Source: Cellulomonas sp. KRMCY2 (GTDB taxonomy: Bacteria > Actinomycetota > Actinomycetes > Actinomycetales > Cellulomonadaceae). From it: a stretch of DNA of 64,000 bases. The position numbers and the translations under genes were made by a program. The notes below the pieces were generated by a model. It ran no database searches. It saw only the letters and a program-made list of their open reading frames with translations, and was not told the origin of the DNA. The stretch's first letter is position 1, and each line of letters starts with the position of its first letter. The DNA lies in contig NZ_JAGF01000001.1 in assembly GCF_000526515.1 (NCBI RefSeq), positions 1,054,001 to 1,118,000 of the forward strand. Reading direction: 5' to 3'. Positions 1 to 64,000 of the stretch are shown in pieces.

Positions 1-1013
1 AACTGGCGTCGCTCGTTGGCGTAGCTGACCGCGATGATCAGGGCGAGCTTGCTCGTGTTGACGGCGGCGCCGTCGAGCGAGACCCGGCCCTGGACCAGCG
101 TCCCGAGCATGGTGAAGAAGCGGCGGCCGGGGCTCGCGATCGGCGAGGAGTACGCGCCGTCCGGCGCGACGGCGCCGTAGCGGTTGAGCAGGTCGTGGCG
201 GGGCACCCGCACGTGCTCGAAGCGCAGGCGACCGTTGTCGATGCCGTTGAGCCCACCCTTGAGCCCGTCGTCCTGGCCGCTGATCCCCGGCAGGAAGTCC
301 AGGGTCGCCGGGTCGCGCAGCGGCACGTAGAACGCGTGCACGCCATGGTTGACACCGGCGGTGACGAGCTGGGCGAAGACGACGGCAGCGGTCCCGTGCA
401 TCGCCGCATTGCCCAGGTAGTCCTTCCAGGCCGCCCGGAAGGGGGTGTGCAGGTCGAACTCCTGGGTCTGCGGGTCGTAGGTCGCGGTCGTCCCGATGCT
501 CGCGACATCGGACCCGTGGCCGGTCTCCGTCATCGCGAACGCCCCGGGGACCTCGACCGACATCGCCGCCGGGAGCAGCCGCTCATGGTGGCCCGCGGTG
601 CCCAGGTGCAGGATCGACGACGCGAACAGACCCCACTGCACACCGGCCTTGATCTGCAGGGACGGGTCGGCCGTGACGACCTCCTCGAACCGCGCGAGGC
701 TGCCGCCGTGGTCGTCCGCGCCGCCCAGCGCCGCCGGGAAGGAGCGCAGGACGTCACCCTCCGCGGCGAGGATCCGCAGCTGGGCCAGGACCCGCTCACG
801 GTGCTCGGCCGCGCTCTGCCCCTCGACCCGGTGCAGCCTCGGGTCGGCGAGCAGGGCCCGGGCGCTGCGCCGGATGTCGGCCCACCTGCCCAGCAGGACC
901 TGCTCGAGGAGCGGCACGTCGACCTGCGCGGCAGGGCCGGGGACGACGGTCACCGGTCGCCGGGCGCGCTGGGTGGTCCGGCTCTGGGTGGTCCGGGTGG
1001 TCTGGGTGCTCAT
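1..1013 (-). CDS. Acyl-CoA oxidase/dehydrogenase, N-terminal part (runs off the window edge)
   Basis: The reading frame opens at ATG 1013 and stays open to base 1, giving 337 residues with no stop; the C-terminal part lies outside the window. A GAGGAG ribosome binding site lies 7 nt before the ATG. The stretch FAMTETGHGSDVASIGTTA is the flavin/substrate-binding signature of the acyl-CoA dehydrogenase/oxidase superfamily, and the long N-terminal helical region and GLNGIDNGRLRFEHVRVP resemble the larger acyl-CoA oxidase branch (about 650-700 residues). It would introduce the first double bond into acyl-CoA. It lies just downstream of a TetR gene on the same strand and faces beta-oxidation-type genes. 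Oxidase versus dehydrogenase cannot be settled without the C-terminus. Confidence 0.85.
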   Translation of the reverse strand, partial: MSTQTTRTTQSRTTQRARRPVTVVPGPAAQVDVPLLEQVLLGRWADIRRSARALLADPRLHRVEGQSAAEHRERVLAQLRILAAEGDVLRSFPAALGGADDHGGSLARFEEVVTADPSLQIKAGVQWGLFASSILHLGTAGHHERLLPAAMSVEVPGAFAMTETGHGSDVASIGTTATYDPQTQEFDLHTPFRAAWKDYLGNAAMHGTAAVVFAQLVTAGVNHGVHAFYVPLRDPATLDFLPGISGQDDGLKGGLNGIDNGRLRFEHVRVPRHDLLNRYGAVAPDGAYSSPIASPGRRFFTMLGTLVQGRVSLDGAAVNTSKLALIIAVSYANERRQ

Positions 1014-1037
1014 GATGGCTCCTCGTCGTTGAGGGTC

Positions 1038-1127
1038 TCGGCGGTGGTTCGGGTGTCGGCAGCGGTTCAGGCGTCGGCGGCGGTACGGGTCTCGGCGGCG
1101 GTTCAGGTGTCGGCGGCGGTGGACGGC
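1038..1127. repeat. Five-unit 18-bp tandem repeat
   Basis: Units of 18 bp starting TCGGCGGCGGTTCAGGTG run head to tail at 1038, 1056, 1074, 1092 and 1110, with a few substitutions and the last copy degenerate. The array covers the last codons and stop of the TetR gene (TGA at 1105-1103) and most of the short gap before the acyl-CoA oxidase gene. Units with TCA give in-frame TGA stops on the minus strand, so repeat slippage could move the TetR C-terminus. Confidence 0.8.
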
Positions 1128-1816
1128 GTGGAGCGGGTGCGTGCCAGGGAGCCGACCGGGCCGGCCCAGAGCCAGGCCGTCACGCGTTCGGTCAGCTCCT
1201 CGCGGGTGGGCGCGTCCGCGTCGGACCGGTGGGTCAGCCACCAGTCGCCGGTGCCCCGGACGAAGCCGACCGCCCCCGCCGCCCAGACGTCGGCGAGCGC
1301 AGGCTCGCGGGTCCCGGCGGTCAGCACCCTCGCGAAGGGCTCGGCGATCAGCGCCGCCACCGCCTCGAGGAAGTGGCCGAGGGGCGCCGAGGCGTCCTCG
1401 GTCACCGGGCGGGTGACGAAGGAGTAGACGTTCGGGGAGGCCTCGACCATCTCCAGGTAGATGTCGATCATCGACCGGAGGGCGTCCCGCGGCGTGGTGG
1501 CCGCGCGGGCAGCCTCGTCCAGGGCGGTGTGCATCTGGGCGATGACCGCCTCGCCGACCGCGACCTGCAGCCCGGTCTTGTCGGCGAAGTACCGGTAGAC
1601 GATCGACTTGGACGTCCCGGCGGTCGCGGCGATCTCGTCCATGGAGACGTCGGGCCCGATCCGGTGGACCGCGCGCCGGGCCGCGTGCACGAGCTCGGCC
1701 CGCCGGCTGGTCCGGTGGTCGTCCCAACGCGTCGAGCGGCCGTCGGACGAGAGCGCTGCCTCGTCGTCGACGTCCGGTCCGTGGTCCGGCGGCACTGCTG
1801 GTGTGATGCGGCTCAC
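1103..1816 (-). CDS. TetR/AcrR family transcriptional regulator
   Basis: 237 residues from GTG 1816. The N-terminal helix-turn-helix is visible around residues 45-75 (SMDEIAATAGTSKSIVYRYF, then ADKTGL), the typical TetR recognition segment; the rest is a helical ligand-binding domain with GTGDWW. The start was chosen because a TACTGT -10 box (1829-1824) lies 7 nt upstream, suggesting a leaderless transcript, and because the HTH sits at the usual distance. It is divergent from the thiolase operon and upstream of the acyl-CoA oxidase gene, so it probably represses both directions in response to an acyl-CoA (inference). The palindrome at 1824-1840 is the likely operator. Confidence 0.87.
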   Translation of the reverse strand: MSRITPAVPPDHGPDVDDEAALSSDGRSTRWDDHRTSRRAELVHAARRAVHRIGPDVSMDEIAATAGTSKSIVYRYFADKTGLQVAVGEAVIAQMHTALDEAARAATTPRDALRSMIDIYLEMVEASPNVYSFVTRPVTEDASAPLGHFLEAVAALIAEPFARVLTAGTREPALADVWAAGAVGFVRGTGDWWLTHRSDADAPTREELTERVTAWLWAGPVGSLARTRSTPSTAADT

Positions 1817-1823
1817 AAGACCG

Positions 1824-1840
1824 ACAGTATCAGGTACTGT
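1824..1840. promoter_or_regulatory. Palindromic operator overlapping divergent -10 boxes
   Basis: ACAGTA (1824-1829), spacer TCAGG, TACTGT (1835-1840) form a perfect 6-bp inverted repeat. Read leftward, TACTGT is a -10 box 7 nt from the TetR GTG start; read rightward, TACTGT is a -10 box for the thiolase operon. One repressor dimer here would block both promoters. Operator function is inferred from position. Confidence 0.6.
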
Positions 1841-1906
1841 GAGTGTCGGGCATTGACGCACCACCACCACCACCACCGCCTCAACGACGACGCGAGAGGA
1901 CCTGCC

Positions 1907-3238
1907 ATGGCGGCACCCCGCAGCACGACCCGCTCGAAGACCGCACCCGAGACCCGAGGGCCACGCCGAGCCGTCGTCGTCGGGGGGAACCGGATCCCGT
2001 TCGCCCGGTCCGGCGGCCCGTACGTCCGGTCCAGCAACCAGGACATGCTGACCGCGGCGCTCGACGGGCTGGTGGCTCGCTTCGGGCTGGCCGGCGAGCG
2101 CATCGGCGAGGTGGCGGCCGGCGCGGTCCTCAAGCACTCCAAGGACTTCAACCTGACCCGCGAGGCGGTGCTCGGCTCGGCGCTGTCGCCCGAGACGCCC
2201 GCCTACGACGTCCAGCAGGCCTGCGCGACCGGCATGGAGACCGTCGTCGGGCTGTCGAACAAGATCCGCCTCGGGCAGCTCGAGTCCGGGATCGCCGGCG
2301 GCGTCGACTCCACCTCGGACGCCCCGATCGTGGTCAGCGACCCGCTGCGCCGGGCTCTGCTCGACCTCAACCGCGCGCGGACGACGCCGCAGAGGCTCGC
2401 CGCGCTCGCCCGGATCCGGCCCGGGCACCTCGCGCCGTCGGCGCCGACGACCGCCGAGCCGCGCACCGGACTCTCGATGGGCGAGCACCAGGCCCTGACG
2501 ACGGCCGCCTGGCGGCTGACCCGTAAGGCGCAGGACGAGCTCGCCCTGGCCAGCCACCACAACCTCGCCGCCGCCTACGACGCAGGCTTCTTCGACGACC
2601 TGCTGACCCCGTACCGCGGCCTGACCCGGGACGCGAACCTACGTGCGGACACCTCGTTGGAGAAGCTGGCAGCCCTCAAGCCCGTCTTCGGCACGCACCT
2701 GGACGTGCCGGCGACGATGACGGCCGGCAACTCGACCCCGCTGTCCGACGGCGCATCGACGGTGCTGCTCGCCAGCGACGAGTGGGCGCAGCAGCGCGGC
2801 CTGCCGGTCCTGGCGACCCTGGTCGACGTCGAGGTCGGTGCGGTGGACTTCGTGCACGGCCGGGACGGTCTGCTGATGGCGGGCGCGCACGCCGTCCCGC
2901 GGATCCTGGCCCGCAACGGCCTGACCCTGCAGGACTTCGACTTCTACGAGATCCACGAGGCGTTCGCCGGCACCGTGCTGTGCAACCTGGCCGCGTGGCA
3001 GGACGAGGAGTTCTGCCGCGAGCGCCTCGGGCTCGACGGTGCGCTCGGGGAGATCGATCGCAGCCGGCTCAACGTCAACGGCTCCTCGCTGGCCACCGGG
3101 CACCCGTTCGCAGCGACCGGTGGTCGGATCGTCGCCACCGTGTCGAAGCTCCTCGCCGCCAAGGGCTCGGGGCGCGGGCTCATCTCCGTGTGCGCTGCCG
3201 GTGGGCAGGCCGTCGTCGCGATCCTGGAGGCAGCATGA
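1907..3238 (+). CDS. Acetyl-CoA C-acyltransferase (thiolase, FadA2-like)
   Basis: 443 residues from ATG 1907, preceded by GAGAGGA. All thiolase landmarks are present: nucleophile Cys106 in QQACATGME, His350 in EIHEAF, His399 in GHPFAATGGR and the second catalytic Cys429 in SVCAAGGQ. It would cleave 3-ketoacyl-CoA with CoA, or run the reverse condensation. It is first in an operon whose next two genes overlap by 4 nt each, encoding a reductase and a hydratase that supply its substrate. The order thiolase-FabG4-MaoC next to an acyl-CoA dehydrogenase resembles Rv0243-Rv0242c-Rv0241c and Rv0244c of Mycobacterium tuberculosis. The leader carries a (CAC)6 run at 1859-1876. Confidence 0.93.
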   Translation: MAAPRSTTRSKTAPETRGPRRAVVVGGNRIPFARSGGPYVRSSNQDMLTAALDGLVARFGLAGERIGEVAAGAVLKHSKDFNLTREAVLGSALSPETPAYDVQQACATGMETVVGLSNKIRLGQLESGIAGGVDSTSDAPIVVSDPLRRALLDLNRARTTPQRLAALARIRPGHLAPSAPTTAEPRTGLSMGEHQALTTAAWRLTRKAQDELALASHHNLAAAYDAGFFDDLLTPYRGLTRDANLRADTSLEKLAALKPVFGTHLDVPATMTAGNSTPLSDGASTVLLASDEWAQQRGLPVLATLVDVEVGAVDFVHGRDGLLMAGAHAVPRILARNGLTLQDFDFYEIHEAFAGTVLCNLAAWQDEEFCRERLGLDGALGEIDRSRLNVNGSSLATGHPFAATGGRIVATVSKLLAAKGSGRGLISVCAAGGQAVVAILEAA

Positions 3239-4611
3239 CCGACACCTACCTGAACCTGGTCAACTCCGGGTTCACCAAGACCCTCGCCAAGCGCCTCGGC
3301 CTACCGCGTCCCGCCGTCCTGCGTCGCCACGTGCCCGGTGCACCCCTGGTACCCGGAGCCGTGCTGGTGCTCAGCGACCCGGCGTCCGCGGCCGACGCCG
3401 ACGCCGTCGCCGCACAGCTCGTCGACTGGGACCTGGACGTACGGCGCCACGGCGGGCCGGACGACCGGTTCGGCGCTGTCGTCCTGGTGCTCACCGAGGT
3501 GGGCGCACCGGCCGACCTGGGCGAACCGATGCTGCGCATGGGGGCTGTGCTGCGCGGGCTCGTGCCCGGCGGACGGGTCGTGACCGTGTCGCGGTCGCCG
3601 CAGCCGCACGCGCAGCAGGGCGCCGACGGCGCCGCGGTCCCACCGCTCGTCGCGGCCGCGCGGCAGGGCGTCGACGGCATGCTCCGGTCGCTGGCCAAGG
3701 AGCTGCGGGCGGGCGCGACCGGCAACGGCATCGTGCTCGCGGCCGACGTCGGGGTCGGGGCCCCGTCGGCCGTCGGCGCGCTGCGCTTCCTGCTGTCCGG
3801 ACGCTCGGCCTTCGTCGACGGGCAGCTCGTGCACGTGGGATCCGACGGTGGGTCCGTCCCGACCGACTGGGACCGGCCGCTCGACGGCACCGTCGCGGTG
3901 GTCACCGGCGCGGCACGCGGGATCGGCGCGGCGATCGCGCGCACGCTGGCGCGGGACGGGGCCACCCTCGTCGTCGTCGACGTGCCGGCCGCCGGCGACG
4001 CGCTCGCCCAGGTCGCCAACGAGGTGCGCGGCACCGCCGTCCAGCTCGACGTCACGGCCGAGGACGCCGCGACCCGTCTGCTCGAGCACGTCACGGCCCG
4101 GCACGGGCACGTCGACGTGGTGGTCCACAACGCCGGGATCCTGCGGGACAAGCTGCTGGTCAACATGACGCCCGAGAAGTGGGACCCGGTGCTCGCGGTC
4201 AACGTGACGGCACCGCTGCGGATCACCGAGACACTGCTCGGATCCGGCTCGTTCGGTCCCGCACCGCGCATCGTGTGCCTGGCCTCGACCAGTGGCATCG
4301 CCGGCAACCGCGGGCAGACCAACTACGCCGCGTCGAAGGCCGGGGTGATCGGGATGGTGCGCGCCTCGGCCCGGCCGCTCGCCGCCGCCGGTGGCACGAT
4401 CAACGCCGTGGCGCCCGGCTTCATCGAGACGGACATGACGGCGCGCATCCCGTTCGCGACGCGCGAGGTCGCCCGCCGGCTCAACTCCCTGCAGCAGGGC
4501 GGCCGGCCGATCGACGTCGCCGAGACGATCGCCTTCCTGGCATCACCGCAGGCGGGCGGCATCAACGGAGAGGTGGTGCGGGTGTGCGGGCAGAACCTGG
4601 TGGGCGCGTGA
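3235..4611 (+). CDS. fabG: Long-chain type 3-oxoacyl-(ACP/CoA) reductase, FabG4-like
   Basis: 458 residues, about 200 more than ordinary FabG. The first ~210 residues form a flavodoxin-like N-terminal domain and the C-terminal half is a classical SDR: cofactor motif TGAARGIG, then HNAG, and the triad Ser351, Tyr364, Lys368 (YAASK). This two-domain layout is that of mycobacterial FabG4, an NADH-dependent 3-oxoacyl-CoA reductase. The start ATG overlaps the thiolase stop (ATGA) and the stop overlaps the GTG of the next gene, so the three are very likely co-translated. It would interconvert 3-oxoacyl and 3-hydroxyacyl thioesters. Confidence 0.9.
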   Translation: MTDTYLNLVNSGFTKTLAKRLGLPRPAVLRRHVPGAPLVPGAVLVLSDPASAADADAVAAQLVDWDLDVRRHGGPDDRFGAVVLVLTEVGAPADLGEPMLRMGAVLRGLVPGGRVVTVSRSPQPHAQQGADGAAVPPLVAAARQGVDGMLRSLAKELRAGATGNGIVLAADVGVGAPSAVGALRFLLSGRSAFVDGQLVHVGSDGGSVPTDWDRPLDGTVAVVTGAARGIGAAIARTLARDGATLVVVDVPAAGDALAQVANEVRGTAVQLDVTAEDAATRLLEHVTARHGHVDVVVHNAGILRDKLLVNMTPEKWDPVLAVNVTAPLRITETLLGSGSFGPAPRIVCLASTSGIAGNRGQTNYAASKAGVIGMVRASARPLAAAGGTINAVAPGFIETDMTARIPFATREVARRLNSLQQGGRPIDVAETIAFLASPQAGGINGEVVRVCGQNLVGA

Positions 4612-5729
4612 AGATGACGCGGCCCGGCCCTGGTGGGTCGGTCCGCACGGGTGGCGCGGGTCGTCCGGGTGGCTCGCGCGGCTCCGCAGGCTCGGGCAGC
4701 TCGGGCGGCGCGGCGGGCTCGGGCTCGGATCCGGGCGACGCAGGCTCGGATCCGGACCTGGCTCCGCTGCCGGTCGTGGTCGAGCTCACCGAGGTCCCCG
4801 CGCTCGGCGGCCTGTACCTGCGCGGTGTCGGCGGGACCGCACGCGCCAGGGCGACCCGCCGTCGGGCCGTGGCGGCCACCGACCTGCCGGGCACGGCGCT
4901 CGTCGTGCGCGGGGTCCGGCCCGACGCCGCGCACCTGACCGCCTACCAGCACCTGCTGGGCGAGACCGCAAGCGATGCGCTGCCCGCCGGGTTCGTGCAC
5001 GTGCTGGCCTTCCCGGTCGCGACAGCGCTCATGGTGCGTGCCGACTTCCCGCTGCCGCTGCTCGGGATGGTGCACGTCGCCAACCGGGTCGAGCAGCGTC
5101 GCGCGATCCGCCTCGGCGAGACCGTCGACATCCGGGTGCGCGCGGCCGATCTGCGCAGCCACCGCTCCGGCGTCACTGTCGACCTCGTCGCCGAGGTGAG
5201 CGTGGCCGACGAGATCGCCTGGCGTGGCACCTCGACCTACCTCGCCAAGGGCTACCACCTCACGCCCCCGACCCCCCGCCCCTCAGGGCCGGCAGAGCCA
5301 CGGCCCTCGGGGGACGCGCCCCGGTCCGACGACTCGGGCGGTGAGCGGGAGGTGTGGGTCGCGCCGGAGCCGACCGGGTTGTGGCGGCTCGATGCCGGGG
5401 TCGGCCGGCGGTACGCGGCCGTGTCCGGGGACCGCAACCCGATCCACACGTCGGCGCTCGCCGCCAAGGCCTTCGGCTTCCCGCGGGCCATCGCGCACGG
5501 CATGTACACCGCGGCGCGCGCCCTGGCCGACGTCGGGGCCGCGCGCGGCGAGTCGTACGTCTGGCAGGTCGAGTTCGCCAAGCCGGTGCTGTTGCCGTCG
5601 ACCGTCACGGTCCGCATCGCAGCCGACGACGCCGCCGGTGCCGGCCCGGCGGGTGGGTTCACCTTCGCGGCCTGGGACGCACGGACCGGGCGACGACACC
5701 TCCGTGGGAGCGTGGCGCCGCCCGCCTGA
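4608..5729 (+). CDS. MaoC-like double hot-dog dehydratase/hydratase (HtdX-like)
   Basis: 373 residues if read from GTG 4608, which overlaps the previous stop; ATG 4614 is possible. Residues ~8-45 are a low-complexity Gly/Ser/Pro stretch absent from typical homologues. The N-terminal half is a degenerate hot-dog fold and the C-terminal half carries the hydratase motif GDRNPIH with Asp275 and His280. It should hydrate enoyl thioesters or dehydrate 3-hydroxyacyl thioesters, completing the cycle with the two upstream enzymes. In M. tuberculosis the equivalent neighbour is HtdX (Rv0241c). The Gly/Ser-rich head and the Pro-rich linker near residues 225-250 look lineage-specific. Confidence 0.85.
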   Translation: MKMTRPGPGGSVRTGGAGRPGGSRGSAGSGSSGGAAGSGSDPGDAGSDPDLAPLPVVVELTEVPALGGLYLRGVGGTARARATRRRAVAATDLPGTALVVRGVRPDAAHLTAYQHLLGETASDALPAGFVHVLAFPVATALMVRADFPLPLLGMVHVANRVEQRRAIRLGETVDIRVRAADLRSHRSGVTVDLVAEVSVADEIAWRGTSTYLAKGYHLTPPTPRPSGPAEPRPSGDAPRSDDSGGEREVWVAPEPTGLWRLDAGVGRRYAAVSGDRNPIHTSALAAKAFGFPRAIAHGMYTAARALADVGAARGESYVWQVEFAKPVLLPSTVTVRIAADDAAGAGPAGGFTFAAWDARTGRRHLRGSVAPPA

Positions 5730-5804
5730 TCGCGGGACGCACCACGCCGCCCGCGGGTCTGCCATGGTTGGACGCACGCGGTGCTGCCTGCTGCTGGAGG
5801 CGCC

Positions 5805-6611
5805 ATGAAGTACGACCGACCCGTGAGCGAGCTGCTCGACGAGTGCGCCCGGACCCTGCCCGCACCGTTCACCCGGCAGGACATCCTGCGGTGGTTCGCG
5901 CAGAGCTACCCCGACGTCCGGCCCAGCACCGTGGAGAGCCAGATCGTCGAGCTCACCCAGAGCGATGCGCCGGGCGTCGAGCACTACAGCCCTGCGGGTC
6001 GGCGTCCGGTGCTCGAACGGGTCGGCCACGGCCTGTACCGGCGAGCGCGCGGGCTGCCCCGCCAACCCGCCCTCTTCGGCGGACCGTCCCACGAGCTGAT
6101 CGCACCGGACGGCGCGGGCGCCCTGCCGACCGCTGACGTCCTGCTGATCGGCAGCGTGAAGTCGATGCAGACCGAGGCCGCGCCCGCACGACTCCTGTAC
6201 ACGAGCACGCTCTTCGCTCGACGGCGCTGCTACGCCGAGGCCTCCGGTCGCCCGTGGTTCGTGCTCAGCAGCCGGTGGGGTCTGGTCGCACCGGACGAGG
6301 TGATCGCGCCGTACGACGTCGTCCTCGGTGACATGCCCGCGACGTACCGGCACGGCTGGGCCGAGTTCGTCGTCGGGCAGCTCGCCGCGTTCGCGCCACT
6401 GGCCGGCACGGTGGTGGAGATCCATGCGGGCGACCACGACGTCGACGCGCTGCGCCCTGCGGTGGAGCGGGCCGGCGCCGCCCTGACCGACCCCGTCGTC
6501 GCGCACTCGATGGGCGAGACGCTGGCCTGGTACGACACCCACCAGCCCGATCCCGGTGACGTGTCGGTGCCCACCGCTACCGTCGTGCCATGGATCCGAA
6601 CGTCTCGTTGA
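5805..6611 (+). CDS. DUF6884 domain-containing protein with N-terminal winged-helix-like region
   Basis: 268 residues from ATG 5805, with GGAGG 4 nt upstream. Residues 1-90 look like a small DNA-binding or dimerisation fold (PFTRQDILRWF, then STVESQIVEL, then GHGLYRRA). Residues ~111-240 match DUF6884 as I know it (LLIGSVKSMQ; SSRWGLVAPDEVIAPYDV). Its biochemical role is not established; some relatives resemble the YaaA/DUF328 fold, but that link is weak here. Its end overlaps the following VOC gene by 22 nt, so the two are closely linked, although that gene also has its own -10 box. Confidence 0.65.
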   Translation: MKYDRPVSELLDECARTLPAPFTRQDILRWFAQSYPDVRPSTVESQIVELTQSDAPGVEHYSPAGRRPVLERVGHGLYRRARGLPRQPALFGGPSHELIAPDGAGALPTADVLLIGSVKSMQTEAAPARLLYTSTLFARRRCYAEASGRPWFVLSSRWGLVAPDEVIAPYDVVLGDMPATYRHGWAEFVVGQLAAFAPLAGTVVEIHAGDHDVDALRPAVERAGAALTDPVVAHSMGETLAWYDTHQPDPGDVSVPTATVVPWIRTSR

Positions 6612-7048
6612 TCACCCTGGGCGTGCCCGACGTCGAGCAGGCACGCCAGTTCTACGTCGAGGGTCTGGGCTGGGAGCCGATCCTCGACGTCCCCGGGCAG
6701 ATCGTGTTCCTGCAGGTCGGGCACGGGCTCGCGCTCTCGATCTTCGGCGCTGGCGAGCTCGCCAAGGATGTCGACCCCACCCTCGTCCCCGACGAGGCGG
6801 CGGGTGCAGCTCAGGGGCCGCGGGGGGTCGCCCTCGCCCACAACGTCGGGTCGGCGGCCGAGGTGGACGCCGTGCTCGCCGACGCCGCACGCGCCGGTGC
6901 GACGATCCGCAAACCCGCGCAGCGGGCGGAGTGGGGCGGGTACCACGGCTACTTCGCCGACCCCGCGGGCACGCTCTGGGAGGTCGCCCACAACCCGGGA
7001 TGGTCCGTCGACCCCGACGGCACCGTTCGGCTGGGGCCCGTCGACTGA
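6590..7048 (+). CDS. VOC (glyoxalase/bleomycin-resistance fold) family protein
   Basis: 152 residues, a complete two-module VOC protein. It begins SLITLGVPDVEQARQFY and ends with GYFADPAGTLWEVAHNP, both typical of the fold. The terminal E of LWEV is the usual metal-ligand position, while the first-module ligand is not clearly a His, so catalytic activity is uncertain. A TACCGT -10 box at 6578-6583 lies 6 nt before the ATG inside the end of the DUF6884 gene, suggesting an extra leaderless promoter. The substrate cannot be predicted. Confidence 0.8.
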   Translation: MDPNVSLITLGVPDVEQARQFYVEGLGWEPILDVPGQIVFLQVGHGLALSIFGAGELAKDVDPTLVPDEAAGAAQGPRGVALAHNVGSAAEVDAVLADAARAGATIRKPAQRAEWGGYHGYFADPAGTLWEVAHNPGWSVDPDGTVRLGPVD

Positions 7049-7118
7049 GCCCGGTCGCTCGTCGCGGACGGGCGCACGGCCTGCGCCGGGTTGTCGGCGG
7101 TGTCCGCGACAATGGACC

Positions 7119-8786
7119 GTGTCCTTCCTGGTGGTGCACGACGACGTCGAGCGGCCCGACCTCGTCGTCCTGCAGGAGACCGCCGACGACGGCGCACCGC
7201 TCTCCCGGACCGAGGTCACGGCGATCGAGCTGCCCTCGGCGGTCGCCCAGCGGGAGGCCGAGCACCCGCGCTGGGCGTGGGACGACACGTCCCGCCGCTA
7301 CCCGGCCCTGCTCGCCGCCGGGGTGCGGGTCGAGCGCTGCCACGACCTGCGGCTGTGCCACGCGATCCTGCGGCGCAGCGTCCTGTGCGACGACTCCGCC
7401 GTCGCGCTCGCGCCGCCGGGTCCCTGGGACGGACCCAGGACAGGTGATCCGACGCCGATCGTCGCGAGCCTCTTCGACGACCCGCGGGCGGCGTCCGCCG
7501 TCGACGACCGGCTCGACGCGCCCGCCGAGCTGCAGCGCCAGCTCGCCGCGGTCGCCGGGTCGAGGGAGCCGGGCCGGTTGCGGCTGCTGCTCGCCGCCGA
7601 GTCGACCGGGGCGCTGATCGCGGCCGAGATGCGCCACGACGGGATGCCGTGGAGCACCGAGGTGCACGACGAGCTCCTGACCCGGCTGCTCGGCGAGCGG
7701 CCCCGCGGCGGCGGCCGGCCGGCACGGCTCGAGGCACTCGCCGACGAGATCTGCACGACGCTGGGCCAGGCGTCGCTCAACGTCGACTCCCAGCCGGACC
7801 TGCTGCGTGCTCTGCGGTTCGCCGGCCTCGACGTCACCACGACGCGGACGCACGAGATCCGCGCGCTCGAGCATCCCGTGGTCGCGCCGTTGCTCGAGTA
7901 CAAGAAGCTCGCTCGCCTGCTCAGCGCCAACGGCTGGTCGTGGATGGAGACCTGGGTCCACGACGGCCGCTTCCGGCCCGACTACGTGCCCGGCGGTGTG
8001 GTGACCGGGCGGTGGGCGACGAGCGGTGGAGGCGCCCTTCAGCTGCCCGCGAGCATCCGGGGCGCGGTCCGCGCCGACCCCGGCTGGCGCCTGGTGGTGG
8101 CCGATGCCGCACAGCTCGAGCCCCGGGTCCTCGCGGCGATGTCAGGAGACGCGGCGATGGCCGCAGCCGGCCGCCAGGCGGACCTCTACCAGGGCGTCGT
8201 CGACGGCGGCATCGTCGAGACCAGGCAGCAGGCCAAGGTCGCGATGCTCGGAGCCATCTACGGCGCCACGACCGGGGCGAGCGCCGTGCTCATGCCCCAG
8301 CTGACCCGGGCCTACCCGCAGGCGGTCGGGATGGTCGAGGCCGCGGCGCGCGCCGGGGAGCGGGGTGAGATCGTCTCCACCTGGCTGGGCCGCTCCTCAC
8401 CGGCACCCGGTGCCCTCTGGCAGGACCAGATGCAGGCGGCCTCCGGTGAGGACGCCGGACCGGACGACGTGCGCGCGGCGCGGCGACGGCGACGTGACTG
8501 GGGCCGGTTCACCCGGAACTTCATCGTCCAGGGCACAGCCGCGGAGTGGGCCCTGTGCTGGATGGCGGCCCTGCGGCGTCGGCTCCTGGCCGTCGAGGGC
8601 CGACCCCACCTGATCTTCTTCCTGCACGACGAGGTCATGGTGCACTCCCCGGCGATCGTCGCGGACCAGGTCGCCGAGGCGGTGCGCGAGGCTGCGAACG
8701 AGGCGGGCCGGCTGCTCTTCGGCGACTCGCCCGTCGACTTCGCGCTGCAGGTGTCGGTCGTGGACAGCTACGACGCGGCGAAGTGA
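7119..8786 (+). CDS. Short family-A DNA polymerase (annotated in actinobacteria as bifunctional 3'-5' exonuclease/DNA polymerase)
   Basis: 555 residues from GTG 7119. The C-terminal half has the three polymerase-A motifs: motif A with Asp329 (VVADAAQLEPRVLA), motif B (RQQAKVAMLGAIYG) and motif C (FLHDEV, Asp504). All catalytic residues are present. The N-terminal ~200 residues correspond to a degenerate exonuclease-like region in which I see no clear DxE exonuclease centre. This is not the housekeeping ~900-residue PolA and lacks a 5' nuclease. It probably acts as a second Pol I-type enzyme in repair. GACAAT at 7108-7113 sits 5 nt before the start and may be a leaderless -10 box. Confidence 0.85.
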   Translation: MSFLVVHDDVERPDLVVLQETADDGAPLSRTEVTAIELPSAVAQREAEHPRWAWDDTSRRYPALLAAGVRVERCHDLRLCHAILRRSVLCDDSAVALAPPGPWDGPRTGDPTPIVASLFDDPRAASAVDDRLDAPAELQRQLAAVAGSREPGRLRLLLAAESTGALIAAEMRHDGMPWSTEVHDELLTRLLGERPRGGGRPARLEALADEICTTLGQASLNVDSQPDLLRALRFAGLDVTTTRTHEIRALEHPVVAPLLEYKKLARLLSANGWSWMETWVHDGRFRPDYVPGGVVTGRWATSGGGALQLPASIRGAVRADPGWRLVVADAAQLEPRVLAAMSGDAAMAAAGRQADLYQGVVDGGIVETRQQAKVAMLGAIYGATTGASAVLMPQLTRAYPQAVGMVEAAARAGERGEIVSTWLGRSSPAPGALWQDQMQAASGEDAGPDDVRAARRRRRDWGRFTRNFIVQGTAAEWALCWMAALRRRLLAVEGRPHLIFFLHDEVMVHSPAIVADQVAEAVREAANEAGRLLFGDSPVDFALQVSVVDSYDAAK

Positions 8787-8854
8787 CCCGACCGGGCCGG
8801 CCCGGCTCGGAGCCGTCGGCGCGGAGCCGTCCGCGCGGTGGGGTGAGACGGGCC

Positions 8855-9706
8855 CTACCCGGCTCGCACGTCTCGCGCGTGGTGGCCCGCGAGCCAGTCC
8901 ATCGCCGCCGGGACCTCGCGCAGGACCGAGACGTGCCCGTCGTCGGGCCGATGCCAGAGCTCTGCGCGCCCGATCCGGCGGGCCAGCCAGGCGGAGTGCG
9001 CCGGCGGCACCATCCTGTCCTGACCGCCGTGGACGAGGAGCACGGGTGCGCCGATCTGCGCCGGGTCGAAGCCCCACGGAGCGGCGAACGCGACGTCGTC
9101 GTCGATGAGCCCGTCACCACCGGCCGCGGCGGCCCGTCCGGCGTCGTCACCCAAGGACGCCCACGGTCCCGACAACGCCGCCCAGTCGGCGTCGGTGAAG
9201 GTGCGGGGATCGAACTCCGCGGTCTCGGCGTACCGGGCCCGCTCGTCCCGTCCCGCGACGGCCGCTCGCAGCGCACCCTTGGCGGTCATGCCGCCGAACC
9301 AGTCGATGTCCCCGGTGAGCGGCGCAAGCCCGGCCAGGCAGACGACAGCGATGACCTGGTCCGGGAGCCGGGCCGCGCAGGCGAGGGCGTGCGGTCCGCC
9401 ACCCGATGCGCCCATCGTCGCGAACCTGCCCACACCGAGAGCCTCGGCGATCCGCGCCACGTCACCCGCAGCCGACGCGACGTCCCGACCTGGTGCCGGG
9501 ACGGATCCGCCGTAGCCCGGTCGGGCGTACGACACGAGCCGGATGCCCCGCTCGGATGCCGCGGCCAGCAACGGCGGAAGGAGGGCACCGGTGTGCGGGG
9601 AGCCGTGGTGCCAGATCACGGTCAGCTCGTCCGGGTCGCCGGCCCCGGTCTCGTACGTGCGCACCGTCCGCCCGGCGCCGACGACGACCTCCCGCTCGAT
9701 CACCAT
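8855..9706 (-). CDS. Alpha/beta hydrolase
   Basis: 283 residues. The oxyanion-hole motif HHGSP is at ~33-37, the nucleophile elbow GASGGG places Ser101, and the later Asp (HGGQD) and His (DDGHVS) complete a triad. No signal peptide is seen, so it is cytoplasmic. It is convergent with the DNA polymerase gene (68-nt gap). TACCGT at 9718-9713 lies 6 nt before ATG 9706, suggesting its own leaderless promoter. The substrate is unknown. Confidence 0.85.
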   Translation of the reverse strand: MVIEREVVVGAGRTVRTYETGAGDPDELTVIWHHGSPHTGALLPPLLAAASERGIRLVSYARPGYGGSVPAPGRDVASAAGDVARIAEALGVGRFATMGASGGGPHALACAARLPDQVIAVVCLAGLAPLTGDIDWFGGMTAKGALRAAVAGRDERARYAETAEFDPRTFTDADWAALSGPWASLGDDAGRAAAAGGDGLIDDDVAFAAPWGFDPAQIGAPVLLVHGGQDRMVPPAHSAWLARRIGRAELWHRPDDGHVSVLREVPAAMDWLAGHHARDVRAG

Positions 9707-9754
9707 CGCCTCACGGTAGCCAGCCGCGCCCGGGGCGGCACGCGCCGACCCGCC

Positions 9755-9796
9755 CTGAGCAGGGGCGGGCGCACCGCACCGCCGCGCCCTGCTCAG
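9755..9796 (-). terminator. Stem-loop downstream of the DUF4214 protein gene
   Basis: CTGAGCAGGG (9755-9764) pairs perfectly with CCCTGCTCAG (9787-9796) around a 22-nt GC-rich loop. It lies between the stop of the large minus-strand gene and the hydrolase gene. No U-tract follows, which is common for actinobacterial terminators. Confidence 0.45.
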
Positions 9797-9846
9797 CGCA
9801 GCTCAAGCTCAGCGCAGCTCAAGCTCAGCTCAGCTCAGCTCAGCTC
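9795..9846. repeat. AGCTC-based tandem repeat
   Basis: Two 16-bp copies of AGCGCAGCTCAAGCTC (9795-9810, 9811-9826) are followed by four AGCTC pentamers (9827-9846). The array lies immediately 3' of the DUF4214 protein stop codon (minus strand) and touches the stem-loop at 9755-9796. Confidence 0.8.
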
Positions 9847-9848
9847 AC

Positions 9849-12338
9849 TCAGGCGATCTCGAAGTGCCCCCGCACGTCACTGGTGTACGGCCCGTTGACG
9901 TTGACCCACTGCCCGAGCACGTCCCGGAAGTAGGGCTTGACGGTGTAGAACGGCGCGGCGACCGTCCCAGGCACGGTGCAGGACATGGTCCAGTAACCGT
10001 CCGTGGCGGTGCCGGACGTCAGGGTCGCGACGCCGTTGCAGAAGGACGAGTTCCCTTCGACCCCGTCCGCCGTCGACTCGATCTGGACGAAGGCGACACC
10101 CACCGGGCTGGTCAGGTGGGTGCTGATCGTCAACGTCTGGCCGGCGGGGACCGGCGACGGGGTGACGTCGACCGACACGACCGTCGGCCGCTGGACGTCG
10201 GCGTAGCCACCGGCAATGGTGAAGGTGCCACGGGGTGTCTCCCCGATCGACCCGTTGAACCAGATCCCGCCGGCGTCCCAGCCGTAGGCCGTGACCGTGT
10301 AGCTCCCGGAGAGCACCTGCGCCGGCGCGGTGCAGCTCAGGGACCAGGTCCCGTCCGTGGCCGTCCCGGCCGTGAGCGTCGCGGTCTCGGTGGTGCAGAG
10401 GGCTTCCACGCCCTCGGCACCATCGAGCGCCGAGACCAGCTGGACGGTGGTCATGCCGACGTCACTGGTGATGTCCGCGCTGATCACGTATGGCTCGCCA
10501 GGGGCCACGACAGCGGGTGACACGGTCACGGACGAGACGACCGGCACCGACGGCTCACGCCCACCGATCACGGTGAAGGTGCCCCGGACGGGGTCCCCGA
10601 CCATCGGTGTGCCGTGGCCCCAGTTGCCGGCGATGTCGTACGCGAAGCCCAGAACCTCGTGCGGGCCGGAGAGGGCCAGCGCGGGCACGGTGCAGGACAG
10701 CGACCAGACGCCGTCACGGACGGTGCCCGAGGTCAGAGCTGTGGTCGTGTCGCAGAAGTAGTCACCGTTCATGCCGACCTGGAGGGCGGCCGACGCGAGG
10801 CCGACGGCGTCCGTGAAGTGGCCGGAGAAGGTCAGGACCTGCCCCGGCGAGGCAGTCGTCGGCGACACGGTGATCCAGTCGACCACCGGCGGTGACGCGT
10901 CGATGACCAACGGGGCCGTGGCACCGGCAGCACTGCCGGCCATGTCCTGCCCCGCGGCCTCGATCTCGTGCGCACCCTCCGGCGTCGACGACGGGACCGT
11001 GACGGTGGTGCTGAACGTGCCCGCACCGGAGACCGTCACGGTGCCCAGGTCGATCGGGTCGGAGTGCAGGACCAGGCGCGTCGTCGAGCCTGGCTTGAAC
11101 CCCGAGCCGGAGACGGCAAGGGAACCACCCGGCCGGACGACCGATCCCGCGGTGACCTGGACCGCAGGGATGTCCGGCGGCACGATGACGACGGGCGCCA
11201 CGGTGAACGTCGCGCGGACCGTCGTCGTCGGCCCACCGTTGGTGTTGAGCCAGTTGCCGACGACGTCGGCAGCGGACGGTGTCACGGTGTACTGCCCCGC
11301 CGTCGCATCGAGCGGCACGGTGCACGTGACCGACCAGGTACCGAGCGTCGCGGAGCCTTCCGTCAGACGAGCGGTCGGGTCGCAGAAGCCGGCGCCAGGT
11401 CCGACCCGGAGACTGGCCGAGGCCACACCCGCGACATCAGCGAAGCTCCCCTGGAAGGTCACCACATCCCCGGGCGCTGCGACGGGCTTGGAGACCGTGA
11501 CCGTGGTGACGCTCGGGCCCGTCGAGTCGACGCGGACCGACGCGACAGCCCTCGTCGGCAGGCCTGAGCCGTCGCGACCCTCCGCCACGACGGTGTGCAC
11601 GCCGTCGGGGACCCCTGCCGGTACCAGGAGCGTGGCACTGAATGCGCCCCCCGCAGAGACCGCGACGGTGCCGAGGTCGAGCGGTCCGGTCTGGAGCGAC
11701 ACCCGGACCGTGGAGCCGGGCTTGAACCCGGAGCCTGAGACGGCCAGCGGTGAACCGGCGCGGACCAGCGCGGACGCCGTCAGCACCGCGGGTGTGGCGG
11801 CGCCGCGGGACCAGTACTCGTCGCTCGCGATGATCCCGCCGATGATCGCCTCATCGCGCCCGCCGGCCTGCAGGATGCCGACCCACGTCGACTGGCCTGA
11901 CGGGTCGATGCCGCGGCCGAGCAGGTGCTGGTAGTGCTCGTCCACCACGGTCCGGAGGCGCTCGGTCGAGAGCAGGAACCCCATGGCCACGGGGACGCGC
12001 CCCGCGCCGTCAGCCAGTCGCCCCGTCCAGTAGGTGATCTCGTTCGCCCCGGCGGCCCGGCCGAGCACATCGGTGTAGAGCGCGGCGACCCAACCCGCAT
12101 CGGTCGAACCCGCCTTCGCGTAGTACTCCGGGGAGGCGATGAAGCCCGACTCCATCTGGGAGATGGTCCAACCGTTCTTCATCGCCGCCAGCCACGTGCT
12201 CAGTCCGACCGCGTCGGGTCCGCGGTTCAGGTAGCGCGCGTACGAGGCGCCGATCAGTCGCGCGCGGTACTCGGTGCTGTACGTGATCGAGTTCGCCACC
12301 GCGACTCGGGCGTGCCGCTGTTCAGCGCCGCGGTCCAC
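9849..12338 (-). CDS. Secreted DUF4214 and Ig-like domain surface protein (main frame; 5' end frameshifted)
   Basis: 829 codons are open in this frame, but the natural N-terminus, with the signal peptide, is encoded in another frame at 12254-12616. The joint product would be about 920 residues. The N-terminal part holds DUF4214 repeats of ~50 residues (for example GRAAGANEITYWTGRL; GRGIDPSGQSTWVGIL). After these come two modules with AVSGSGFKPGST and four Ig-like modules, each with a Cys pair (an FCD or LC start and an SLSCTVP-like end), probably disulfide-bonded outside the cell. No LPXTG motif or C-terminal membrane anchor is seen. DUF4214 proteins are usually secreted or cell-surface. The GTG at 12338 has no convincing ribosome binding site. 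Confidence 0.75.
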   Translation of the reverse strand: MDRGAEQRHARVAVANSITYSTEYRARLIGASYARYLNRGPDAVGLSTWLAAMKNGWTISQMESGFIASPEYYAKAGSTDAGWVAALYTDVLGRAAGANEITYWTGRLADGAGRVPVAMGFLLSTERLRTVVDEHYQHLLGRGIDPSGQSTWVGILQAGGRDEAIIGGIIASDEYWSRGAATPAVLTASALVRAGSPLAVSGSGFKPGSTVRVSLQTGPLDLGTVAVSAGGAFSATLLVPAGVPDGVHTVVAEGRDGSGLPTRAVASVRVDSTGPSVTTVTVSKPVAAPGDVVTFQGSFADVAGVASASLRVGPGAGFCDPTARLTEGSATLGTWSVTCTVPLDATAGQYTVTPSAADVVGNWLNTNGGPTTTVRATFTVAPVVIVPPDIPAVQVTAGSVVRPGGSLAVSGSGFKPGSTTRLVLHSDPIDLGTVTVSGAGTFSTTVTVPSSTPEGAHEIEAAGQDMAGSAAGATAPLVIDASPPVVDWITVSPTTASPGQVLTFSGHFTDAVGLASAALQVGMNGDYFCDTTTALTSGTVRDGVWSLSCTVPALALSGPHEVLGFAYDIAGNWGHGTPMVGDPVRGTFTVIGGREPSVPVVSSVTVSPAVVAPGEPYVISADITSDVGMTTVQLVSALDGAEGVEALCTTETATLTAGTATDGTWSLSCTAPAQVLSGSYTVTAYGWDAGGIWFNGSIGETPRGTFTIAGGYADVQRPTVVSVDVTPSPVPAGQTLTISTHLTSPVGVAFVQIESTADGVEGNSSFCNGVATLTSGTATDGYWTMSCTVPGTVAAPFYTVKPYFRDVLGQWVNVNGPYTSDVRGHFEIA

Positions 12339-12616
12339 CCCGCCATCCCCGTCGGGTCGGGTGCCCGGTCGAACAGGTCGAGGTAGACCCGTCGGATGTA
12401 TCGCTCGACCGCTGACTCCTCGGTATCAGCAACGACGGTGGCGGCGGCGGTGCCGGTACCGGAGGTCGTGGCCGACGCAGGCACCGTCGCTCCTGCACGG
12501 ACCTCCGCCGGCCGTGCGTTCGCGCTGGATGCGCCTGCGACGACGAGGCACACCCCGAGCACCAGGGCAGACCCGCGTCGACGGCTGGTCGCGCGGAAGC
12601 GGCTCGACGCACTCAT
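12254..12616 (-). pseudogene. Signal-peptide end of the DUF4214 protein, split off by a frameshift
   Basis: ATG 12616 is preceded by AAGGA. The product begins with an Arg-rich n-region, a hydrophobic core (ALVLGVCLVVAGA) and a likely cleavage near ANA-RP, followed by the start of the first DUF4214 repeat (VERYIRRVYLDLFDRAPDP, then GMAGW). At about 12295-12312 the repeat continues only in the neighbouring frame (VANSITYSTEYR). One inserted base, or a -1 shift, would rejoin the two. Possible causes are a recent mutation, phase variation or a sequencing error. The last ~15 residues of this frame are nonsense. Confidence 0.75.
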
Positions 12617-12822
12617 GGGGGTTCCTTGGGTCGAAGCCGGACGTCACAGGAGACGGCCGTGGCGGGGATGATCACTCTGGGGGAGGCGATCATGAGAACC
12701 GTATCCAGCCGCGCGCAGGAGCGGGCGCCATCGGGCCATCCAGCATCGCCGCAGGTCACAATCCCACCCGTTCGGCCCAGCGCCCGCCGGGACCATGATC
12801 GGGACCGCCGGCACCCGCCCGG

Positions 12823-13395
12823 TCACACCGCGAGGCGCGCCAGCAACCCGTCCCGCACGGCCGGCCACTCCGGCGCCAGGACCGAGAAGTAGACGGTGTC
12901 TGCCCGCGACCCGTCGGCGGCGATCCGGTGGCCGCGCAGCACACCCTCGGGGACGGCGCCCAGCCGGCGCATGGCACCGGTGCTGCGCACGTTGCGGGCA
13001 TCCGCGCGCAGGGCGACCCGGTGCATGCCCCACGTGTCGAAGGCGTGGCTGAGCAGCAGGTACTTGCACGCCGGGTTGGTGCGCCCACCCCACCACTGCC
13101 GGCCGTAGAAGGTGTGCCCGATCTCGCAGCGCTGCTGGGCCGGCAGCACGTCGTAGAACGAGGTCGACCCGCGGACCTCTGCCGTGCCGGCGTCGAGGAC
13201 CGCGAAGGCGTACCGGTCCGGCGTCTCCAGCGCGGTGCGGATCACGCCCGTCATGTGCGCGGCGTCGCGCGGTGTGGGCGACGTCGTGCCGGCCCAGACG
13301 CCGTCGTCGACCAGGGACACCAGGGCCTCGGCGTGCCCGAGGGCCAGCGGCTCCAGTCGCAACCCGTGCCCGCTGAGCGTGACGGCGTGCTCCAT
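12823..13395 (-). CDS. GNAT family N-acetyltransferase (RimJ/RimL type)
   Basis: 190 residues from ATG 13395, which overlaps the upstream stop as TGATG. It shows the RimJ/RimL pattern: LRLEPLALGHAEAL at the start, then GHTFYGRQWWGGRTN and RVALRADARNVRSTGAMRRL, which covers the acetyl-CoA-binding helix and the usual N-S-A motif region. It would acetylate a protein N-terminus, an amino sugar or a small amine. It is the last gene of the purS-purQ-fusion-GNAT operon. The 206-nt gap up to 12616 shows nothing clear beyond the promoter and ribosome binding site of this and the neighbouring gene. Confidence 0.85.
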   Translation of the reverse strand: MEHAVTLSGHGLRLEPLALGHAEALVSLVDDGVWAGTTSPTPRDAAHMTGVIRTALETPDRYAFAVLDAGTAEVRGSTSFYDVLPAQQRCEIGHTFYGRQWWGGRTNPACKYLLLSHAFDTWGMHRVALRADARNVRSTGAMRRLGAVPEGVLRGHRIAADGSRADTVYFSVLAPEWPAVRDGLLARLAV

Positions 13396-14420
13396 CAGCA
13401 CTCCTCGACCCAGCCGGCCGCGGCCAGCACCTCGGCGGCGACCTCGCGGGGAGGGCGCCCGTCGTTGTCGACGACGACGTCGTCCAGGCCGGCGGTGTCG
13501 AGGATCCGGTCGAGCTCGACCGTCCGGGCCAGGTGCCAGTCCCGTGCGCTCCGGTCGTCCTCCCGCTCGGTCAACCGGGCCAGCCGGCTCGCCTCGCTGA
13601 CGGTCAGCCGGACGATGGCCACGTCCGCGCCGTCGAAGGCTGCCTCGTAGCGCTCCCGGTCCGCCGGGTCCTCGACCACGTCGGCGAGCAGCACCCGCCA
13701 GTACCCGTGCGCGGCGAGGTTCGGCGCGATCGCAGCGAGCTGCGCGAACACGACCTGCTGGGCGAAGGGATCACCCGGAGGCGTCGGCCACACCCGGCGG
13801 AAGACATCGGCGTCCAGCCAGGCGTGCGGGACCTGGCGCTCACCGAGCAGAGCGGCAGCAGCGGCGGCGATCGTCGTCTTGCCGGCGCCCACCGTTCCGT
13901 TGATGACCAGGACCCGTGTCCCGGCATCGGGCGCGAGCCACCTGGCGTAGCAGACCGACCGGACCTCGGTCGCGTAGGGACCGTAGCCGGCGATCCGCCG
14001 GTAGCCGGACGAGCGGTACAGGCCGATCGCCTCGTGCTGGCGGACGCCGGTCTCCAGGATCAACCGCGCGAGCCCGTACTCACGGGCGATCCGCTCGAGC
14101 TCGAGGAGGATCAGCCGGGACAGGCCGCGGCGACGGAACGCCGGGCGGACGTACATGCGCTTGAGCTCGCCGTAGCCGGGCCCGTACCCACCGCCGTCAC
14201 GCAGTGCACCGCAGCCCGCGACCTCACCGCCGACCCTGACCAGGACCGTGCCGAGCATCTGCTCGGGTGGGAGGATCGGCTCGATGTCACCCTCGCCGTC
14301 GTAGCGGCCGGCGAGCTCGGTCTGCTGCTCCTCGCGCAACCGCGCGGCGTCGTCGTCGTGCCACGGCACGACAGCGATCTCGACCGCACCGGTCACCTGC
14401 GGGGCGTCGTCCCGGTCCAT
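13395..14420 (-). CDS. GNAT acetyltransferase fused to a P-loop kinase-like domain
   Basis: 341 residues. Residues ~12-160 are a GNAT domain (KRMYVRPAFRRRGLSRLIL, with the R-x-x-G-L CoA loop, then ETGVRQHEAIGLYRSSGY). Residues ~168-341 form a P-loop NTPase starting VLVINGTVGAGKTT (Walker A 175-183), with a later Asp-rich segment. It looks like a nucleotide or small-molecule kinase of the AAA_33 type. The two domains are joined by a short linker and both look intact. It starts 17 nt after purQ and its stop overlaps the next GNAT gene. The substrate is unknown; acetyl transfer and phosphorylation of the same molecule is a possible reading. Confidence 0.75.
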   Translation of the reverse strand: MDRDDAPQVTGAVEIAVVPWHDDDAARLREEQQTELAGRYDGEGDIEPILPPEQMLGTVLVRVGGEVAGCGALRDGGGYGPGYGELKRMYVRPAFRRRGLSRLILLELERIAREYGLARLILETGVRQHEAIGLYRSSGYRRIAGYGPYATEVRSVCYARWLAPDAGTRVLVINGTVGAGKTTIAAAAAALLGERQVPHAWLDADVFRRVWPTPPGDPFAQQVVFAQLAAIAPNLAAHGYWRVLLADVVEDPADRERYEAAFDGADVAIVRLTVSEASRLARLTEREDDRSARDWHLARTVELDRILDTAGLDDVVVDNDGRPPREVAAEVLAAAGWVEEC

Positions 14421-14437
14421 CGCGCGCCCTGGGCCGC

Positions 14438-15193
14438 TCAGCGGACGAGGGCGCCGAGCACCGACGTGAACAGCCGCAGCCCGTCGGTCCCGGTGCGCGG
14501 GCCGCGCGGCCCGTCCGGTCCGAAGCCGGGCTCGACGGCGTGCTCGGGGTGCGGCATCAGCCCCACGACGTTCCCTGCGGCGTTGCAGATCCCGGCGATG
14601 TCGCGGCGCGAGCCGTTCGGGTTCCAGTCCTGGTACCGGAAGACGACGCGGCCCTCGCCCTCGAGCTCGTCGAGGGTGTGCTCGTCGGCGACGAACTGGC
14701 CGTCCTGGTTCTTCAGCGGGACGGTGATCCGCTCGCCGGGCGTGTAGTCGCGGGTCCAGGCGGTGTCGACGTTCTCGACGGCGAGCACCTGCTCGCGGCA
14801 GACGAACGTCCGGTGGTCGTTCTTGATCATCGACCCCGGCAGCAGGTGCGCCTCGCACAGGATCTGGAAGCCGTTGCAGATGCCGAGCACGGGGAGCCCA
14901 CCGGCCGCGGCGGCGATGACGGAGTCCATCACCGGGGCGAAGCGGCTGATCGCCCCGGCGCGCAGGTAGTCGCCGTAGGAGAAGCCACCGGGCAGCACGA
15001 CGGCGTCCACGCCGTACAGGTCGGCGTCGGCGTGCCACAGCGGGACGGCGGTGGCGCCGGCCAGCCGGACGGCGCGGGCAGCGTCCCGGTCGTCGAGGGT
15101 CCCGGGGAACGTCACGACACCGATGCGGGCACCGGCCGCCGACCCGTCACGCGGACCGGCGGACCCGTTCTGGGTGGCGGTCGGCGTGGTCAC
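14438..15193 (-). CDS. purQ: Phosphoribosylformylglycinamidine synthase subunit PurQ (glutaminase)
   Basis: 251 residues from GTG 15193, overlapping the purS stop as GTGA. It is a class I glutamine amidotransferase: oxyanion strand [17 protein letters not shown], nucleophile Cys in GICNGFQIL, and His-Glu in MPHPEHA near the C-terminus. It delivers ammonia to PurL in the fourth step of purine synthesis, as a complex with PurS and the small-type PurL. purL is not in this window. The first ~20 residues (Thr/Gly/Ala-rich) precede the conserved [14 protein letters not shown] and are an extension. Confidence 0.96.
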
Positions 15194-15468
15194 TCGCCGT
15201 GCTCCTGACCGGCGTCGTGCTGCTCTGCCGCGGCGACCCGGACGACGTCCTCGATCACCGGGTTGGACAGCACGGTCTCCGCGGCGCGGCGCACCGCGTC
15301 CAGCACCTCGGCGGTCACCTCGCCCTCGACCTCGAGCTCGAACCGCTTGCCCTGGCGCACGCCGACGAACCCGGTGAAGCCGAGCCGCGGCAGGGCAGCG
15401 GCGACGGCCTTGCCCTGCGGGTCGAGGATCTCGGGCTTCGGCATCACATCGACGATGACACGTCCCAC
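15190..15468 (-). CDS. purS: Phosphoribosylformylglycinamidine synthase subunit PurS
   Basis: 92 residues from GTG 15468, with GGAG 8 nt upstream; longer in-frame extensions to the left of this start are not conserved in kind. [19 protein letters not shown] is the signature start of PurS. PurS bridges PurQ and PurL so that ammonia can be channelled. The stop overlaps purQ. A TACGCT box at 15547-15542 could serve as -10 box for the operon, giving a leader of about 70 nt. Confidence 0.94.
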
Positions 15469-15635
15469 GGGGAGCTCCAGGTGCTGGTGTTGGGCGGCAG
15501 CTGCTGCGGCGCGCTGCACGGCGCTGTGCTCGGCCGAGGCCAGCGTACCCAGCCGGGCGTGCGCGACGACGCGCGTGCCCACGGTTCGACCCCCGAGCGG
15601 TGAGACTGCAGGGGCAGCGCGGTCGCCGGGAACGG

Positions 15636-16844
15636 CTACCGCAGGACGGGGTAGGGCGGGTCCCCGAGCCGGTGCGGTGGGACGACGGCACCGTCGGGCA
15701 CCGGACCGGCCAGCGGCCGCACCGCGATCGCGAGACGGTCGACGTCCGGCACCCGGCCGCGGGTTGCCGTCGACCACACGTCGTAGCCGGCGAGATCGTC
15801 CACGTCGGCCGGGTCGCTCCGGCAGATCGTCGCCAGCGCGACCGCGGCACCAGGAAGCAGAAGCATCGCCGCAACACCCAGCGGCACGCTCAGGACCAGC
15901 GCGAGCGTCCCGGCGACCTCGGCCCAGACGAGCGCACCGACCGCGCCGGTCCACAGGACCACGTTCACGCGACCGGTCCGCGAGAGCCGGCGGAGGACCC
16001 GGTAGGGCTGGCCCGCCCGCTCGGGGAGCCACCGCCGCAGCCGGCGTTGCGCCACGACGGCGATCCGGACCCCGGCCAGCAGGGCGGCGCCGAGCACGAT
16101 CAGCGCCACCGTCCGCCCTGTGCCGATCGGGCCGACGACGATCTCCCAGCTGCCTACGTCCAGCGGGATCGTCCGGAGCGCCTTGGGCGCGGCCAGCACC
16201 GAGACGACCGAGCCGACCGCGACGAGTCCGAGCGCCGGCACGGCCCAGCGCAGGGCGGATCGGGCGTCGACCCGGACACCGGGAACCTCCTGGCCGATCA
16301 GCACCCCCGGCACGAGAAGCTCGCCGGGCTGCGGCACCAGGTGCTTGAGGCGCGCCTGGCGGCGGTAGTGGTTCGGCCAGAGCACCAGCGATGCCAGCCC
16401 GAGTCCGACGATGATCAAGCCGTAGACCTCAGCGGGCTGTGCGCTCCCGAGCGGAAGCGACAACGACCAGATCACCAGGAGCGCCCACATCGAGGCCAGA
16501 TACTGCCGGGTCGGGTACAGGGCGCCGTCGATGTCGTCAGCCGCCCATCCACGGTGCGCGGCCGGGATGCGGCGGTTGAAGAACCGGTACAGGAACCAGG
16601 TGGGTAGCGGTGGGCGCTCACGCCAGCGCGTCGCCCACCCTGACCGGACCAGGTCGACGACTGTCCGGAAGCTCAGGCGATCGTCGTCGGGCCGCGAGAG
16701 GTCGACGAGGACGCCGAACAGCTCGGCACCCCGCACGATGCGCCACCGCGGCGGGTAGGCCCGGAGCCAGCGGGTCACACTCCGCTCGAACCGCGGGTTC
16801 ACCCCGCGGGGCGGCCCAGCAAGGGCGGGCTGCTGCCGCGCCAT
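15636..16844 (-). CDS. Polytopic membrane protein paired with PadR
   Basis: 402 residues from ATG 16844, which overlaps the padR stop as TGATG. An amphipathic N-terminal region ([16 protein letters not shown]) is followed by about six or seven hydrophobic segments, such as [27 protein letters not shown] and [19 protein letters not shown]. The N-terminus resembles the head of proteins often encoded directly after PadR regulators in actinobacteria. No transporter motif is recognised. Its function is unknown; the overlap says it is controlled by the PadR protein. Confidence 0.75.
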
Positions 16845-17179
16845 CACGCACCACCGAGCGCCGGTCCGGCGTGCAGCACCGACTGCGCCCGCCGGGTCAG
16901 CGCGTGCAGGCGCGCGGTCTCGGTCGCGACGGCCGCGGTCCCGGCCTCGGTCAGCCGGTAGTAGCGACGCAGTCGACCGTCGACGACCTCCTCGCCGCTC
17001 GGCTCGACCAGCCCGGCCCCGCCCAGGCGGTCGAGCAACCCGTAGAGCGTCCCGGCACCCAGCGCCGTCGCACCGGCCGAGAGGTCGACCACCGCCTGCA
17101 CGATGCCGTAGCCGTGCCGGGGCTGGTCGACGAGCGACAGCAGCACGAGGTACGCCTGCTCGGTCATCCTGAAGCGCAC
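16844..17179 (-). CDS. PadR family transcriptional regulator
   Basis: 111 residues from GTG 17179 (ATG 17167 is also possible). The winged helix is visible: LVLLSLVDQPRHGYGIVQAV, then LGAGTLYGLLDRLGGAGLV and the wing GRLRRYYRLTEAG, the standard PadR layout. It probably represses its own promoter, which contains a perfect 14-bp palindrome directly upstream, and with it the downstream membrane-protein gene. Confidence 0.92.
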   Translation of the reverse strand: MRFRMTEQAYLVLLSLVDQPRHGYGIVQAVVDLSAGATALGAGTLYGLLDRLGGAGLVEPSGEEVVDGRLRRYYRLTEAGTAAVATETARLHALTRRAQSVLHAGPALGGA

Positions 17180-17181
17180 GT

Positions 17182-17214
17182 GCGATATATATCGCGAGAC
17201 GACCTATCGCACAA
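17182..17214 (-). promoter_or_regulatory. padR promoter with palindromic operator
   Basis: On the minus strand, TTGTGC (-35, 17214-17209) is followed after 17 nt by TATATA (-10, 17191-17186), itself the core of the perfect palindrome GCGATATATATCGC (17182-17195). The -10 ends 6 nt before GTG 17179, implying a leaderless transcript. A PadR dimer on the palindrome would cover the -10 box. Binding is inferred. Confidence 0.65.
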
Positions 17215-17230
17215 GCATCGCGGGACTCGA

Positions 17231-17539
17231 CTACCGGCGGGATCGGCTGCGGCTCGCCGCGTGGCTCCCCCGGCCGCCGCTGCCGAGCAGCACCGACAGA
17301 CCGATCATGTAGCCGAAGTCGTACCAGCCGCCGTTGTTGTGCACCTCGTAGATGCCCACGCCCTCGTTGAACAACGAGATGATGAAGGTGATCGGCGCGA
17401 TCACCCCGTGCCACAGGCCCAACCAGAACCCGGCCGGCTCGGTGGCGGTGGCCGCCGCCGTGTTGATCAGGTCGTTCGGCCCCGCGGCACAGGCCGCCAG
17501 GAGAAGCAGGGCTGCCGCCACGAGCAGCACCGGACGCAT
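17231..17539 (-). CDS. Small lipoprotein with hydrophobic segments
   Basis: 102 residues from ATG 17539. The signal peptide LLVAAALLLLAAC ends in a lipobox with Cys17, so it should be lipidated on the outer face of the membrane. The segment FWLGLWHGVIAPITFIISLF and the motif NNGGWYDFGYMIGLSVLLG recur in a family of small proteins of unknown role found in diverse bacteria. The tail is a short Arg/Ser-rich sequence. It is followed by padR in the same orientation but the promoters appear separate. Confidence 0.7.
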   Translation of the reverse strand: MRPVLLVAAALLLLAACAAGPNDLINTAAATATEPAGFWLGLWHGVIAPITFIISLFNEGVGIYEVHNNGGWYDFGYMIGLSVLLGSGGRGSHAASRSRSRR

Positions 17540-17662
17540 GTTCCGGACGGACACCTCGACCACCTCCAGCTCAGGCGAACGACGCGGTGCCGTCCGCCGA
17601 CAGGAGCCAAGGTCCTCCACCCCGACCCCGCCCGTCCACCCCGCCTGCCCCGTCCACCCCGG

Positions 17663-18733
17663 TCACGGCACGACGACGGTCATGCCCGGTCCGGACGCGC
17701 CCGGGTCGGCCATCGCCGCGAGCGCTGCGCCCGCCGCGTCGAGGCCGATCGTCCGGCCGACCAGCAGCTCGGGCCGCAGCGCACCGCTCGCGACCTGCGC
17801 CAGCAGCGCGGGGTACCCATGGGCGGCCATCCCGTGGCTGCCGTAGACCTCGAGCTCCCAGCCGACGATGCGGTCCATCGGCAGGGCCGTCCTGGCATGC
17901 CCGGCGAGCAGCAGACCGACCTGGACGTGCCGCCCGCGCCGGCGCAGCCCGAGCACCGAGGCGACGGCCGTGTCCGGGTGGCCGAGCGCGTCGAGCGAGA
18001 CGTCGGCCCCACCACCGGTGGCGTCGACGACCCGCGCACCGACCGCCTCCGGCGTCGCGTCGGCGTCCGGCAGGCCCGCGGGACGCGGGTCGAGCACGAC
18101 CTCGGCGCCCAGCTCCGTCGCGGCCTGCCGCGCAGCGGCCGACACGTCGAGCGCCACCACGCGTGCCCCGGCCGCGACCGCGATCATCACCGCCGAGAGC
18201 CCGACGCCCCCGCAGCCGTGCACCGCGACCCAGTCGCCCTCGCGCACCCGGCCGTGCACCGTCAGCGCCCGGTGGGCGGTCGCGAACCGGCAGCCCAGCG
18301 ATGCGGCGGTGACCGGCGTCATGCCGTCGGGCAGGCGGACGAGATTGACGTCGGCGTGGTCCAGCGCGACCAGCTCGGCGAACGAGCCCCAGCCGGTGAA
18401 GCCGGGCTGGGTCTGGTTCTCGCACACCTGCTGCTCACCGGCCAGGCACGCCCGGCACGTCCCGCACGCGCACACGAAGGGCACGGTGACGACGTCGCCG
18501 CTCCGCCACCGTCGCACCGAGGCGCCGACCTCGACCACCGTCCCGGCGAGCTCGTGACCCGGGACGTGCGGCAGCGCGATCCCGTCGTCGTGCCCCTGCC
18601 AGCCGTGCCAGTCGCTGCGGCACACGCCGGTCGCCTCGACCCGGACCACGACGCCGTGCGAGGGGCACGCGGGCGCGGGCACGTCGGCCACCGTCAACGG
18701 CCCACCGAACTCCTCGAAGAGGACGGCGCGCAT
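17663..18733 (-). CDS. Zinc-dependent alcohol dehydrogenase (MDR family)
   Basis: 356 residues from ATG 18733 (TGATG overlap with the gene before). Catalytic zinc ligands are seen in GVCRSDWHGW and PGHELAG; the structural-zinc loop has four cysteines (CACGTCRACLAGEQQVC). The Rossmann motif is GCGGVGL. It is a full-length medium-chain NAD(P)-dependent alcohol/polyol dehydrogenase. It is translationally coupled to a second, quite different dehydrogenase, which suggests a two-step conversion or paralogous substrate use. The substrate is not predictable. Confidence 0.9.
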   Translation of the reverse strand: MRAVLFEEFGGPLTVADVPAPACPSHGVVVRVEATGVCRSDWHGWQGHDDGIALPHVPGHELAGTVVEVGASVRRWRSGDVVTVPFVCACGTCRACLAGEQQVCENQTQPGFTGWGSFAELVALDHADVNLVRLPDGMTPVTAASLGCRFATAHRALTVHGRVREGDWVAVHGCGGVGLSAVMIAVAAGARVVALDVSAAARQAATELGAEVVLDPRPAGLPDADATPEAVGARVVDATGGGADVSLDALGHPDTAVASVLGLRRRGRHVQVGLLLAGHARTALPMDRIVGWELEVYGSHGMAAHGYPALLAQVASGALRPELLVGRTIGLDAAGAALAAMADPGASGPGMTVVVP

Positions 18734-19779
18734 CAACGACCCGGCCGCAGCAGGACCTTGATCGCCCGTCGCTCGTGCATCGCCGCGTAGCCGTCCGGAA
18801 CCTGGTCCAGCGGGAGCTCCAGATCGAAGACCGGCGACGGGTCGATGGTGCCGTCGAGCACGTCGGCCATGAGCGCGGGCAGGTAGGAACGCACCGGGGC
18901 GACCCCGCCGCGGACCGCGATGTTGTTGCCGAACATCGTGCGCAGCGGCAGCCCGGACTCCATGCCGTTGGGCACACCGACGTAGCCGACGGTCCCACCC
19001 GGCCGGGCGATCGCGACGGCCGTGTCCCAGGACGACTGCATGCCGACGCACTCCAGGACGTGCGGGACGCCGAGTCCCTCGGTCAGCTCCATGACCCGGG
19101 CGACGGCGTCGTCACCACGCTCGGGCACGACGTCGGTGGCACCGAAGCCGCGGGCCACGGCGACCCGGCTGTCGTGCCGGCCGAGCAGGATGATCCGCTC
19201 CGCGCCCAGCCGCCGCGCCGCGAGCACCCCGCACAGCCCGACGGCGCCGTCGCCCACGACCGCGACGGTCGAGCCCGGCCCGACCCCGGCGGCGAGCGCC
19301 GCGTGGTGGCCGGTGCCCATCACGTCGGACAGGGTCAGCAGTGCGGGCAGTCGCTCGTCGTCCGGCGCCACCGGTGCGACGACAAGTGTGCCGTCGGCCT
19401 GCGGGACCCTGACCGCCTCACCCTGACCGCCGTCGACCCGGTCCTCGCCCCAGCCACCACCGTGCAGGCAGGACGTCTGGATCCCGGCCAGGCAGTGCGG
19501 ACAGGTCCCGTCGGACCACATGAAGGGTGCGATGACGACGTCGCCCGGTCGCATCGTCGCGACGTCGGCACCGACCTCCTGGACCACGCCGAGGAACTCG
19601 TGGCCGATCCGGGCGGGACCGTTGCGGCGCGGCCCGGTGCTCCGGTACGGCCACAGGTCGCTGCCGCAGATGCAGGACATCAGGACCCGCACGACGGCGT
19701 CCGTCGGCTCGAGCAGCACGGGATCGGGAACCTCCTCGACCCGCACGTCGAAGCCGCCGTGGATGATCGCTGCCTTCAT
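18733..19779 (-). CDS. Zinc-dependent alcohol dehydrogenase, second member of the pair
   Basis: 348 residues from ATG 19779, with GAGG a few nt upstream (a GTG two codons earlier is less likely). Motifs include MSCICGSDLWPYR and RIGHEFLG for the catalytic zinc and VVGDGAVGL for NAD(P). The structural-zinc loop has only three of four cysteines (SDGTCPHCLAGIQTSC), a pattern common in this subfamily. It is first in a two-gene operon; the stop overlaps the next dehydrogenase. The 77-nt gap upstream holds its promoter region. Confidence 0.9.
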   Translation of the reverse strand: MKAAIIHGGFDVRVEEVPDPVLLEPTDAVVRVLMSCICGSDLWPYRSTGPRRNGPARIGHEFLGVVQEVGADVATMRPGDVVIAPFMWSDGTCPHCLAGIQTSCLHGGGWGEDRVDGGQGEAVRVPQADGTLVVAPVAPDDERLPALLTLSDVMGTGHHAALAAGVGPGSTVAVVGDGAVGLCGVLAARRLGAERIILLGRHDSRVAVARGFGATDVVPERGDDAVARVMELTEGLGVPHVLECVGMQSSWDTAVAIARPGGTVGYVGVPNGMESGLPLRTMFGNNIAVRGGVAPVRSYLPALMADVLDGTIDPSPVFDLELPLDQVPDGYAAMHERRAIKVLLRPGR

Positions 19780-19856
19780 GAGCACCTCGCCTCGGAGCGC
19801 GTCGTGGACCTGACCATTGTGGTGGCTCGGACGTACCCGCAGTCGCCGGCTGCGGC

Positions 19857-21422
19857 TCAGACCGTCCGGTGCGTCCAGCGCCCGTCCAGCATCGTCGCGG
19901 CCACCGGCATGGTCCGCAGGTCGACACCGTGCCGGGTCAGCGGATCGGCGTCGAGAACGGCGAGGTCGGCGAGGTCACCGCCGGCGACGACGGACCGGCC
20001 ACCGGTGGTGGCGCGCAGGGCCACCTCGACCGGGATCCGCTGCTCCGGGTGCCAGGCCGGCCGCGCGTCCCGGGTGCGCTCGACGGCGGCACCGATCGCC
20101 TGCCACGGGTCGAGCGGTGCGACGGGTGCGTCCGAGCCCAGCGCCAGCCGGACCCCGGCCTCGTGCAGCGAGCGGAAGACGAAGGCGCGGTCGGTGCGGC
20201 CCGCCCAGTACCGGTCCGCCACATCCCGGTCGTCCAGCGCGTGCTCGGGCTGGACGCTCGCGACCACACCGAGGGCGGCCATCCGGCCGACGTCCCGCGG
20301 CGCCAGGAGCTGGGCGTGCTCGATGCTGCCCCGCGCCCGGGTCGCGTCGAACGCGTCGAGCGCCAGCGTGTTCGCGCGGTCCCCGATCGCGTGCACCGCG
20401 CAGGTCAGGCCGGCTGCCGCCGCTCGGCGCATCAGGGCCCGCAGCTCGTCCGGCGGGACCGACAGGACGCCGGTCGCCCCCGGCCCGGTGAGCCCCGGGT
20501 ACGGGTCGGCGCAGCAGGCGGTCCGGGTGTTGAGCGATCCGTCGGTGATGATCTTCAGCGAGCCCATCGTCACCAGACCGGCGGTGCCCGGCACCACGTC
20601 GTCGCTGCGCACACCGCGCGCGACGATCGCCCCGAGCCCGTCCGGCCAGACGGCGGCCTGCACGCGCAACCCGAGCGGCCCACCCGCGGACCGCCGCGCC
20701 CAGACGTCGATGCCGCCGGCGGCCTCGAAGTCCACGACGCCGACGACACCTCGCGCCGCGGCGGCGGCTACTGCCTCGGCGACCCAGCCGTCGAGCACGT
20801 CGTCCGGCGCCTCCCCGAGCCGGTCGATCACTGCGAACCACTGACGCTCGCGCACCAGGCCCGAGCCGTCCGGCGACGCGCCGGGGTCGGTCGCGACGCC
20901 GAACGACCGCGCGGCCGCGGTGCTCAGCCAGCCGCAGTGCAGGTCGCCGCTGACCAGGACGACAGGGACGTCGGGCCGGTGCGCCGCGTCGGCCGCGTCG
21001 TCGAGCAGCCGGGCGGTCGGCTCGTCGGACCACAGGCCGTCCCGGAAGCCGAAGCCGATCAGCGGGAGCCCGGCCGGCGGCGGGTCGGCGCGCAGCCGCT
21101 CGGTCACGAGCGAGGCCGCGCGGGTGGCCGAGGTCGCCGTCGACACGTCGAGCCGCCGTCGGGCCAGCGCCCACTGGGTCATGTGGGTGTGCGCGTCCCA
21201 CAGCCCCGGCACGACCCAGCGGCCGTCCAGGTGCACGACGTCGTCCCCCGGCGAGGCGGTCAGCTGCGGCCCGATGGCGGCGACGCGGCCGGCGACGAGG
21301 TGCACGTCCACCGGCTCACCGCTGCGTCCCCCGGAGGCGTCGACCAGCCGTCCCCCGCGCAGCAGGACGGGCCTGCCGTGAGCGGCGCCGTCGTCGTCCT
21401 CGGACCGGTGGGCCTCCCGCAT
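19857..21422 (-). CDS. Amidohydrolase family protein (YtcJ-like, amidohydrolase 3)
   Basis: 521 residues from ATG 21422 (TGATG overlap with purC). It has the metal-dependent hydrolase pattern: GLWDAHTHM near residue 75, TDGSLNTRTA, HAIGDRA, EHAQLL and the metal Asp in LGSDAPV. Relatives are predicted to hydrolyse amide or other C-N bonds but are mostly uncharacterised. No signal peptide is seen. It is the last gene of the purA-purD-ldt-purC run; the overlap suggests coupling, but no purine role is known. Confidence 0.87.
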   Translation of the reverse strand: MREAHRSEDDDGAAHGRPVLLRGGRLVDASGGRSGEPVDVHLVAGRVAAIGPQLTASPGDDVVHLDGRWVVPGLWDAHTHMTQWALARRRLDVSTATSATRAASLVTERLRADPPPAGLPLIGFGFRDGLWSDEPTARLLDDAADAAHRPDVPVVLVSGDLHCGWLSTAAARSFGVATDPGASPDGSGLVRERQWFAVIDRLGEAPDDVLDGWVAEAVAAAAARGVVGVVDFEAAGGIDVWARRSAGGPLGLRVQAAVWPDGLGAIVARGVRSDDVVPGTAGLVTMGSLKIITDGSLNTRTACCADPYPGLTGPGATGVLSVPPDELRALMRRAAAAGLTCAVHAIGDRANTLALDAFDATRARGSIEHAQLLAPRDVGRMAALGVVASVQPEHALDDRDVADRYWAGRTDRAFVFRSLHEAGVRLALGSDAPVAPLDPWQAIGAAVERTRDARPAWHPEQRIPVEVALRATTGGRSVVAGGDLADLAVLDADPLTRHGVDLRTMPVAATMLDGRWTHRTV

Positions 21423-22348
21423 CAGGGCAGGACGAGGTCGCGACCGGTGAGGCGGCGGAAGGCGTCGAGGTAGCGCTCCTGGGTGCGGGCCACGACGTCG
21501 GCGGGCAGCGGCGGCGGCGGGGTGTCCGCCGCGCGGTCCCAGCCGGACGCCGGCGAGGTCAGCCAGTCGCGCACGAACTGCTTGTCGAAGCTCGGCTGGG
21601 CCCGGCCGGGCTGCCAGGCGTCGGCGGGCCAGAACCGCGAGGAGTCCGGGGTCAGGACCTCGTCACCCAGGACGATCCGACCGGCGTGCGGCCCCTGCAG
21701 GGCCCGACCGAACTCGAGCTTCGTGTCCGCGAGGATCACGCCGCGGTCGCGCGCGATCACCTCGGCCCGGCGGTAGACGGCCAGCGTCAGGTCACGCAGG
21801 CGGGCCGCGTCGTCGGCCCCGATCCGCTGCGCCACGAGGTCGAACGTCACGTTCTCGTCGTGCTCGCCGAGCTCGGCCTTGGTGGCCGGGGTGAAGATCG
21901 GCTCCGGCAGCCGCGACCCGTCCTCGAGCCCGGCCGGCAGCGGGACCCCGCACACCGCGCCGCCTGCGCGGTACTCGACCAGCCCCGAGCCGGTCAGGTA
22001 GCCGCGGGCCACGCACTCCACCGGGAACATCTCGAGCCGACGGCAGACCATCGCGCGCCCGGCCACGGCGTCGGGCACCCCCGCGGCCCCCGGTGCGGCC
22101 GTCACGACGTGGTGGGGCACGAGGTCGTCGAGCTGCTCGAACCACCACAGGCTGAGCTGGGTCAGCACCGTCCCCTTGCCGGGGACCGGGGTCGCCAGGA
22201 CGTGGTCGTAGGCGCTGATCCGGTCGCTCGCCACGACCAGGACGACGTCGCCGTGCTCCTGGGCCGCCGCCGAGCCCGCCGACGGCAGGTACAGGTCGCG
22301 GACCTTGCCCGAGTAGGTGTGCGTCCAGCCCGGCAGCTCGAGGGTCAT
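21422..22348 (-). CDS. purC: Phosphoribosylaminoimidazole-succinocarboxamide synthase (SAICAR synthetase)
   Basis: 308 residues, the long eukaryote-like PurC form common in actinobacteria. It opens with YSGKVRDLY (ATP loop), then VVASDRISAYDHVL, and contains VECVARGYLTGSG and LADTKLEFG. It joins CAIR and aspartate with ATP in purine synthesis. GGGAG lies 9 nt before ATG 22348. Its stop overlaps the amidohydrolase start, and a 30-nt gap separates it from the L,D-transpeptidase gene. Confidence 0.96.
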   Translation of the reverse strand: MTLELPGWTHTYSGKVRDLYLPSAGSAAAQEHGDVVLVVASDRISAYDHVLATPVPGKGTVLTQLSLWWFEQLDDLVPHHVVTAAPGAAGVPDAVAGRAMVCRRLEMFPVECVARGYLTGSGLVEYRAGGAVCGVPLPAGLEDGSRLPEPIFTPATKAELGEHDENVTFDLVAQRIGADDAARLRDLTLAVYRRAEVIARDRGVILADTKLEFGRALQGPHAGRIVLGDEVLTPDSSRFWPADAWQPGRAQPSFDKQFVRDWLTSPASGWDRAADTPPPPLPADVVARTQERYLDAFRRLTGRDLVLP

Positions 22349-22378
22349 GTGGTCAGTCTCCCAGCGGCAGAAGGGTGT

Positions 22379-23215
22379 TCACGCAACGACCTCCACCGGC
22401 GTGCCGAGCGGCAGGCCGATCTCCTCGACCAGGCGGACGATGTCGGCGTCGGTCATCACGATGCAGCCGACCGACGGGTCCGTGCCGACCACCGTCGGCT
22501 GGTTGGTGCCGTGGATCCCGACGACACCCCGGCCGGCCGCGAAGGACACCAGGGCGGGCGGGTAGCCGGACAGGCCGTAGGCGTAGGCGCCGTAGACCCC
22601 GCCGGCCGTGGGCGGCTGCAGCAGCTCCTTGAGGAAGTACCTGCCGACCGGCACCATCTCGGCACCGAGCCCGATCGCCACGTCCAGCACGACCTCGTCG
22701 CCCCGGTGGAGCAGAAGACGGTGCTCGGCCGACCGCACCTCGATCAGGTCGTCGGTCATCGACAGCGCGACGTCGGCAGCACGTACCCAGCCGCTCGACC
22801 CCTGCGGCTCGACGGGCAGCAGCACCTGCAGCCAGTCCTCGCGCTGCTCGGTCACCACGAACGTCACCGGGACCTGACCGGGCAGGGAGATGGCGTCGGC
22901 CGCGGCGACGACCTGCGTCGGTGCCGCGTCGTCCGGGCTCGCGAAGACCTCCACCGGGTCGACCGAGGCGGTCGCGACCACCGTCACCGCCGGGTCGGGC
23001 TCCGGTGTCGGGGTGGGCGACGGCTCCGCCGTGGGCGACGGCTCAGGTCCGGTCGACGCGGTCGGAGACGCGGCCTCGTCGGGCGACCCGGCGGAGCACC
23101 CCGCGAGGAGCGCGACCAGGACCAGCGCGGCGAGGGCTCGGACCGTCGGACCACCCCGCTGCGCGTCCCGGCTGCCGCACGCACGGCCGTCGGCACCGCC
23201 GTCGGGCCTCGTCAC
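22379..23215 (-). CDS. L,D-transpeptidase lipoprotein (YkuD domain)
   Basis: 278 residues from GTG 23215, which overlaps the purD stop as GTGA. A hydrophobic stretch ending ALLAGC puts a lipobox Cys at 40, after an unusually long n-region of ~25 residues. A Pro/Thr/Ser-rich linker (~45-75) leads to an SH3-like segment and the C-terminal YkuD domain with His235 (GIHGTN) and nucleophile Cys251 (SVGC). It would form 3-3 cross-links in peptidoglycan outside the membrane. Its place inside a purine operon is odd. Confidence 0.88.
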   Translation of the reverse strand: MTRPDGGADGRACGSRDAQRGGPTVRALAALVLVALLAGCSAGSPDEAASPTASTGPEPSPTAEPSPTPTPEPDPAVTVVATASVDPVEVFASPDDAAPTQVVAAADAISLPGQVPVTFVVTEQREDWLQVLLPVEPQGSSGWVRAADVALSMTDDLIEVRSAEHRLLLHRGDEVVLDVAIGLGAEMVPVGRYFLKELLQPPTAGGVYGAYAYGLSGYPPALVSFAAGRGVVGIHGTNQPTVVGTDPSVGCIVMTDADIVRLVEEIGLPLGTPVEVVA

Positions 23216-24543
23216 AGAGCGGCCTCCGGCACCTCGAGCTCCGGCATCGTCGCGGCGATGTCCGTGCGGTGCTGCGAGCCGCGCAGCGCGATCCGCTCCA
23301 CCCCGGCGTAGGCGGTCGCCCGGGCCGCGTCGATGTCCGGACCGGTCCCGACGACCGACAGGACGCGCCCGCCGGCCGAGACGAGCCCGCCGTCCTGCGC
23401 CCGTGCCGTCCCGGCGTGCAGCACGTGCACCCCGGGGACCTGCTCGGCCTCGGCGACACCCTCGATCTCGTCGCCGGCGCGCACCGTGCCCGGATAGCCG
23501 TGCGCCGCGACCACGACGGTCACCGCGGCGTCGTCGTGCCAGCGCAGCGGCGGCTGCTCGTCGAGACGACCGGTGGCCGCCGCGAGGAGCACCTCGGCGA
23601 GCGGCGAGGCGAGCCGCGCCAGGACGACCTGCGTCTCGGGGTCGCCGAACCGCGCGTTGAACTCGATCACCCGCACTCCGCGACCGGTCAGGGCGAGGCC
23701 GCAGTACAGGACGCCGGCGAACGGGACGCCGCGATGCCGCATCTCGGCGACCGTCGGCTCCGCCACGCGGGCGACCACCTCGTCGACCAGGTCCGCCGGG
23801 GCCCACGGCAGCGGCGAGTACGCGCCCATCCCCCCGGTGTTGGGGCCGGCGTCGCCGTCGAGGGCCCGCTTGAAGTCCTGCGCCGGGGCCAGCGGCACGA
23901 CTGTCACGCCATCGGTCAGGCAGAACAGCGAGACCTCCGGCCCGTCGAGGTACTCCTCGACGACGACCGCGCCGTGACCGGCTCCACGCTCCAGGCAGCC
24001 ACGTGCGTGCTCGAGGGCCTCCTCGCGGTCCGAGGTCACGACGACCCCCTTGCCCGCCGCCAGACCGTCGTCCTTGACCACGTAGGGCGCGCCGAACGCG
24101 TCGAGGGCTTCGGCGACCTCCTCGACGGTCGTGCAGACGTGTGCCATGGCGGTCGGCACACCCGCGGCGGCCATCACGTCCTTGGCGAAGGCCTTCGAGC
24201 CCTCGAGCGCCGCGGCCTGCGCGGTGGGCCCGAAGCACGCGATCCCCACGGCCCGGACCGCGTCGGCGACCCCCGCCACGAGCGGCGCCTCCGGCCCGAC
24301 GACGACCAGCTCGGCCTGCACCTCGGTGGCGAGGGCAGCGACGGCCGCCCCGTCCATCGGGTCGACGTCGTGCAGGGTCGCCAGGGCCGCGATCCCCGGG
24401 TTGCCCGGTGCCGCGTGCAGCTCGTGCGCCGCGCCCGCCGAACCTGCGGGGCCGACCGAGCCGGCCGGGCCCGCCGGACCACCGGCGAACGCACGGATGA
24501 TGGCGTGCTCCCGCGCGCCCGAACCGATGACCAGGATCCGCAC
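23212..24543 (-). CDS. purD: Phosphoribosylamine--glycine ligase
   Basis: 443 residues. It is an ATP-grasp enzyme: start MRILVIGSGAREHAI, central EEYLDGPEVSLFCLTDG, NTGGMGAYSP, and VIEFNARFGDPETQV near residue 300. It makes glycinamide ribonucleotide, the second step of purine synthesis. A Gly/Ala/Pro-rich insertion (GGPAGPAGSVGPAGSAGAA) interrupts the N-terminal domain at ~21-39. It follows purA by 4 nt. Confidence 0.96.
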   Translation of the reverse strand: MRILVIGSGAREHAIIRAFAGGPAGPAGSVGPAGSAGAAHELHAAPGNPGIAALATLHDVDPMDGAAVAALATEVQAELVVVGPEAPLVAGVADAVRAVGIACFGPTAQAAALEGSKAFAKDVMAAAGVPTAMAHVCTTVEEVAEALDAFGAPYVVKDDGLAAGKGVVVTSDREEALEHARGCLERGAGHGAVVVEEYLDGPEVSLFCLTDGVTVVPLAPAQDFKRALDGDAGPNTGGMGAYSPLPWAPADLVDEVVARVAEPTVAEMRHRGVPFAGVLYCGLALTGRGVRVIEFNARFGDPETQVVLARLASPLAEVLLAAATGRLDEQPPLRWHDDAAVTVVVAAHGYPGTVRAGDEIEGVAEAEQVPGVHVLHAGTARAQDGGLVSAGGRVLSVVGTGPDIDAARATAYAGVERIALRGSQHRTDIAATMPELEVPEAAL

Positions 24544-24547
24544 GGTG

Positions 24548-26412
<1,865 letters not shown>

Positions 26413-26479
26413 GGCGTCGGCCGAGGCGGCGCCCGCCGCCCGAGGGACCGGACCGTCCGGGGTCAGGACCGACCGAGGG

Positions 26480-28627
26480 TCAGGACTGCTCGGGCCCGCG
26501 GGCACTGGTGAGGTTGCCGAACGGCACCGGCCGCACCCGCGCCCACACGAGCTTGCCGGTACCCGCCGGCCGCCAGCCCCAGTCGGCGAGCCGCTCGACG
26601 ATCTGGATGCCGTAGCCGCCGACCCGTCCCGGGTGCCCGTCGGTCGCCACCGGCGGTGCCGGGTTGGAGTCCTCGACCTCGATCCGCAGTCCCTCTCCGG
26701 TGTCGAACAGACGCAGCACGACGTGGCCCCAGCCGTGCAGGACGGCGTTCGCCACGAGCTCGGAGACCACCAGCTCGGCGCTGGCCACACCGGGGATCTC
26801 CCAGGCCGCACAGGTACGCAGCACCGCGTGCCGCGCCCGGCCGATCGATGCCGGCTCGCTCGGCAGCGACCAGCGGCGCCGCCGCGGGCTCGGCGCACCA
26901 GGGGTGGGCACCGCGTCGGGGTCAGGGATGCGCACGACCACGACGGCGACGTCGTCCTCGGGCTCGTCGGCCAGCCGGGACAGCAGCTCCTCACCGACGC
27001 CGGCCGCGTCGAGGGCGCCCACCTGACCGGTCACCTCGACCAGTGCGCGCAGACCCTCGCGCAGCGTCCGGTCACGGCGCTCGATCAGCCCGTCGGTGTA
27101 CAGGACCAGGACGTCGCCCGGTGCCAGCTCGTGCCGCCCGGTCGACCGCCCGGTGTAGCCGAAGCCCACCATCGCACCGCCGGCCTCCGACAGCTGGACG
27201 ACCTCGGACCCGCGCGCGACCAGCGGGGGCAGGTGACCCGCGCGCGAGTAGCTCAGCGACCAGCCGGTCGGGCTGCGGGTCAGGGTCGCGAACACCAGGC
27301 TGGCCGAGCGCGGGATCCGCATCCCGGCCACGAGCTGGTCGACGCGGTCCAGCACGGCACCGGGCTGGGTGTCCTCGAACGCGTAGGACCGCACGACCGA
27401 GCGCAGCTGACCCATCGCGGCCGCGGCCTCGACGTCGTGCCCGACGACGTCGCCGATCACCAGGGCGATCACGTCGGGGTTCACCTGGAGCACGTCGTAC
27501 CAGTCGCCGCCGACCTGGGCGTGCCCGGAGCTCGGCGCGTAGTACGTCCACACGTCGAGGTCCTTGACCTCGTCCTGCTCGGGCAGCATCGCGCGCTGCA
27601 GCGTCTCGGCCAGGCGGTGCTCGCGGGCGTACAGCCGGACGTTGTCCACCGCCATGCCGACCCGGCGGACCACCAGGTAGAGCACTGTGCGATCGCTCTC
27701 GTCCAGCCCGGCCAGCCCCTGCCCGTCCCGCGGCAGCGTGACCAGGACGCCCCGCGCACCGCGCCGACCCGGGATCCCCTGGACGACGACGAGGTCCGGC
27801 AGGTCACCGTGCCCGTCCAGGGCGGCACGCACCAGCTCGACGAGCCGCCGCGTGCTCGGCCCGCCGGCGTCCACCGCGAGCGGGAGCTCGATCGCGTCGT
27901 CGGACCCGCCGTCGAGCAGGTCCTGCACGACGTCGTGCACGCCGGTCGAGCCCCGACCAGCGTGCGTCCGCGCGCGGCGGCGTCCGGAGATGGCCGGCTC
28001 GTGGAAGCTCGCGTCGATCCCCTCGGCCGCCCGCAGGCCGGCGTCGTCCACGAAGAAGGCCGCCCAGGCCACGACCTGCTCGCGCAGCAGACCGGCGATC
28101 TCCCGCAGCACGTACGGGTCCTCGAGGTCCGAGAGCAGCTCGGAGACCTGCGCGACGAGCGTCAGACCGGTGCGGGCCCGCCGTTCGACGTCGATCGAGC
28201 GCTGCTGGGCATCGGAGTGCTCGACCTGCTCGGTCACGTCGACCTGGATGCCGACCCAGTGCGTGACGCGACCCTGGTCGTCCGGGACCGGGGACACCGA
28301 CACCTGGTTCCAGAAGGCGCTGCCGTCGCGACGGTAGTTGAGCAGGATGACCGTGGCCGGACGCCCGGCGGCGACGGCGTCGGCGAGCACGCCGGACTGC
28401 GCCGGGTCCGTCGCGGGCCCGTGCAGCAGGTTCGGGTTTCGCCCGAGGACCTCGGCGAGCGGGTAGCCGGTCGTCCGCGTGAAGGCGTCGTTGACCCAGA
28501 CGATCGGTGTGTCCGGCGCGTTGGCGTCGGTGATCACGAAGGACACGTCGGTCGCGCGCAGCGACCGCTGGAGCACACCGTCCAGCGGGTCGTCGGACGT
28601 GGCGGAGTCGATCATGCGATTGACCAT
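26480..28627 (-). CDS. LOV-like PAS / SpoIIE-type PP2C phosphatase / HATPase anti-sigma kinase
   Basis: 715 residues from ATG 28627, with GGAGG 5 nt upstream. Residues ~20-135 are a PAS domain closest to LOV: GRNPNLLHG (62-70), LLNYRRDGSAFWN (Asn97, Asn107) and VGIQVD (Gln128) align with flavin-binding LOV positions, but the adduct Cys is Pro65. A GAF-like region follows (~160-335). The PP2C domain has GGDWYD, GDVVGHD and LYTDGL, the metal Asp residues. The C-terminal ~130 residues are an HATPase_c domain (SELVANAV; EDSN; GGYGIQIV) of the anti-sigma kinase class. It could therefore both phosphorylate and dephosphorylate STAS partners. Two STAS genes flank it. Confidence 0.87.
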   Translation of the reverse strand: MVNRMIDSATSDDPLDGVLQRSLRATDVSFVITDANAPDTPIVWVNDAFTRTTGYPLAEVLGRNPNLLHGPATDPAQSGVLADAVAAGRPATVILLNYRRDGSAFWNQVSVSPVPDDQGRVTHWVGIQVDVTEQVEHSDAQQRSIDVERRARTGLTLVAQVSELLSDLEDPYVLREIAGLLREQVVAWAAFFVDDAGLRAAEGIDASFHEPAISGRRRARTHAGRGSTGVHDVVQDLLDGGSDDAIELPLAVDAGGPSTRRLVELVRAALDGHGDLPDLVVVQGIPGRRGARGVLVTLPRDGQGLAGLDESDRTVLYLVVRRVGMAVDNVRLYAREHRLAETLQRAMLPEQDEVKDLDVWTYYAPSSGHAQVGGDWYDVLQVNPDVIALVIGDVVGHDVEAAAAMGQLRSVVRSYAFEDTQPGAVLDRVDQLVAGMRIPRSASLVFATLTRSPTGWSLSYSRAGHLPPLVARGSEVVQLSEAGGAMVGFGYTGRSTGRHELAPGDVLVLYTDGLIERRDRTLREGLRALVEVTGQVGALDAAGVGEELLSRLADEPEDDVAVVVVRIPDPDAVPTPGAPSPRRRRWSLPSEPASIGRARHAVLRTCAAWEIPGVASAELVVSELVANAVLHGWGHVVLRLFDTGEGLRIEVEDSNPAPPVATDGHPGRVGGYGIQIVERLADWGWRPAGTGKLVWARVRPVPFGNLTSARGPEQS

Positions 28628-28723
28628 CACCACCTCCGATCGTCTAGGTTTCGTCCAGACACCCCGCGGGACGGTCGGCCGAACCTGGACCCACCCTCCG
28701 ACAGCGTGGTCGAAGGGAGCGAC

Positions 28724-29128
28724 GTGCGCGACGCTAACAGCCGGACGCCGGACGGGCCTGTCGAGCTCACCACGCCGGACCGGCGTGCACCCCAGATCCC
28801 CGGCGAGCCCGCCTCGGTGCACGTGATCGTCGGTGACGGGCGCACCCGGATCGTGCTGTCGGGCGAGGTCGACGCCGACCTCGCGGCGGAGCTCGCCGAG
28901 GCCACCGACGACGCCGAGGCCACCGGGCTGCCGATCGACATCGACGCGCAGCACGTGACGTTCATGGACTCGTCAGGCATCGCGTTCCTGGCCCGCATCG
29001 CGACGCGGACCACCGAGCGCGTGCGCGTCCTGCGTGCACCGGAGACCGTCCGCTTCCTGCTCGGGGTGACCCGCATCGGCGAGCTCCTCGACATCGTCGA
29101 CGACGACGGCGCCGCACCGAACCCCTGA
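28724..29128 (+). CDS. STAS-domain anti-sigma factor antagonist, B
   Basis: 134 residues from GTG 28724, preceded by GGGAG. A ~30-residue Pro/Thr-rich head is followed by a STAS domain with TRIVLSGEVDADLAAEL and the phosphorylation motif FMDSSG (Ser83). It is divergent from the LOV-like phosphatase/kinase gene (96-nt shared promoter region) and is the second antagonist of this module. Different flanking residues around the serine suggest it is not redundant with protein A (inference). Confidence 0.85.
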   Translation: MRDANSRTPDGPVELTTPDRRAPQIPGEPASVHVIVGDGRTRIVLSGEVDADLAAELAEATDDAEATGLPIDIDAQHVTFMDSSGIAFLARIATRTTERVRVLRAPETVRFLLGVTRIGELLDIVDDDGAAPNP

Positions 29129-29153
29129 GGGCCGGTACGACGCCGTCGTGCTC

Positions 29154-29180
29154 GTTCGTGCTGTTCGTGCTTGTTCGTGC
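29154..29180. repeat. Short direct repeat GTTCGTGCT
   Basis: GTTCGTGCT occurs at 29154-29162 and 29163-29171, with a third copy, GTTCGTGC, at 29173-29180. It lies in the gap between the convergent STAS B and fba genes. Confidence 0.7.
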
Positions 29181-29181
29181 G

Positions 29182-29199
29182 CGTCCGAGGTGCCGGACG
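29182..29199. terminator. Possible bidirectional terminator between STAS B and fba
   Basis: CGTCCG (29182-29187) pairs with CGGACG (29194-29199) around a 6-nt loop, directly next to the fba stop codon at 29201. It is the only stem in this convergent gap, but it is short and lacks a U-tract. Confidence 0.35.
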
Positions 29200-29200
29200 G

Positions 29201-30220
<1,020 letters not shown>

Positions 30221-30357
30221 GAAGACTCCTGTTGTCGCGGGGCTTTTTCGCGCTCCATCGTGTCACGGATCGCCCTGCGTGGGGCGGGACCTCTCGCCCC
30301 CTGACACCACGTCTCACCGGGCGGCCCGTGCCGGCGGCCGAGCGGCCGAGCAGCCCG

Positions 30358-31047
30358 TCAGGCGTGCCGGCCGATCCAGGCGTACATCGCGATCGCCGCC
30401 GCCGCCCCGGCGTTGATCGAGCGGGTCGAGCCGAACTGACGGATGTGCAGCACGTCGACGCAGGCCTCGCGTGCGGCGTCGGACAGCCCGACGCTCTCCT
30501 GGCCGAACAGCAGCACGCACGCACGCGGCAGCGGGTAGTCGTCGATCGGGACCGAGCCCGGCAGGTTGTCCACCCCGACCAGCGGCAGCCCGGACTCGGC
30601 CGCCCACGCGGTGAGGTGCTCGACGTCGGGGTGGTGCATCAGGTGCTGGTAGCGGTCGGTGACCATCGCGCCGCGCCGGTTCCAGCGCCGCCGACCGACG
30701 ATGTGCACCTGTTCCGCGGCGAAGGCGTTCGCCGTCCGGACGACCGACCCGATGTTCAGGTCGTGCGCCCAGTTCTCGATCGCGACGTGGAACGGGTGCC
30801 GTCGGGTGTCCAGGTCCGCGACCACCGCCTCGACGGTCCAGTAGCGGTAGCGGTCGACGACGTTGCGCCGGTCACCCTCGGCGAGCAGCTGCGGGTCGTA
30901 GCGGGGGTCCAGCGGCGCCTCGGGCCCCGTGCCGAGCCGCGGCCACACCGGCTCGCCACCCGGCCACGGACCGACGCCGACCTCGGCCCGGTCACCGGTG
31001 GCGTCGTCGTCCCTGCCATCGACCCCGCCGGGGTGGTCCTGGCTCAC
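30358..31047 (-). CDS. SpoU/TrmH family RNA methyltransferase
   Basis: 229 residues from GTG 31047. The three SpoU motifs are present: NIGSVVRTANAF (motif 1), LLFGQESVGLS (motif 2) and STRSINAGAAAAIAMY (motif 3), which build the SAM-binding trefoil knot. It would 2'-O-methylate a ribose in tRNA or rRNA. The first ~45 residues are a poorly conserved acidic/Pro-rich head. It is the last gene after natA-natB-purT (39-nt gap). The start lies inside a 16-bp direct repeat. Confidence 0.9.
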   Translation of the reverse strand: MSQDHPGGVDGRDDDATGDRAEVGVGPWPGGEPVWPRLGTGPEAPLDPRYDPQLLAEGDRRNVVDRYRYWTVEAVVADLDTRRHPFHVAIENWAHDLNIGSVVRTANAFAAEQVHIVGRRRWNRRGAMVTDRYQHLMHHPDVEHLTAWAAESGLPLVGVDNLPGSVPIDDYPLPRACVLLFGQESVGLSDAAREACVDVLHIRQFGSTRSINAGAAAAIAMYAWIGRHA

Positions 31048-31069
31048 GCGCGATCCTGGCTCACGCGCG
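31037..31069. repeat. 16-bp direct repeat at the start of the SpoU methyltransferase gene
   Basis: TCCTGGCTCACGCGCG occurs at 31037-31052 and 31054-31069, one base apart. Each copy contains a minus-strand GTG (31047 and 31064), 17 nt apart and so out of frame with each other. Only the copy nearer the gene gives the conserved protein. Confidence 0.8.
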
Positions 31070-31086
31070 GTCTGGTTCGCGAGAGC

Positions 31087-32352
31087 TCACGCGAGCTCGA
31101 CCCCCAGCGCCTCCGCCGCGGACCGGGCGCGCGCCCTGGCCTGCTCGACGTCGCCACCGCGGGCGAGCGTGACAGCGACCCGTCGATGGCCGGCGACGAC
31201 GGGTTTGCCGAACAGCCGCAGCTGCGCGGTCGGGACGGCCAGGGCCGCGTCGACGCAGGTGAACCGCGGCACGCCGTGCCCCGTCGCCAGCACCGCGCAC
31301 GACGCGGCGGCCGGCTGCCCCTGGCCGGCGCCGCTGCGCAGCGGCTCCCCCGCCGGCAGGCCGAGAACGGCGCGCGCATGCAGGGCGAACTCCGAGAGGT
31401 CCTGCGAGATCAGGGTCACCAGCCCGGTGTCGTGCGGGCGGGGCGACACCTCGGAGAACAGCACCGTCGACCCGACGACGAACAGCTCGACCCCGAACAG
31501 GCCCCAGCCGCCGAGCGCATCCGTCACCGTCGCGGCCACCCGCTGCGCCTCGGCCAGCACCCCGGACGGCAGCTCGGCCGGCTGCCAGGACTCGCGGTAG
31601 TCGCCGTCGACCTGCACGTGCCCGATCGGGTCGCAGAAGGTCGTGCCGCCGCGGTGCCGGACGGTCAGCAGGGTGATCTCGGAGTCGAACGGCACGAACG
31701 CCTCGACGATCACCCGGGTCGGGCCACCGTCGTGCGCCGCGACCGCCCGGCCACCGGTCTGGGCGAGCGTCCAGGCCGGCGTGACGTCGTCGGGCGTGCG
31801 GAGGACGGACTGACCCTTGCCCGACGACGACATCACGGGCTTGACCACGACCGGCATCCCGAGCGCGGCCACGGCAGCACGCAGGTCGTCGAGGGAGTCG
31901 ACGAAGCGGTAGGCCGACGTCGGCAGGCCGAGCTCCTCGGCGGCGAGGCGGCGGATCCCCTCGCGATCCATCGTCAGCACCGTCGCCCGGGCGGTCGGCA
32001 CGACGCGCGCGCCGGCCGCCTCAGCCTCGACCAGGACGTGCGTGGCGATCGCCTCGACCTCAGGCACGACGACGTCCGGCCGCTCGTCCGCCAGGAGCCT
32101 GCGCAACGCATCGGCGTCGAGCATGTCGAGCACGTGCGACCGGTGCGCGACCTGCATCGCCGGGGCGTGGGCGTAGCTGTCGGCCGCGATCACCTCGGCG
32201 CCGAGCCGCTGGAGCTCGATCGCCACCTCCTTGCCGAGCTCGCCGGAACCCAGCAGGAGCACGCGCGTGGCGCCGGGTGTCAGCGGCGTGCCGAGGCTGA
32301 CCGGGCCGACGCTCGGGCCGGCGCTCGACCCGGAGCTCGACGTCGTGGTCAC
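31087..32352 (-). CDS. purT: Formate-dependent phosphoribosylglycinamide formyltransferase (GAR transformylase 2)
   Basis: 421 residues from GTG 32352, overlapping the permease stop as GTGA. It is an ATP-grasp protein: [20 protein letters not shown] at the start, MSSSGKGQS (ATP loop), [11 protein letters not shown], and [14 protein letters not shown] at the active site. It formylates GAR with formate and ATP instead of formyl-THF. The first ~28 residues are a Ser/Gly/Pro-rich extension. It is translationally coupled to an ABC exporter, an unexpected partner. Confidence 0.95.
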
Positions 32353-33596
32353 CGTCCGGCTCCGCGCCACGCCTGCAGCGCCTTGAGCCTGTTCGACGTG
32401 TGCAGGACGGAGCCCTCGTAGAGACGAGCGCCGAGCAGGACGAAGACGACAGCCGTCGCGAGGACGATCGCGGCGGCCAACGGCGGCTCCCACGGCGCGG
32501 CGTTGCCCAGCACGACCCGGGCCGGCATCAGCAGCGGTGCGGTGAACGGGATGTAGGACAGCATCCGCTGGGTGGGCCCGGGATCGATCGCGAAGATCGC
32601 GGCGAAGAACGGGACGATGACGAGCACCTGCATGACGATCGTCGTCGAGTTGAGGTCCTCGATGCGTGAGGCGAGCGACCCGGCGACGGCCCACAGGCAG
32701 GCGAGCATGACGAAGCCGAGCAGGAAGAACAGCAGGAACCAGCCGGAGGCGCCGAGCACCTGCCCGATCAGCTGGCCCTGGCCTGCGACCATCGCGCCGA
32801 GCAGACCCGCACCGCCGATCACCACGATCTGGCCGACCGCCATCACGGTGTTGCCCACGACCTTGCCGGCCAGCAGCCATCGCACCGGCAGCGCGGCGAC
32901 CAGCAGCTCGACGACCCGCGACTGCTTCTCCTCGACCACGCTCTGGGCGATCGACATGCCGAAGGTCAGCACCGAGATGTAGAAGAGGAACGCGAAGACG
33001 AGGACCAGGAGCTCGGGCGGCATCGAGCCGGCCGGCCGGCTGTCGAGCAGCTCGGTCGTCGGCTGCGTCGGGCTGGTCAGTGCGGCGACCTCCTGCGGGG
33101 TCAGGCCACCCTCCTCGGCCGCCTCGGCGACCTGCAGCTGGGTCGCCGCAGCCCGGACGAGCACGTCGATCTCGTCGGGTACGGACTCCGCCCCGAGCAC
33201 CCGCAGCGAGCCGAGGTCGTCGCCCACCACGGCTGCCGCGACGTCCTCGTCCCGGACCAGCCGCTCGACGTCACCTCCCGGCTCGACCTCGACGCTGGAG
33301 ATGTCGGCGGGCGGCAGACCACCCGCCCCGAGCAGCGAGAGCACCGGCGGGACCTCGTTGTCCGGGTCCTGCGCCTCGAGCCCCAGCTGGGTCGCGAGCT
33401 CCACCGCCGCGCGTGCCGCGTCGCCCTGCACGGCGACCCGGATGCTCGGCGTCTGCTGGCTGATCAGGACCGGCACGACCGTCGCCGCGGTGACCAGCAG
33501 GAGCATGAAGACTGTCGAGCCGATGAAGGCCTTGTCGCGGAGCTTGACCATGATCTCGCGGCCGGCGACGACGCCGACGGCGGTCCACGCGTTCAT
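32349..33596 (-). CDS. ABC transporter permease, NatB-like (ABC-2 type)
   Basis: 415 residues. An N-terminal transmembrane helix ([19 protein letters not shown]) is followed by a ~150-residue extracytoplasmic domain and about five more helices, with the conserved [16 protein letters not shown] of the NatB/YhaP group before the second helix cluster. It forms the membrane part of an exporter with the ATPase encoded just upstream (ATGA overlap). Relatives export Na+ or drugs; the substrate here is not known. Confidence 0.9.
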
Positions 33597-34531
33597 CGCA
33601 CGACCTCTCGGAAGATCTCGGCAAGGGTCGGCAGGACGGGCGCGAACTCGCGGACCGCACCGTGCGCCTGCGCTGCCGCGAGCAGGGCCTGGTCGTCCGC
33701 GTCCGGCGCGAGGTCGACGACGACGCGCTGCCCGTCCTGGCTGCGCACGCTCACCCCCGGCACCTGGTCGAGGAAGGACGCGACACCGGTCGGGCCGCCC
33801 GGCGGCACGGAACCGGCCTCGGTGCCGAAGGGTTCGACGACCAGGCGCATCCGGCGGCCGGCCTTCTCCGACCGGACCTCGCGGGCCTCCCCGGCGGCCA
33901 CCACCGTGCCGCGGTCGATGATCACGACGTCGTCGCAGAGCCGCTCGACGAGCTCGAGCTGGTGGGAGGAGAAGAGCACCGGGATGCCGGCGTCGGCGCG
34001 GGCGCGCAGCTGCTCGCCCATCGCATCGACGGCGAGCGGGTCGAGGCCGGAGAACGGCTCGTCGAGCACGAGCAGGATCGGGTCGTGCACCAGCGCCGCA
34101 GCGACCTGGACGCGCTGCTGGTTGCCGAGCGACAACGTGTGCAGCTGGTCGTGGACCCGGTCGGCCAGGCCGAGCTGGTCGAGCAGCTCGGCGGTCCGCC
34201 GGCGAGCCGTCCGCGCGTCGACGCCGTGCACGCGACCGAGGTAGACGAGCTGGTCGGCGATCTTCATCTTCGGGTACAGGCCACGCTCCTCGGGCATGTA
34301 GCCGAAGCGCCGTCGGACCTCGAGCGTGAGGTCCTGCCCGCCGAGGGTGACCCGGCCGGAGTCCGCCGCGAGCACCCCGAGGATGATCCGCATCGCGGTC
34401 GTCTTGCCGGCACCGTTGGCCCCCACGAAGCCGGTCACGCGACCGGGGCGGACGGTGAACCCGACGTCGTCGAGGGCCGTGCGGTCCCCGAACGTCCGCG
34501 TGACACCGGTGAGCGTCAGCTCGTCCTGCAC
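33593..34531 (-). CDS. ABC transporter ATP-binding protein, NatA-like
   Basis: 312 residues from GTG 34531, with GGGAGGG 8-10 nt upstream. Walker A is GANGAGKTT, the signature is LSLGNQQRVQ, Walker B is LLVLDEPFSG, and the H-loop is SSHQLE. The C-terminal ~90 residues form the DUF4162 extension common in ATPases paired with ABC-2 permeases. It energises the NatB-like permease. The operon runs natA-natB-purT-spoU. Confidence 0.92.
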   Translation of the reverse strand: MQDELTLTGVTRTFGDRTALDDVGFTVRPGRVTGFVGANGAGKTTAMRIILGVLAADSGRVTLGGQDLTLEVRRRFGYMPEERGLYPKMKIADQLVYLGRVHGVDARTARRRTAELLDQLGLADRVHDQLHTLSLGNQQRVQVAAALVHDPILLVLDEPFSGLDPLAVDAMGEQLRARADAGIPVLFSSHQLELVERLCDDVVIIDRGTVVAAGEAREVRSEKAGRRMRLVVEPFGTEAGSVPPGGPTGVASFLDQVPGVSVRSQDGQRVVVDLAPDADDQALLAAAQAHGAVREFAPVLPTLAEIFREVVR

Positions 34532-34682
34532 GGTGATCCCTCCCGAGGTGCGCCGACTCCGGTCGACCCTATCGGCCGCACCGATGCCGGCGTGCGTTTC
34601 GCGAGGCCGGACGGGGCTCACCCGTCCGGGGCCCCACGGCGCCCACACACGACATCCACACGAGACCCGTACCCTTGACGGC

Positions 34683-35414
34683 GTGACCATCACCTCCGCC
34701 CTCGCGGCGACCCTGACCGCCGGCGGGCCGCTCGTCACCCTCGGGCCCGACTGGCTGAAGGCCGACTACCTCATCGAGTCCTTCGGCGCCTACGCGCTGA
34801 TCGGTGTCTGCGTCATCGTCTTCATCGAGACCGGCCTGCTCTTCCCGCTGCTGCCCGGCGACTCGTTGCTGTTCACCGCGGGTGCGCTGGTCGCCCAGGA
34901 CAAGCTCGACTTCCCGCTGTGGCTGCTGTGCACGCTGCTCTTCGCGGCGGCCTTCCTCGGCGACCAGACGGCGTACCTGATCGGGCACACGGCAGGGCCA
35001 CGGATCTTCAACCGACCGGACTCCCGCATCTTCAAGCAGAGTCACATCGCGCAGACGAACGCCTACTTCGAGCGGTACGGCGGACGCACGATCATCATCG
35101 CGCGCTTCATCCCGTTCGTGCGGACCTACTCGGCGGTGGCCGCGGGCGTCGGCAAGATGCGCTACCGGCACTTCGTCGCCTACGACGTCGTCGGTGCCCT
35201 GCTGTGGGGCGTGGGCGTGACCCTGCTGGGCTACGCGCTGGGCAACGTCACCTTCATCAAGAACAACATCGAGATCCTGCTCATGGGGGTCGTCCTGGTC
35301 TCCGTCGCACCGGTGGTCATCGAGCTGTGGCGCAAGCGACGAGCGGTGGGCACCGTCGTGGAGAACCTCGCGGTCGAGGGCAGCGCCGAGGCGACCGGCA
35401 CCGCGAAGCCCTGA
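34683..35414 (+). CDS. DedA family membrane protein
   Basis: 243 residues from GTG 34683. The DedA (SNARE-associated) core is clear: FIETGLLFPLLPGDSLLF, then FLGDQTAYLIGHTAGPRIF, and the Arg-rich ARFIPFVRTYSAVAAGVGKM, followed by a membrane helix with GALLWG. DedA proteins are linked to polyprenyl-phosphate or phospholipid flipping and envelope stability. TACCCT at 34670-34675 lies 7 nt before the start, so the transcript is probably leaderless. The next gene starts 2 nt after the stop. Confidence 0.93.
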   Translation: MTITSALAATLTAGGPLVTLGPDWLKADYLIESFGAYALIGVCVIVFIETGLLFPLLPGDSLLFTAGALVAQDKLDFPLWLLCTLLFAAAFLGDQTAYLIGHTAGPRIFNRPDSRIFKQSHIAQTNAYFERYGGRTIIIARFIPFVRTYSAVAAGVGKMRYRHFVAYDVVGALLWGVGVTLLGYALGNVTFIKNNIEILLMGVVLVSVAPVVIELWRKRRAVGTVVENLAVEGSAEATGTAKP

Positions 35415-35416
35415 CG

Positions 35417-36256
35417 GTGGCGCCCGCACCGGTGCCGTCCGGCGCCGTCCCGGTTCCTCCCGCGCCCGGTGGCCGTCGCCCGCCGGGGCCCGGGCGACGA
35501 CGACGCGGACCCGGCTGGGTGCCCAACCAGCACGGCGCGTGGGCGATGCTCGTCGTGCCCGTCCTGGTCGGCGCGCTGCACGCCGGCGCGCGCTGGTGGC
35601 ACCTGCTCCTGCTGGTCACGTGGCTCGTCGCCTACCTGGCCTTCTACGCGACCGGGCTGTGGCTCAAGGCCCACCGCAAGGCCCGCTACCGCCCACCGGT
35701 CCTGGCCTACGGCGCCGCGACGACGGCGCTCGGTGTCGCGACCCTCGCGGCGCAGCCGTCGCTGCTCCGGTGGGCAGTGGTCTACGCGCCGCTGCTCGCG
35801 GTGAGCCTGTGGTTCTCCTGGCGACGCGACGAGCGCTCCCTGGCCAACGGCCTGGTCACGGTCGCCGCGGCCTGCCTGATGGCTGTCGTCGCGCACGCAC
35901 CGGCGGCACCCGGGAGCACGGCGTTCCCGGGCTGGTTGCCCGGCGGTGGCGCCGAGCAGGTGTGGGTGGTCGCCGGCGTGCTCTTCGGCTACTTCGCCGG
36001 GACGGTCTTCTACGTCAAGACGATGATCCGCGAGCGCGGGAACCGCGGGATGTACGTGACGTCGGTGGCGTACCACGGCGTCACGACGATCGTCGTCGCC
36101 CTCGCCTCACCGTGGCTCGGCGGACTGTTCGCGCTGCTCGCAGCCCGGGCCGCCGTCGTGCCACGGACCTGGCCCACGGCGACGCCGAGGACCATCGGCT
36201 ACGGCGAGATCGTGGCGAGCGTCGTGCTGGCGGTCATGCTCGTGACGCTCGTCTGA
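35417..36256 (+). CDS. YwiC-like family membrane protein
   Basis: 279 residues from GTG 35417, 2 nt after the DedA stop. A Pro/Arg-rich head (~35 residues) precedes the signature WVPNQHGAWAMLVVP and about eight hydrophobic segments; YVKTMIRERGNRG is a second conserved block. This is the YwiC-like family (PF14256) of unknown function. Co-transcription with DedA is likely from the spacing. Confidence 0.85.
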   Translation: MAPAPVPSGAVPVPPAPGGRRPPGPGRRRRGPGWVPNQHGAWAMLVVPVLVGALHAGARWWHLLLLVTWLVAYLAFYATGLWLKAHRKARYRPPVLAYGAATTALGVATLAAQPSLLRWAVVYAPLLAVSLWFSWRRDERSLANGLVTVAAACLMAVVAHAPAAPGSTAFPGWLPGGGAEQVWVVAGVLFGYFAGTVFYVKTMIRERGNRGMYVTSVAYHGVTTIVVALASPWLGGLFALLAARAAVVPRTWPTATPRTIGYGEIVASVVLAVMLVTLV

Positions 36257-36258
36257 GC

Positions 36259-36278
36259 GGCGCCGGCCAGCCGGCGCC
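36259..36278. terminator. Bidirectional terminator between YwiC-like and LemA genes
   Basis: GGCGCCGG (36259-36266), loop CCAG, CCGGCGCC (36271-36278) form a perfect 8-bp GC stem. It starts 2 nt after the YwiC-like stop and lies in the convergent gap, so it can serve both genes. Confidence 0.6.
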
Positions 36279-36301
36279 GGCGCCGGTCACCGACCGCCCG
36301 G

Positions 36302-36886
36302 TCAGGCGCCGGTGCCTCCGAAGTCGACCCGGGGCGCGGCCCGGACGGCGGCGTCCTCGACCTCGAAGTACTCGGCCCGCGTGAAGCCGAACGCGTTGGC
36401 CACGACGTTGGCCGGGAAGCTCTCGACCTTGGTGTTGAGCCCGCGCACGTTGGCGTTGTAGAAGCGCCGGCCGGCAGCGATCCGGTCCTCGGTGTTGGTC
36501 AGCTCGGCCTGGAGCTGGCTGAAGTTCTCACTCGCGCGCAGCTGCGGGTACGCCTCGGCGACGGCGAACAGGCGGCCGAGGGCCTGGGTCAGCTGGTTCT
36601 CGTGCGCAGCCTGCTCCGCGGGCCCCGATGCCGGCTGGGCGGCGGCGGCCCGGGCCGTCGTGACCTCGTCGAAGACCGCGCGCTCGTGCGCCGCGTATCC
36701 CTTGACGGTCTCGATCAGGTTCGGGATCAGGTCGTGGCGTCGGTGCAGCTCGACGTCGATCTGCCGCCAGGACTCCTGCACGAGGTTGCGCAGCCGGACG
36801 AACCCGTTGTACGTCACGACCGCCCACAGACCGGCGATGACGACAAGGGCGACGAGCGCGATCAGGATGATCGAGATGGGCTCCAC
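36302..36886 (-). CDS. LemA family protein
   Basis: 194 residues from GTG 36886, with AGGGAGGAA upstream. A single N-terminal transmembrane helix (IILIALVALVVIAGLWAVV) is followed by the LemA helical domain with NGFVRLRNLVQESWRQIDV, HDLIPNLIETVKGYA and FNA-like ending VVANAFGFTRAEYFE. LemA proteins are membrane-anchored helical bundles of unclear function. It lies 16 nt after a membrane-anchored DUF gene and in the pyrE operon. Confidence 0.92.
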   Translation of the reverse strand: MEPISIILIALVALVVIAGLWAVVTYNGFVRLRNLVQESWRQIDVELHRRHDLIPNLIETVKGYAAHERAVFDEVTTARAAAAQPASGPAEQAAHENQLTQALGRLFAVAEAYPQLRASENFSQLQAELTNTEDRIAAGRRFYNANVRGLNTKVESFPANVVANAFGFTRAEYFEVEDAAVRAAPRVDFGGTGA

Positions 36887-36902
36887 GAGGGTTCCTCCCT
36901 GT

Positions 36903-37580
36903 TCAGGTACTGGCGGGATCGTAGCCGTGGTCGAGCCACACGTAGCGCGGAACGGCATCCGCGATCGCGCACATCACCTGGAGCCGCGACGCGACGGCGT
37001 CGAGCCTCGGGGTGCCAGGGTCCCAGCACAGGAGGTCGGTGCCCTCGATGCGGAGCGACAGGTGGGTCGCATCCGGTCGCAGCAGGCGCTCCATCAGGCG
37101 CGGGTGCACGACGTCGTGCGCGAACTTCGCGTCCGGCGCCTCGACCCGCCACACCCGGTTGAAGTCCTCCGACTCGAACTCGATGTCCTGGCCGCCGAAG
37201 GTCTTGGCGAGCTTCGCCCCGATGCCGTCCGGCGTCAGCTCGAGGGTGGGCAGGTAGGCCGGCAGCTGCAGCGCGAGGACGTGGAAGGTCACCGTCGACT
37301 GGTTCTTGCCCGAGCCGGTCGTGTACCGGTAGCAGAAGGAGGCCGCGTTCCGCCCCTGGAAGGGACCGACGACGAGCTCGGAGACCCGCTTCGAGTGCCC
37401 GATGCGGAACGGCTGCCCCTGCCAGCAGCCGATCAGTGACGGGTCCGAGCCGAGGTAGGTCCAGCCGACCTGGGCGGCCCACGCCTTGACCGCCTTGACG
37501 CGCTGGGCACTCATCCACAGCCCCAGCCCGATCAGCACCGGGACGAGCAGGAGCACGACGAGCAGGAAGCCGGCGTCCAT
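36903..37580 (-). CDS. Membrane-anchored protein of unknown function
   Basis: 225 residues. One N-terminal helix (FLLVVLLLVPVLIGLGLWM) is followed by a cytoplasmic domain with GWTYLGSDPSLIGCW, SELVVGPFQGRNAASFCYRY and VHPRLMERLL. It loosely resembles the domains often found next to LemA (DUF3137-like), but I do not recognise it firmly. It sits between pyrE (3-nt gap) and lemA (16-nt gap), so a joint role with LemA at the membrane is plausible. Confidence 0.7.
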   Translation of the reverse strand: MDAGFLLVVLLLVPVLIGLGLWMSAQRVKAVKAWAAQVGWTYLGSDPSLIGCWQGQPFRIGHSKRVSELVVGPFQGRNAASFCYRYTTGSGKNQSTVTFHVLALQLPAYLPTLELTPDGIGAKLAKTFGGQDIEFESEDFNRVWRVEAPDAKFAHDVVHPRLMERLLRPDATHLSLRIEGTDLLCWDPGTPRLDAVASRLQVMCAIADAVPRYVWLDHGYDPAST

Positions 37581-37583
37581 GGG

Positions 37584-38180
37584 TCAGGCGACCGGTCCGA
37601 GACCGAGGTCGGCCAGGTCGAACAGGTAGTGGTACGGCAGGCCCTGCGCCTCGATCCGCTCCCTGGCGCCGGTGCCGCGGTCGACGATCACCGCGACGCC
37701 CACGACGTCGGCGCCGGCCTCGCGCAGCGCCTCGACGGCGGCGAGCACGGACCCGCCGGTCGTCGAGGTGTCCTCGACGGCCACCACGCGACGGCCCGCG
37801 ACGTCGGGGCCCTCGATCCGGCGCTGCATGCCGTGCGCCTTGCCCTCCTTGCGGACGACGAAGGCGTCGAGGTCCTGCCCGCGCGAGGCGGCGGCGTGCA
37901 GCAGCGCCCCGGCGACCGGGTCGGCGCCGAGCGTCAGGCCGCCGACGGCGTCGATCTCGCCGACACCGAGGCCGGCCTCCTCGAGCAGGTCGAGCAGCAC
38001 GTGACCGACCAGCGGCGCAGCCCGGTGGTGCAGGGTGATCCGGCGCAGGTCGACGTAGTAGTCGGCCTCCTTGCCGGAGGCCAGCGTGACGCGCCCGTGC
38101 ACGACGGCGAGCTCGGCGATCAGCGCGCGCAGCTGCTCACGGGGCGTGGGGGCAAGGACGACGGGCTCGGTCGGGGTCAC
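37584..38180 (-). CDS. pyrE: Orotate phosphoribosyltransferase
   Basis: 198 residues from GTG 38180. Motifs include VTLASGKEADYYVDLR, GGLTLGADPVA, VVRKEGKAHG and the PRPP-binding loop VVAVEDTSTTGGS. It converts orotate and PRPP to OMP in pyrimidine synthesis. The start was preferred to GTG 38204 because TAGCGT at 38194-38189 lies 8 nt upstream as a leaderless -10 box. It leads the operon with the DUF and lemA genes. Confidence 0.95.
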   Translation of the reverse strand: MTPTEPVVLAPTPREQLRALIAELAVVHGRVTLASGKEADYYVDLRRITLHHRAAPLVGHVLLDLLEEAGLGVGEIDAVGGLTLGADPVAGALLHAAASRGQDLDAFVVRKEGKAHGMQRRIEGPDVAGRRVVAVEDTSTTGGSVLAAVEALREAGADVVGVAVIVDRGTGARERIEAQGLPYHYLFDLADLGLGPVA

Positions 38181-38242
38181 GGCCCACAACGCTACTGCCC
38201 CCACGCCCCCACCCCGCCAGACCCGCCCACCGGTGGGACGGG

Positions 38243-38293
38243 CCGACCTGTCGGACGGGCCGACCTGTCGGACGGGCTCACCTGTCGGACGGG
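38243..38293. repeat. Three 17-bp tandem repeats between the SDR and pyrE genes
   Basis: CCGACCTGTCGGACGGG occurs at 38243-38259 and 38260-38276, with a variant (CTCACC start) at 38277-38293. Partial copies flank it on both sides. Each unit holds the small hairpin CCGACCTGTCGG. It lies upstream of the pyrE promoter and just 3' of the SDR stop. Confidence 0.85.
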
Positions 38294-38305
38294 CCGAGGG
38301 AGGTG

Positions 38306-39109
38306 TCAGACGGAGGGGTCGGGCTCAGCCGGCGATGTCGACGGGTCGCGGGGACGTCGGTCGCCCGCGGACAGGGCGCGGATCGCGGCGCGGGGCAGGA
38401 TCCGGGCGACCTCGGCGACGAGCCCGTAGCGCAGGCTGGGGGTGGAGATGACGGCGCCGCGGCGGACGTCGGCGAGCGCGGCCGTCACGACGCTGTCGGC
38501 GTTGAGCCAGGCCAGCTCCGGGTAGGTGTCGCGCTCGAGCCCGGCCCGCTCGTGGAACTCGGTGTGCACCAGCCCGGGGCACAGGGCCGTCGCCGTGACC
38601 CCCGTGCCGCGTAGCTCGACGGCGAGGCCCTCGGTGAAGACGCGCACCCAGGCCTTGTCCGCCGAGTAGGTGCCCATCGCCGACAGGGCCGCCATCGACG
38701 ACACGTTGAGGATCGCACCGCGGCCCCGCTCGACCATCGAGACGGCGGCGGCGTGCGAGAGCACCATGACGGCCCGCACCATGACGTCCAGGCCGTTCTC
38801 GTGCGCGGCGAGGTCACCGCCGACGAAGGGCTGGCCCAGGCCGAAGCCCGCGTTGTTGACCAGCAGGCCCACCGGCCGGTCGGACTGGCGGAGCCGCTCG
38901 GCGACGCGCTCGACCTGTGCGCGGTCGGCGAGGTCGGCGGGGAGCACCTCCGCCCGGATCCCTGCGGCGGCGCGGAGCTGCCCGGCGAGCCGCTCGAGCC
39001 GCTCCTCGTTGCGAGCCACCAGGACGACGTCGTGCCGTGCGGTGGCGAGCTGCCAGGCGAACTCGAGGCCGAGCCCGGCGCTCGCCCCTGTGATCAGTGC
39101 CGTAGCCAT
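38306..39109 (-). CDS. Short-chain dehydrogenase/reductase
   Basis: 267 residues. Classical SDR: TGASAGLGLEFA cofactor loop, NNAGFG, catalytic Ser in NVSSMAA and the YSADK pair Tyr/Lys. The C-terminal ~40 residues (VARILPRAAIRALSAG) resemble those of the DltE/YqjQ-like group acting on lipid or acyl substrates. The substrate is unknown. TAGGGT at 39121-39116 lies 6 nt before ATG 39109, a leaderless start; it faces xthA across a 103-nt divergent gap. Confidence 0.88.
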   Translation of the reverse strand: MATALITGASAGLGLEFAWQLATARHDVVLVARNEERLERLAGQLRAAAGIRAEVLPADLADRAQVERVAERLRQSDRPVGLLVNNAGFGLGQPFVGGDLAAHENGLDVMVRAVMVLSHAAAVSMVERGRGAILNVSSMAALSAMGTYSADKAWVRVFTEGLAVELRGTGVTATALCPGLVHTEFHERAGLERDTYPELAWLNADSVVTAALADVRRGAVISTPSLRYGLVAEVARILPRAAIRALSAGDRRPRDPSTSPAEPDPSV

Positions 39110-39115
39110 GACGCC

Positions 39116-39205
39116 ACCCTACGTGCCGCGCGCGGGCAGACACGGACGTTCCGGCCTGCTCCGCCGATGACGGACTGCAGCGGCGTCGGGGGCTCCGGGT
39201 AGCGT
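39116..39205. promoter_or_regulatory. Divergent leaderless promoters for the SDR gene and xthA
   Basis: On the minus strand TAGGGT (39121-39116) lies 6 nt before the SDR ATG; on the plus strand TAGCGT (39200-39205) lies 7 nt before the xthA ATG. No Shine-Dalgarno sequence is visible for either gene. Both fit a -10 box feeding a transcript that begins at the start codon. Confidence 0.55.
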
Positions 39206-39212
39206 TCCTGTC

Positions 39213-40034
39213 ATGCGGATCGCGACGTGGAACATCAACTCGGTCCGGGCACGCGCGGACCGCGCAGTCGCCTGGCTCGAGCGCACCGGGACGGACGTGC
39301 TCGCGCTGCAGGAGACCAAGTGCGCCGACGCGCAGTTCCCGTACTCGGTCTTCGAAGCAGCCGGTTACGAGGTCGCCCATGTCGGGCTGAGCCAGTGGAA
39401 CGGCGTCGCGATCGTCTCGCGGGTCGGCCTGGCGGACGTCGAGGTGGGCTTCCCGGAGCAGCCGGAGTTCGGCGCCGAGACACCCGTCGTCGAGGCACGT
39501 GCCCTGGGTGCGACGTGCGGCGGCGTCCGGGTGTGGAGCCTGTACGTGCCGCACGGGCGTTCGCCGGACAACCCGCACTACACGTACAAGCTCGCCTGGC
39601 TCGAGCAGCTCAGGCGGGCCGCCGCGGGCTGGATCGACCCCGTGACGGGTGACCCGTCGGCGCAGATCGCCCTGGTCGGGGACTGGAACGTGATCCCGCT
39701 GGACAGCGACGTCTGGGACGTCACGCAGTTCGAGGGGCAGACGCACGTCACGCCGGCCGAGCGCGCCGCCTTCTTCGCCTTCGCCGACGTCGGCTACACG
39801 GAGGTGTCCCGGGTTCACCTGCCCCAGGAGGGCAGGTACACCTACTGGGACTACCAGCAGCTCGCCTTCCCCAAGAACAAGGGCCTGCGGATCGACTTCG
39901 CGTACACGTCGCCGGCCCTGACCGCGCGGGTCGCGAGCGTGTCGATCGATCGCGAGGAGCGCAAGGGCAAGGGCGCGTCCGACCACGTGCCCGTCGTGGT
40001 CGACCTCGCCGACGACCCGGCGACCGTCGTCTGA
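39213..40034 (+). CDS. xthA: Exodeoxyribonuclease III
   Basis: 273 residues from ATG 39213. It is an EEP-fold nuclease: RIATWNINSVRAR, LQETKC (metal Glu), YVPHGR, VGDWNVIP (Asp-Trp-Asn), RIDFAY and the final GASDHVPVVVDL with catalytic Asp-His. It cuts 5' of abasic sites and removes 3' blocks in base excision repair. It appears to be transcribed alone from the leaderless promoter at 39200-39205. Confidence 0.95.
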   Translation: MRIATWNINSVRARADRAVAWLERTGTDVLALQETKCADAQFPYSVFEAAGYEVAHVGLSQWNGVAIVSRVGLADVEVGFPEQPEFGAETPVVEARALGATCGGVRVWSLYVPHGRSPDNPHYTYKLAWLEQLRRAAAGWIDPVTGDPSAQIALVGDWNVIPLDSDVWDVTQFEGQTHVTPAERAAFFAFADVGYTEVSRVHLPQEGRYTYWDYQQLAFPKNKGLRIDFAYTSPALTARVASVSIDREERKGKGASDHVPVVVDLADDPATVV

Positions 40035-40112
40035 TCGCATGCGGCCGACGCACGCGGTCAGGACTCCCGGATTCACCCACACGCCTGGGCTCCCGGACGC
40101 TAGGTTTCGGCC

Positions 40113-40832
40113 ATGAGCACTCCCCCGACCTGGGCGCGACCGGAGCCCGTGCGGCCTGGCCTCCCTGGTGACGTGGGCTTCGTGCCGGATGAGCCGGCGC
40201 CGGGCGACCCGTACGGCACCGTCCCGCGGTCCGGCCGGGGCGACCCGTACGCGGCGCCGCAGGCTCCCTCGGCCGCACCGGGCCCCGCCGTCCCGCGCTC
40301 CCCGTCGGGCTATCTGGCACTGACCTACCCCGCCGGCGGGTACCTCCCGCAGGAGGAGCCCGTCGGCTACGCCTTCGCCCCGCCGCCAGCGGCGTACGGG
40401 TACGACCCCGCGTACCTGCACGCCCCCGACCAGCCGGTCGCCTACGGCCCGCCGGCAACGGCGTATGGCTACCCCGACCAGCCGGTCGCCCACGGCTACC
40501 CCCAGGCGCCGGCCTACGGGTACGGCCCACCGCCCGCCTACGGATACCCCTCGCCGGCGGGGTACGGGCCCGTCTGGGGTGCTGCACCGCCGGCCACCGA
40601 CGGCATGGCGATCGCCTCCCTGGCGACGGCGCTGGGCGGACTGCTCATCTTCATGGGTCTGCCGGGCATCGTGGCGGTCGGCCTCGGCGTGGCCGCGCTC
40701 CGCAGGATCGCCCGCACGGGGACGCAGGGGCGCGGGCTGGCGATCGCCGGCATCGTCGTCGGGGGCCTCTCGACGCTCTTCCTCGCGCTGATGGTGTTCG
40801 CCATCCTGATGGACCCGGAGATGGGCTTCTGA
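40113..40832 (+). CDS. DUF4190 membrane protein with Pro/Tyr/Gly-rich head
   Basis: 239 residues. Residues 1-165 are a low-complexity region rich in Pro, Gly, Ala and Tyr (many YGY and AYG). The C-terminal ~75 residues are the DUF4190 domain with two helices: GMAIASLATALGGLLIF, then GRGLAIAGIVVGGLSTLF. The tail is probably cytoplasmic and may act in protein contacts near the envelope. TAGGTT at 40101-40106 lies 6 nt before the ATG (leaderless). The stop overlaps the next start as TGATG. Confidence 0.82.
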   Translation: MSTPPTWARPEPVRPGLPGDVGFVPDEPAPGDPYGTVPRSGRGDPYAAPQAPSAAPGPAVPRSPSGYLALTYPAGGYLPQEEPVGYAFAPPPAAYGYDPAYLHAPDQPVAYGPPATAYGYPDQPVAHGYPQAPAYGYGPPPAYGYPSPAGYGPVWGAAPPATDGMAIASLATALGGLLIFMGLPGIVAVGLGVAALRRIARTGTQGRGLAIAGIVVGGLSTLFLALMVFAILMDPEMGF

Positions 40833-41497
40833 TGAGCGCACCTCCCGGCCCTCCCGGTCCTCCCGGTCCCTACGAGCGTCCGGGCCCGCAGGGCTACCCC
40901 CGGGGCTACCCCCAGGCGCCGGGACCGCAGCAGGGCTACTACCCGCAGCAGGCGTACTACGCCCCGGGCTGGCAGGCCCCGGTGCCACCGCCCGCTCCGC
41001 CCGGGCAGCGCGTGCCGCGGCGCACCAGGACCGTCCTGGCCGTGGTCGGGGGCGTGCTGGTGCTCGGCCTGGTCGCCGGCCTCGTCACCGCAGGGCGCTA
41101 CTACCTGGGCATCCGGCCGCTCGGCGACGTCGACGGGGCCCGGTCCGCGACCGCCCGCCAGCTCGCGCCGGGGCACTGCGTCGACCCGCTGCCGGCCGAC
41201 GGCGCGGTCGTCCGCGTCACCGTGGTGCCGTGCGACGAGCCGCACGAGGCCGAGGTGGTCGGCGTGCTGGCCCTGCGCGGGGCCGACTGGCCGGGTCAGG
41301 ACGAGGTCGACGAGCTGGTCACCGCGTACTGCGAGATGGACACCGTCCAGCGCGAGGCCGGTTTCCAGGCCGTCGTCTGGTCACCGAGCGCGGCCGGCTG
41401 GGGCCAGGGCGACCGGCGCGGGCTGTGCCTGGCATGGCTCGACGGCGGTGGCGCGACCGGTTCGTTCACGTCCGGCGACGACGTCACGGTTCCCTGA
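40832..41497 (+). CDS. Membrane protein with septum-formation-like (Septum_form) domain
   Basis: 221 residues. A Pro/Gly/Tyr-rich cytoplasmic head (~62 residues) and one transmembrane helix (TVLAVVGGVLVLGLVAGLVT) precede an extracellular domain with paired cysteines: LAPGHCVDPL, VVPCDEPHEAEVVG, YCEMD and GLCLAWLD. The pattern of C, PCxxxHxxE and C is that of the Septum_form family. It is co-translated with the DUF4190 gene. A related lipoprotein lies at 53299-53793. Confidence 0.82.
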   Translation: MSAPPGPPGPPGPYERPGPQGYPRGYPQAPGPQQGYYPQQAYYAPGWQAPVPPPAPPGQRVPRRTRTVLAVVGGVLVLGLVAGLVTAGRYYLGIRPLGDVDGARSATARQLAPGHCVDPLPADGAVVRVTVVPCDEPHEAEVVGVLALRGADWPGQDEVDELVTAYCEMDTVQREAGFQAVVWSPSAAGWGQGDRRGLCLAWLDGGGATGSFTSGDDVTVP

Positions 41498-41512
41498 CCG
41501 GCTCAGACCGGC

Positions 41513-44038
41513 TCAGCCTCGGCGCACCTCCGTCGTCAGCTCGGTGGAGTCCGCGTGCCGTCCGACGACGACGCCGAAGACGCCCGGCTCGGTCACCCAC
41601 CCACCGGCCGGCTCGTCCCAGTGCTCGAAGGCCCGACGCCGCAGCGTGACCTCGGCGGTGACCGACGACCCGGCGTCGGCCGCCACGACGGCGGAGCCGG
41701 CGAGCCAGCGGACCGGACGCTCGACATCGGAGAGCGGCCGGGTCAGGTAGACCTGGACGACCTGCCGTCCGGTGCGTGCGCCGGTGTTCGTCAGGTCGAC
41801 CCGGACCGTGAGCGGGCCGGTGCTGCCGTGGTCCTGCGCACCCGCGTCGACCCGGACGGCGTCGTAGGACCAGGTCGTGTACCCGGTCCCCGAGCCGAAC
41901 GGGTACGCCGGAGTGGCTCCGGCGCGCTGCCAGGCGCGGTACCCGATGTGGATGCCCTCGTCGTAGCGGACAGTGCCGTCGACCGGCGTGGTGTCCAGGA
42001 CGGGCACGTCCTGGGCGCGGGCCGGCCACGTGGTGGGCAGCCGTCCGCCGGGCTCGGCCGCACCGGTCAGGACGTCGGCGAGCGCGTGGCCGTACTCCTG
42101 GCCGCCGAACCAGGTGATCAGCAGGGCTGCGACGTCGTCGTGCCACGGCATGACGACCGGCGAACCGGAGTTGACCACCACGACGGTGCGGGGGTTGGCG
42201 GCGACGACGGCGCGCACGAGCGCGTCCTGGTGCCCCGGCAGGTCGAGCGACGTGCGGTCGAAGCCCTCGGACTCGACCTTCTCGTTGGTGCCGACGACGA
42301 CGACGGCGACGTCAGCGGCCGCGGCGACGGCTGCGGCTTCGGCGATGAGGGCCTCGGCGGACTCGGCGACGGGTCGCCAGCCTGCCGTGAAGCCGAGCAC
42401 ACCCGGCATCGAGGACCCGTCCGGCATCGAGGGGATCGCGACCATGCGGTGGTCGAAACGCAGCCGGTGGGTGCGTCCCGCCTCGACGTCGAGCCGGACG
42501 GTCGAGCTCGGCGGTGCCATCAGGGCGGCACCGAGCTCGACGTCGTCGTGGCCGGCGGTCGCGTCGAGCACGGTGACGCCGTCGAGCTCGAGGACCGTCC
42601 GGCCGAGCACCTCGAACCCGAGCTCGATCGGCCCGGTCTCGGTCGGGGTCCAGTCGGTGACGAGCTCGAAGGCGACGACACCCGTCGGGGCGTCGCCGAG
42701 CCACATCAGGTCGGTCGCACGGCGAGCCTCCTCGAGCACGACGGTGCCGGCCGCATCGATGAAGCGGATGCGGACACCCTGCTCGCCGGTGTCCGGGTGC
42801 CGCACGGTGTCGAGGTCGAACGGCAGGACGCCGTCCTGCACCAAAGCGCCGATCGCGTGCGTGATCGTCGCGCCCGGCAGGGCCGCCCGCAGCCCGGCCA
42901 GGGGCGAGACCGTCGCCTGCGGCACGACAGTGGCGCTGCCGCCGCCCTGGGTGCGCGGCCGCTGGGCGCTCTGACCGAGCACGGCGATCCGCACCGGGGT
43001 GCCCGGCTCGCGCGGTGGCGCCAGTGGCAGGACGCCGTCGTTGCGCACGAGCACGATCGCCCGCACCTCGGCCTCCCGCGCCAGCGCGATGTCCGCCGCG
43101 TCGGTCGGACCGCCGGACGGCAGCAGCGGTGCCGCAGGCGTGACGTCGTCGAGCGCGCCGACCCGCGCTGCGAGCCGCAGCAGCCGGCGCACCTTGTCGT
43201 CGAGCACCTCGACCGGGATCTCGCCGGCCTCGACGGCCGCGACCAGCGCGGCTCCCCACGGTCCGTCCGGCCCCGGCATCACGAGGTCCTGCGCAGCCGC
43301 CGCCGATGCGAGGGTGCGCACGGCGGTCCAGTCCGAGATGACGACCCCGTCGAAGCCCCACTCACCCTTGAGCGGCTCGGCGAGCAGCGTGTTCTCGGTC
43401 ATCGTCACGCCGCGGACGGCGTTGTAGGCGGACATGATCGTCCAGGCGCCGCCGTCGACGACTGTCCGCTCGAACGGTGCGAGGTAGAGCTCGCGCAGGG
43501 CACGGTCGGACAGCTCGACCGACGCCGTGAACCGGTCGGTCTCGAAGTCGTTCGCGACGTAGTGCTTGGGGCACGCACCGACGCCGTGGTCCTGCAGGCC
43601 CCGGACGAAGGCCTCGGCGATGTCCGCCGTGAGCAGGGGGTCCTCGGAGTAGGCCTCGAAGTGGCGGCCCGCGAGCGGGCTGCGGTGCAGGTTGATCGTC
43701 GGGCCGAGCACGACGTCGACGCCCTTGCGACGTGCCTCGTGCGCCATCGCCACGCCGTACCGGTAGGCGATCTCGGGATCCCAGGTCGCACCGAGAGCTG
43801 TCGCGCTCGGCAGGTTGAGCGACGGCTCCCGCTCGTCCCACCGCGCACCGCGCACGCCGGACGGCCCGTCGGACACGACCATCACGCGCAGGCCCGCGTC
43901 CGGCTCGGCGTGCAGCGCCCAGAAGTCGGCGCCCGTCAGCAGCCGGACCTTCTGCTCGGTGGTCAGCGCGGCGAGGCGCTCCTTCACCTGCTCCTCGACG
44001 TCGTGGTGGGTCAGAGTTCTCCGTGGGGTGCGCGCCAT
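41513..44038 (-). CDS. Glycoside hydrolase family 3 (beta-glucosidase type)
   Basis: 841 residues, no signal peptide, so intracellular. The N-terminal barrel has DGPSGVRG, GPTINLHRSPLAGRHFE, KHYVAND and the nucleophile Asp236 in GVVISDW. A PA14-like insertion lies at roughly 395-535 inside the C-terminal domain, followed by ADVAVVVVGTNEKVESEGFDR and a fibronectin-like domain. This order (GH3 N, GH3 C with PA14, Fn3) is typical of beta-glucosidases acting on oligosaccharides. It follows a TetR gene on the same strand and probably belongs to the GH65 locus. It is convergent with the septum-formation-like gene (15-nt gap). Confidence 0.92.
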   Translation of the reverse strand: MARTPRRTLTHHDVEEQVKERLAALTTEQKVRLLTGADFWALHAEPDAGLRVMVVSDGPSGVRGARWDEREPSLNLPSATALGATWDPEIAYRYGVAMAHEARRKGVDVVLGPTINLHRSPLAGRHFEAYSEDPLLTADIAEAFVRGLQDHGVGACPKHYVANDFETDRFTASVELSDRALRELYLAPFERTVVDGGAWTIMSAYNAVRGVTMTENTLLAEPLKGEWGFDGVVISDWTAVRTLASAAAAQDLVMPGPDGPWGAALVAAVEAGEIPVEVLDDKVRRLLRLAARVGALDDVTPAAPLLPSGGPTDAADIALAREAEVRAIVLVRNDGVLPLAPPREPGTPVRIAVLGQSAQRPRTQGGGSATVVPQATVSPLAGLRAALPGATITHAIGALVQDGVLPFDLDTVRHPDTGEQGVRIRFIDAAGTVVLEEARRATDLMWLGDAPTGVVAFELVTDWTPTETGPIELGFEVLGRTVLELDGVTVLDATAGHDDVELGAALMAPPSSTVRLDVEAGRTHRLRFDHRMVAIPSMPDGSSMPGVLGFTAGWRPVAESAEALIAEAAAVAAAADVAVVVVGTNEKVESEGFDRTSLDLPGHQDALVRAVVAANPRTVVVVNSGSPVVMPWHDDVAALLITWFGGQEYGHALADVLTGAAEPGGRLPTTWPARAQDVPVLDTTPVDGTVRYDEGIHIGYRAWQRAGATPAYPFGSGTGYTTWSYDAVRVDAGAQDHGSTGPLTVRVDLTNTGARTGRQVVQVYLTRPLSDVERPVRWLAGSAVVAADAGSSVTAEVTLRRRAFEHWDEPAGGWVTEPGVFGVVVGRHADSTELTTEVRRG

Positions 44039-44077
44039 CGTCGGTCCGTCCGTGCTCGAGGTGGAATCCCTACCGCA

Positions 44078-44102
44078 CGGTCAGTATTACAGGCACTATC
44101 CG
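44078..44102 (-). promoter_or_regulatory. Promoter with possible TetR operator upstream of the GH3 gene
   Basis: CGGTCAGT (44078-44085) and ACTATCCG (44095-44102) form an imperfect inverted repeat (6 of 8 pairs) around a 9-nt spacer. On the minus strand the segment includes TAATACT, a good -10 box. The only regulator gene nearby is the TetR gene ending at 44158. Binding is inferred. Confidence 0.4.
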
Positions 44103-44157
44103 GTCCAGGTGACCGGTTCCGGCAGCGATCCGCGCGTGTGCGCGACGCGCTCGGGCG

Positions 44158-44775
44158 TCACAGCTCACACGTCAGCAGCCGACCCAGGTGGTCGCGGAGG
44201 ACCACCACCATGTCGACGGCCGACCGGTCGAGCAGCCACTGCACCTGGAGACCGTCCATCAGCGCGGCCAGCGCGGTCGCCGCGACCGCCGGGTCGACGT
44301 CCGATCGCAGGATGCCGTCGGCCCTCGCCTGCACGAGGACCTGCTCGAACTGACGCCTGGTGGTCTCGTACCTGCGGACGCACCACGCGTGGGCAGGGTG
44401 CAGGGGGTCCGTCGCCTCGGCGGACAGGCTCGCGTGCAGCTCGACCAAGGCCGGGACCTCGACGTTGTGCTCGACCAGGGCGACCATGCCCCGCAGCTGG
44501 TCGAGCCCCGACCCGGCGCTGGCCAGGTAGCGCGCGCTGTCGAGCTCGTCCCGCTGGGCGAGCACCGCGGACAGCAGGACGGCCTTGCTCGGGAAGTGGT
44601 GCAGCAGACCCGGGTGCGAGATGCCGCACCGCGCCGCGAGCTCGCGCAGGGACGCCGCGCGGTAGCCCACCTCGGCGAACAGACGCACCGCCTCGTCGAG
44701 GATCTGTCGACGGGTGGCACGGCCGCGGGCGTACCCGCGCAGCTCCGCACCGCCCGCTCGGGGGCCCGACGTCAT
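44158..44775 (-). CDS. TetR/AcrR family transcriptional regulator
   Basis: 205 residues. The HTH is clear near residues 20-66: RRQILDEAVRLFAEVGYRA, then SLRELAARCGISHPGLLHHF and PSKAVLL. The C-terminal domain is a TetR ligand domain. It starts 7 nt after the GH65 stop and precedes the GH3 gene, so it is likely the local regulator of sugar use, sensing a sugar or sugar phosphate (inference; TetR sugar regulators are less common than LacI). Confidence 0.88.
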   Translation of the reverse strand: MTSGPRAGGAELRGYARGRATRRQILDEAVRLFAEVGYRAASLRELAARCGISHPGLLHHFPSKAVLLSAVLAQRDELDSARYLASAGSGLDQLRGMVALVEHNVEVPALVELHASLSAEATDPLHPAHAWCVRRYETTRRQFEQVLVQARADGILRSDVDPAVAATALAALMDGLQVQWLLDRSAVDMVVVLRDHLGRLLTCEL

Positions 44776-44782
44776 CCCGGCG

Positions 44783-47260
44783 CTAACTGTCGGACCCGGT
44801 GTCGTGCGGCACCGACGCCGTGATCACTGTGCCGTCGGCTCGGTGCGTACCCGGCGGTGCGGCCGCTCCCGGCTCCCCCTCCAGCCGCGGACCCTGGCCG
44901 TCGAGCAGCACCGTGACCGGGTCCTGCGAGTCGACGACGACCCGTCGGCCGCGGACCGTCACCGCTGCCCCGTCTCCCGTCTCGGCCGCGAAGGTGATCG
45001 AGTCGGCGCGCACGGTGACCAGCAGCCGGGTGTCGCGCACGGTCAGCCGGAAGGTCAGGGACGGCCACGCGTCGGGCAGCCGTGGATCGAAGGAGAGCTC
45101 GGGGACGTCGTCCCGCATCCCGCCGAAGCCGTGCACGAGTGCACCCCAGACCCCACCGGCCGAGGCGACGTGCACCCCGTCCGCGGTGTTCGCGTGCAGG
45201 TCGGCGAGGTCGACGAAGAGCGACTCGTGGAAGTGCCGCAGGGCGAGCGCGTGGTAGCCGACCTCGGCCGCGACGATCGACTGCACGATGCCGGACAGCG
45301 TCGAGTCGCCCGTGGTGATCGGCTCGTAGTACTCGAAGTCGGCGCGCTTCTGCTCCGCGGTGAAGTACTCGCCCTGCAGGAAGAGCGCCAGCACGACGTC
45401 GGCCTGCTTGAGCACCTGGAAGCGGTAGATGACCAGCGGGTGGTAGTGCAGCATCAGGGGCCGCTTGTCGGCCGGGGTGTTGCGCAGGTCCCACACCTCA
45501 CGCTCGTGGAAGCTCGAGTCCTGCGGGTGGATGCCGAGGTTCGCGTCGTACGGGATGGCCATGGCGTCGGCCACCCTCGACCACTCGAGCACCTCGTCGT
45601 CGACGAGACCGAGCCGGGCCACCATCCGCGCGTGCTCCACGGGCCGGTCGCGCTCGAGCTCGGTGACCGCGCGGACCGCACGCCGCAGGTTGAACCTCGC
45701 CATCACGTTCGTGTAGAGGTTGTCGTTGACCACTGTCGTGTACTCGTCCGGGCCGGTGACGCCGTGGATGTGGAACGTGTCGGCGCCGTTGCCCCGCCAG
45801 AACCCGAGGTCGGCCCACATCCGCGCGGTCTCGACGAGCACGTCGACGCCGTCCTGGGCCATGAACTCCTCGTCGCCGGTGGCCTGCACGTACTTGCTCA
45901 CGGCGTAGGAGATGTCGGCGTCGATGTGGTACTGCGCGGTACCGGCCGCGTAGTACGCGGACGCCTCCTCACCGTTGATCGTGCGCCACGGGAACAGGGC
46001 CCCGCGCTGGGTGACCTCCTGGGCCCGGTCCCGCGCCGCGGGAAGCATGGTGCAGCGGAAGCGCAGCGCGTTGCGGGCCACCACCGGCGACGTGTAGACG
46101 AAGAACGGGACCACGTAGATCTCGCTGTCCCAGAAGTAGTGGCCGCCGTAGCCCGACCCGGTCACACCCTTCGCCGAGATGCCGGTGCCCTCCGCCCGCG
46201 CTGCTGCGGCGGCGAGCTGGAACAGGTTCCAGCGGATCGCCTGCTGCAGCTCCGGCTGACCCTCGACCTCGACGTCGGAGCGGGCCCAGTACGCGTCCAT
46301 CCAGCCCCGCTGGTCGGCGAACTGCTTCTCGACGCCCTCGTCCAGGACCCGGTCGAGCGTGCGGCGGCACCGGTCGACGAGCTCCCGCGCCGGCACGTTG
46401 CGCGAGGTGTGGTAGCTGACGGTCTTCGTGATCCGGATCGGCCGGCCCGGCTGGGCACGGATCCGGAAGACGTGCTTGGCGACGTCCTGCTCGACCTGGG
46501 TGAGCACCTCGTACTCGTTCTCGGTCTCGATCCGGTGGTCGGTCGCGACCGCGAGCGTCATCCCCGAGTGGGTGCACTGGTACCCGAGGACGGCGCGGTC
46601 GCCCCCGCCCCACTGCAGGATGGGCTGCAGGACGCGCTCCTCGAACGCCCAGGCCCGACGCGGGTCCGGGACCCCACCGGACTTCGGCTTCGTCCGGTAC
46701 TCGTCGAGCCCGTCCTGACGGTTGATGACCTGCGAGGACACGACGACCGGTGCCGGGGCGTCGAGCACCGTCACGTCGAAGGTGTAGACCGCGAGGTGCC
46801 GCTGGGTGAACGAGACCATCCGCCGCGAGCGCACGCGCACCCGGTTGCCCGAGGGCGTGCGCCAGACCAGGTCGCGGGTGAGCACGCCGTCGGCGAGGTC
46901 GAGCGTGCGCTCGTACGCGACGAGGTCCGCGACCGAGAGCAGCAGCGGCTCGTCGTCGACGTACAGCCGCAGCACCTTGGTGTCCGGGACGTTGACGATC
47001 GTCTGACCCGTGTGGGCGAAGCCGTAGGCGGCCTCGGCGTGCCGGATGGTCCACGTCTCGTGGAAGCCGTTGATGAACGTGCCGTGCGCATAGCGGTCGC
47101 GCCCTTCCTCGACGTTGCCGCGCAGCCCGAGGTAGCCGTTGCCGACCGCGAAGAGGGCCTCGGTCCGTCCGAGGTCGTCCGCGTCGAACATGCTCTCGGT
47201 CAGCCGCCACGGGTGGACCGGGAACCGCGTGCGGTCCAGGGGGTCGCGGAGCCCGGTCAC
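44783..47260 (-). CDS. Glycoside hydrolase family 65 (inverting alpha-glucoside phosphorylase)
   Basis: 825 residues from GTG 47260, overlapping the phosphoglucomutase stop as GTGA. GH65 landmarks: the N-terminal NGYLGLRGN, the long barrel domain with GYGGHYFWDSEIY, the general acid Glu506 in HGVTGPDEYT, and the phosphate-site region RPLMLHYHPL. These enzymes split trehalose, maltose, kojibiose or nigerose with phosphate to give beta-glucose 1-phosphate. The exact disaccharide cannot be read by eye. The neighbouring beta-phosphoglucomutase uses exactly that product, which supports a phosphorylase. Confidence 0.93.
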   Translation of the reverse strand: MTGLRDPLDRTRFPVHPWRLTESMFDADDLGRTEALFAVGNGYLGLRGNVEEGRDRYAHGTFINGFHETWTIRHAEAAYGFAHTGQTIVNVPDTKVLRLYVDDEPLLLSVADLVAYERTLDLADGVLTRDLVWRTPSGNRVRVRSRRMVSFTQRHLAVYTFDVTVLDAPAPVVVSSQVINRQDGLDEYRTKPKSGGVPDPRRAWAFEERVLQPILQWGGGDRAVLGYQCTHSGMTLAVATDHRIETENEYEVLTQVEQDVAKHVFRIRAQPGRPIRITKTVSYHTSRNVPARELVDRCRRTLDRVLDEGVEKQFADQRGWMDAYWARSDVEVEGQPELQQAIRWNLFQLAAAAARAEGTGISAKGVTGSGYGGHYFWDSEIYVVPFFVYTSPVVARNALRFRCTMLPAARDRAQEVTQRGALFPWRTINGEEASAYYAAGTAQYHIDADISYAVSKYVQATGDEEFMAQDGVDVLVETARMWADLGFWRGNGADTFHIHGVTGPDEYTTVVNDNLYTNVMARFNLRRAVRAVTELERDRPVEHARMVARLGLVDDEVLEWSRVADAMAIPYDANLGIHPQDSSFHEREVWDLRNTPADKRPLMLHYHPLVIYRFQVLKQADVVLALFLQGEYFTAEQKRADFEYYEPITTGDSTLSGIVQSIVAAEVGYHALALRHFHESLFVDLADLHANTADGVHVASAGGVWGALVHGFGGMRDDVPELSFDPRLPDAWPSLTFRLTVRDTRLLVTVRADSITFAAETGDGAAVTVRGRRVVVDSQDPVTVLLDGQGPRLEGEPGAAAPPGTHRADGTVITASVPHDTGSDS

Positions 47261-47973
47261 CGGGTCACCAGCTCGGCGAGGTCCTCGACGACGACGTCCG
47301 CTCCGGCCTGCAGCAGCACCTGTGCGCCGGCTCCGCGGTCGACGCCGACGACGAGGCCGAACCCGCCCGCCCGGCCCGCGGCGACGCCGGCGACGGCGTC
47401 CTCGATCACCACGGCACGGTCGACGGGCACACCCAGCAGCTCGGCGGCGCGCAGGAAGGTCTCGGCCGACGGCTTGCCCAGCAGACCCTCGTCGTGGGCC
47501 AGCTCGCCGTCGACGACGACGACGAACCGATCGGCCAGCCGAGCGGCCCGCAGCACCGCCCGGGTGTTGCGTGAGCTCGACACGACGGCGACGGCGACGG
47601 CCCGCTGCGCGAGCTCGTCGAGCAGCGCTACCGACCCGGGGTAGGCCGTCACGCCCTCCTGCGCCAGCAGCCGGTCCAGCACCTCCTGCTTGGTGTTGCC
47701 GAGGCCGCAGACCGTCCCGGTCCCGGGCGCGTCGGCCGGCTCACCCTCCGGCAGGACGATGCCGCGTGAGGCCAGCACCGCCCGGACGCCGTCGTACCGG
47801 GGCTTCCCGTCGATGTGGGCGAAGTAGTCGGCCCCGCTGTAGGCGGGCAGCACGCCCCGCGCAGCGAGATACGTGGAGAACACCTGGTGCCAGGCGCGCA
47901 TGTGTACCTCAGCGGTCGGGGTCAGGACGCCGTCGAGGTCGAAGAGCACCCCGTCGAAGCGGTCCCAGACCAT
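47257..47973 (-). CDS. Beta-phosphoglucomutase (HAD superfamily)
   Basis: 238 residues from ATG 47973. HAD motifs: FDGVLFDLDGVLT (nucleophile Asp and acid-base Asp), VVSSSRNT (motif II), GKPSAETF (motif III Lys) and VIEDAVAGVAAG (motif IV). The alpha-helical cap carries the substrate loop. It converts beta-glucose 1-phosphate to glucose 6-phosphate, the step after GH65. TAGCGT at 47985-47980 lies 6 nt before the ATG, a leaderless promoter for the pgmB-GH65-tetR operon. Confidence 0.92.
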   Translation of the reverse strand: MVWDRFDGVLFDLDGVLTPTAEVHMRAWHQVFSTYLAARGVLPAYSGADYFAHIDGKPRYDGVRAVLASRGIVLPEGEPADAPGTGTVCGLGNTKQEVLDRLLAQEGVTAYPGSVALLDELAQRAVAVAVVSSSRNTRAVLRAARLADRFVVVVDGELAHDEGLLGKPSAETFLRAAELLGVPVDRAVVIEDAVAGVAAGRAGGFGLVVGVDRGAGAQVLLQAGADVVVEDLAELVTR

Positions 47974-48014
47974 GACCCAACGCTAGCCCTCCGGCCGTCG
48001 TGACGAGCCTCGGA

Positions 48015-50633
<2,619 letters not shown>

Positions 50634-50686
50634 CTGTGCCTGCCTCCGTGACTGTCGTGATCGACACTCAGCGCAACCGCTGCAAA

Positions 50687-50707
50687 GTTGAGCGTATTCC
50701 GCTCAAG
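50687..50707. promoter_or_regulatory. HAIR (HspR) operator upstream of clpB
   Basis: TTGAGC (50688-50693), 7-nt spacer, GCTCAA (50701-50706) match the known HAIR consensus CTTGAGT-N7-ACTCAAG bound by HspR in Streptomyces, Mycobacterium and Corynebacterium. It lies 55-75 nt upstream of the clpB start in the gap shared with the divergent LppM-like gene. No hspR gene is in this window. Confidence 0.8.
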
Positions 50708-50802
50708 TCTCATGCGCGAGCCGCCGATGCTCTCCTCTGCGTCATCCGGTGGACGGCCGGCAAAACGCACCCCGTCGGCCCGCGCCTGTGGGAGGGTCAA
50801 GC

Positions 50803-51753
50803 ATGCGCACACGACGACTATGGGGAGCCTCCGCGCTCGCCGCCACACTCCTGCTCGCCCTGACGGGCTGCGTCAAGGTGGACATGGACATCCAGCTCCA
50901 GTCCGACGACACAGTCGACGGCTCACTCCTCTTCGCCGTGTCCTCCGAGCTCGCCGAGCTCTCCGGTCAGGACCCGGAGGCCCTGGCGGAGCAGATGCAG
51001 CAGGACATGACCGAGGGCGACGACTCCGGTACGACCAGGACCGAGCCGTACGACGACGGCGAGTACATCGGCAGCACGACGTACTTCGAGGGTGAGACGC
51101 TCGACTACTTCGGCGCGTCGTCCGACGACCCGGATGCCCTGAAGATCGTGCGCGAGGGCGACGAGTTCGTCGTCAGCGGCGCGATGGACCTGACCGACGC
51201 CGGCGCCGAGGACATGGGCGACGTCGGCGGCGCGATGGACGTCAGGATCGCGATCACGTTCCCCGGTGCGGTGGGCGACCACGACGGGACCCTCGACGGC
51301 AAGACGGTCGTCTGGGAGCCGGTCATCGGTGAGCGCACCGAGATCAATGCCCGCGGCAGCGCCGTGGAGGGTGGCGGCCTCGGCGGTCTCCAGCCCCTGC
51401 TGATCGGCCTCATCGCCCTCGTGGCTCTCGCAGCGATCGGCGTGGTCGTCTTCCTCGTCGTGCGCAGCCGCAGGGCCGGCGCAGCGCCGGCTCCGGCCGT
51501 GCCGGGCGGGTACGGCGACCCGAACGTCGGCTACGCAGGCGGCCTGCCGGGCGACGCCGGTGCCGTCCCGCCGGCGCAGTTCACCCCGCAGGCACCGCCC
51601 GTGGCACAGGTGCCACCGGCACCGCCGGCACCACCCGCCGCACCGCCGGCACCACCCGCCGCACCGCCGGCACCGCCTGCGGCACCGCCGGCCCAGGTCG
51701 AGCCGCCGGTCCAGACCGAGCCGCCCGTCCCGCCGCAGGCGCCCGAGCAGTGA
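50803..51753 (+). CDS. LppM-like membrane lipoprotein with Pro-rich tail
   Basis: 316 residues from ATG 50803, with GGAGGG upstream. Lipobox ALTGC gives Cys23. The LppM-type domain (~25-200: VKVDMDIQLQSDDTVDGSLL and following) lies outside the membrane, then comes a transmembrane helix (LLIGLIALVALAAIGVVVFL) and a cytoplasmic Pro/Ala tail. Mycobacterial LppM is a surface protein linked to phagosome interaction; here the role is unknown. The tail carries a 21-bp DNA repeat. Confidence 0.83.
   Translation: MRTRRLWGASALAATLLLALTGCVKVDMDIQLQSDDTVDGSLLFAVSSELAELSGQDPEALAEQMQQDMTEGDDSGTTRTEPYDDGEYIGSTTYFEGETLDYFGASSDDPDALKIVREGDEFVVSGAMDLTDAGAEDMGDVGGAMDVRIAITFPGAVGDHDGTLDGKTVVWEPVIGERTEINARGSAVEGGGLGGLQPLLIGLIALVALAAIGVVVFLVVRSRRAGAAPAPAVPGGYGDPNVGYAGGLPGDAGAVPPAQFTPQAPPVAQVPPAPPAPPAAPPAPPAAPPAPPAAPPAQVEPPVQTEPPVPPQAPEQ
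51620..51691. repeat. 21-bp tandem repeat encoding the Pro/Ala tail
   Basis: Units starting CACCGCCGGCACCACCCG at 51620, 51641 and 51662 (third copy diverged), plus a partial fourth, encode repeats of PPAPPA inside the LppM-like gene. The period is a multiple of three, so copy-number change would keep the frame. Confidence 0.85.
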
Positions 51754-51760
51754 CCTCACC

Positions 51761-51793
51761 CGATGGCCCGGCCCACCACGGGCCGGGCCATCG
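51761..51793 (+). terminator. Strong terminator hairpin after the LppM-like gene
   Basis: CGATGGCCCGGCCC (51761-51774) pairs perfectly over 14 bp with GGGCCGGGCCATCG (51780-51793) around a 5-nt loop. It begins 7 nt after the stop codon. No U-tract follows. Confidence 0.7.
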
Positions 51794-51894
51794 GCGTCCC
51801 CTGGGCGGGCCTGTCCCGCGGGTCGCCCGGCTGGCATGATCGGCTCAGGGTCGAACCACGGGCACGCGGCCCCGTCCCGGAGGAGCAGCGCACC

Positions 51895-52290
51895 ATGTCG
51901 ATCGTCGTGGGGTACACACCCACACCGGAGGGCGAGGCGGCCCTGCGGCACGCCGTCACGGAGGCCACCGTCCACGGGCACGACCTGGTCGTGGTCAACG
52001 TCTCGGCCACCAGCGACCCGCCGGAGAAGACCTTCGCGACCGAGGGTGAGCTGGCCGCGGTACGGGCGACGCTCGACGCGAGCGGCGTGCCGTACGCGGT
52101 CCGTCAGCTGGTCCGTGGCAAGGACGCCGCCGAGGAGATCATCGACGTGGCGGAGGAGACCGGCGCGGCGTTCATCGTCATCGGGCTGCGGCACCGCTCA
52201 CCGGTCGGCAAGCTCCTGCTCGGCAGCAACTCCCAGCAGATCCTGCTCACCGCAGCCTGCCCGGTCGTCGCGGTGAAGGCACCCCGCTGA
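51895..52290 (+). CDS. Universal stress protein family
   Basis: 131 residues from ATG 51895, with GGAGGAG 10 nt upstream. It is a single UspA domain: SIVVGYTPTPEGEAALRHAV at the start, IIDVAEETGAAFIVIGLR and PVGKLLLGSNSQQIL at the end. The first glycine of the G-x2-G ATP motif is followed by arginine/histidine instead of the second glycine, so ATP binding is uncertain. It is followed directly by a hydrolase gene. Confidence 0.88.
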   Translation: MSIVVGYTPTPEGEAALRHAVTEATVHGHDLVVVNVSATSDPPEKTFATEGELAAVRATLDASGVPYAVRQLVRGKDAAEEIIDVAEETGAAFIVIGLRHRSPVGKLLLGSNSQQILLTAACPVVAVKAPR

Positions 52291-52328
52291 ACGCCGACGG
52301 GGTCACCGACGCACCGGTCCGGGCCTGG

Positions 52329-53273
52329 TTGCCCGACCTCCTGGGCGATGGCTGGCAGACGCTGACGCTGCCCTTGCGACCGGACGCCCAGGGCCCGGCG
52401 ATCGCGACGCTCGTCCGCCGCACCAGGTCCGCAGGGAGCAGGCGGGCGGTGCTCTACGTGCACGGCTACGTCGACTACTTCTTCCAGACCCACCTCGGCG
52501 ACTTCTGGGCGGACCTCGGCTACGACTTCTATGCCATCGACCTGCGGACGCACGGCCGCGCGCTGCTCGACCACCAGGTGCCGAACTACTGCACCGACCT
52601 CGCCGTGCACAGCGAGGAGCTCGACCTGGCCGCCAGGATCATCCGCGAGGAGGAGGGCCACGACACGCTCGTCGTGATGGGCCACTCCACCGGCGGGCTC
52701 GTCCTGAGCCTGTGGGCGCACGCACGGCGGGACCGACCCGCGGGACCGGTGGCCGACGCCCTCGTCCTGAACAGCCCGTGGTTCGACCTGAACCGTGGCT
52801 GGTTCGACCGCGTGGTGACCACCCACGCCGTCGACCTGCTCGGACGCGTGGCCCCGCACGCCGTCGTCGGGCAGGTCGGGCGGTTTTACGGCGAGTGGCT
52901 GCACAGCCCTCAGGGCGGCTGGACGTTCGACCAGCGGTGGAAGCCCGACCGTGGCTTCGGCGTCCGGGCCGGCTGGCTGCGCACCGTGCGCCGTGGCCAC
53001 CGGGCCGTCGCGCGCGGGCTGGACATCGACGTGCCCGTCCTGGTGTGCGCGGCCGGGACGAGCGGCCCGTACGACCGGTGGCACGACGCCCTCGACCGGA
53101 CCGACAGCGTGCTCTCGACCGAGCAGATCGTGGCCAGGGCGCCGTTCCTCGGCGGGGACGTCACGATCGTCCAGATACCCGACGGCGTGCACGACCTGAC
53201 ACTGTCGCCCGAGCCCGCGCGCACGGCGTTCTTCGACGCCGTGCGGGCGTGGGTCGGCCGGCGCCTGCCGTAG
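52329..53273 (+). CDS. Alpha/beta hydrolase (lysophospholipase-like)
   Basis: 314 residues from TTG 52329. An in-frame CTG at 52287, which overlaps the USP stop (CTGA), could add 14 residues that look part of the fold (VRAWLPDLLGDGW); no ATG or GTG exists in this stretch, so the start is uncertain. The fold shows VLYVHGYVDYFFQT, the nucleophile elbow VVMGHSTGG and the late His in GVHDLTLS. It is predicted to be a cytoplasmic lysophospholipase or esterase. It is convergent with the septum-formation-like lipoprotein gene. Confidence 0.82.
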   Translation: MPDLLGDGWQTLTLPLRPDAQGPAIATLVRRTRSAGSRRAVLYVHGYVDYFFQTHLGDFWADLGYDFYAIDLRTHGRALLDHQVPNYCTDLAVHSEELDLAARIIREEEGHDTLVVMGHSTGGLVLSLWAHARRDRPAGPVADALVLNSPWFDLNRGWFDRVVTTHAVDLLGRVAPHAVVGQVGRFYGEWLHSPQGGWTFDQRWKPDRGFGVRAGWLRTVRRGHRAVARGLDIDVPVLVCAAGTSGPYDRWHDALDRTDSVLSTEQIVARAPFLGGDVTIVQIPDGVHDLTLSPEPARTAFFDAVRAWVGRRLP

Positions 53274-53298
53274 GCAGGTCGGCCGGTGCCCCGAGCGG

Positions 53299-53793
53299 TC
53301 AGCGCCCGGCGTTCGCCATCGTGCCCGTGACGCCGCCCTTGGTGGTGGTGTCGACCGCGAGGCAGAGGATCTGGCGGTCGTCCATGTTGTCCCAGCTCTC
53401 CTGCGTCGGCGCCATCGACTGCAGGTAGATCTCGGAGTCGTCGTAGCTGACGCCGATGAAGGTCTCGAACTCGGCATAGCAGAAGTCGTCCGCCTGTGCG
53501 AAGACCTCGTCCTGACCGGGGAACTCGCCGTCCGCCAGATCCGTCGTCGCGTACACCTCGGAGTCGTGGGCCTCGGCGCACGGGATCGTCTGCACGCTCT
53601 GGACCTCGGTCTCGGCCTCGGCGGTGTTGAGGCAGTCGCCGATCCGCAGCGAGAAGACGTCCGAGTCGCTGCCCTCGACGATCTCGCCGGACTCCTCGTC
53701 GCGGACGGCGTCGCCGGGGCCGCAGGCGGTCAACCCGCCGACCATGACTGTCGCGATGAGCAGGGCGGCGGCACGACGGGGCAGGGCGCGCAT
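53299..53793 (-). CDS. Septum-formation-like lipoprotein
   Basis: 164 residues from ATG 53793, with AAGGA 7 nt upstream. Lipobox GLTAC gives Cys24. The domain repeats the pattern of the protein at 40832-41497: RIGDCLNTAE, TIPCAEAHDSEVYAT, DFCYAEF and ILCLAVD. Septum_form domains are extracellular and of unclear function. The long intergenic space upstream (53794-54026) is shared with the divergent metal-binding protein gene. Confidence 0.83.
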   Translation of the reverse strand: MRALPRRAAALLIATVMVGGLTACGPGDAVRDEESGEIVEGSDSDVFSLRIGDCLNTAEAETEVQSVQTIPCAEAHDSEVYATTDLADGEFPGQDEVFAQADDFCYAEFETFIGVSYDDSEIYLQSMAPTQESWDNMDDRQILCLAVDTTTKGGVTGTMANAGR

Positions 53794-53920
53794 AGGGAGG
53801 TCCTTCGACGGCGGGGTGCGGGGTCTGGTGCGTGCACGCTATCGCGCTGGGCGTCGGCGCAGCCGGAGTGTCCCGGGTGCGTGGCGTACGGCGGCGATCC
53901 GTCCACCATCCGGTCGGACG

Positions 53921-53937
53921 TACCCGCCGCACGGGTT
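53921..53937. promoter_or_regulatory. Possible CsoR-like operator upstream of the metal-binding protein gene
   Basis: TACCCG (53921-53926), 5-nt spacer, CGGGTT (53932-53937) form an inverted repeat that resembles copper-repressor (CsoR) sites of the TACCC/GGGTA kind. It lies 90 nt upstream of the HMA protein ATG. The match is partial and unproven. Confidence 0.25.
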
Positions 53938-54026
53938 CGGCGTGCCGGCCGATCCCGGGTTACCGTGATCCGAGCGCCCTGCGGTCGTCGCACGGCTGCC
54001 CCCCGTGCCGCCCCTGGAGGAACCCC

Positions 54027-54395
54027 ATGGTCATCAACCCCGTCTCGATCGGCGACCGACCCGCCCCCGCCGTCCAGGAGTCGTCCGGCGGCTGCGGCTG
54101 CGGCGGCTGCGGCTGCGGCGGCGGGAACGGCGCGACCGACGAGGCGACGGTCGGGTCCGTCGACCTGGCGAGCGCGACGACGGCGACCTACGGCGTCGAG
54201 GGCATGACCTGCGGCCACTGCGTCTCGGCCGTCACCCAGGAGCTCTCGACCGTGCCCGGTGTGACCGACGTGGACATCACCCTGGTGAAGGACGGGGTCT
54301 CGACGGTGACCGTCCGCAGCGCCGCCCCGCTGGACGTCGACACCGTGCGCGCGGCGGTCGACGAGGCCGGCTACGCGCTCGTCGACAACGCCTGA
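54027..54395 (+). CDS. Heavy-metal-associated (HMA) domain protein with Cys/Gly-rich head
   Basis: 122 residues from ATG 54027, with GGAGG 6 nt upstream. The C-terminal ~70 residues are an HMA domain (VEGMTCGHCVSAVTQEL, metal cysteines 62 and 65), as in copper chaperones. Residues 21-33 form an unusual GGCGCGGCGCGGG segment adding Cys23, 25, 28 and 30, absent in ordinary CopZ. It probably binds Cu(I) in the cytoplasm. No copper ATPase lies in the window. Confidence 0.82.
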   Translation: MVINPVSIGDRPAPAVQESSGGCGCGGCGCGGGNGATDEATVGSVDLASATTATYGVEGMTCGHCVSAVTQELSTVPGVTDVDITLVKDGVSTVTVRSAAPLDVDTVRAAVDEAGYALVDNA

Positions 54396-54417
54396 CGACG
54401 GGCCGGCGGATGCCGCG

Positions 54418-55161
54418 GTGACTGCGCCGAGGCATCGCTTCGAGCACCTCCCCGCCTCCGCGCACGAGGAGATCCGCACCTTCCATCCCCGGCGCAGCCC
54501 CCTGGGTCCCGCCCGGCTGGACGCCCTGGAGACGCTGTGGCCCCGGCTGGGCTTCTCCGTGCACGACGAGGCGACCGGACCGGCGCCGCTGACCGCCGAC
54601 GGTCTGCTCGACACCGTGACCCTCTTCGGCCGGCGCGCCCCGCTCGTGCTCGAGGTCGGCTCCGGGATGGGCGAGACGGTGGTCGCGATGGCCGTCGCCG
54701 ACCCGGTGCGCGACTACCTCGCGGTCGAGGCCCACCTGCCCGGCATCGCGCACCTCCTCGGCCTGATCGACCGGCGGGGCCTGACGAACCTCCGCGTCGC
54801 GCACGGCGACGCGCTGGAACTCGTCCGGCGCCGGATCGCACCGGGCGGCCTCGACGCCGTGCACGTCTTCTTCCCCGACCCGTGGCCCAAGGCCAAGCAC
54901 CACAAGCGGCGGCTCATCGCCCCGGCACACGTCGCCCTGCTGCGCTCGCGCCTGCGACCCGGCGGCACCCTGCACTGCGCGACCGACTGGGCGCCGTACG
55001 CCGTGGCGATGCTCGAGACGCTCGCCGCCGACCCCGAGCTCGTCAACACCCACGCCGGCTACGCGCCACGCCCGGCACACCGACCGGTGACCAAGTTCGA
55101 GCGGCGCGGCCTCGCCCTCGGCCACGAGATCGCCGACCTCGTGTTCGTCAGGGTCGGCTAG
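54418..55161 (+). CDS. trmB: tRNA (guanine-N7-)-methyltransferase
   Basis: 247 residues from GTG 54418. TrmB features are present: LVLEVGSGMGET (SAM loop), AVEAHLPGIAHLL, VHVFFPDPWPKAKHHKRR and KFERRG near the end. It makes m7G46 in tRNA. The stop TAG (55159-55161) lies inside the 6-bp target duplication of an IS481-family insertion, which left the protein intact. Confidence 0.95.
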   Translation: MTAPRHRFEHLPASAHEEIRTFHPRRSPLGPARLDALETLWPRLGFSVHDEATGPAPLTADGLLDTVTLFGRRAPLVLEVGSGMGETVVAMAVADPVRDYLAVEAHLPGIAHLLGLIDRRGLTNLRVAHGDALELVRRRIAPGGLDAVHVFFPDPWPKAKHHKRRLIAPAHVALLRSRLRPGGTLHCATDWAPYAVAMLETLAADPELVNTHAGYAPRPAHRPVTKFERRGLALGHEIADLVFVRVG

Positions 55162-55162
55162 G
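55157..55162. repeat. Left target-site duplication of the IS481-family element
   Basis: GCTAGG at 55157-55162 matches GCTAGG at 56234-56239 on the other side of the element. It fits the NCTAGN target preference known for IS481. It contains the trmB stop codon. Confidence 0.85.
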
Positions 55163-56233
55163 TGTAGTTCCTCGGGACGTTGTGATCAGCGTGGCGTGAG
55201 CGGGGAGGCGAGGACCTCCGGTATCGAAGGGGTTACCAGACCGTCTTCGAACACCCGGAGGTCCTCGTGACTCACGCTAACGCCCCGTTGACCCCGACCG
55301 GCAGGTTGCGGTTGGCCAAGGTGATCGTCGAGGACGGGTGGGCGGTGCGCCGCGCCGCCGAACGGTTCCAGTGCTCCCCGGCAACAGCGAGCAAGTGGGC
55401 GCACCGGTATCGAGCTGGGCAGCCGCTGACGGACCGGTCCTGCCGGCCGCGCCGGTCCCCGGGCCGGTGCCCGCGCCGCACGGAGCGGCGGATCGTGGCG
55501 TTGCGGTTCACCCGCCGGTGGGGCCCGCACCGCATCGCCTACCACCTGCACGTCCCGCGCTCGACGGTGGGCCGGGTCCTGGCCCGCTACCAGATGCCCT
55601 TGCTGGCCCACCTGGACCAGGCCACCGGGCTCCCGGTGCGCAAGGCCGCCGCGGTCCGCTACGAGGCCAGCGCGCCCGGGGATCTGGTGCACGTGGACAT
55701 CAAGAAGCTCGGCCGGATCCCCGACGGCGGTGGGCACCGCGTGCTGGGCCGCCTGGCCGGCAAGAAGAACAGCCCGGGCCACGGCCGCGGTCCGGGCTAT
55801 GCGTTTTTGCACCACGCCGTCGACGATCACTCCCGTCTGGCCTATTCCGAGATCCTGGCCGACGAACGCAAGGAGACCGCGGCGGGGTTCTGGAGCAGGG
55901 CCAACGCGTTCTTCAGCGGGATCGGTGTCACGGTGACCGCGGTGATGACCGACAACGGCTCCTGCTACCGGTCTCGAGCGTTCGCCGCGGCCCTCGGCGA
56001 GGGTGTCAAGCACCGGCGCACCCGCCCCTACCGGCCCCAGACCAACGGCAAGGTCGAGAGGTTCAACCGCACCCTGGCCACCGAGTGGGCCTACGCCGCC
56101 ACCTACACCTCCGAGGCGGCCCGCGCCGCGACCTACGATGCCTGGCTGCACCACTACAACCACCACCGACCCCACACCGGCATCGGCGGCGCCGTCCCCT
56201 CAGACCGCGTTCACAACCTCACGGGGAACTACA
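55163..56233 (+). mobile_element. Complete IS481-family insertion sequence
   Basis: 1071 bp bounded by imperfect inverted repeats of 25 bp (55163-55187 and 56209-56233; 21 of 25 match) that start TGTAGTTCC. Direct 6-bp repeats GCTAGG flank it. It encodes one DDE transposase in the same direction as trmB. The fresh repeats and intact gene suggest a recent, probably active insertion. Confidence 0.93.
55209..55267 (+). promoter_or_regulatory. Hairpin that hides the transposase ribosome binding site and start
   Basis: CGAGGACCTCCGG (55209-55221) pairs perfectly with CCGGAGGTCCTCG (55255-55267), with a small inner stem TCGAA/TTCGA. The right arm holds the Shine-Dalgarno GGAGG (55257-55261) and the first base of the GTG start. 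RNA begun upstream, for example in trmB, would fold and block translation. Confidence 0.7.
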
Positions 56234-56238
56234 GCTAG
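55267..56238 (+). CDS. IS481 family transposase
   Basis: 323 residues from GTG 55267. N-terminal HTH (WAVRRAAERFQCSPATASKW), then the rve/DDE core with Asp in HVDIKKLGR, Asp in VMTDNGSCYRS and Glu in NGKVERFNRT, all present. The reading frame runs through the right inverted repeat; its stop TAG (56236-56238) lies outside the element in the target duplication. In another target context the protein could be longer. It should be functional. Confidence 0.94.
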   Translation: MTHANAPLTPTGRLRLAKVIVEDGWAVRRAAERFQCSPATASKWAHRYRAGQPLTDRSCRPRRSPGRCPRRTERRIVALRFTRRWGPHRIAYHLHVPRSTVGRVLARYQMPLLAHLDQATGLPVRKAAAVRYEASAPGDLVHVDIKKLGRIPDGGGHRVLGRLAGKKNSPGHGRGPGYAFLHHAVDDHSRLAYSEILADERKETAAGFWSRANAFFSGIGVTVTAVMTDNGSCYRSRAFAAALGEGVKHRRTRPYRPQTNGKVERFNRTLATEWAYAATYTSEAARAATYDAWLHHYNHHRPHTGIGGAVPSDRVHNLTGNYS

Positions 56239-56239
56239 G
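56234..56239. repeat. Right target-site duplication of the IS481-family element
   Basis: GCTAGG, identical to 55157-55162. It supplies the transposase stop (TAG, 56236-56238, plus strand) and the anti-sigma factor stop (CTA, 56235-56237, minus strand). Confidence 0.85.
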
Positions 56240-57119
56240 TCTCCGCCCGCAGCACGGGAGTCCCGCCCGAGCGCAGCTCGACCTCGACGATCTCGTCGAG
56301 CGGCATCCCGGTGGCTGCCGGGACGGTGACCTCGTGTCCGGGCACCGCCGTCCAGGTCGCGACCTCCTCGACCTTGCCCTCGGCGTCCCGCACCACGAGC
56401 GAGTACTCCGCAGCTCCGGCAGGGTCACCGCCATACGGACCACCCGGTGCGACCTCGGACGCGTCGTAGCTGCACCGCAGGTCGATCCGGGTCCCCCAGG
56501 CCACGGCATCGAGCTGCACGCTGGCCCGCACCGGTACGTCGAGCAACGGTGCCAGCTCGATCGCCTCGGCGGCGATCGTCGGTGCGGGGACCGGCGAGCG
56601 CCACGGGAGCCCGGCCGGTCCGCCGGAGACGACGAGGGCGATCGCGGTGACGGCGGCGGCAGCGAGCGAGCCGCCGAGCCAACGGCGGCGCAGCCGGGTC
56701 GACTCCTCCCGCCGCGCGACCCGCAGGAGGTCGGCGAGCAGCATCGGTGGCGGCCCGGGGTCGCGCGACAGGTCGGGGGTCAGGGACGTCACCGGCGCGA
56801 CGCCGAGGATCAGGTCGTCGTCGACCGGGTCGACGGCGGCGTCCGCGGCCGGCCCGGCCGCCGCGGGCAGCGAGCGCACGACGTCGGCCGGCACCAGGTC
56901 CAGCAGCGCGGGAAGGGCGGCGACGTCATCGACGGCTCGCCGGCACTCGGCACACGTGGCCAGATGAGCCTCGAAGGCGAGCCGCTCCGGGACGGAGAGG
57001 GCGCCGAGGACGTACGGGCCGGCGTCGACGGCGGTCCGGTGCTCGGCACCGGGCTCGCCGGGCTCTTCTCGGCGAGCGTCGTCGTCACGTCCGGACCGGT
57101 CGGGTCGGGAGAGCCTCAT
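56235..57119 (-). CDS. Anti-sigma factor with zinc-finger (ZAS/RskA-like)
   Basis: 294 residues from ATG 57119, overlapping the sigma gene stop as ATGA. The cytoplasmic part carries the ZAS motif HLATCAECRR (His-x3-Cys-x2-Cys) that holds the sigma factor. A transmembrane helix (SLAAAAVTAIALVVSGG) leads to an extracytoplasmic domain of ~125 residues. It should release the sigma factor after proteolysis or a redox signal. The stop codon comes from the target duplication of the adjacent IS, but the protein end is unchanged. Confidence 0.9.
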   Translation of the reverse strand: MRLSRPDRSGRDDDARREEPGEPGAEHRTAVDAGPYVLGALSVPERLAFEAHLATCAECRRAVDDVAALPALLDLVPADVVRSLPAAAGPAADAAVDPVDDDLILGVAPVTSLTPDLSRDPGPPPMLLADLLRVARREESTRLRRRWLGGSLAAAAVTAIALVVSGGPAGLPWRSPVPAPTIAAEAIELAPLLDVPVRASVQLDAVAWGTRIDLRCSYDASEVAPGGPYGGDPAGAAEYSLVVRDAEGKVEEVATWTAVPGHEVTVPAATGMPLDEIVEVELRSGGTPVLRAET

Positions 57120-57637
57120 CGGGTCACCCCCATCTCCTGCAGGACCAGTCGCAGCGAACGCAGCGCGTAGTAGGTACGGGACTTCACGGTGCCCTCCGGG
57201 ACGCCGAGGATGCGTGCGGCGTCGGCCACCGAGCGTCCCTGGAAGTGGCACAGCACGATCACCTGACGGTGCTCGATCGAGAGCCGCTCCAGGGCGTCGG
57301 CGACCAGCCAGGACTCGAGCAGGTCGTCGGTCGCCGCCGAGCCGCCCGCCTCCGCGCGGGGCTCCGGCGGTTCGGCGACCGCGATCTCGCGGCGGGAGCG
57401 GCTCGACCGCCACTCGTCGATGACCAGGTGCCGGGCCACCGTGAAGAGCCAGGCCCGGGTGCTGGTCGCCGGACCCTCGAGCACCCGCGGCGTCCGCCAG
57501 GCCCGGAGCAGGGTCTCCTGGACCACGTCCTGCGCATGGCTGCGATCGCCGCCGGTCAGGCGCAGCGCGTAGCCCCACAGCGCCCTGGCGTGCTCGCTGT
57601 GCAGGGCGATCATGAGATCTGCCGAGCTCACGGTCAT
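57116..57637 (-). CDS. ECF RNA polymerase sigma factor
   Basis: 173 residues from ATG 57637, with GGGAGG 7 nt upstream. Region 2 (WGYALRLTGGDRSHAQDVVQ, then ETLLRAW and the DEWRSSRSR end) and region 4 (LSIEHRQVIVLCHFQGRSVA, then EGTVKSRTYYALRSL) are present, as in SigL/SigK-type ECF factors. It forms a bicistronic operon with its anti-sigma factor. Autoregulation is likely; GGTTCA-like boxes upstream could be its -35 region. Confidence 0.93.
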   Translation of the reverse strand: MTVSSADLMIALHSEHARALWGYALRLTGGDRSHAQDVVQETLLRAWRTPRVLEGPATSTRAWLFTVARHLVIDEWRSSRSRREIAVAEPPEPRAEAGGSAATDDLLESWLVADALERLSIEHRQVIVLCHFQGRSVADAARILGVPEGTVKSRTYYALRSLRLVLQEMGVTR

Positions 57638-57678
57638 GCCGCACCTCCCACCCAGAGGAACGACCACGGCACCGGTCA

Positions 57679-57691
57679 GGTTCAGTGAACC
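57679..57691. promoter_or_regulatory. Palindrome in the divergent promoter of the sigma gene
   Basis: GGTTCA-G-TGAACC (57679-57691) is a perfect 13-bp palindrome between the divergent sigma gene and membrane-protein gene. The arms TGAACC/GGTTCA resemble ECF -35 (GGAAC-type) elements read in both directions. Function is inferred. Confidence 0.35.
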
Positions 57692-57768
57692 AGACGACCC
57701 GGCGTCTCGTCCTCTCCGGTGACAGCGGCCGACCGGCCGGTGGCCGAGCACGAACCGAGGAGCACAGC

Positions 57769-58194
57769 ATGGGCGCCGACCGCACCACCGACGGACAGCA
57801 CGCCGGCACGCTCAGCACCGTCGCACGGGCACTCACCGCGGCCGCCGTGCTGCTCTCCGCCGTCGTGCACCTCGACCTGTGGGCGCAGGGCATGAGCAGT
57901 GTCGCGATCGTCGGGCCGGCCTTCCTGCTCAATGCGGTCGGCGGGCTCGGGCTCGCCCTGGCCGTCCTGCTCTGGCGGCACTGGCTGCCGCTGCTCGGCT
58001 CGATCGGCTTCGGCGTGGCCACGCTCGGTGCGTTCGTGATGTCGGTGACCGTCGGCCTGCTCGGCGTGCACGAGAGCTGGGACGGCGTCCCGCAGATGCT
58101 CTCGGCGGTCTCCGAGATCGCCGCGATCGTCTTCGCCGTCGTCGCACTTGCCGCCGAGCGTCGGGTCAGGCCTCGACGACCTGACCGTCCTTGA
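57769..58194 (+). CDS. Small four-helix membrane protein
   Basis: 141 residues from ATG 57769, with GAGGAG 6 nt upstream. Four hydrophobic segments are visible (ALTAAAVLLSAVVHLDLW; FLLNAVGGLGLALAVLLW; LGSIGFGVATLGAFVM; IAAIVFAVVALAAE). I do not recognise a family. It is divergent from the ECF sigma gene, so it may be a regulon member. Its last 29 nt overlap the convergent Rieske gene end. Confidence 0.75.
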   Translation: MGADRTTDGQHAGTLSTVARALTAAAVLLSAVVHLDLWAQGMSSVAIVGPAFLLNAVGGLGLALAVLLWRHWLPLLGSIGFGVATLGAFVMSVTVGLLGVHESWDGVPQMLSAVSEIAAIVFAVVALAAERRVRPRRPDRP

Positions 58195-58684
58195 CCTCCA
58201 CGGCGAACGCCGGCAGCGGCAGCGGTGCCGGTCCGCTCACATTGGCACCCGTCGCAGCCTCGTAGACCGATCCGTGGCAGGGGCAGACGAGCTCGGCACC
58301 GTCCGGCGCCACGACGCAACCCTGGTGGGTGCAGATCGCACTGAACGCCACCACGGTGCCCTCCTGCGGCTGCGCGATGACGATGTCGTCGCCCGCGCCG
58401 GTCTTCGCGGACACCGCCCCGCCGACGGGTACGTCGGCCAGCGCGACGAGCGGACCGCCTGGCGTGGCCTGGGACCCGCCGGTGCCGCCGGTGGGCTCCG
58501 GGCTGCCGGCCCCCGGGCTGCAGGCGACCAGGACGCACGCCCCTGCGACGCCGGCCCCGGCGACGAGGAAGTGCCGCCGGCCGAGCCCAGCACCCCCGAC
58601 TGCCGAGGCGGTGGACGTCTGGACAGGGCTGACCGGGCTGACCGGGCTGAGTGTGCTGACGGTGCTGGCGGTGCGGTTCGTCAT
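58166..58684 (-). CDS. Rieske 2Fe-2S lipoprotein with Tat-type signal
   Basis: 172 residues from ATG 58684, with AGAGG upstream. The signal has twin arginines (GRRHFLV, Arg36-Arg37) followed by VAGAGVAGACVLVAC with a lipobox at Cys55, so folded export and lipid anchoring are both predicted. Cluster ligands: CTHQGC (Cys118, His120) and CPCHGS (Cys134, His137), plus the usual disulfide pair Cys123 and Cys136. It would be an electron carrier outside the membrane. A 9-bp DNA repeat encodes SPVSPVSP in the n-region. Confidence 0.9.
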   Translation of the reverse strand: MTNRTASTVSTLSPVSPVSPVQTSTASAVGGAGLGRRHFLVAGAGVAGACVLVACSPGAGSPEPTGGTGGSQATPGGPLVALADVPVGGAVSAKTGAGDDIVIAQPQEGTVVAFSAICTHQGCVVAPDGAELVCPCHGSVYEAATGANVSGPAPLPLPAFAVEVKDGQVVEA

Positions 58685-58806
58685 GGCTGACCTCTCACGT
58701 GACGGCGACGCGTTGGCGTACCGGTGCGGGCGACGGCTCCTCTCCCGAGTAGACGCACCCGCACCCCCCATGGTTCACCCCGTCACCACCGGCCGCGTCG
58801 GTCGGG

Positions 58807-58841
58807 CGAGGTTTCCGGGGTCCACGACCCCAGGAACCTCG
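58807..58841 (-). terminator. Terminator hairpin after the COG4315 lipoprotein gene
   Basis: A 16-nt arm CGAGGTTTCCGGGGTC (58807-58822) pairs with GACCCCAGGAACCTCG (58826-58841) with three mispairs near the middle and a 3-nt loop. It begins 16 nt after the lipoprotein stop on the minus strand, upstream of the Rieske gene. Confidence 0.6.
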
Positions 58842-58856
58842 CTCGACCGGAGCAGG

Positions 58857-59336
58857 TCAGTGGACCGGCTCGCCGTCGGCGTCCAGGACCCACCAGACGT
58901 CGTTGAGACCTTGCCCCTTGACGTCGCCCGGGGCCGCGTCCTGGGCGAAGTAGTACAGCGGCCAGCCGTCGTAGGTGACCTGGACGGCGCCGTCGTCCCG
59001 CTCGACGGTGCCCAGGAGCGAGTCGTCGGCCCCGTCCCCCGCTCCCGGTGTGCCGTCGGTGACCAGCGGCGGCCAGGCGGTCGCACAGTCGTCGTAGCAC
59101 GTGCTCGCGCCCTGGGCGTCCGGGTCGAACATGTAGAGGGTCAGACCCTCGCCGTCGACCAGCACGTCACCCAGCGTCGACGCGGCGACCATCACGCTCG
59201 TCGCCGCCATCGCGTCGTCGCCGGAGCCGGCGGTCTCCTCGACGGTCGGGGTCGCTCCGCCCGGGTCGTCGTCGGCAGAGCCGCAGCCCGCGAGGAGCAG
59301 CAGAACGGTCCCGGCCAGAGCAGTTCGTGCGCGCAT
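58857..59336 (-). CDS. Secreted lipoprotein with COG4315-type repeats
   Basis: 159 residues from ATG 59336, with GGGAGG 4 nt upstream. Lipobox LLAGC gives Cys18. Two repeats of the predicted lipoprotein family (PF03640) follow: GLTLYMFDPDAQGASTCYDD, then CATAWPP, and VQVTYDGWPLYYFAQD with GLNDVWWVLD. Such proteins are often encoded near ECF sigma genes and Rieske-type or redox proteins. The function is unknown; binding of a small redox molecule has been proposed for relatives. Confidence 0.87.
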   Translation of the reverse strand: MRARTALAGTVLLLLAGCGSADDDPGGATPTVEETAGSGDDAMAATSVMVAASTLGDVLVDGEGLTLYMFDPDAQGASTCYDDCATAWPPLVTDGTPGAGDGADDSLLGTVERDDGAVQVTYDGWPLYYFAQDAAPGDVKGQGLNDVWWVLDADGEPVH

Positions 59337-59531
59337 GATGCCTCCCGTTGCCAGGGTTCCCGGTGGCGCCCGTGCGCTCACCGCCCTGCCTTGAGTACGG
59401 TTCGGCGAGGCGTCCGGTTCACCGTTGCGGCCGCACCCGCACGGCGGGGACCCGCGTCGAGCGGGTGAAACAGGAGGTGGAGTCTGCCCTCGGGCCTCCC
59501 CTGCGCAAGCCGCCGTGGGTACCGTGCAGAC

Positions 59532-60065
59532 ATGACCCCCGACGAGGTCGCGCAGGCGTACGAGCGCGCTCGCTACGAGCAGCTGCGCGGGCAGACATGG
59601 ACAGATCTCCGTGAGGGCGAGCGCGCCGCCCGGATCGAGGTCGCGCGCAAGGCGCTCGACGACTCCGGCATCGCGGCAGTCATCGACGACCTCGGTGCCC
59701 GGGCGGCCCGCGCCGACGAGCTGGCCGGGTTGCTCGCGCAGCGCGATGCCGAGATCGCCCGCCGGAACACCGAGCACGACGCCGAGCTGACCCGCCTGGA
59801 GACACGGCTCGCGGACCTGTCGGCCCAGCTCGACGACGTGCGCACCGAGTCGGTGCGCGCACACACCGAGGCGGACCGGGCGCGGGGTGTCGTGGCCGCG
59901 ATCCAGGCGGCTCTCACCTCGGACGACGGCGCCGCCCCGATCAAACGTCCGGACCAGGCTCAGGTCGCGGACCGTGCTGAGGCGTGCACGACGTCACCCG
60001 CGGCCCCGTCGTCGGGCAAGGGCCTCTTCGGTCGCCGCCCACGGACCGACGCCGCACTCGCCTGA
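59532..60065 (+). CDS. Coiled-coil protein of unknown function
   Basis: 177 residues from ATG 59532. Residues ~50-125 are strongly helical with heptad-like spacing (ADELAGLLAQRDAEIARRN, then LTRLETRLADLSAQLDDV), suggesting a coiled coil. The head (MTPDEVAQAYERARYEQLRG) and tail (GLFGRRPRT) are not recognised. No signal peptide is seen. TACCGT at 59520-59525 lies 6 nt before the ATG, a leaderless promoter. It is followed 141 nt later by the ABC exporter operon. Confidence 0.72.
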   Translation: MTPDEVAQAYERARYEQLRGQTWTDLREGERAARIEVARKALDDSGIAAVIDDLGARAARADELAGLLAQRDAEIARRNTEHDAELTRLETRLADLSAQLDDVRTESVRAHTEADRARGVVAAIQAALTSDDGAAPIKRPDQAQVADRAEACTTSPAAPSSGKGLFGRRPRTDAALA

Positions 60066-60206
60066 CGTCCTGGTCGGCCGCACCGTACCGCCGCCGCACC
60101 GTACCGCCGCTGCGGTACGCCCAGGTCCGTCCTGCTGGACGACGACGAGTGCAGGCCGCGGCCGCGATGCTCGTGGTCCAGACACCGGACGACGTGAAGG
60201 ACGACC

Positions 60207-61166
60207 ATGATCGAGCTGCGGGACCTCACCAAGCGATACGGCGACCAGGTCGCCGTCGACGCCGTCAGCGCCACGATCCGCCCAGGTGTGGTGACCGGGT
60301 TCCTCGGCCCGAACGGAGCCGGCAAGTCCACGACGATGCGCGTCATCGTCGGTCTGGACCGGGCGACATCCGGCGTCGCGCTGGTCAACGGTCGGCCCTA
60401 CGTCACGGCACCTGCTCCGCTCGCAGAGGTCGGGGCGCTGCTGGACGCCAAGGGTGTCGACAAGGGCCGAACCGCACGCAACCACCTGCTCGCCCTGGGA
60501 GCGACCGTCGGCATCGGCGCGCGTCGGGTCGACGAGGTGCTCGGCACCGTCGGCCTGAGCGACGTCGCAGGCAAGGCCGCGGGCACGTTCTCCCTGGGGA
60601 TGGGCCAGCGGCTGGGCATCGCCGCCGCCCTGCTCGCCGACCCGGGCGTGCTGATCCTCGACGAGCCGGTCAACGGCCTGGACCTGGACGGGATCCAGTG
60701 GATCCGCGCCCTGCTCGCCGAGCTCGCCGCCGAAGGGCGCACCGTCCTGCTGTCCTCGCACCTGATGAGCGAGATGGAGCTGGTGGCCGAGCACCTGCTG
60801 GTCATCGGGCTGGGCCGCATCCTCGCGGACACCTCGATCGACGCGTTCATCGCCACGTCCTCGCCAGGCGTCGTCGTCGTCACATCCCCCGACGCGGGTG
60901 CGCTGGCACCGCTGCTCGTCGGGCCCGACGTGACCCTGACCGCGACGCAGCCGGGCCGGCTCGAGGTCCGCGGCATGACGGCCGACGTCATCGGCGACCT
61001 CGCCGCCCTGCACGGCGTGCGGCTGCACGGGCTCGTGGCGGTCACCACCTCGCTGGAGACGGCCTACCTCGAGCTCACCCGCGACAGCGTCGAGTACACC
61101 GGCACCGTCGAGCACCACGCACACGCGTCCCGCACCACGACCGACCCCTCCAGGAGGGCTGCCTGA
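60207..61166 (+). CDS. ABC transporter ATP-binding protein
   Basis: 319 residues from ATG 60207, with AAGGA 6 nt upstream. Walker A GPNGAGKST, signature FSLGMGQRLG (a variant of LSGGQ), Walker B VLILDEPVNG and H-loop SSHLMSE. It is of the CcmA/bacitracin-type (BcrA) ABC-2 group, with a C-terminal extension of ~100 residues. The next gene, its permease, overlaps as TGATG. Confidence 0.93.
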   Translation: MIELRDLTKRYGDQVAVDAVSATIRPGVVTGFLGPNGAGKSTTMRVIVGLDRATSGVALVNGRPYVTAPAPLAEVGALLDAKGVDKGRTARNHLLALGATVGIGARRVDEVLGTVGLSDVAGKAAGTFSLGMGQRLGIAAALLADPGVLILDEPVNGLDLDGIQWIRALLAELAAEGRTVLLSSHLMSEMELVAEHLLVIGLGRILADTSIDAFIATSSPGVVVVTSPDAGALAPLLVGPDVTLTATQPGRLEVRGMTADVIGDLAALHGVRLHGLVAVTTSLETAYLELTRDSVEYTGTVEHHAHASRTTTDPSRRAA

Positions 61167-62041
61167 TGACCGCCACCACCCTCGCGGCCCCCGCCGCCGC
61201 CGTCGGAGCAGCATCTCGCCCGAGCGACGCGACAACCGTCCGACGTCAGACCCTCGGCACCGCGATCCGCTCGGAGTGGGTCAAGCTCCGCACCCTGCGG
61301 TCCACCTGGGTCGGTCTGGGCTCGACCCTTCTGGTCCTGGTGGGCTTCGGGGCGATCGCCGCCGCCGTGTCCACCGGGTCGGTCGCGACGCCCGAAGGCG
61401 GAGGCGGCGGCGGCGGGCCGTTCGGCGGCTCGGACCCGGTCTCGACGGTCCTCATGGGCGCCAACTTCGCAGTCCTGCTCATGGGGATCCTGGGCGCCCT
61501 GGCCGGCGCGCGTGAGTACGGCTCCCGGATGATCGCAGCGACGGTCGCGGCCGTGCCTCGACGCTGGCAGGTGGTGGTCGCCAAGGCCACGGTGTTCACC
61601 GGGGTGTCGCTGGCCGTGTCGGTGATCGGGGTCCTGGCTGCGTTCACCGCCGGGATGGGCGTCCTGTCCGGCGGCGACGCCGCCACCGTCGCCCTGACCG
61701 ACGACGGCGTCCTGCGCCAGGTCCTGGGCATGGCTGGGTACATCACGGCGGTCGGCCTCATCGGCATGGGGCTGGGGATCCTGCTGCGCAGCGTCGCCGG
61801 CTCCATCGGTGCCGTGGTCGCCGTCTTCATGGTCCTGCCTCCGCTGGCCGGCGCCCTTCTGCCCGACAGCTGGGACCCGATCCTGCAGTACCTGCCCGGC
61901 TCCGCGGCGGCGGCCTTCACCACCGTCCGGGCCGCCGGGACCGAGGTACTCGGTGCGGGGGCCGGTGCGGTGGTCCTGGCCGCCTGGGTCCTCGTCGCGC
62001 TCGGCGGGGCCGTCGTCGCCATCACCCGCCGCGACGTGTGA
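61166..62041 (+). CDS. ABC-2 type transporter permease
   Basis: 291 residues. After a cytoplasmic ~35-residue head come six hydrophobic segments (LGSTLLVLVGFGAIAAAV; LLMGILGALAGA; VSVIGVLAAFTAGMGVL and others), with the ABC-2 permease motif AGAREYGSRMI-AATVAA. A Gly-rich loop (EGGGGGGGPFGG) lies outside the membrane after the first helix. It pairs with the upstream ATPase. Export of an antimicrobial or lipid is the usual role of such pairs. Confidence 0.9.
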   Translation: MTATTLAAPAAAVGAASRPSDATTVRRQTLGTAIRSEWVKLRTLRSTWVGLGSTLLVLVGFGAIAAAVSTGSVATPEGGGGGGGPFGGSDPVSTVLMGANFAVLLMGILGALAGAREYGSRMIAATVAAVPRRWQVVVAKATVFTGVSLAVSVIGVLAAFTAGMGVLSGGDAATVALTDDGVLRQVLGMAGYITAVGLIGMGLGILLRSVAGSIGAVVAVFMVLPPLAGALLPDSWDPILQYLPGSAAAAFTTVRAAGTEVLGAGAGAVVLAAWVLVALGGAVVAITRRDV

Positions 62042-62082
62042 GCGGGTCCGGCGGGGCCCGCCTGGTCCGTAGGGTGACGACC

Positions 62083-63297
62083 ATGGACCTGGGTCGATCG
62101 GTCGTGGAGCCGCTCCGGCGTCGTCCCGCGGTCGCCGACGCGCTCCTCGGGGTGGTGGCCGGCGTGGTCTTCCTGGTGGGTCCCGTGGTGGCGCGGGACG
62201 GCCTGCGTGAGCGCGCGCACGTCGACCTGACGCTCACCGCGCCGGGGATCGCCCTGACCGTGCTGGCCGCGATGGCCCTGACCCAGCGGCGGCGGCACCC
62301 CGCACTCACGCTCACCGTGCTGGCGACGGTCGCGGCCCTATCGATCGTCGGCGGCTGGCAGGTGCTCCTCGCGACGCCCGCCCTGATCCTGGCGGTCTAC
62401 GGCTACTCGGTGCGCGCCCCGCGCGCCCCTGCCCTGGTCGCCGCCGGGGCGACGTCGATCACCGTCGTCCTCGCCGGGCTCGTCGCGGGCCTGTGGCGCG
62501 GGCGGTGGGGGCAGCCCGACGACGTCGTCCTGTGGCTGTGGACAGCAACGGCCGTTGCAGTCGCCGTCCAGGGCCGGCGGGCCACGATCGCGGCGCTGGA
62601 GGACCGCGCCCGCCGGGCGGAGGAGTCCCGCGAGGAGACCGCACGCCGCCGCGTCGCCGAGGACAGGGTGCGGATCGCCCGTGAGCTGCACGACGTGATC
62701 GCCCACCACGTGGCCGTGATCAGCGTCCAGTCCGGCGTCGCCGAGCACCTGGTCGAGCGTGACCCGGCGGCGGCCCGCGAAGCGCTGCACCATGTGCGCA
62801 CATCGGCCAAGTCGGTCCTCACCGAGCTTCAGTCGGTGCTCGGCGTTCTGCGCCAGGACGAGAGCGCGCTGCCCACCGCCCCCGCACCCGGGCTGTCCGG
62901 GCTGGACAGCCTCGTCCGCTCGGCGCGCTCGATGGGCACCGCGGTCGAGGTCCGCTCCCCGGCGTCGATGCCGTCCCTGAGCCTTGCTGCGGACAGCGCC
63001 GGCTTCCGCCTGGTCCAGGAGGCCCTGACCAACGTCCAGAAGCACGCGGCCGGAGCCCCCACCACGGTCCAGGTCGAGACGACGGGCACGACCGTCGTCC
63101 TGTCGGTGACCAACGCCCCACCTCCCCACACACCCGCCGCGCACGGCCCGCACGACGCACCGACCGGCTCCGGCCTGGGCCTGGTCGGCATGCGCGAACG
63201 CGTCCTGGCGGCCGGCGGCTCGTTGGAGACCGGCCCCACCGCGGACGGCGGGTTCCGCGTCACCGCTCGACTGCCCCTGGCCCAGGAGGACCGATGA
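62083..63297 (+). CDS. Sensor histidine kinase (NarL/DesK group, HisKA_3)
   Basis: 404 residues from ATG 62083. Four or five N-terminal transmembrane segments form the sensor; the dimerisation helix is RIARELHDVIAHHVAVISVQ with phospho-His203; the HATPase domain has VQEALTNVQKHA and SGLGLVGMRERV. TAGGGT at 62070-62075 lies 7 nt before the ATG, a leaderless promoter separate from the ABC genes. The stop overlaps the response regulator start as ATGA. Confidence 0.94.
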   Translation: MDLGRSVVEPLRRRPAVADALLGVVAGVVFLVGPVVARDGLRERAHVDLTLTAPGIALTVLAAMALTQRRRHPALTLTVLATVAALSIVGGWQVLLATPALILAVYGYSVRAPRAPALVAAGATSITVVLAGLVAGLWRGRWGQPDDVVLWLWTATAVAVAVQGRRATIAALEDRARRAEESREETARRRVAEDRVRIARELHDVIAHHVAVISVQSGVAEHLVERDPAAAREALHHVRTSAKSVLTELQSVLGVLRQDESALPTAPAPGLSGLDSLVRSARSMGTAVEVRSPASMPSLSLAADSAGFRLVQEALTNVQKHAAGAPTTVQVETTGTTVVLSVTNAPPPHTPAAHGPHDAPTGSGLGLVGMRERVLAAGGSLETGPTADGGFRVTARLPLAQEDR

Positions 63298-63974
63298 CCA
63301 TCCGTGTGCTGATCGCCGACGACCAGGCACTGATCCGTGCCGGCTTCCGCGTCCTGGTCGACGGCGCCGACGACCTCGTGGTCGTCGCCGAGGCCTCCGA
63401 CGGTGCACAGGCCGTGGCACTGGCCAAGAGCGAACGGGCCGACGTCGTGCTCATGGACATCCGCATGCCCGGCCTCGACGGCCTGCAGGCCACCCGCCGC
63501 ATCAGCGCCGACGAGGACCTCGCCGGCGTCAAGGTGCTGATCCTGACGACATTCGAGCTGGACGAGTACGTCTACCTGGCCCTGCGCGCCGGCGCGAGCG
63601 GCTTCCTCGGCAAGAGCGTCGACCCCGACGACCTGCTCGACGCGATCCGCCTCATCGCGGCCGGCGAGGCCCTCCTGTCGCCCGCCGCCACCCGATCCCT
63701 GATCATGACCTTCCTCGCCCAACCCAGCCGGGTCACGGCCGCGGCCGCTCCCGCCCAGCTCGAGCAGCTCACCGAACGAGAACGCGAGATCGTCGCACTC
63801 GTCGCCGAGGGCCTGACCAACGACCAGATCGCCACCCGGCTGTTCATCTCACCGATGACCGTCAAGACCCACGTCAACCGCTCCATGACCAAGCTCGACC
63901 TACGCGACCGCGCACAGCTGGTCGTCGCCGCCTACCAGTCCGGCCTCGTGCGGATCGGCCCGACCGACGGCTGA
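63294..63974 (+). CDS. Response regulator (NarL/LuxR family)
   Basis: 226 residues. The receiver domain has acidic pair (IADDQ), phospho-Asp55 (VVLMDIRMPG) and later Thr/Lys; the C-terminal HTH is LTEREREIVALVAEGLTNDQ, then ATRLFISPMTVKTHV. It acts with the overlapping histidine kinase and most likely controls the adjacent ABC exporter, as in similar actinobacterial clusters. It ends 26 nt before the window end. Confidence 0.95.
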   Translation: MTIRVLIADDQALIRAGFRVLVDGADDLVVVAEASDGAQAVALAKSERADVVLMDIRMPGLDGLQATRRISADEDLAGVKVLILTTFELDEYVYLALRAGASGFLGKSVDPDDLLDAIRLIAAGEALLSPAATRSLIMTFLAQPSRVTAAAAPAQLEQLTEREREIVALVAEGLTNDQIATRLFISPMTVKTHVNRSMTKLDLRDRAQLVVAAYQSGLVRIGPTDG

Positions 63975-64000
63975 CCCGACCGACCAGGGCTGCGTCACGT

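Follow-up and report, generated by a model that had tools for sequence, protein, structure and literature searches.

A LOV-derived domain with proline at the photoactive cysteine site in a predicted partner-switching protein of Cellulomonadaceae

What might a LOV domain report once the cysteine that forms its flavin adduct has been replaced? The question is raised by a gene of Cellulomonas sp. KRMCY2, located in the window analysed here (64,000 nucleotides; contig NZ_JAGF01000001.1, positions 1,054,001 to 1,118,000), whose product joins an N-terminal LOV-like domain with proline at the cysteine site to predicted phosphatase and kinase domains. A preliminary description of this DNA had proposed that the protein could be a redox or cysteine-independent light sensor feeding a general stress pathway.

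Architecture of the gene and its flavin pocket

The features of the locus are listed below in window coordinates (the clade referred to is that of 17 rows defined by the tree of the output half).

28724..29128, plus strand (GTG start inferred): divergent STAS gene with a DSSG phospho-acceptor motif (PF13466, 5.8e-13)
26480..28627, minus strand (ATG at 28627): sensor gene, 715 aa, with LOV-like PAS, GAF-like, SpoIIE (PP2C-type) phosphatase and HATPase kinase domains (open reading frame, translation, Pfam, AlphaFold)
28178..28591, minus strand: LOV-derived PAS domain with flanking helices, residues 13-150 (PDB sequence search, AlphaFold, Foldseek)
28421..28444, minus strand: GRNPNLLH loop, residues 62-69 (sequence and alignment columns)
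28433-28435, minus strand: codon of Pro65, in place of the adduct cysteine (sequence)
28337..28339, minus strand: Asn97, ring-edge contact (AsLOV2 N482), in 17/17 of the clade
28307..28309, minus strand: Asn107, ring-edge contact (AsLOV2 N492), in 17/17 of the clade
28244..28246, minus strand: Gln128, N5/O4 contact (AsLOV2 Q513), in 15/17 of the clade (others: Ser, Ala)
28133..28234, minus strand: long helix 132-165, joining the LOV domain and the GAF-like one (secondary structure, full-length model)
27701..28132, minus strand: putative GAF-like domain, residues about 166-309, mixed alpha/beta (secondary structure of the model)
27587..27700, minus strand: long helix 310-347, running into the phosphatase (full-length model)
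26927..27475, minus strand: SpoIIE phosphatase domain, residues 385-567 (PF07228, 1e-38)
26579..26866, minus strand: HATPase (RsbW-like) domain, residues 588-683 (PF13581, 3.6e-9)
26062..26412, plus strand: convergent STAS gene with a DSTG motif (PF01740, 8.7e-13)

Pfam models matched the protein over their cut-offs as PAS_9 (residues 29-133), SpoIIE (385-567) and HATPase_c_2 (588-683), and none matched between PAS_9 and SpoIIE, where we use the name GAF-like on the strength of the modelled secondary structure. The full-length AlphaFold model (mean pLDDT 83.3, pTM 0.55) had as its best solved Foldseek match 3ke6, the RsbU and RsbW domains of Rv1364c. The phosphatase region carries the metal-binding Asp motifs of SpoIIE/RsbU-type PP2C enzymes, with G373, G374, D375, W376, D378, G392-D398, T511-L514 and E557-D559 invariant in 27 aligned proteins; equally invariant are the N-box Glu/Asn and the G2 box of the HATPase domain (E623, N627, G670, G671, G673), a predicted anti-sigma kinase of the RsbW/SpoIIAB type, the label 'anti-sigma' being applied to the 715-aa protein on purely architectural grounds. 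In the STAS genes on either side, the serines of DSSG and DSTG are predicted phospho-acceptors of STAS antagonists. Helical linkers from sensor to PP2C domain have been proposed as a general control element, and the coiled-coil linkers described in that source are comparable to helix 310-347 (PMC12143880). Promoter and terminator scans found no site, and the search for other HATPase_c_2 proteins recovered mostly frames long enough for histidine kinases. Elsewhere in the window (22379 to about 23150, minus strand), the list of open reading frames holds a lipoprotein-like frame with the look of an L,D-transpeptidase, upstream of purC.

By sequence and predicted fold, the N-terminal domain is a LOV descendant. 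The LOV motifs quoted in the preliminary description are all present in the open reading frame (EVLGRNPNLLHGPATDP, LLNYRRDG, FWN, GIQVDVTE), and a phmmer search of the 134-aa domain against PDB sequences yielded 161 distinct sequences with an E-value no higher than 0.001 (top E 3.9e-35); among the best 60 of these 161 matches, all that could be identified by name or title were LOV domains (phototropin, aureochrome, CagFbFP, NmPAL, Meiothermus LOV). The NCBIfam models for a blue-light histidine kinase and for YtvA matched the domain at 4e-35 and 1.4e-33 (below their whole-protein cut-offs), closer in sequence than the NifL model (5e-19, below the NifL cut-off). The comparison of a predicted structure with known LOV domains, which the preliminary description had put forward as a check, gave a domain model with a pLDDT of 94.5, whose best solved Foldseek match was the LOV domain of Meiothermus ruber (9vf7; TM 0.95, rmsd 0.8). 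The proposed LOV pattern is thus borne out, and the PDB, NCBIfam and Foldseek matches rule out an ordinary PAS domain with a chance LOV resemblance.

Positions in the pocket are compared in AsLOV2 numbering, through equivalences that we take to hold and that were partly checked against published passages. The adduct cysteine of GxNCRFLQ is absent, with Pro65 at its position, and the ring contacts Asn97, Asn107 and Gln128 are all retained; on both points the preliminary description was right, residue numbers included. As the Pro65 site offers no thiol, a cysteinyl-flavin adduct is impossible there. Other losses went unmentioned in the preliminary description. The arginine pair that contacts the FMN phosphate in YtvA (R63 and R79; PMC3836802) is gone, with Asn66 and Ala82 instead, and the equivalents of YtvA Phe64 and Gln66 are Leu67 and His69; because both phosphate arginines and the loop glutamine are lost, the flavin site is altered beyond the cysteine. 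The LOV* filter of Yee et al. 2015 (PMC4682037) selects domains without Cys62 that keep at least nine other conserved residues, those named being YtvA G59, N61, R63, F64, L65, Q66, N94, N104 and Q123; the Pro65 domain retains six of these nine (R63, F64 and Q66 are lost) and falls outside the filter.

The proline form and its module

A match to the domain (E 1e-12) was present in 179 of the 221 genomes of the family. The homologue survey suggested in the preliminary description found proline at the cysteine site in all 17 genus genomes with a readable module domain, out of 19 (in the other two, G003 and G015, the module is present and is cut by the end of the contig, hence they are uncounted). 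The named or MAG records with the proline form (n = 13) comprise eight listed under Actinotalea, three under Cellulomonas (bogoriensis, carbonis and fimi) and two MAGs without genus.

The 17 genus rows form one clade in the output-half tree (support 100/99), and residues were counted on this clade, given that the 'Pro-LOV' class (22 rows) is itself defined by Pro and Asn, which makes counts of these residues on it circular. Proline occurs in 17/17 rows of the clade, with the two residues beside it variable, and a mutation in a single genome or a sequencing error is thereby ruled out as the source of Pro65. In AsLOV2 numbering, Asn482 and Asn492 are each found in 17 rows and Gln513 in 15, Arg451 and Arg467 in none, and Gln454 in two (His in 15). 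None of the 73 Cys-LOVs used for comparison departs from Arg451 or Gln454; Arg467 is present in 56 and absent from 17. Outside the clade, nine relatives with a partial pocket have Pro (5), Ala (3) or Val (1) at the cysteine site, and one Pro form (L028) has lost the second Asn.

Some further variants were observed. In the module orthologue L097 (genome G178, 2288-2635, minus strand) Val occupies the cysteine site, Cys replaces the first Asn and His replaces the Gln, an odd pocket with further alterations. L106 (genome G182, 818-1195 and 2226-2615, on opposite strands) has two LOV-like domains, one with Ala (NARFMQ) and the other with Cys; the second Asn and the Gln are missing from both. LOV-like domains with proline at the cysteine site and without the second Asn were also seen beyond the Actinobacteria, in an Opitutaceae MAG (L075), Seohaeicola (L077), Thalassococcus (L078) and a Rhodospirillales MAG (L081).

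The survey recovered cysteine forms as well, both as orthologues in other families and as paralogues in the genus, where 13 of the 17 Pro-bearing genomes have a separate canonical Cys-LOV on another SpoIIE protein; in the other four (the window's genome included, and one of them only 83% complete) no second LOV match reached E 1e-12. These counts bear on the idea that the Pro65 domain is a cysteine-independent blue-light receptor, working by photoreduction of its flavin to the neutral semiquinone. Signalling by the semiquinone is known from VVD and YF1 engineered to lack the cysteine (PMC4682037), the domain has Gln128 as well as the Trp/Tyr residues in FWN and NYR, which correspond (in our numbering) to donors discussed for iLOV (PMC5645311), and the four genomes just mentioned would lack another LOV photosensor. 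However, the studied Pro form, BAT-LOV*, photoreduces slowly and with low yield (PMC4682037), iLOV required an added proton donor (PMC5645311) where proline supplies none, and the Cys-LOV of the 13 genomes could itself serve light sensing. Light sensing by photoreduction is hence possible but unsupported for this domain, and we consider such a receptor improbable.

At E 1e-60, 72 of the 396 genomes sampled from the order contained the output half of the protein, with identities of 54% upward and the next kin at 37%; ten of the 394 genomes in the class sample matched, four of them shared with the order sample and six distant (39-48%). The divergent STAS gene lies beside 93 of the 94 module rows. 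Its convergent counterpart is present at 60% identity or more in 61 rows, more weakly in 14 (perhaps cross-matches) and not in 19, many of the stretches being short; at least one of fba and purA accompanies 82 rows and both accompany 23, in compared stretches of unequal length, so that absence is not demonstrated. For the eight Cys-LOV rows, the convergent STAS gene reaches at least 60% identity in four, and fba or purA is found in five; a sixth (L055/L199) has both fba and purA in a longer stretch. Most are thus orthologues in place, and for the others orthology is founded on the divergent STAS gene together with the output half. Twelve plasmid records matched, none across more than 80% of the protein.

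By their sensor, the 94 module rows fall into Cys-LOV (8), Pro-LOV (22), intermediate or partial forms (4) and PAS domains without the second Asn (60). Among the 56 of these 60 pocket-less rows that could be aligned to LOV, the first Asn is kept in one, the second in none and the third-site Gln in ten (all outside the window's family); the 28 alignable pocket-less orthologues from Cellulomonadaceae have Asn at 482 in one case, and neither Asn at 492 nor Gln at 513 in any. Three pocket-less rows have a Cys aligned near the site, with both Asn missing. PAS homologues without the Asn contacts, which the preliminary description had named as evidence against its proposal, therefore do exist in other lineages of the module (the 60 of 94 rows) and do not occur in the 17-row clade.

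The sensor classes cluster on the output-half tree, with nine changes among its 91 rows versus 31 when labels are shuffled, and no Cys-LOV row falls on its Cellulomonadaceae side (97/93). In the LOV-domain tree, which holds only two pocket-less rows, the Cys-less module LOVs stand beside actinobacterial Cys-LOVs (support 90). After removal of the active-site columns, trees in which all module LOVs (p-AU 0.281) or the Cys-less ones (p-AU 0.579) were held together were not rejected, and in the free tree neither set forms a single clade. The history of the sensor within the module is compatible with domain swap as well as with vertical descent. A Cys-LOV ancestor is the natural reading, by which the cysteine would have been lost and not gained. 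As to sampling, 21 duplicate loci were dropped before the trees, the long rows L185, L186 and L189 and six outgroup rows before the output-half tree, and ten rows, either long or odd, before the tree without active-site columns; the rows of the domain tree were anchored on the window domain or on an HMM, and insertions were dropped as a result. Canonical NCRFLQ LOV domains occur on the same type of module in L055/L199 (of uncultured Pseudokineococcus type), L209, L190, L191, L192, L194, L205 and L210 (the last with Leu at the Gln site), which are candidate blue-light partner switches from other families of the order.

Constraint on the domain and the signal it may report

The distance between sensors relative to that between output domains was used to gauge constraint. 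The median ratio was 1.53 for the Pro clade (136 pairs), 1.10 for the module Cys-LOVs (28 pairs) and 4.38, 4.81 and 3.84 for three pocket-less groups (45 pairs each), the pairs being non-independent, the Cys group small and the three groups covering 30 of the 60 pocket-less rows (one group of 14 was cut to ten by leaving out gappy rows). A second alignment gave 1.53 (Pro), 1.10 (Cys) and 4.38, 4.74 and 3.83 (pocket-less). At output distances of 0.30-0.45 the ratios were 1.47 for Pro (82 pairs), 1.50 for Cys (5 pairs) and 4.48 for pocket-less forms (18 pairs); at 0.20-0.30 they were 1.65 (46 pairs), 1.01 (2 pairs) and 4.29, 5.36 and 3.39; at 0.10-0.20, 1.35 (7 pairs), 0.97 (one pair) and 4.27, 3.95 and 4.91. 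Relative to the output domains, the Pro-LOV domain has thus changed 2-3.6 times more slowly than its pocket-less orthologues at matched distance, a wide gap that recurs in each of the three bins. Its pace is almost as slow as that of the module Cys-LOVs, and it may evolve slightly faster than these.

Within 14 clade proteins the mean identity is 0.685 in the LOV domain versus 0.566 in the GAF-like part. Twenty-six columns are conserved in no fewer than 95% of the 73 Cys-LOVs; the 17-row clade keeps 20 of them and is relaxed in six, namely four of six in the GxNCRFLQ loop versus two of 20 elsewhere (Fisher about 0.013, calculated by hand and post hoc). Across the 22 Pro-LOV rows, conservation is complete or reaches at least 90% at 54 of 138 positions, a background above which the three contacts do not stand far. 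Judged by these figures, the constraint on the domain approaches that on a functioning LOV; being tightly conserved despite the change from Cys to Pro, the domain is probably a working sensor and not debris; a decaying relic is made unlikely by the slow rate, which persists at matched distance and with the second alignment. Constraint of this strength testifies to a function, and not to the identity of a ligand.

We propose (with a probability of about 0.45) that a LOV photosensor within an old partner-switching module has lost its cysteine, still holds a flavin and reports the redox state of that flavin. The replacement of the adduct cysteine by proline would have been accompanied by the loss of the fit to the FMN phosphate, the polar edge for the isoalloxazine ring being kept, and the site would still hold riboflavin, FMN or FAD. 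Reduction of the flavin would protonate N5 and cause Gln128 to rearrange, a change that helix 132-165 and the GAF-like domain may relay from the LOV domain to the phosphatase. The dephosphorylation by SpoIIE of one or both flanking STAS proteins would then shift, with the HATPase domain putatively acting as the counteracting kinase, as a binder of the target once freed, or as both. The data themselves show LOV kinship, residue states, conservation, relative rate, gene order and predicted fold; loss rather than gain of the cysteine, flavin binding, the redox signal and the STAS proteins as substrates are what we infer.

The flavin redox reading is favoured because of the ring-edge pattern in conjunction with published flavin data for YtvA and BAT-LOV*. 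A kept ring edge with a relaxed loop is what one would expect of a site that still binds the ring but has become indifferent to phosphate and thiol. In YtvA the affinity for riboflavin and for FAD exceeds that for FMN, with no binding energy contributed by the phosphate (PMC3836802), and BAT-LOV*, which also carries Pro, accepts FAD, FMN or riboflavin and undergoes a shape change upon chemical reduction (PMC4682037). Given that the glutamine is generally dispensable for LOV signalling (PMC9098866), the two Gln-less members of the clade need not be dead. A Trp at the AsLOV2 F509 position, present in 16/17 of the clade, is shared by 22/28 pocket-less relatives, so it is not a flavin adaptation, and its candidacy as a new electron donor was dropped; it might help to fill the pocket.

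The same losses can also be accommodated by an ordinary PAS domain that is free of flavin, serves dimerisation and signal relay, is kept for its shape and marks a step toward the pocket-less orthologues. The disappearance of the cysteine, both phosphate arginines and the loop glutamine would agree with this, as would the persistence of modules in the 60 of 94 rows without the second Asn and the Trp common to the pocket-less relatives. Yet burying Asn, Asn and Gln without a ligand would presumably be costly, and the rate difference from the pocket-less groups at matched distance runs against it; we regard a flavin-free domain as doubtful. Alternatively, the polar pocket may hold another small ligand (a pterin, a nucleobase or a metabolite), with ring-edge contacts kept and phosphate and loop contacts relaxed as for a molecule without a ribityl-phosphate tail. 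Riboflavin, however, explains this pattern without a new assumption, and as nothing speaks positively for another ligand we hold it to be very improbable.

Beyond the flavin redox reading itself, we tentatively envisage a conversion in situ, at one chromosomal place, of a blue-light receptor into a flavin redox sensor that is free of the thiol and has given up phosphate-based selection of FMN, with the photoactive ancestral type kept in related families and a flavin-free end state reached elsewhere.

Output pathway and comparison with known systems

The model for SigB/F/G-type sigma factors (TIGR02980) had 17 matches in the genome of origin, none over the cut-off (best 133.1 of 234.35 bits); by our reading, the top match is an RpoD-like protein and the next two are WhiG/FliA-like and FliA-like. 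As no SigB/F/G sigma factor reaches the curated cut-off in this genome, we do not retain the general stress pathway put forward in the preliminary description, and a SigB-type target of the module seems unlikely. The same genome encodes two sigma-28-like factors (L228 at C1:4281247 and L229 at C1:1363473; WhiG/FliA type by our reading), of which the second has a flagellin-like frame as its neighbour; with SigB missing, both are possible targets of the partner switch.

Natural Cys-less LOV domains, Pro forms included, were reported in 2015 with about 70 entries (Yee et al. 2015, PMC4682037), and Pro-form LOV domains were described again in archaea in 2025 (PMC12202551). The origin of LOV domains from redox-active flavoproteins, or its reversal, has been argued from engineered proteins and one archaeal example (PMC4682037). 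A literature search for the module family by name and architecture, with coverage mostly outside subscription journals, returned no title or abstract opening on the subject, and on this limited basis the module series and the constraint result appear to be new. The rate comparison adds evidence that a natural Cys-less LOV descendant is a conserved working part. Given that Cys, Pro and pocket-less forms share output domains and largely gene order, the effect of a sensor change becomes testable with much else alike, and the conversion in situ (if true) would provide a natural series in which a photoreceptor changes its signal while the output module stays.

Among known systems, NifL and Aer are flavin redox-sensing PAS proteins without the adduct cysteine; unlike NifL, the Pro65 domain is nearer to LOV models. 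OsaC includes an anti-sigma kinase part in its chain, and to our knowledge the PAS domains of Rv1364c and OsaC are not known as LOV-derived. Rv1364c (M. tuberculosis) and OsaC (Streptomyces) resemble the 715-aa protein in uniting a phosphatase and an RsbW-like kinase in a single chain. Both combine PAS/GAF with PP2C domains, and Rv1364c has an anti-anti-sigma domain within the chain (PMC12143880), whereas the gene described here is flanked by two separate STAS genes.

The canonical actinobacterial LOV-SpoIIE proteins and YtvA (LOV-STAS) likewise pass from a LOV sensor to SpoIIE/STAS signalling, and eight of the 94 rows of the present module carry a Cys-LOV; they differ by the thiol, which is missing at Pro65. 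In its sensor, the Pro65 protein resembles the haloarchaeal BAT-LOV* (PMC4682037), a multidomain regulator with a GAF domain; the LOV fold, the ring contacts and the change from Cys to Pro are common to both. The LOV* set of that source was, however, chosen for keeping YtvA Arg63, Phe64, Leu65 and Gln66 (among others), of which the Pro65 domain retains only Leu65, and the output of BAT-LOV* is a DNA-binding module, where that of the Pro65 protein is SpoIIE-HATPase.
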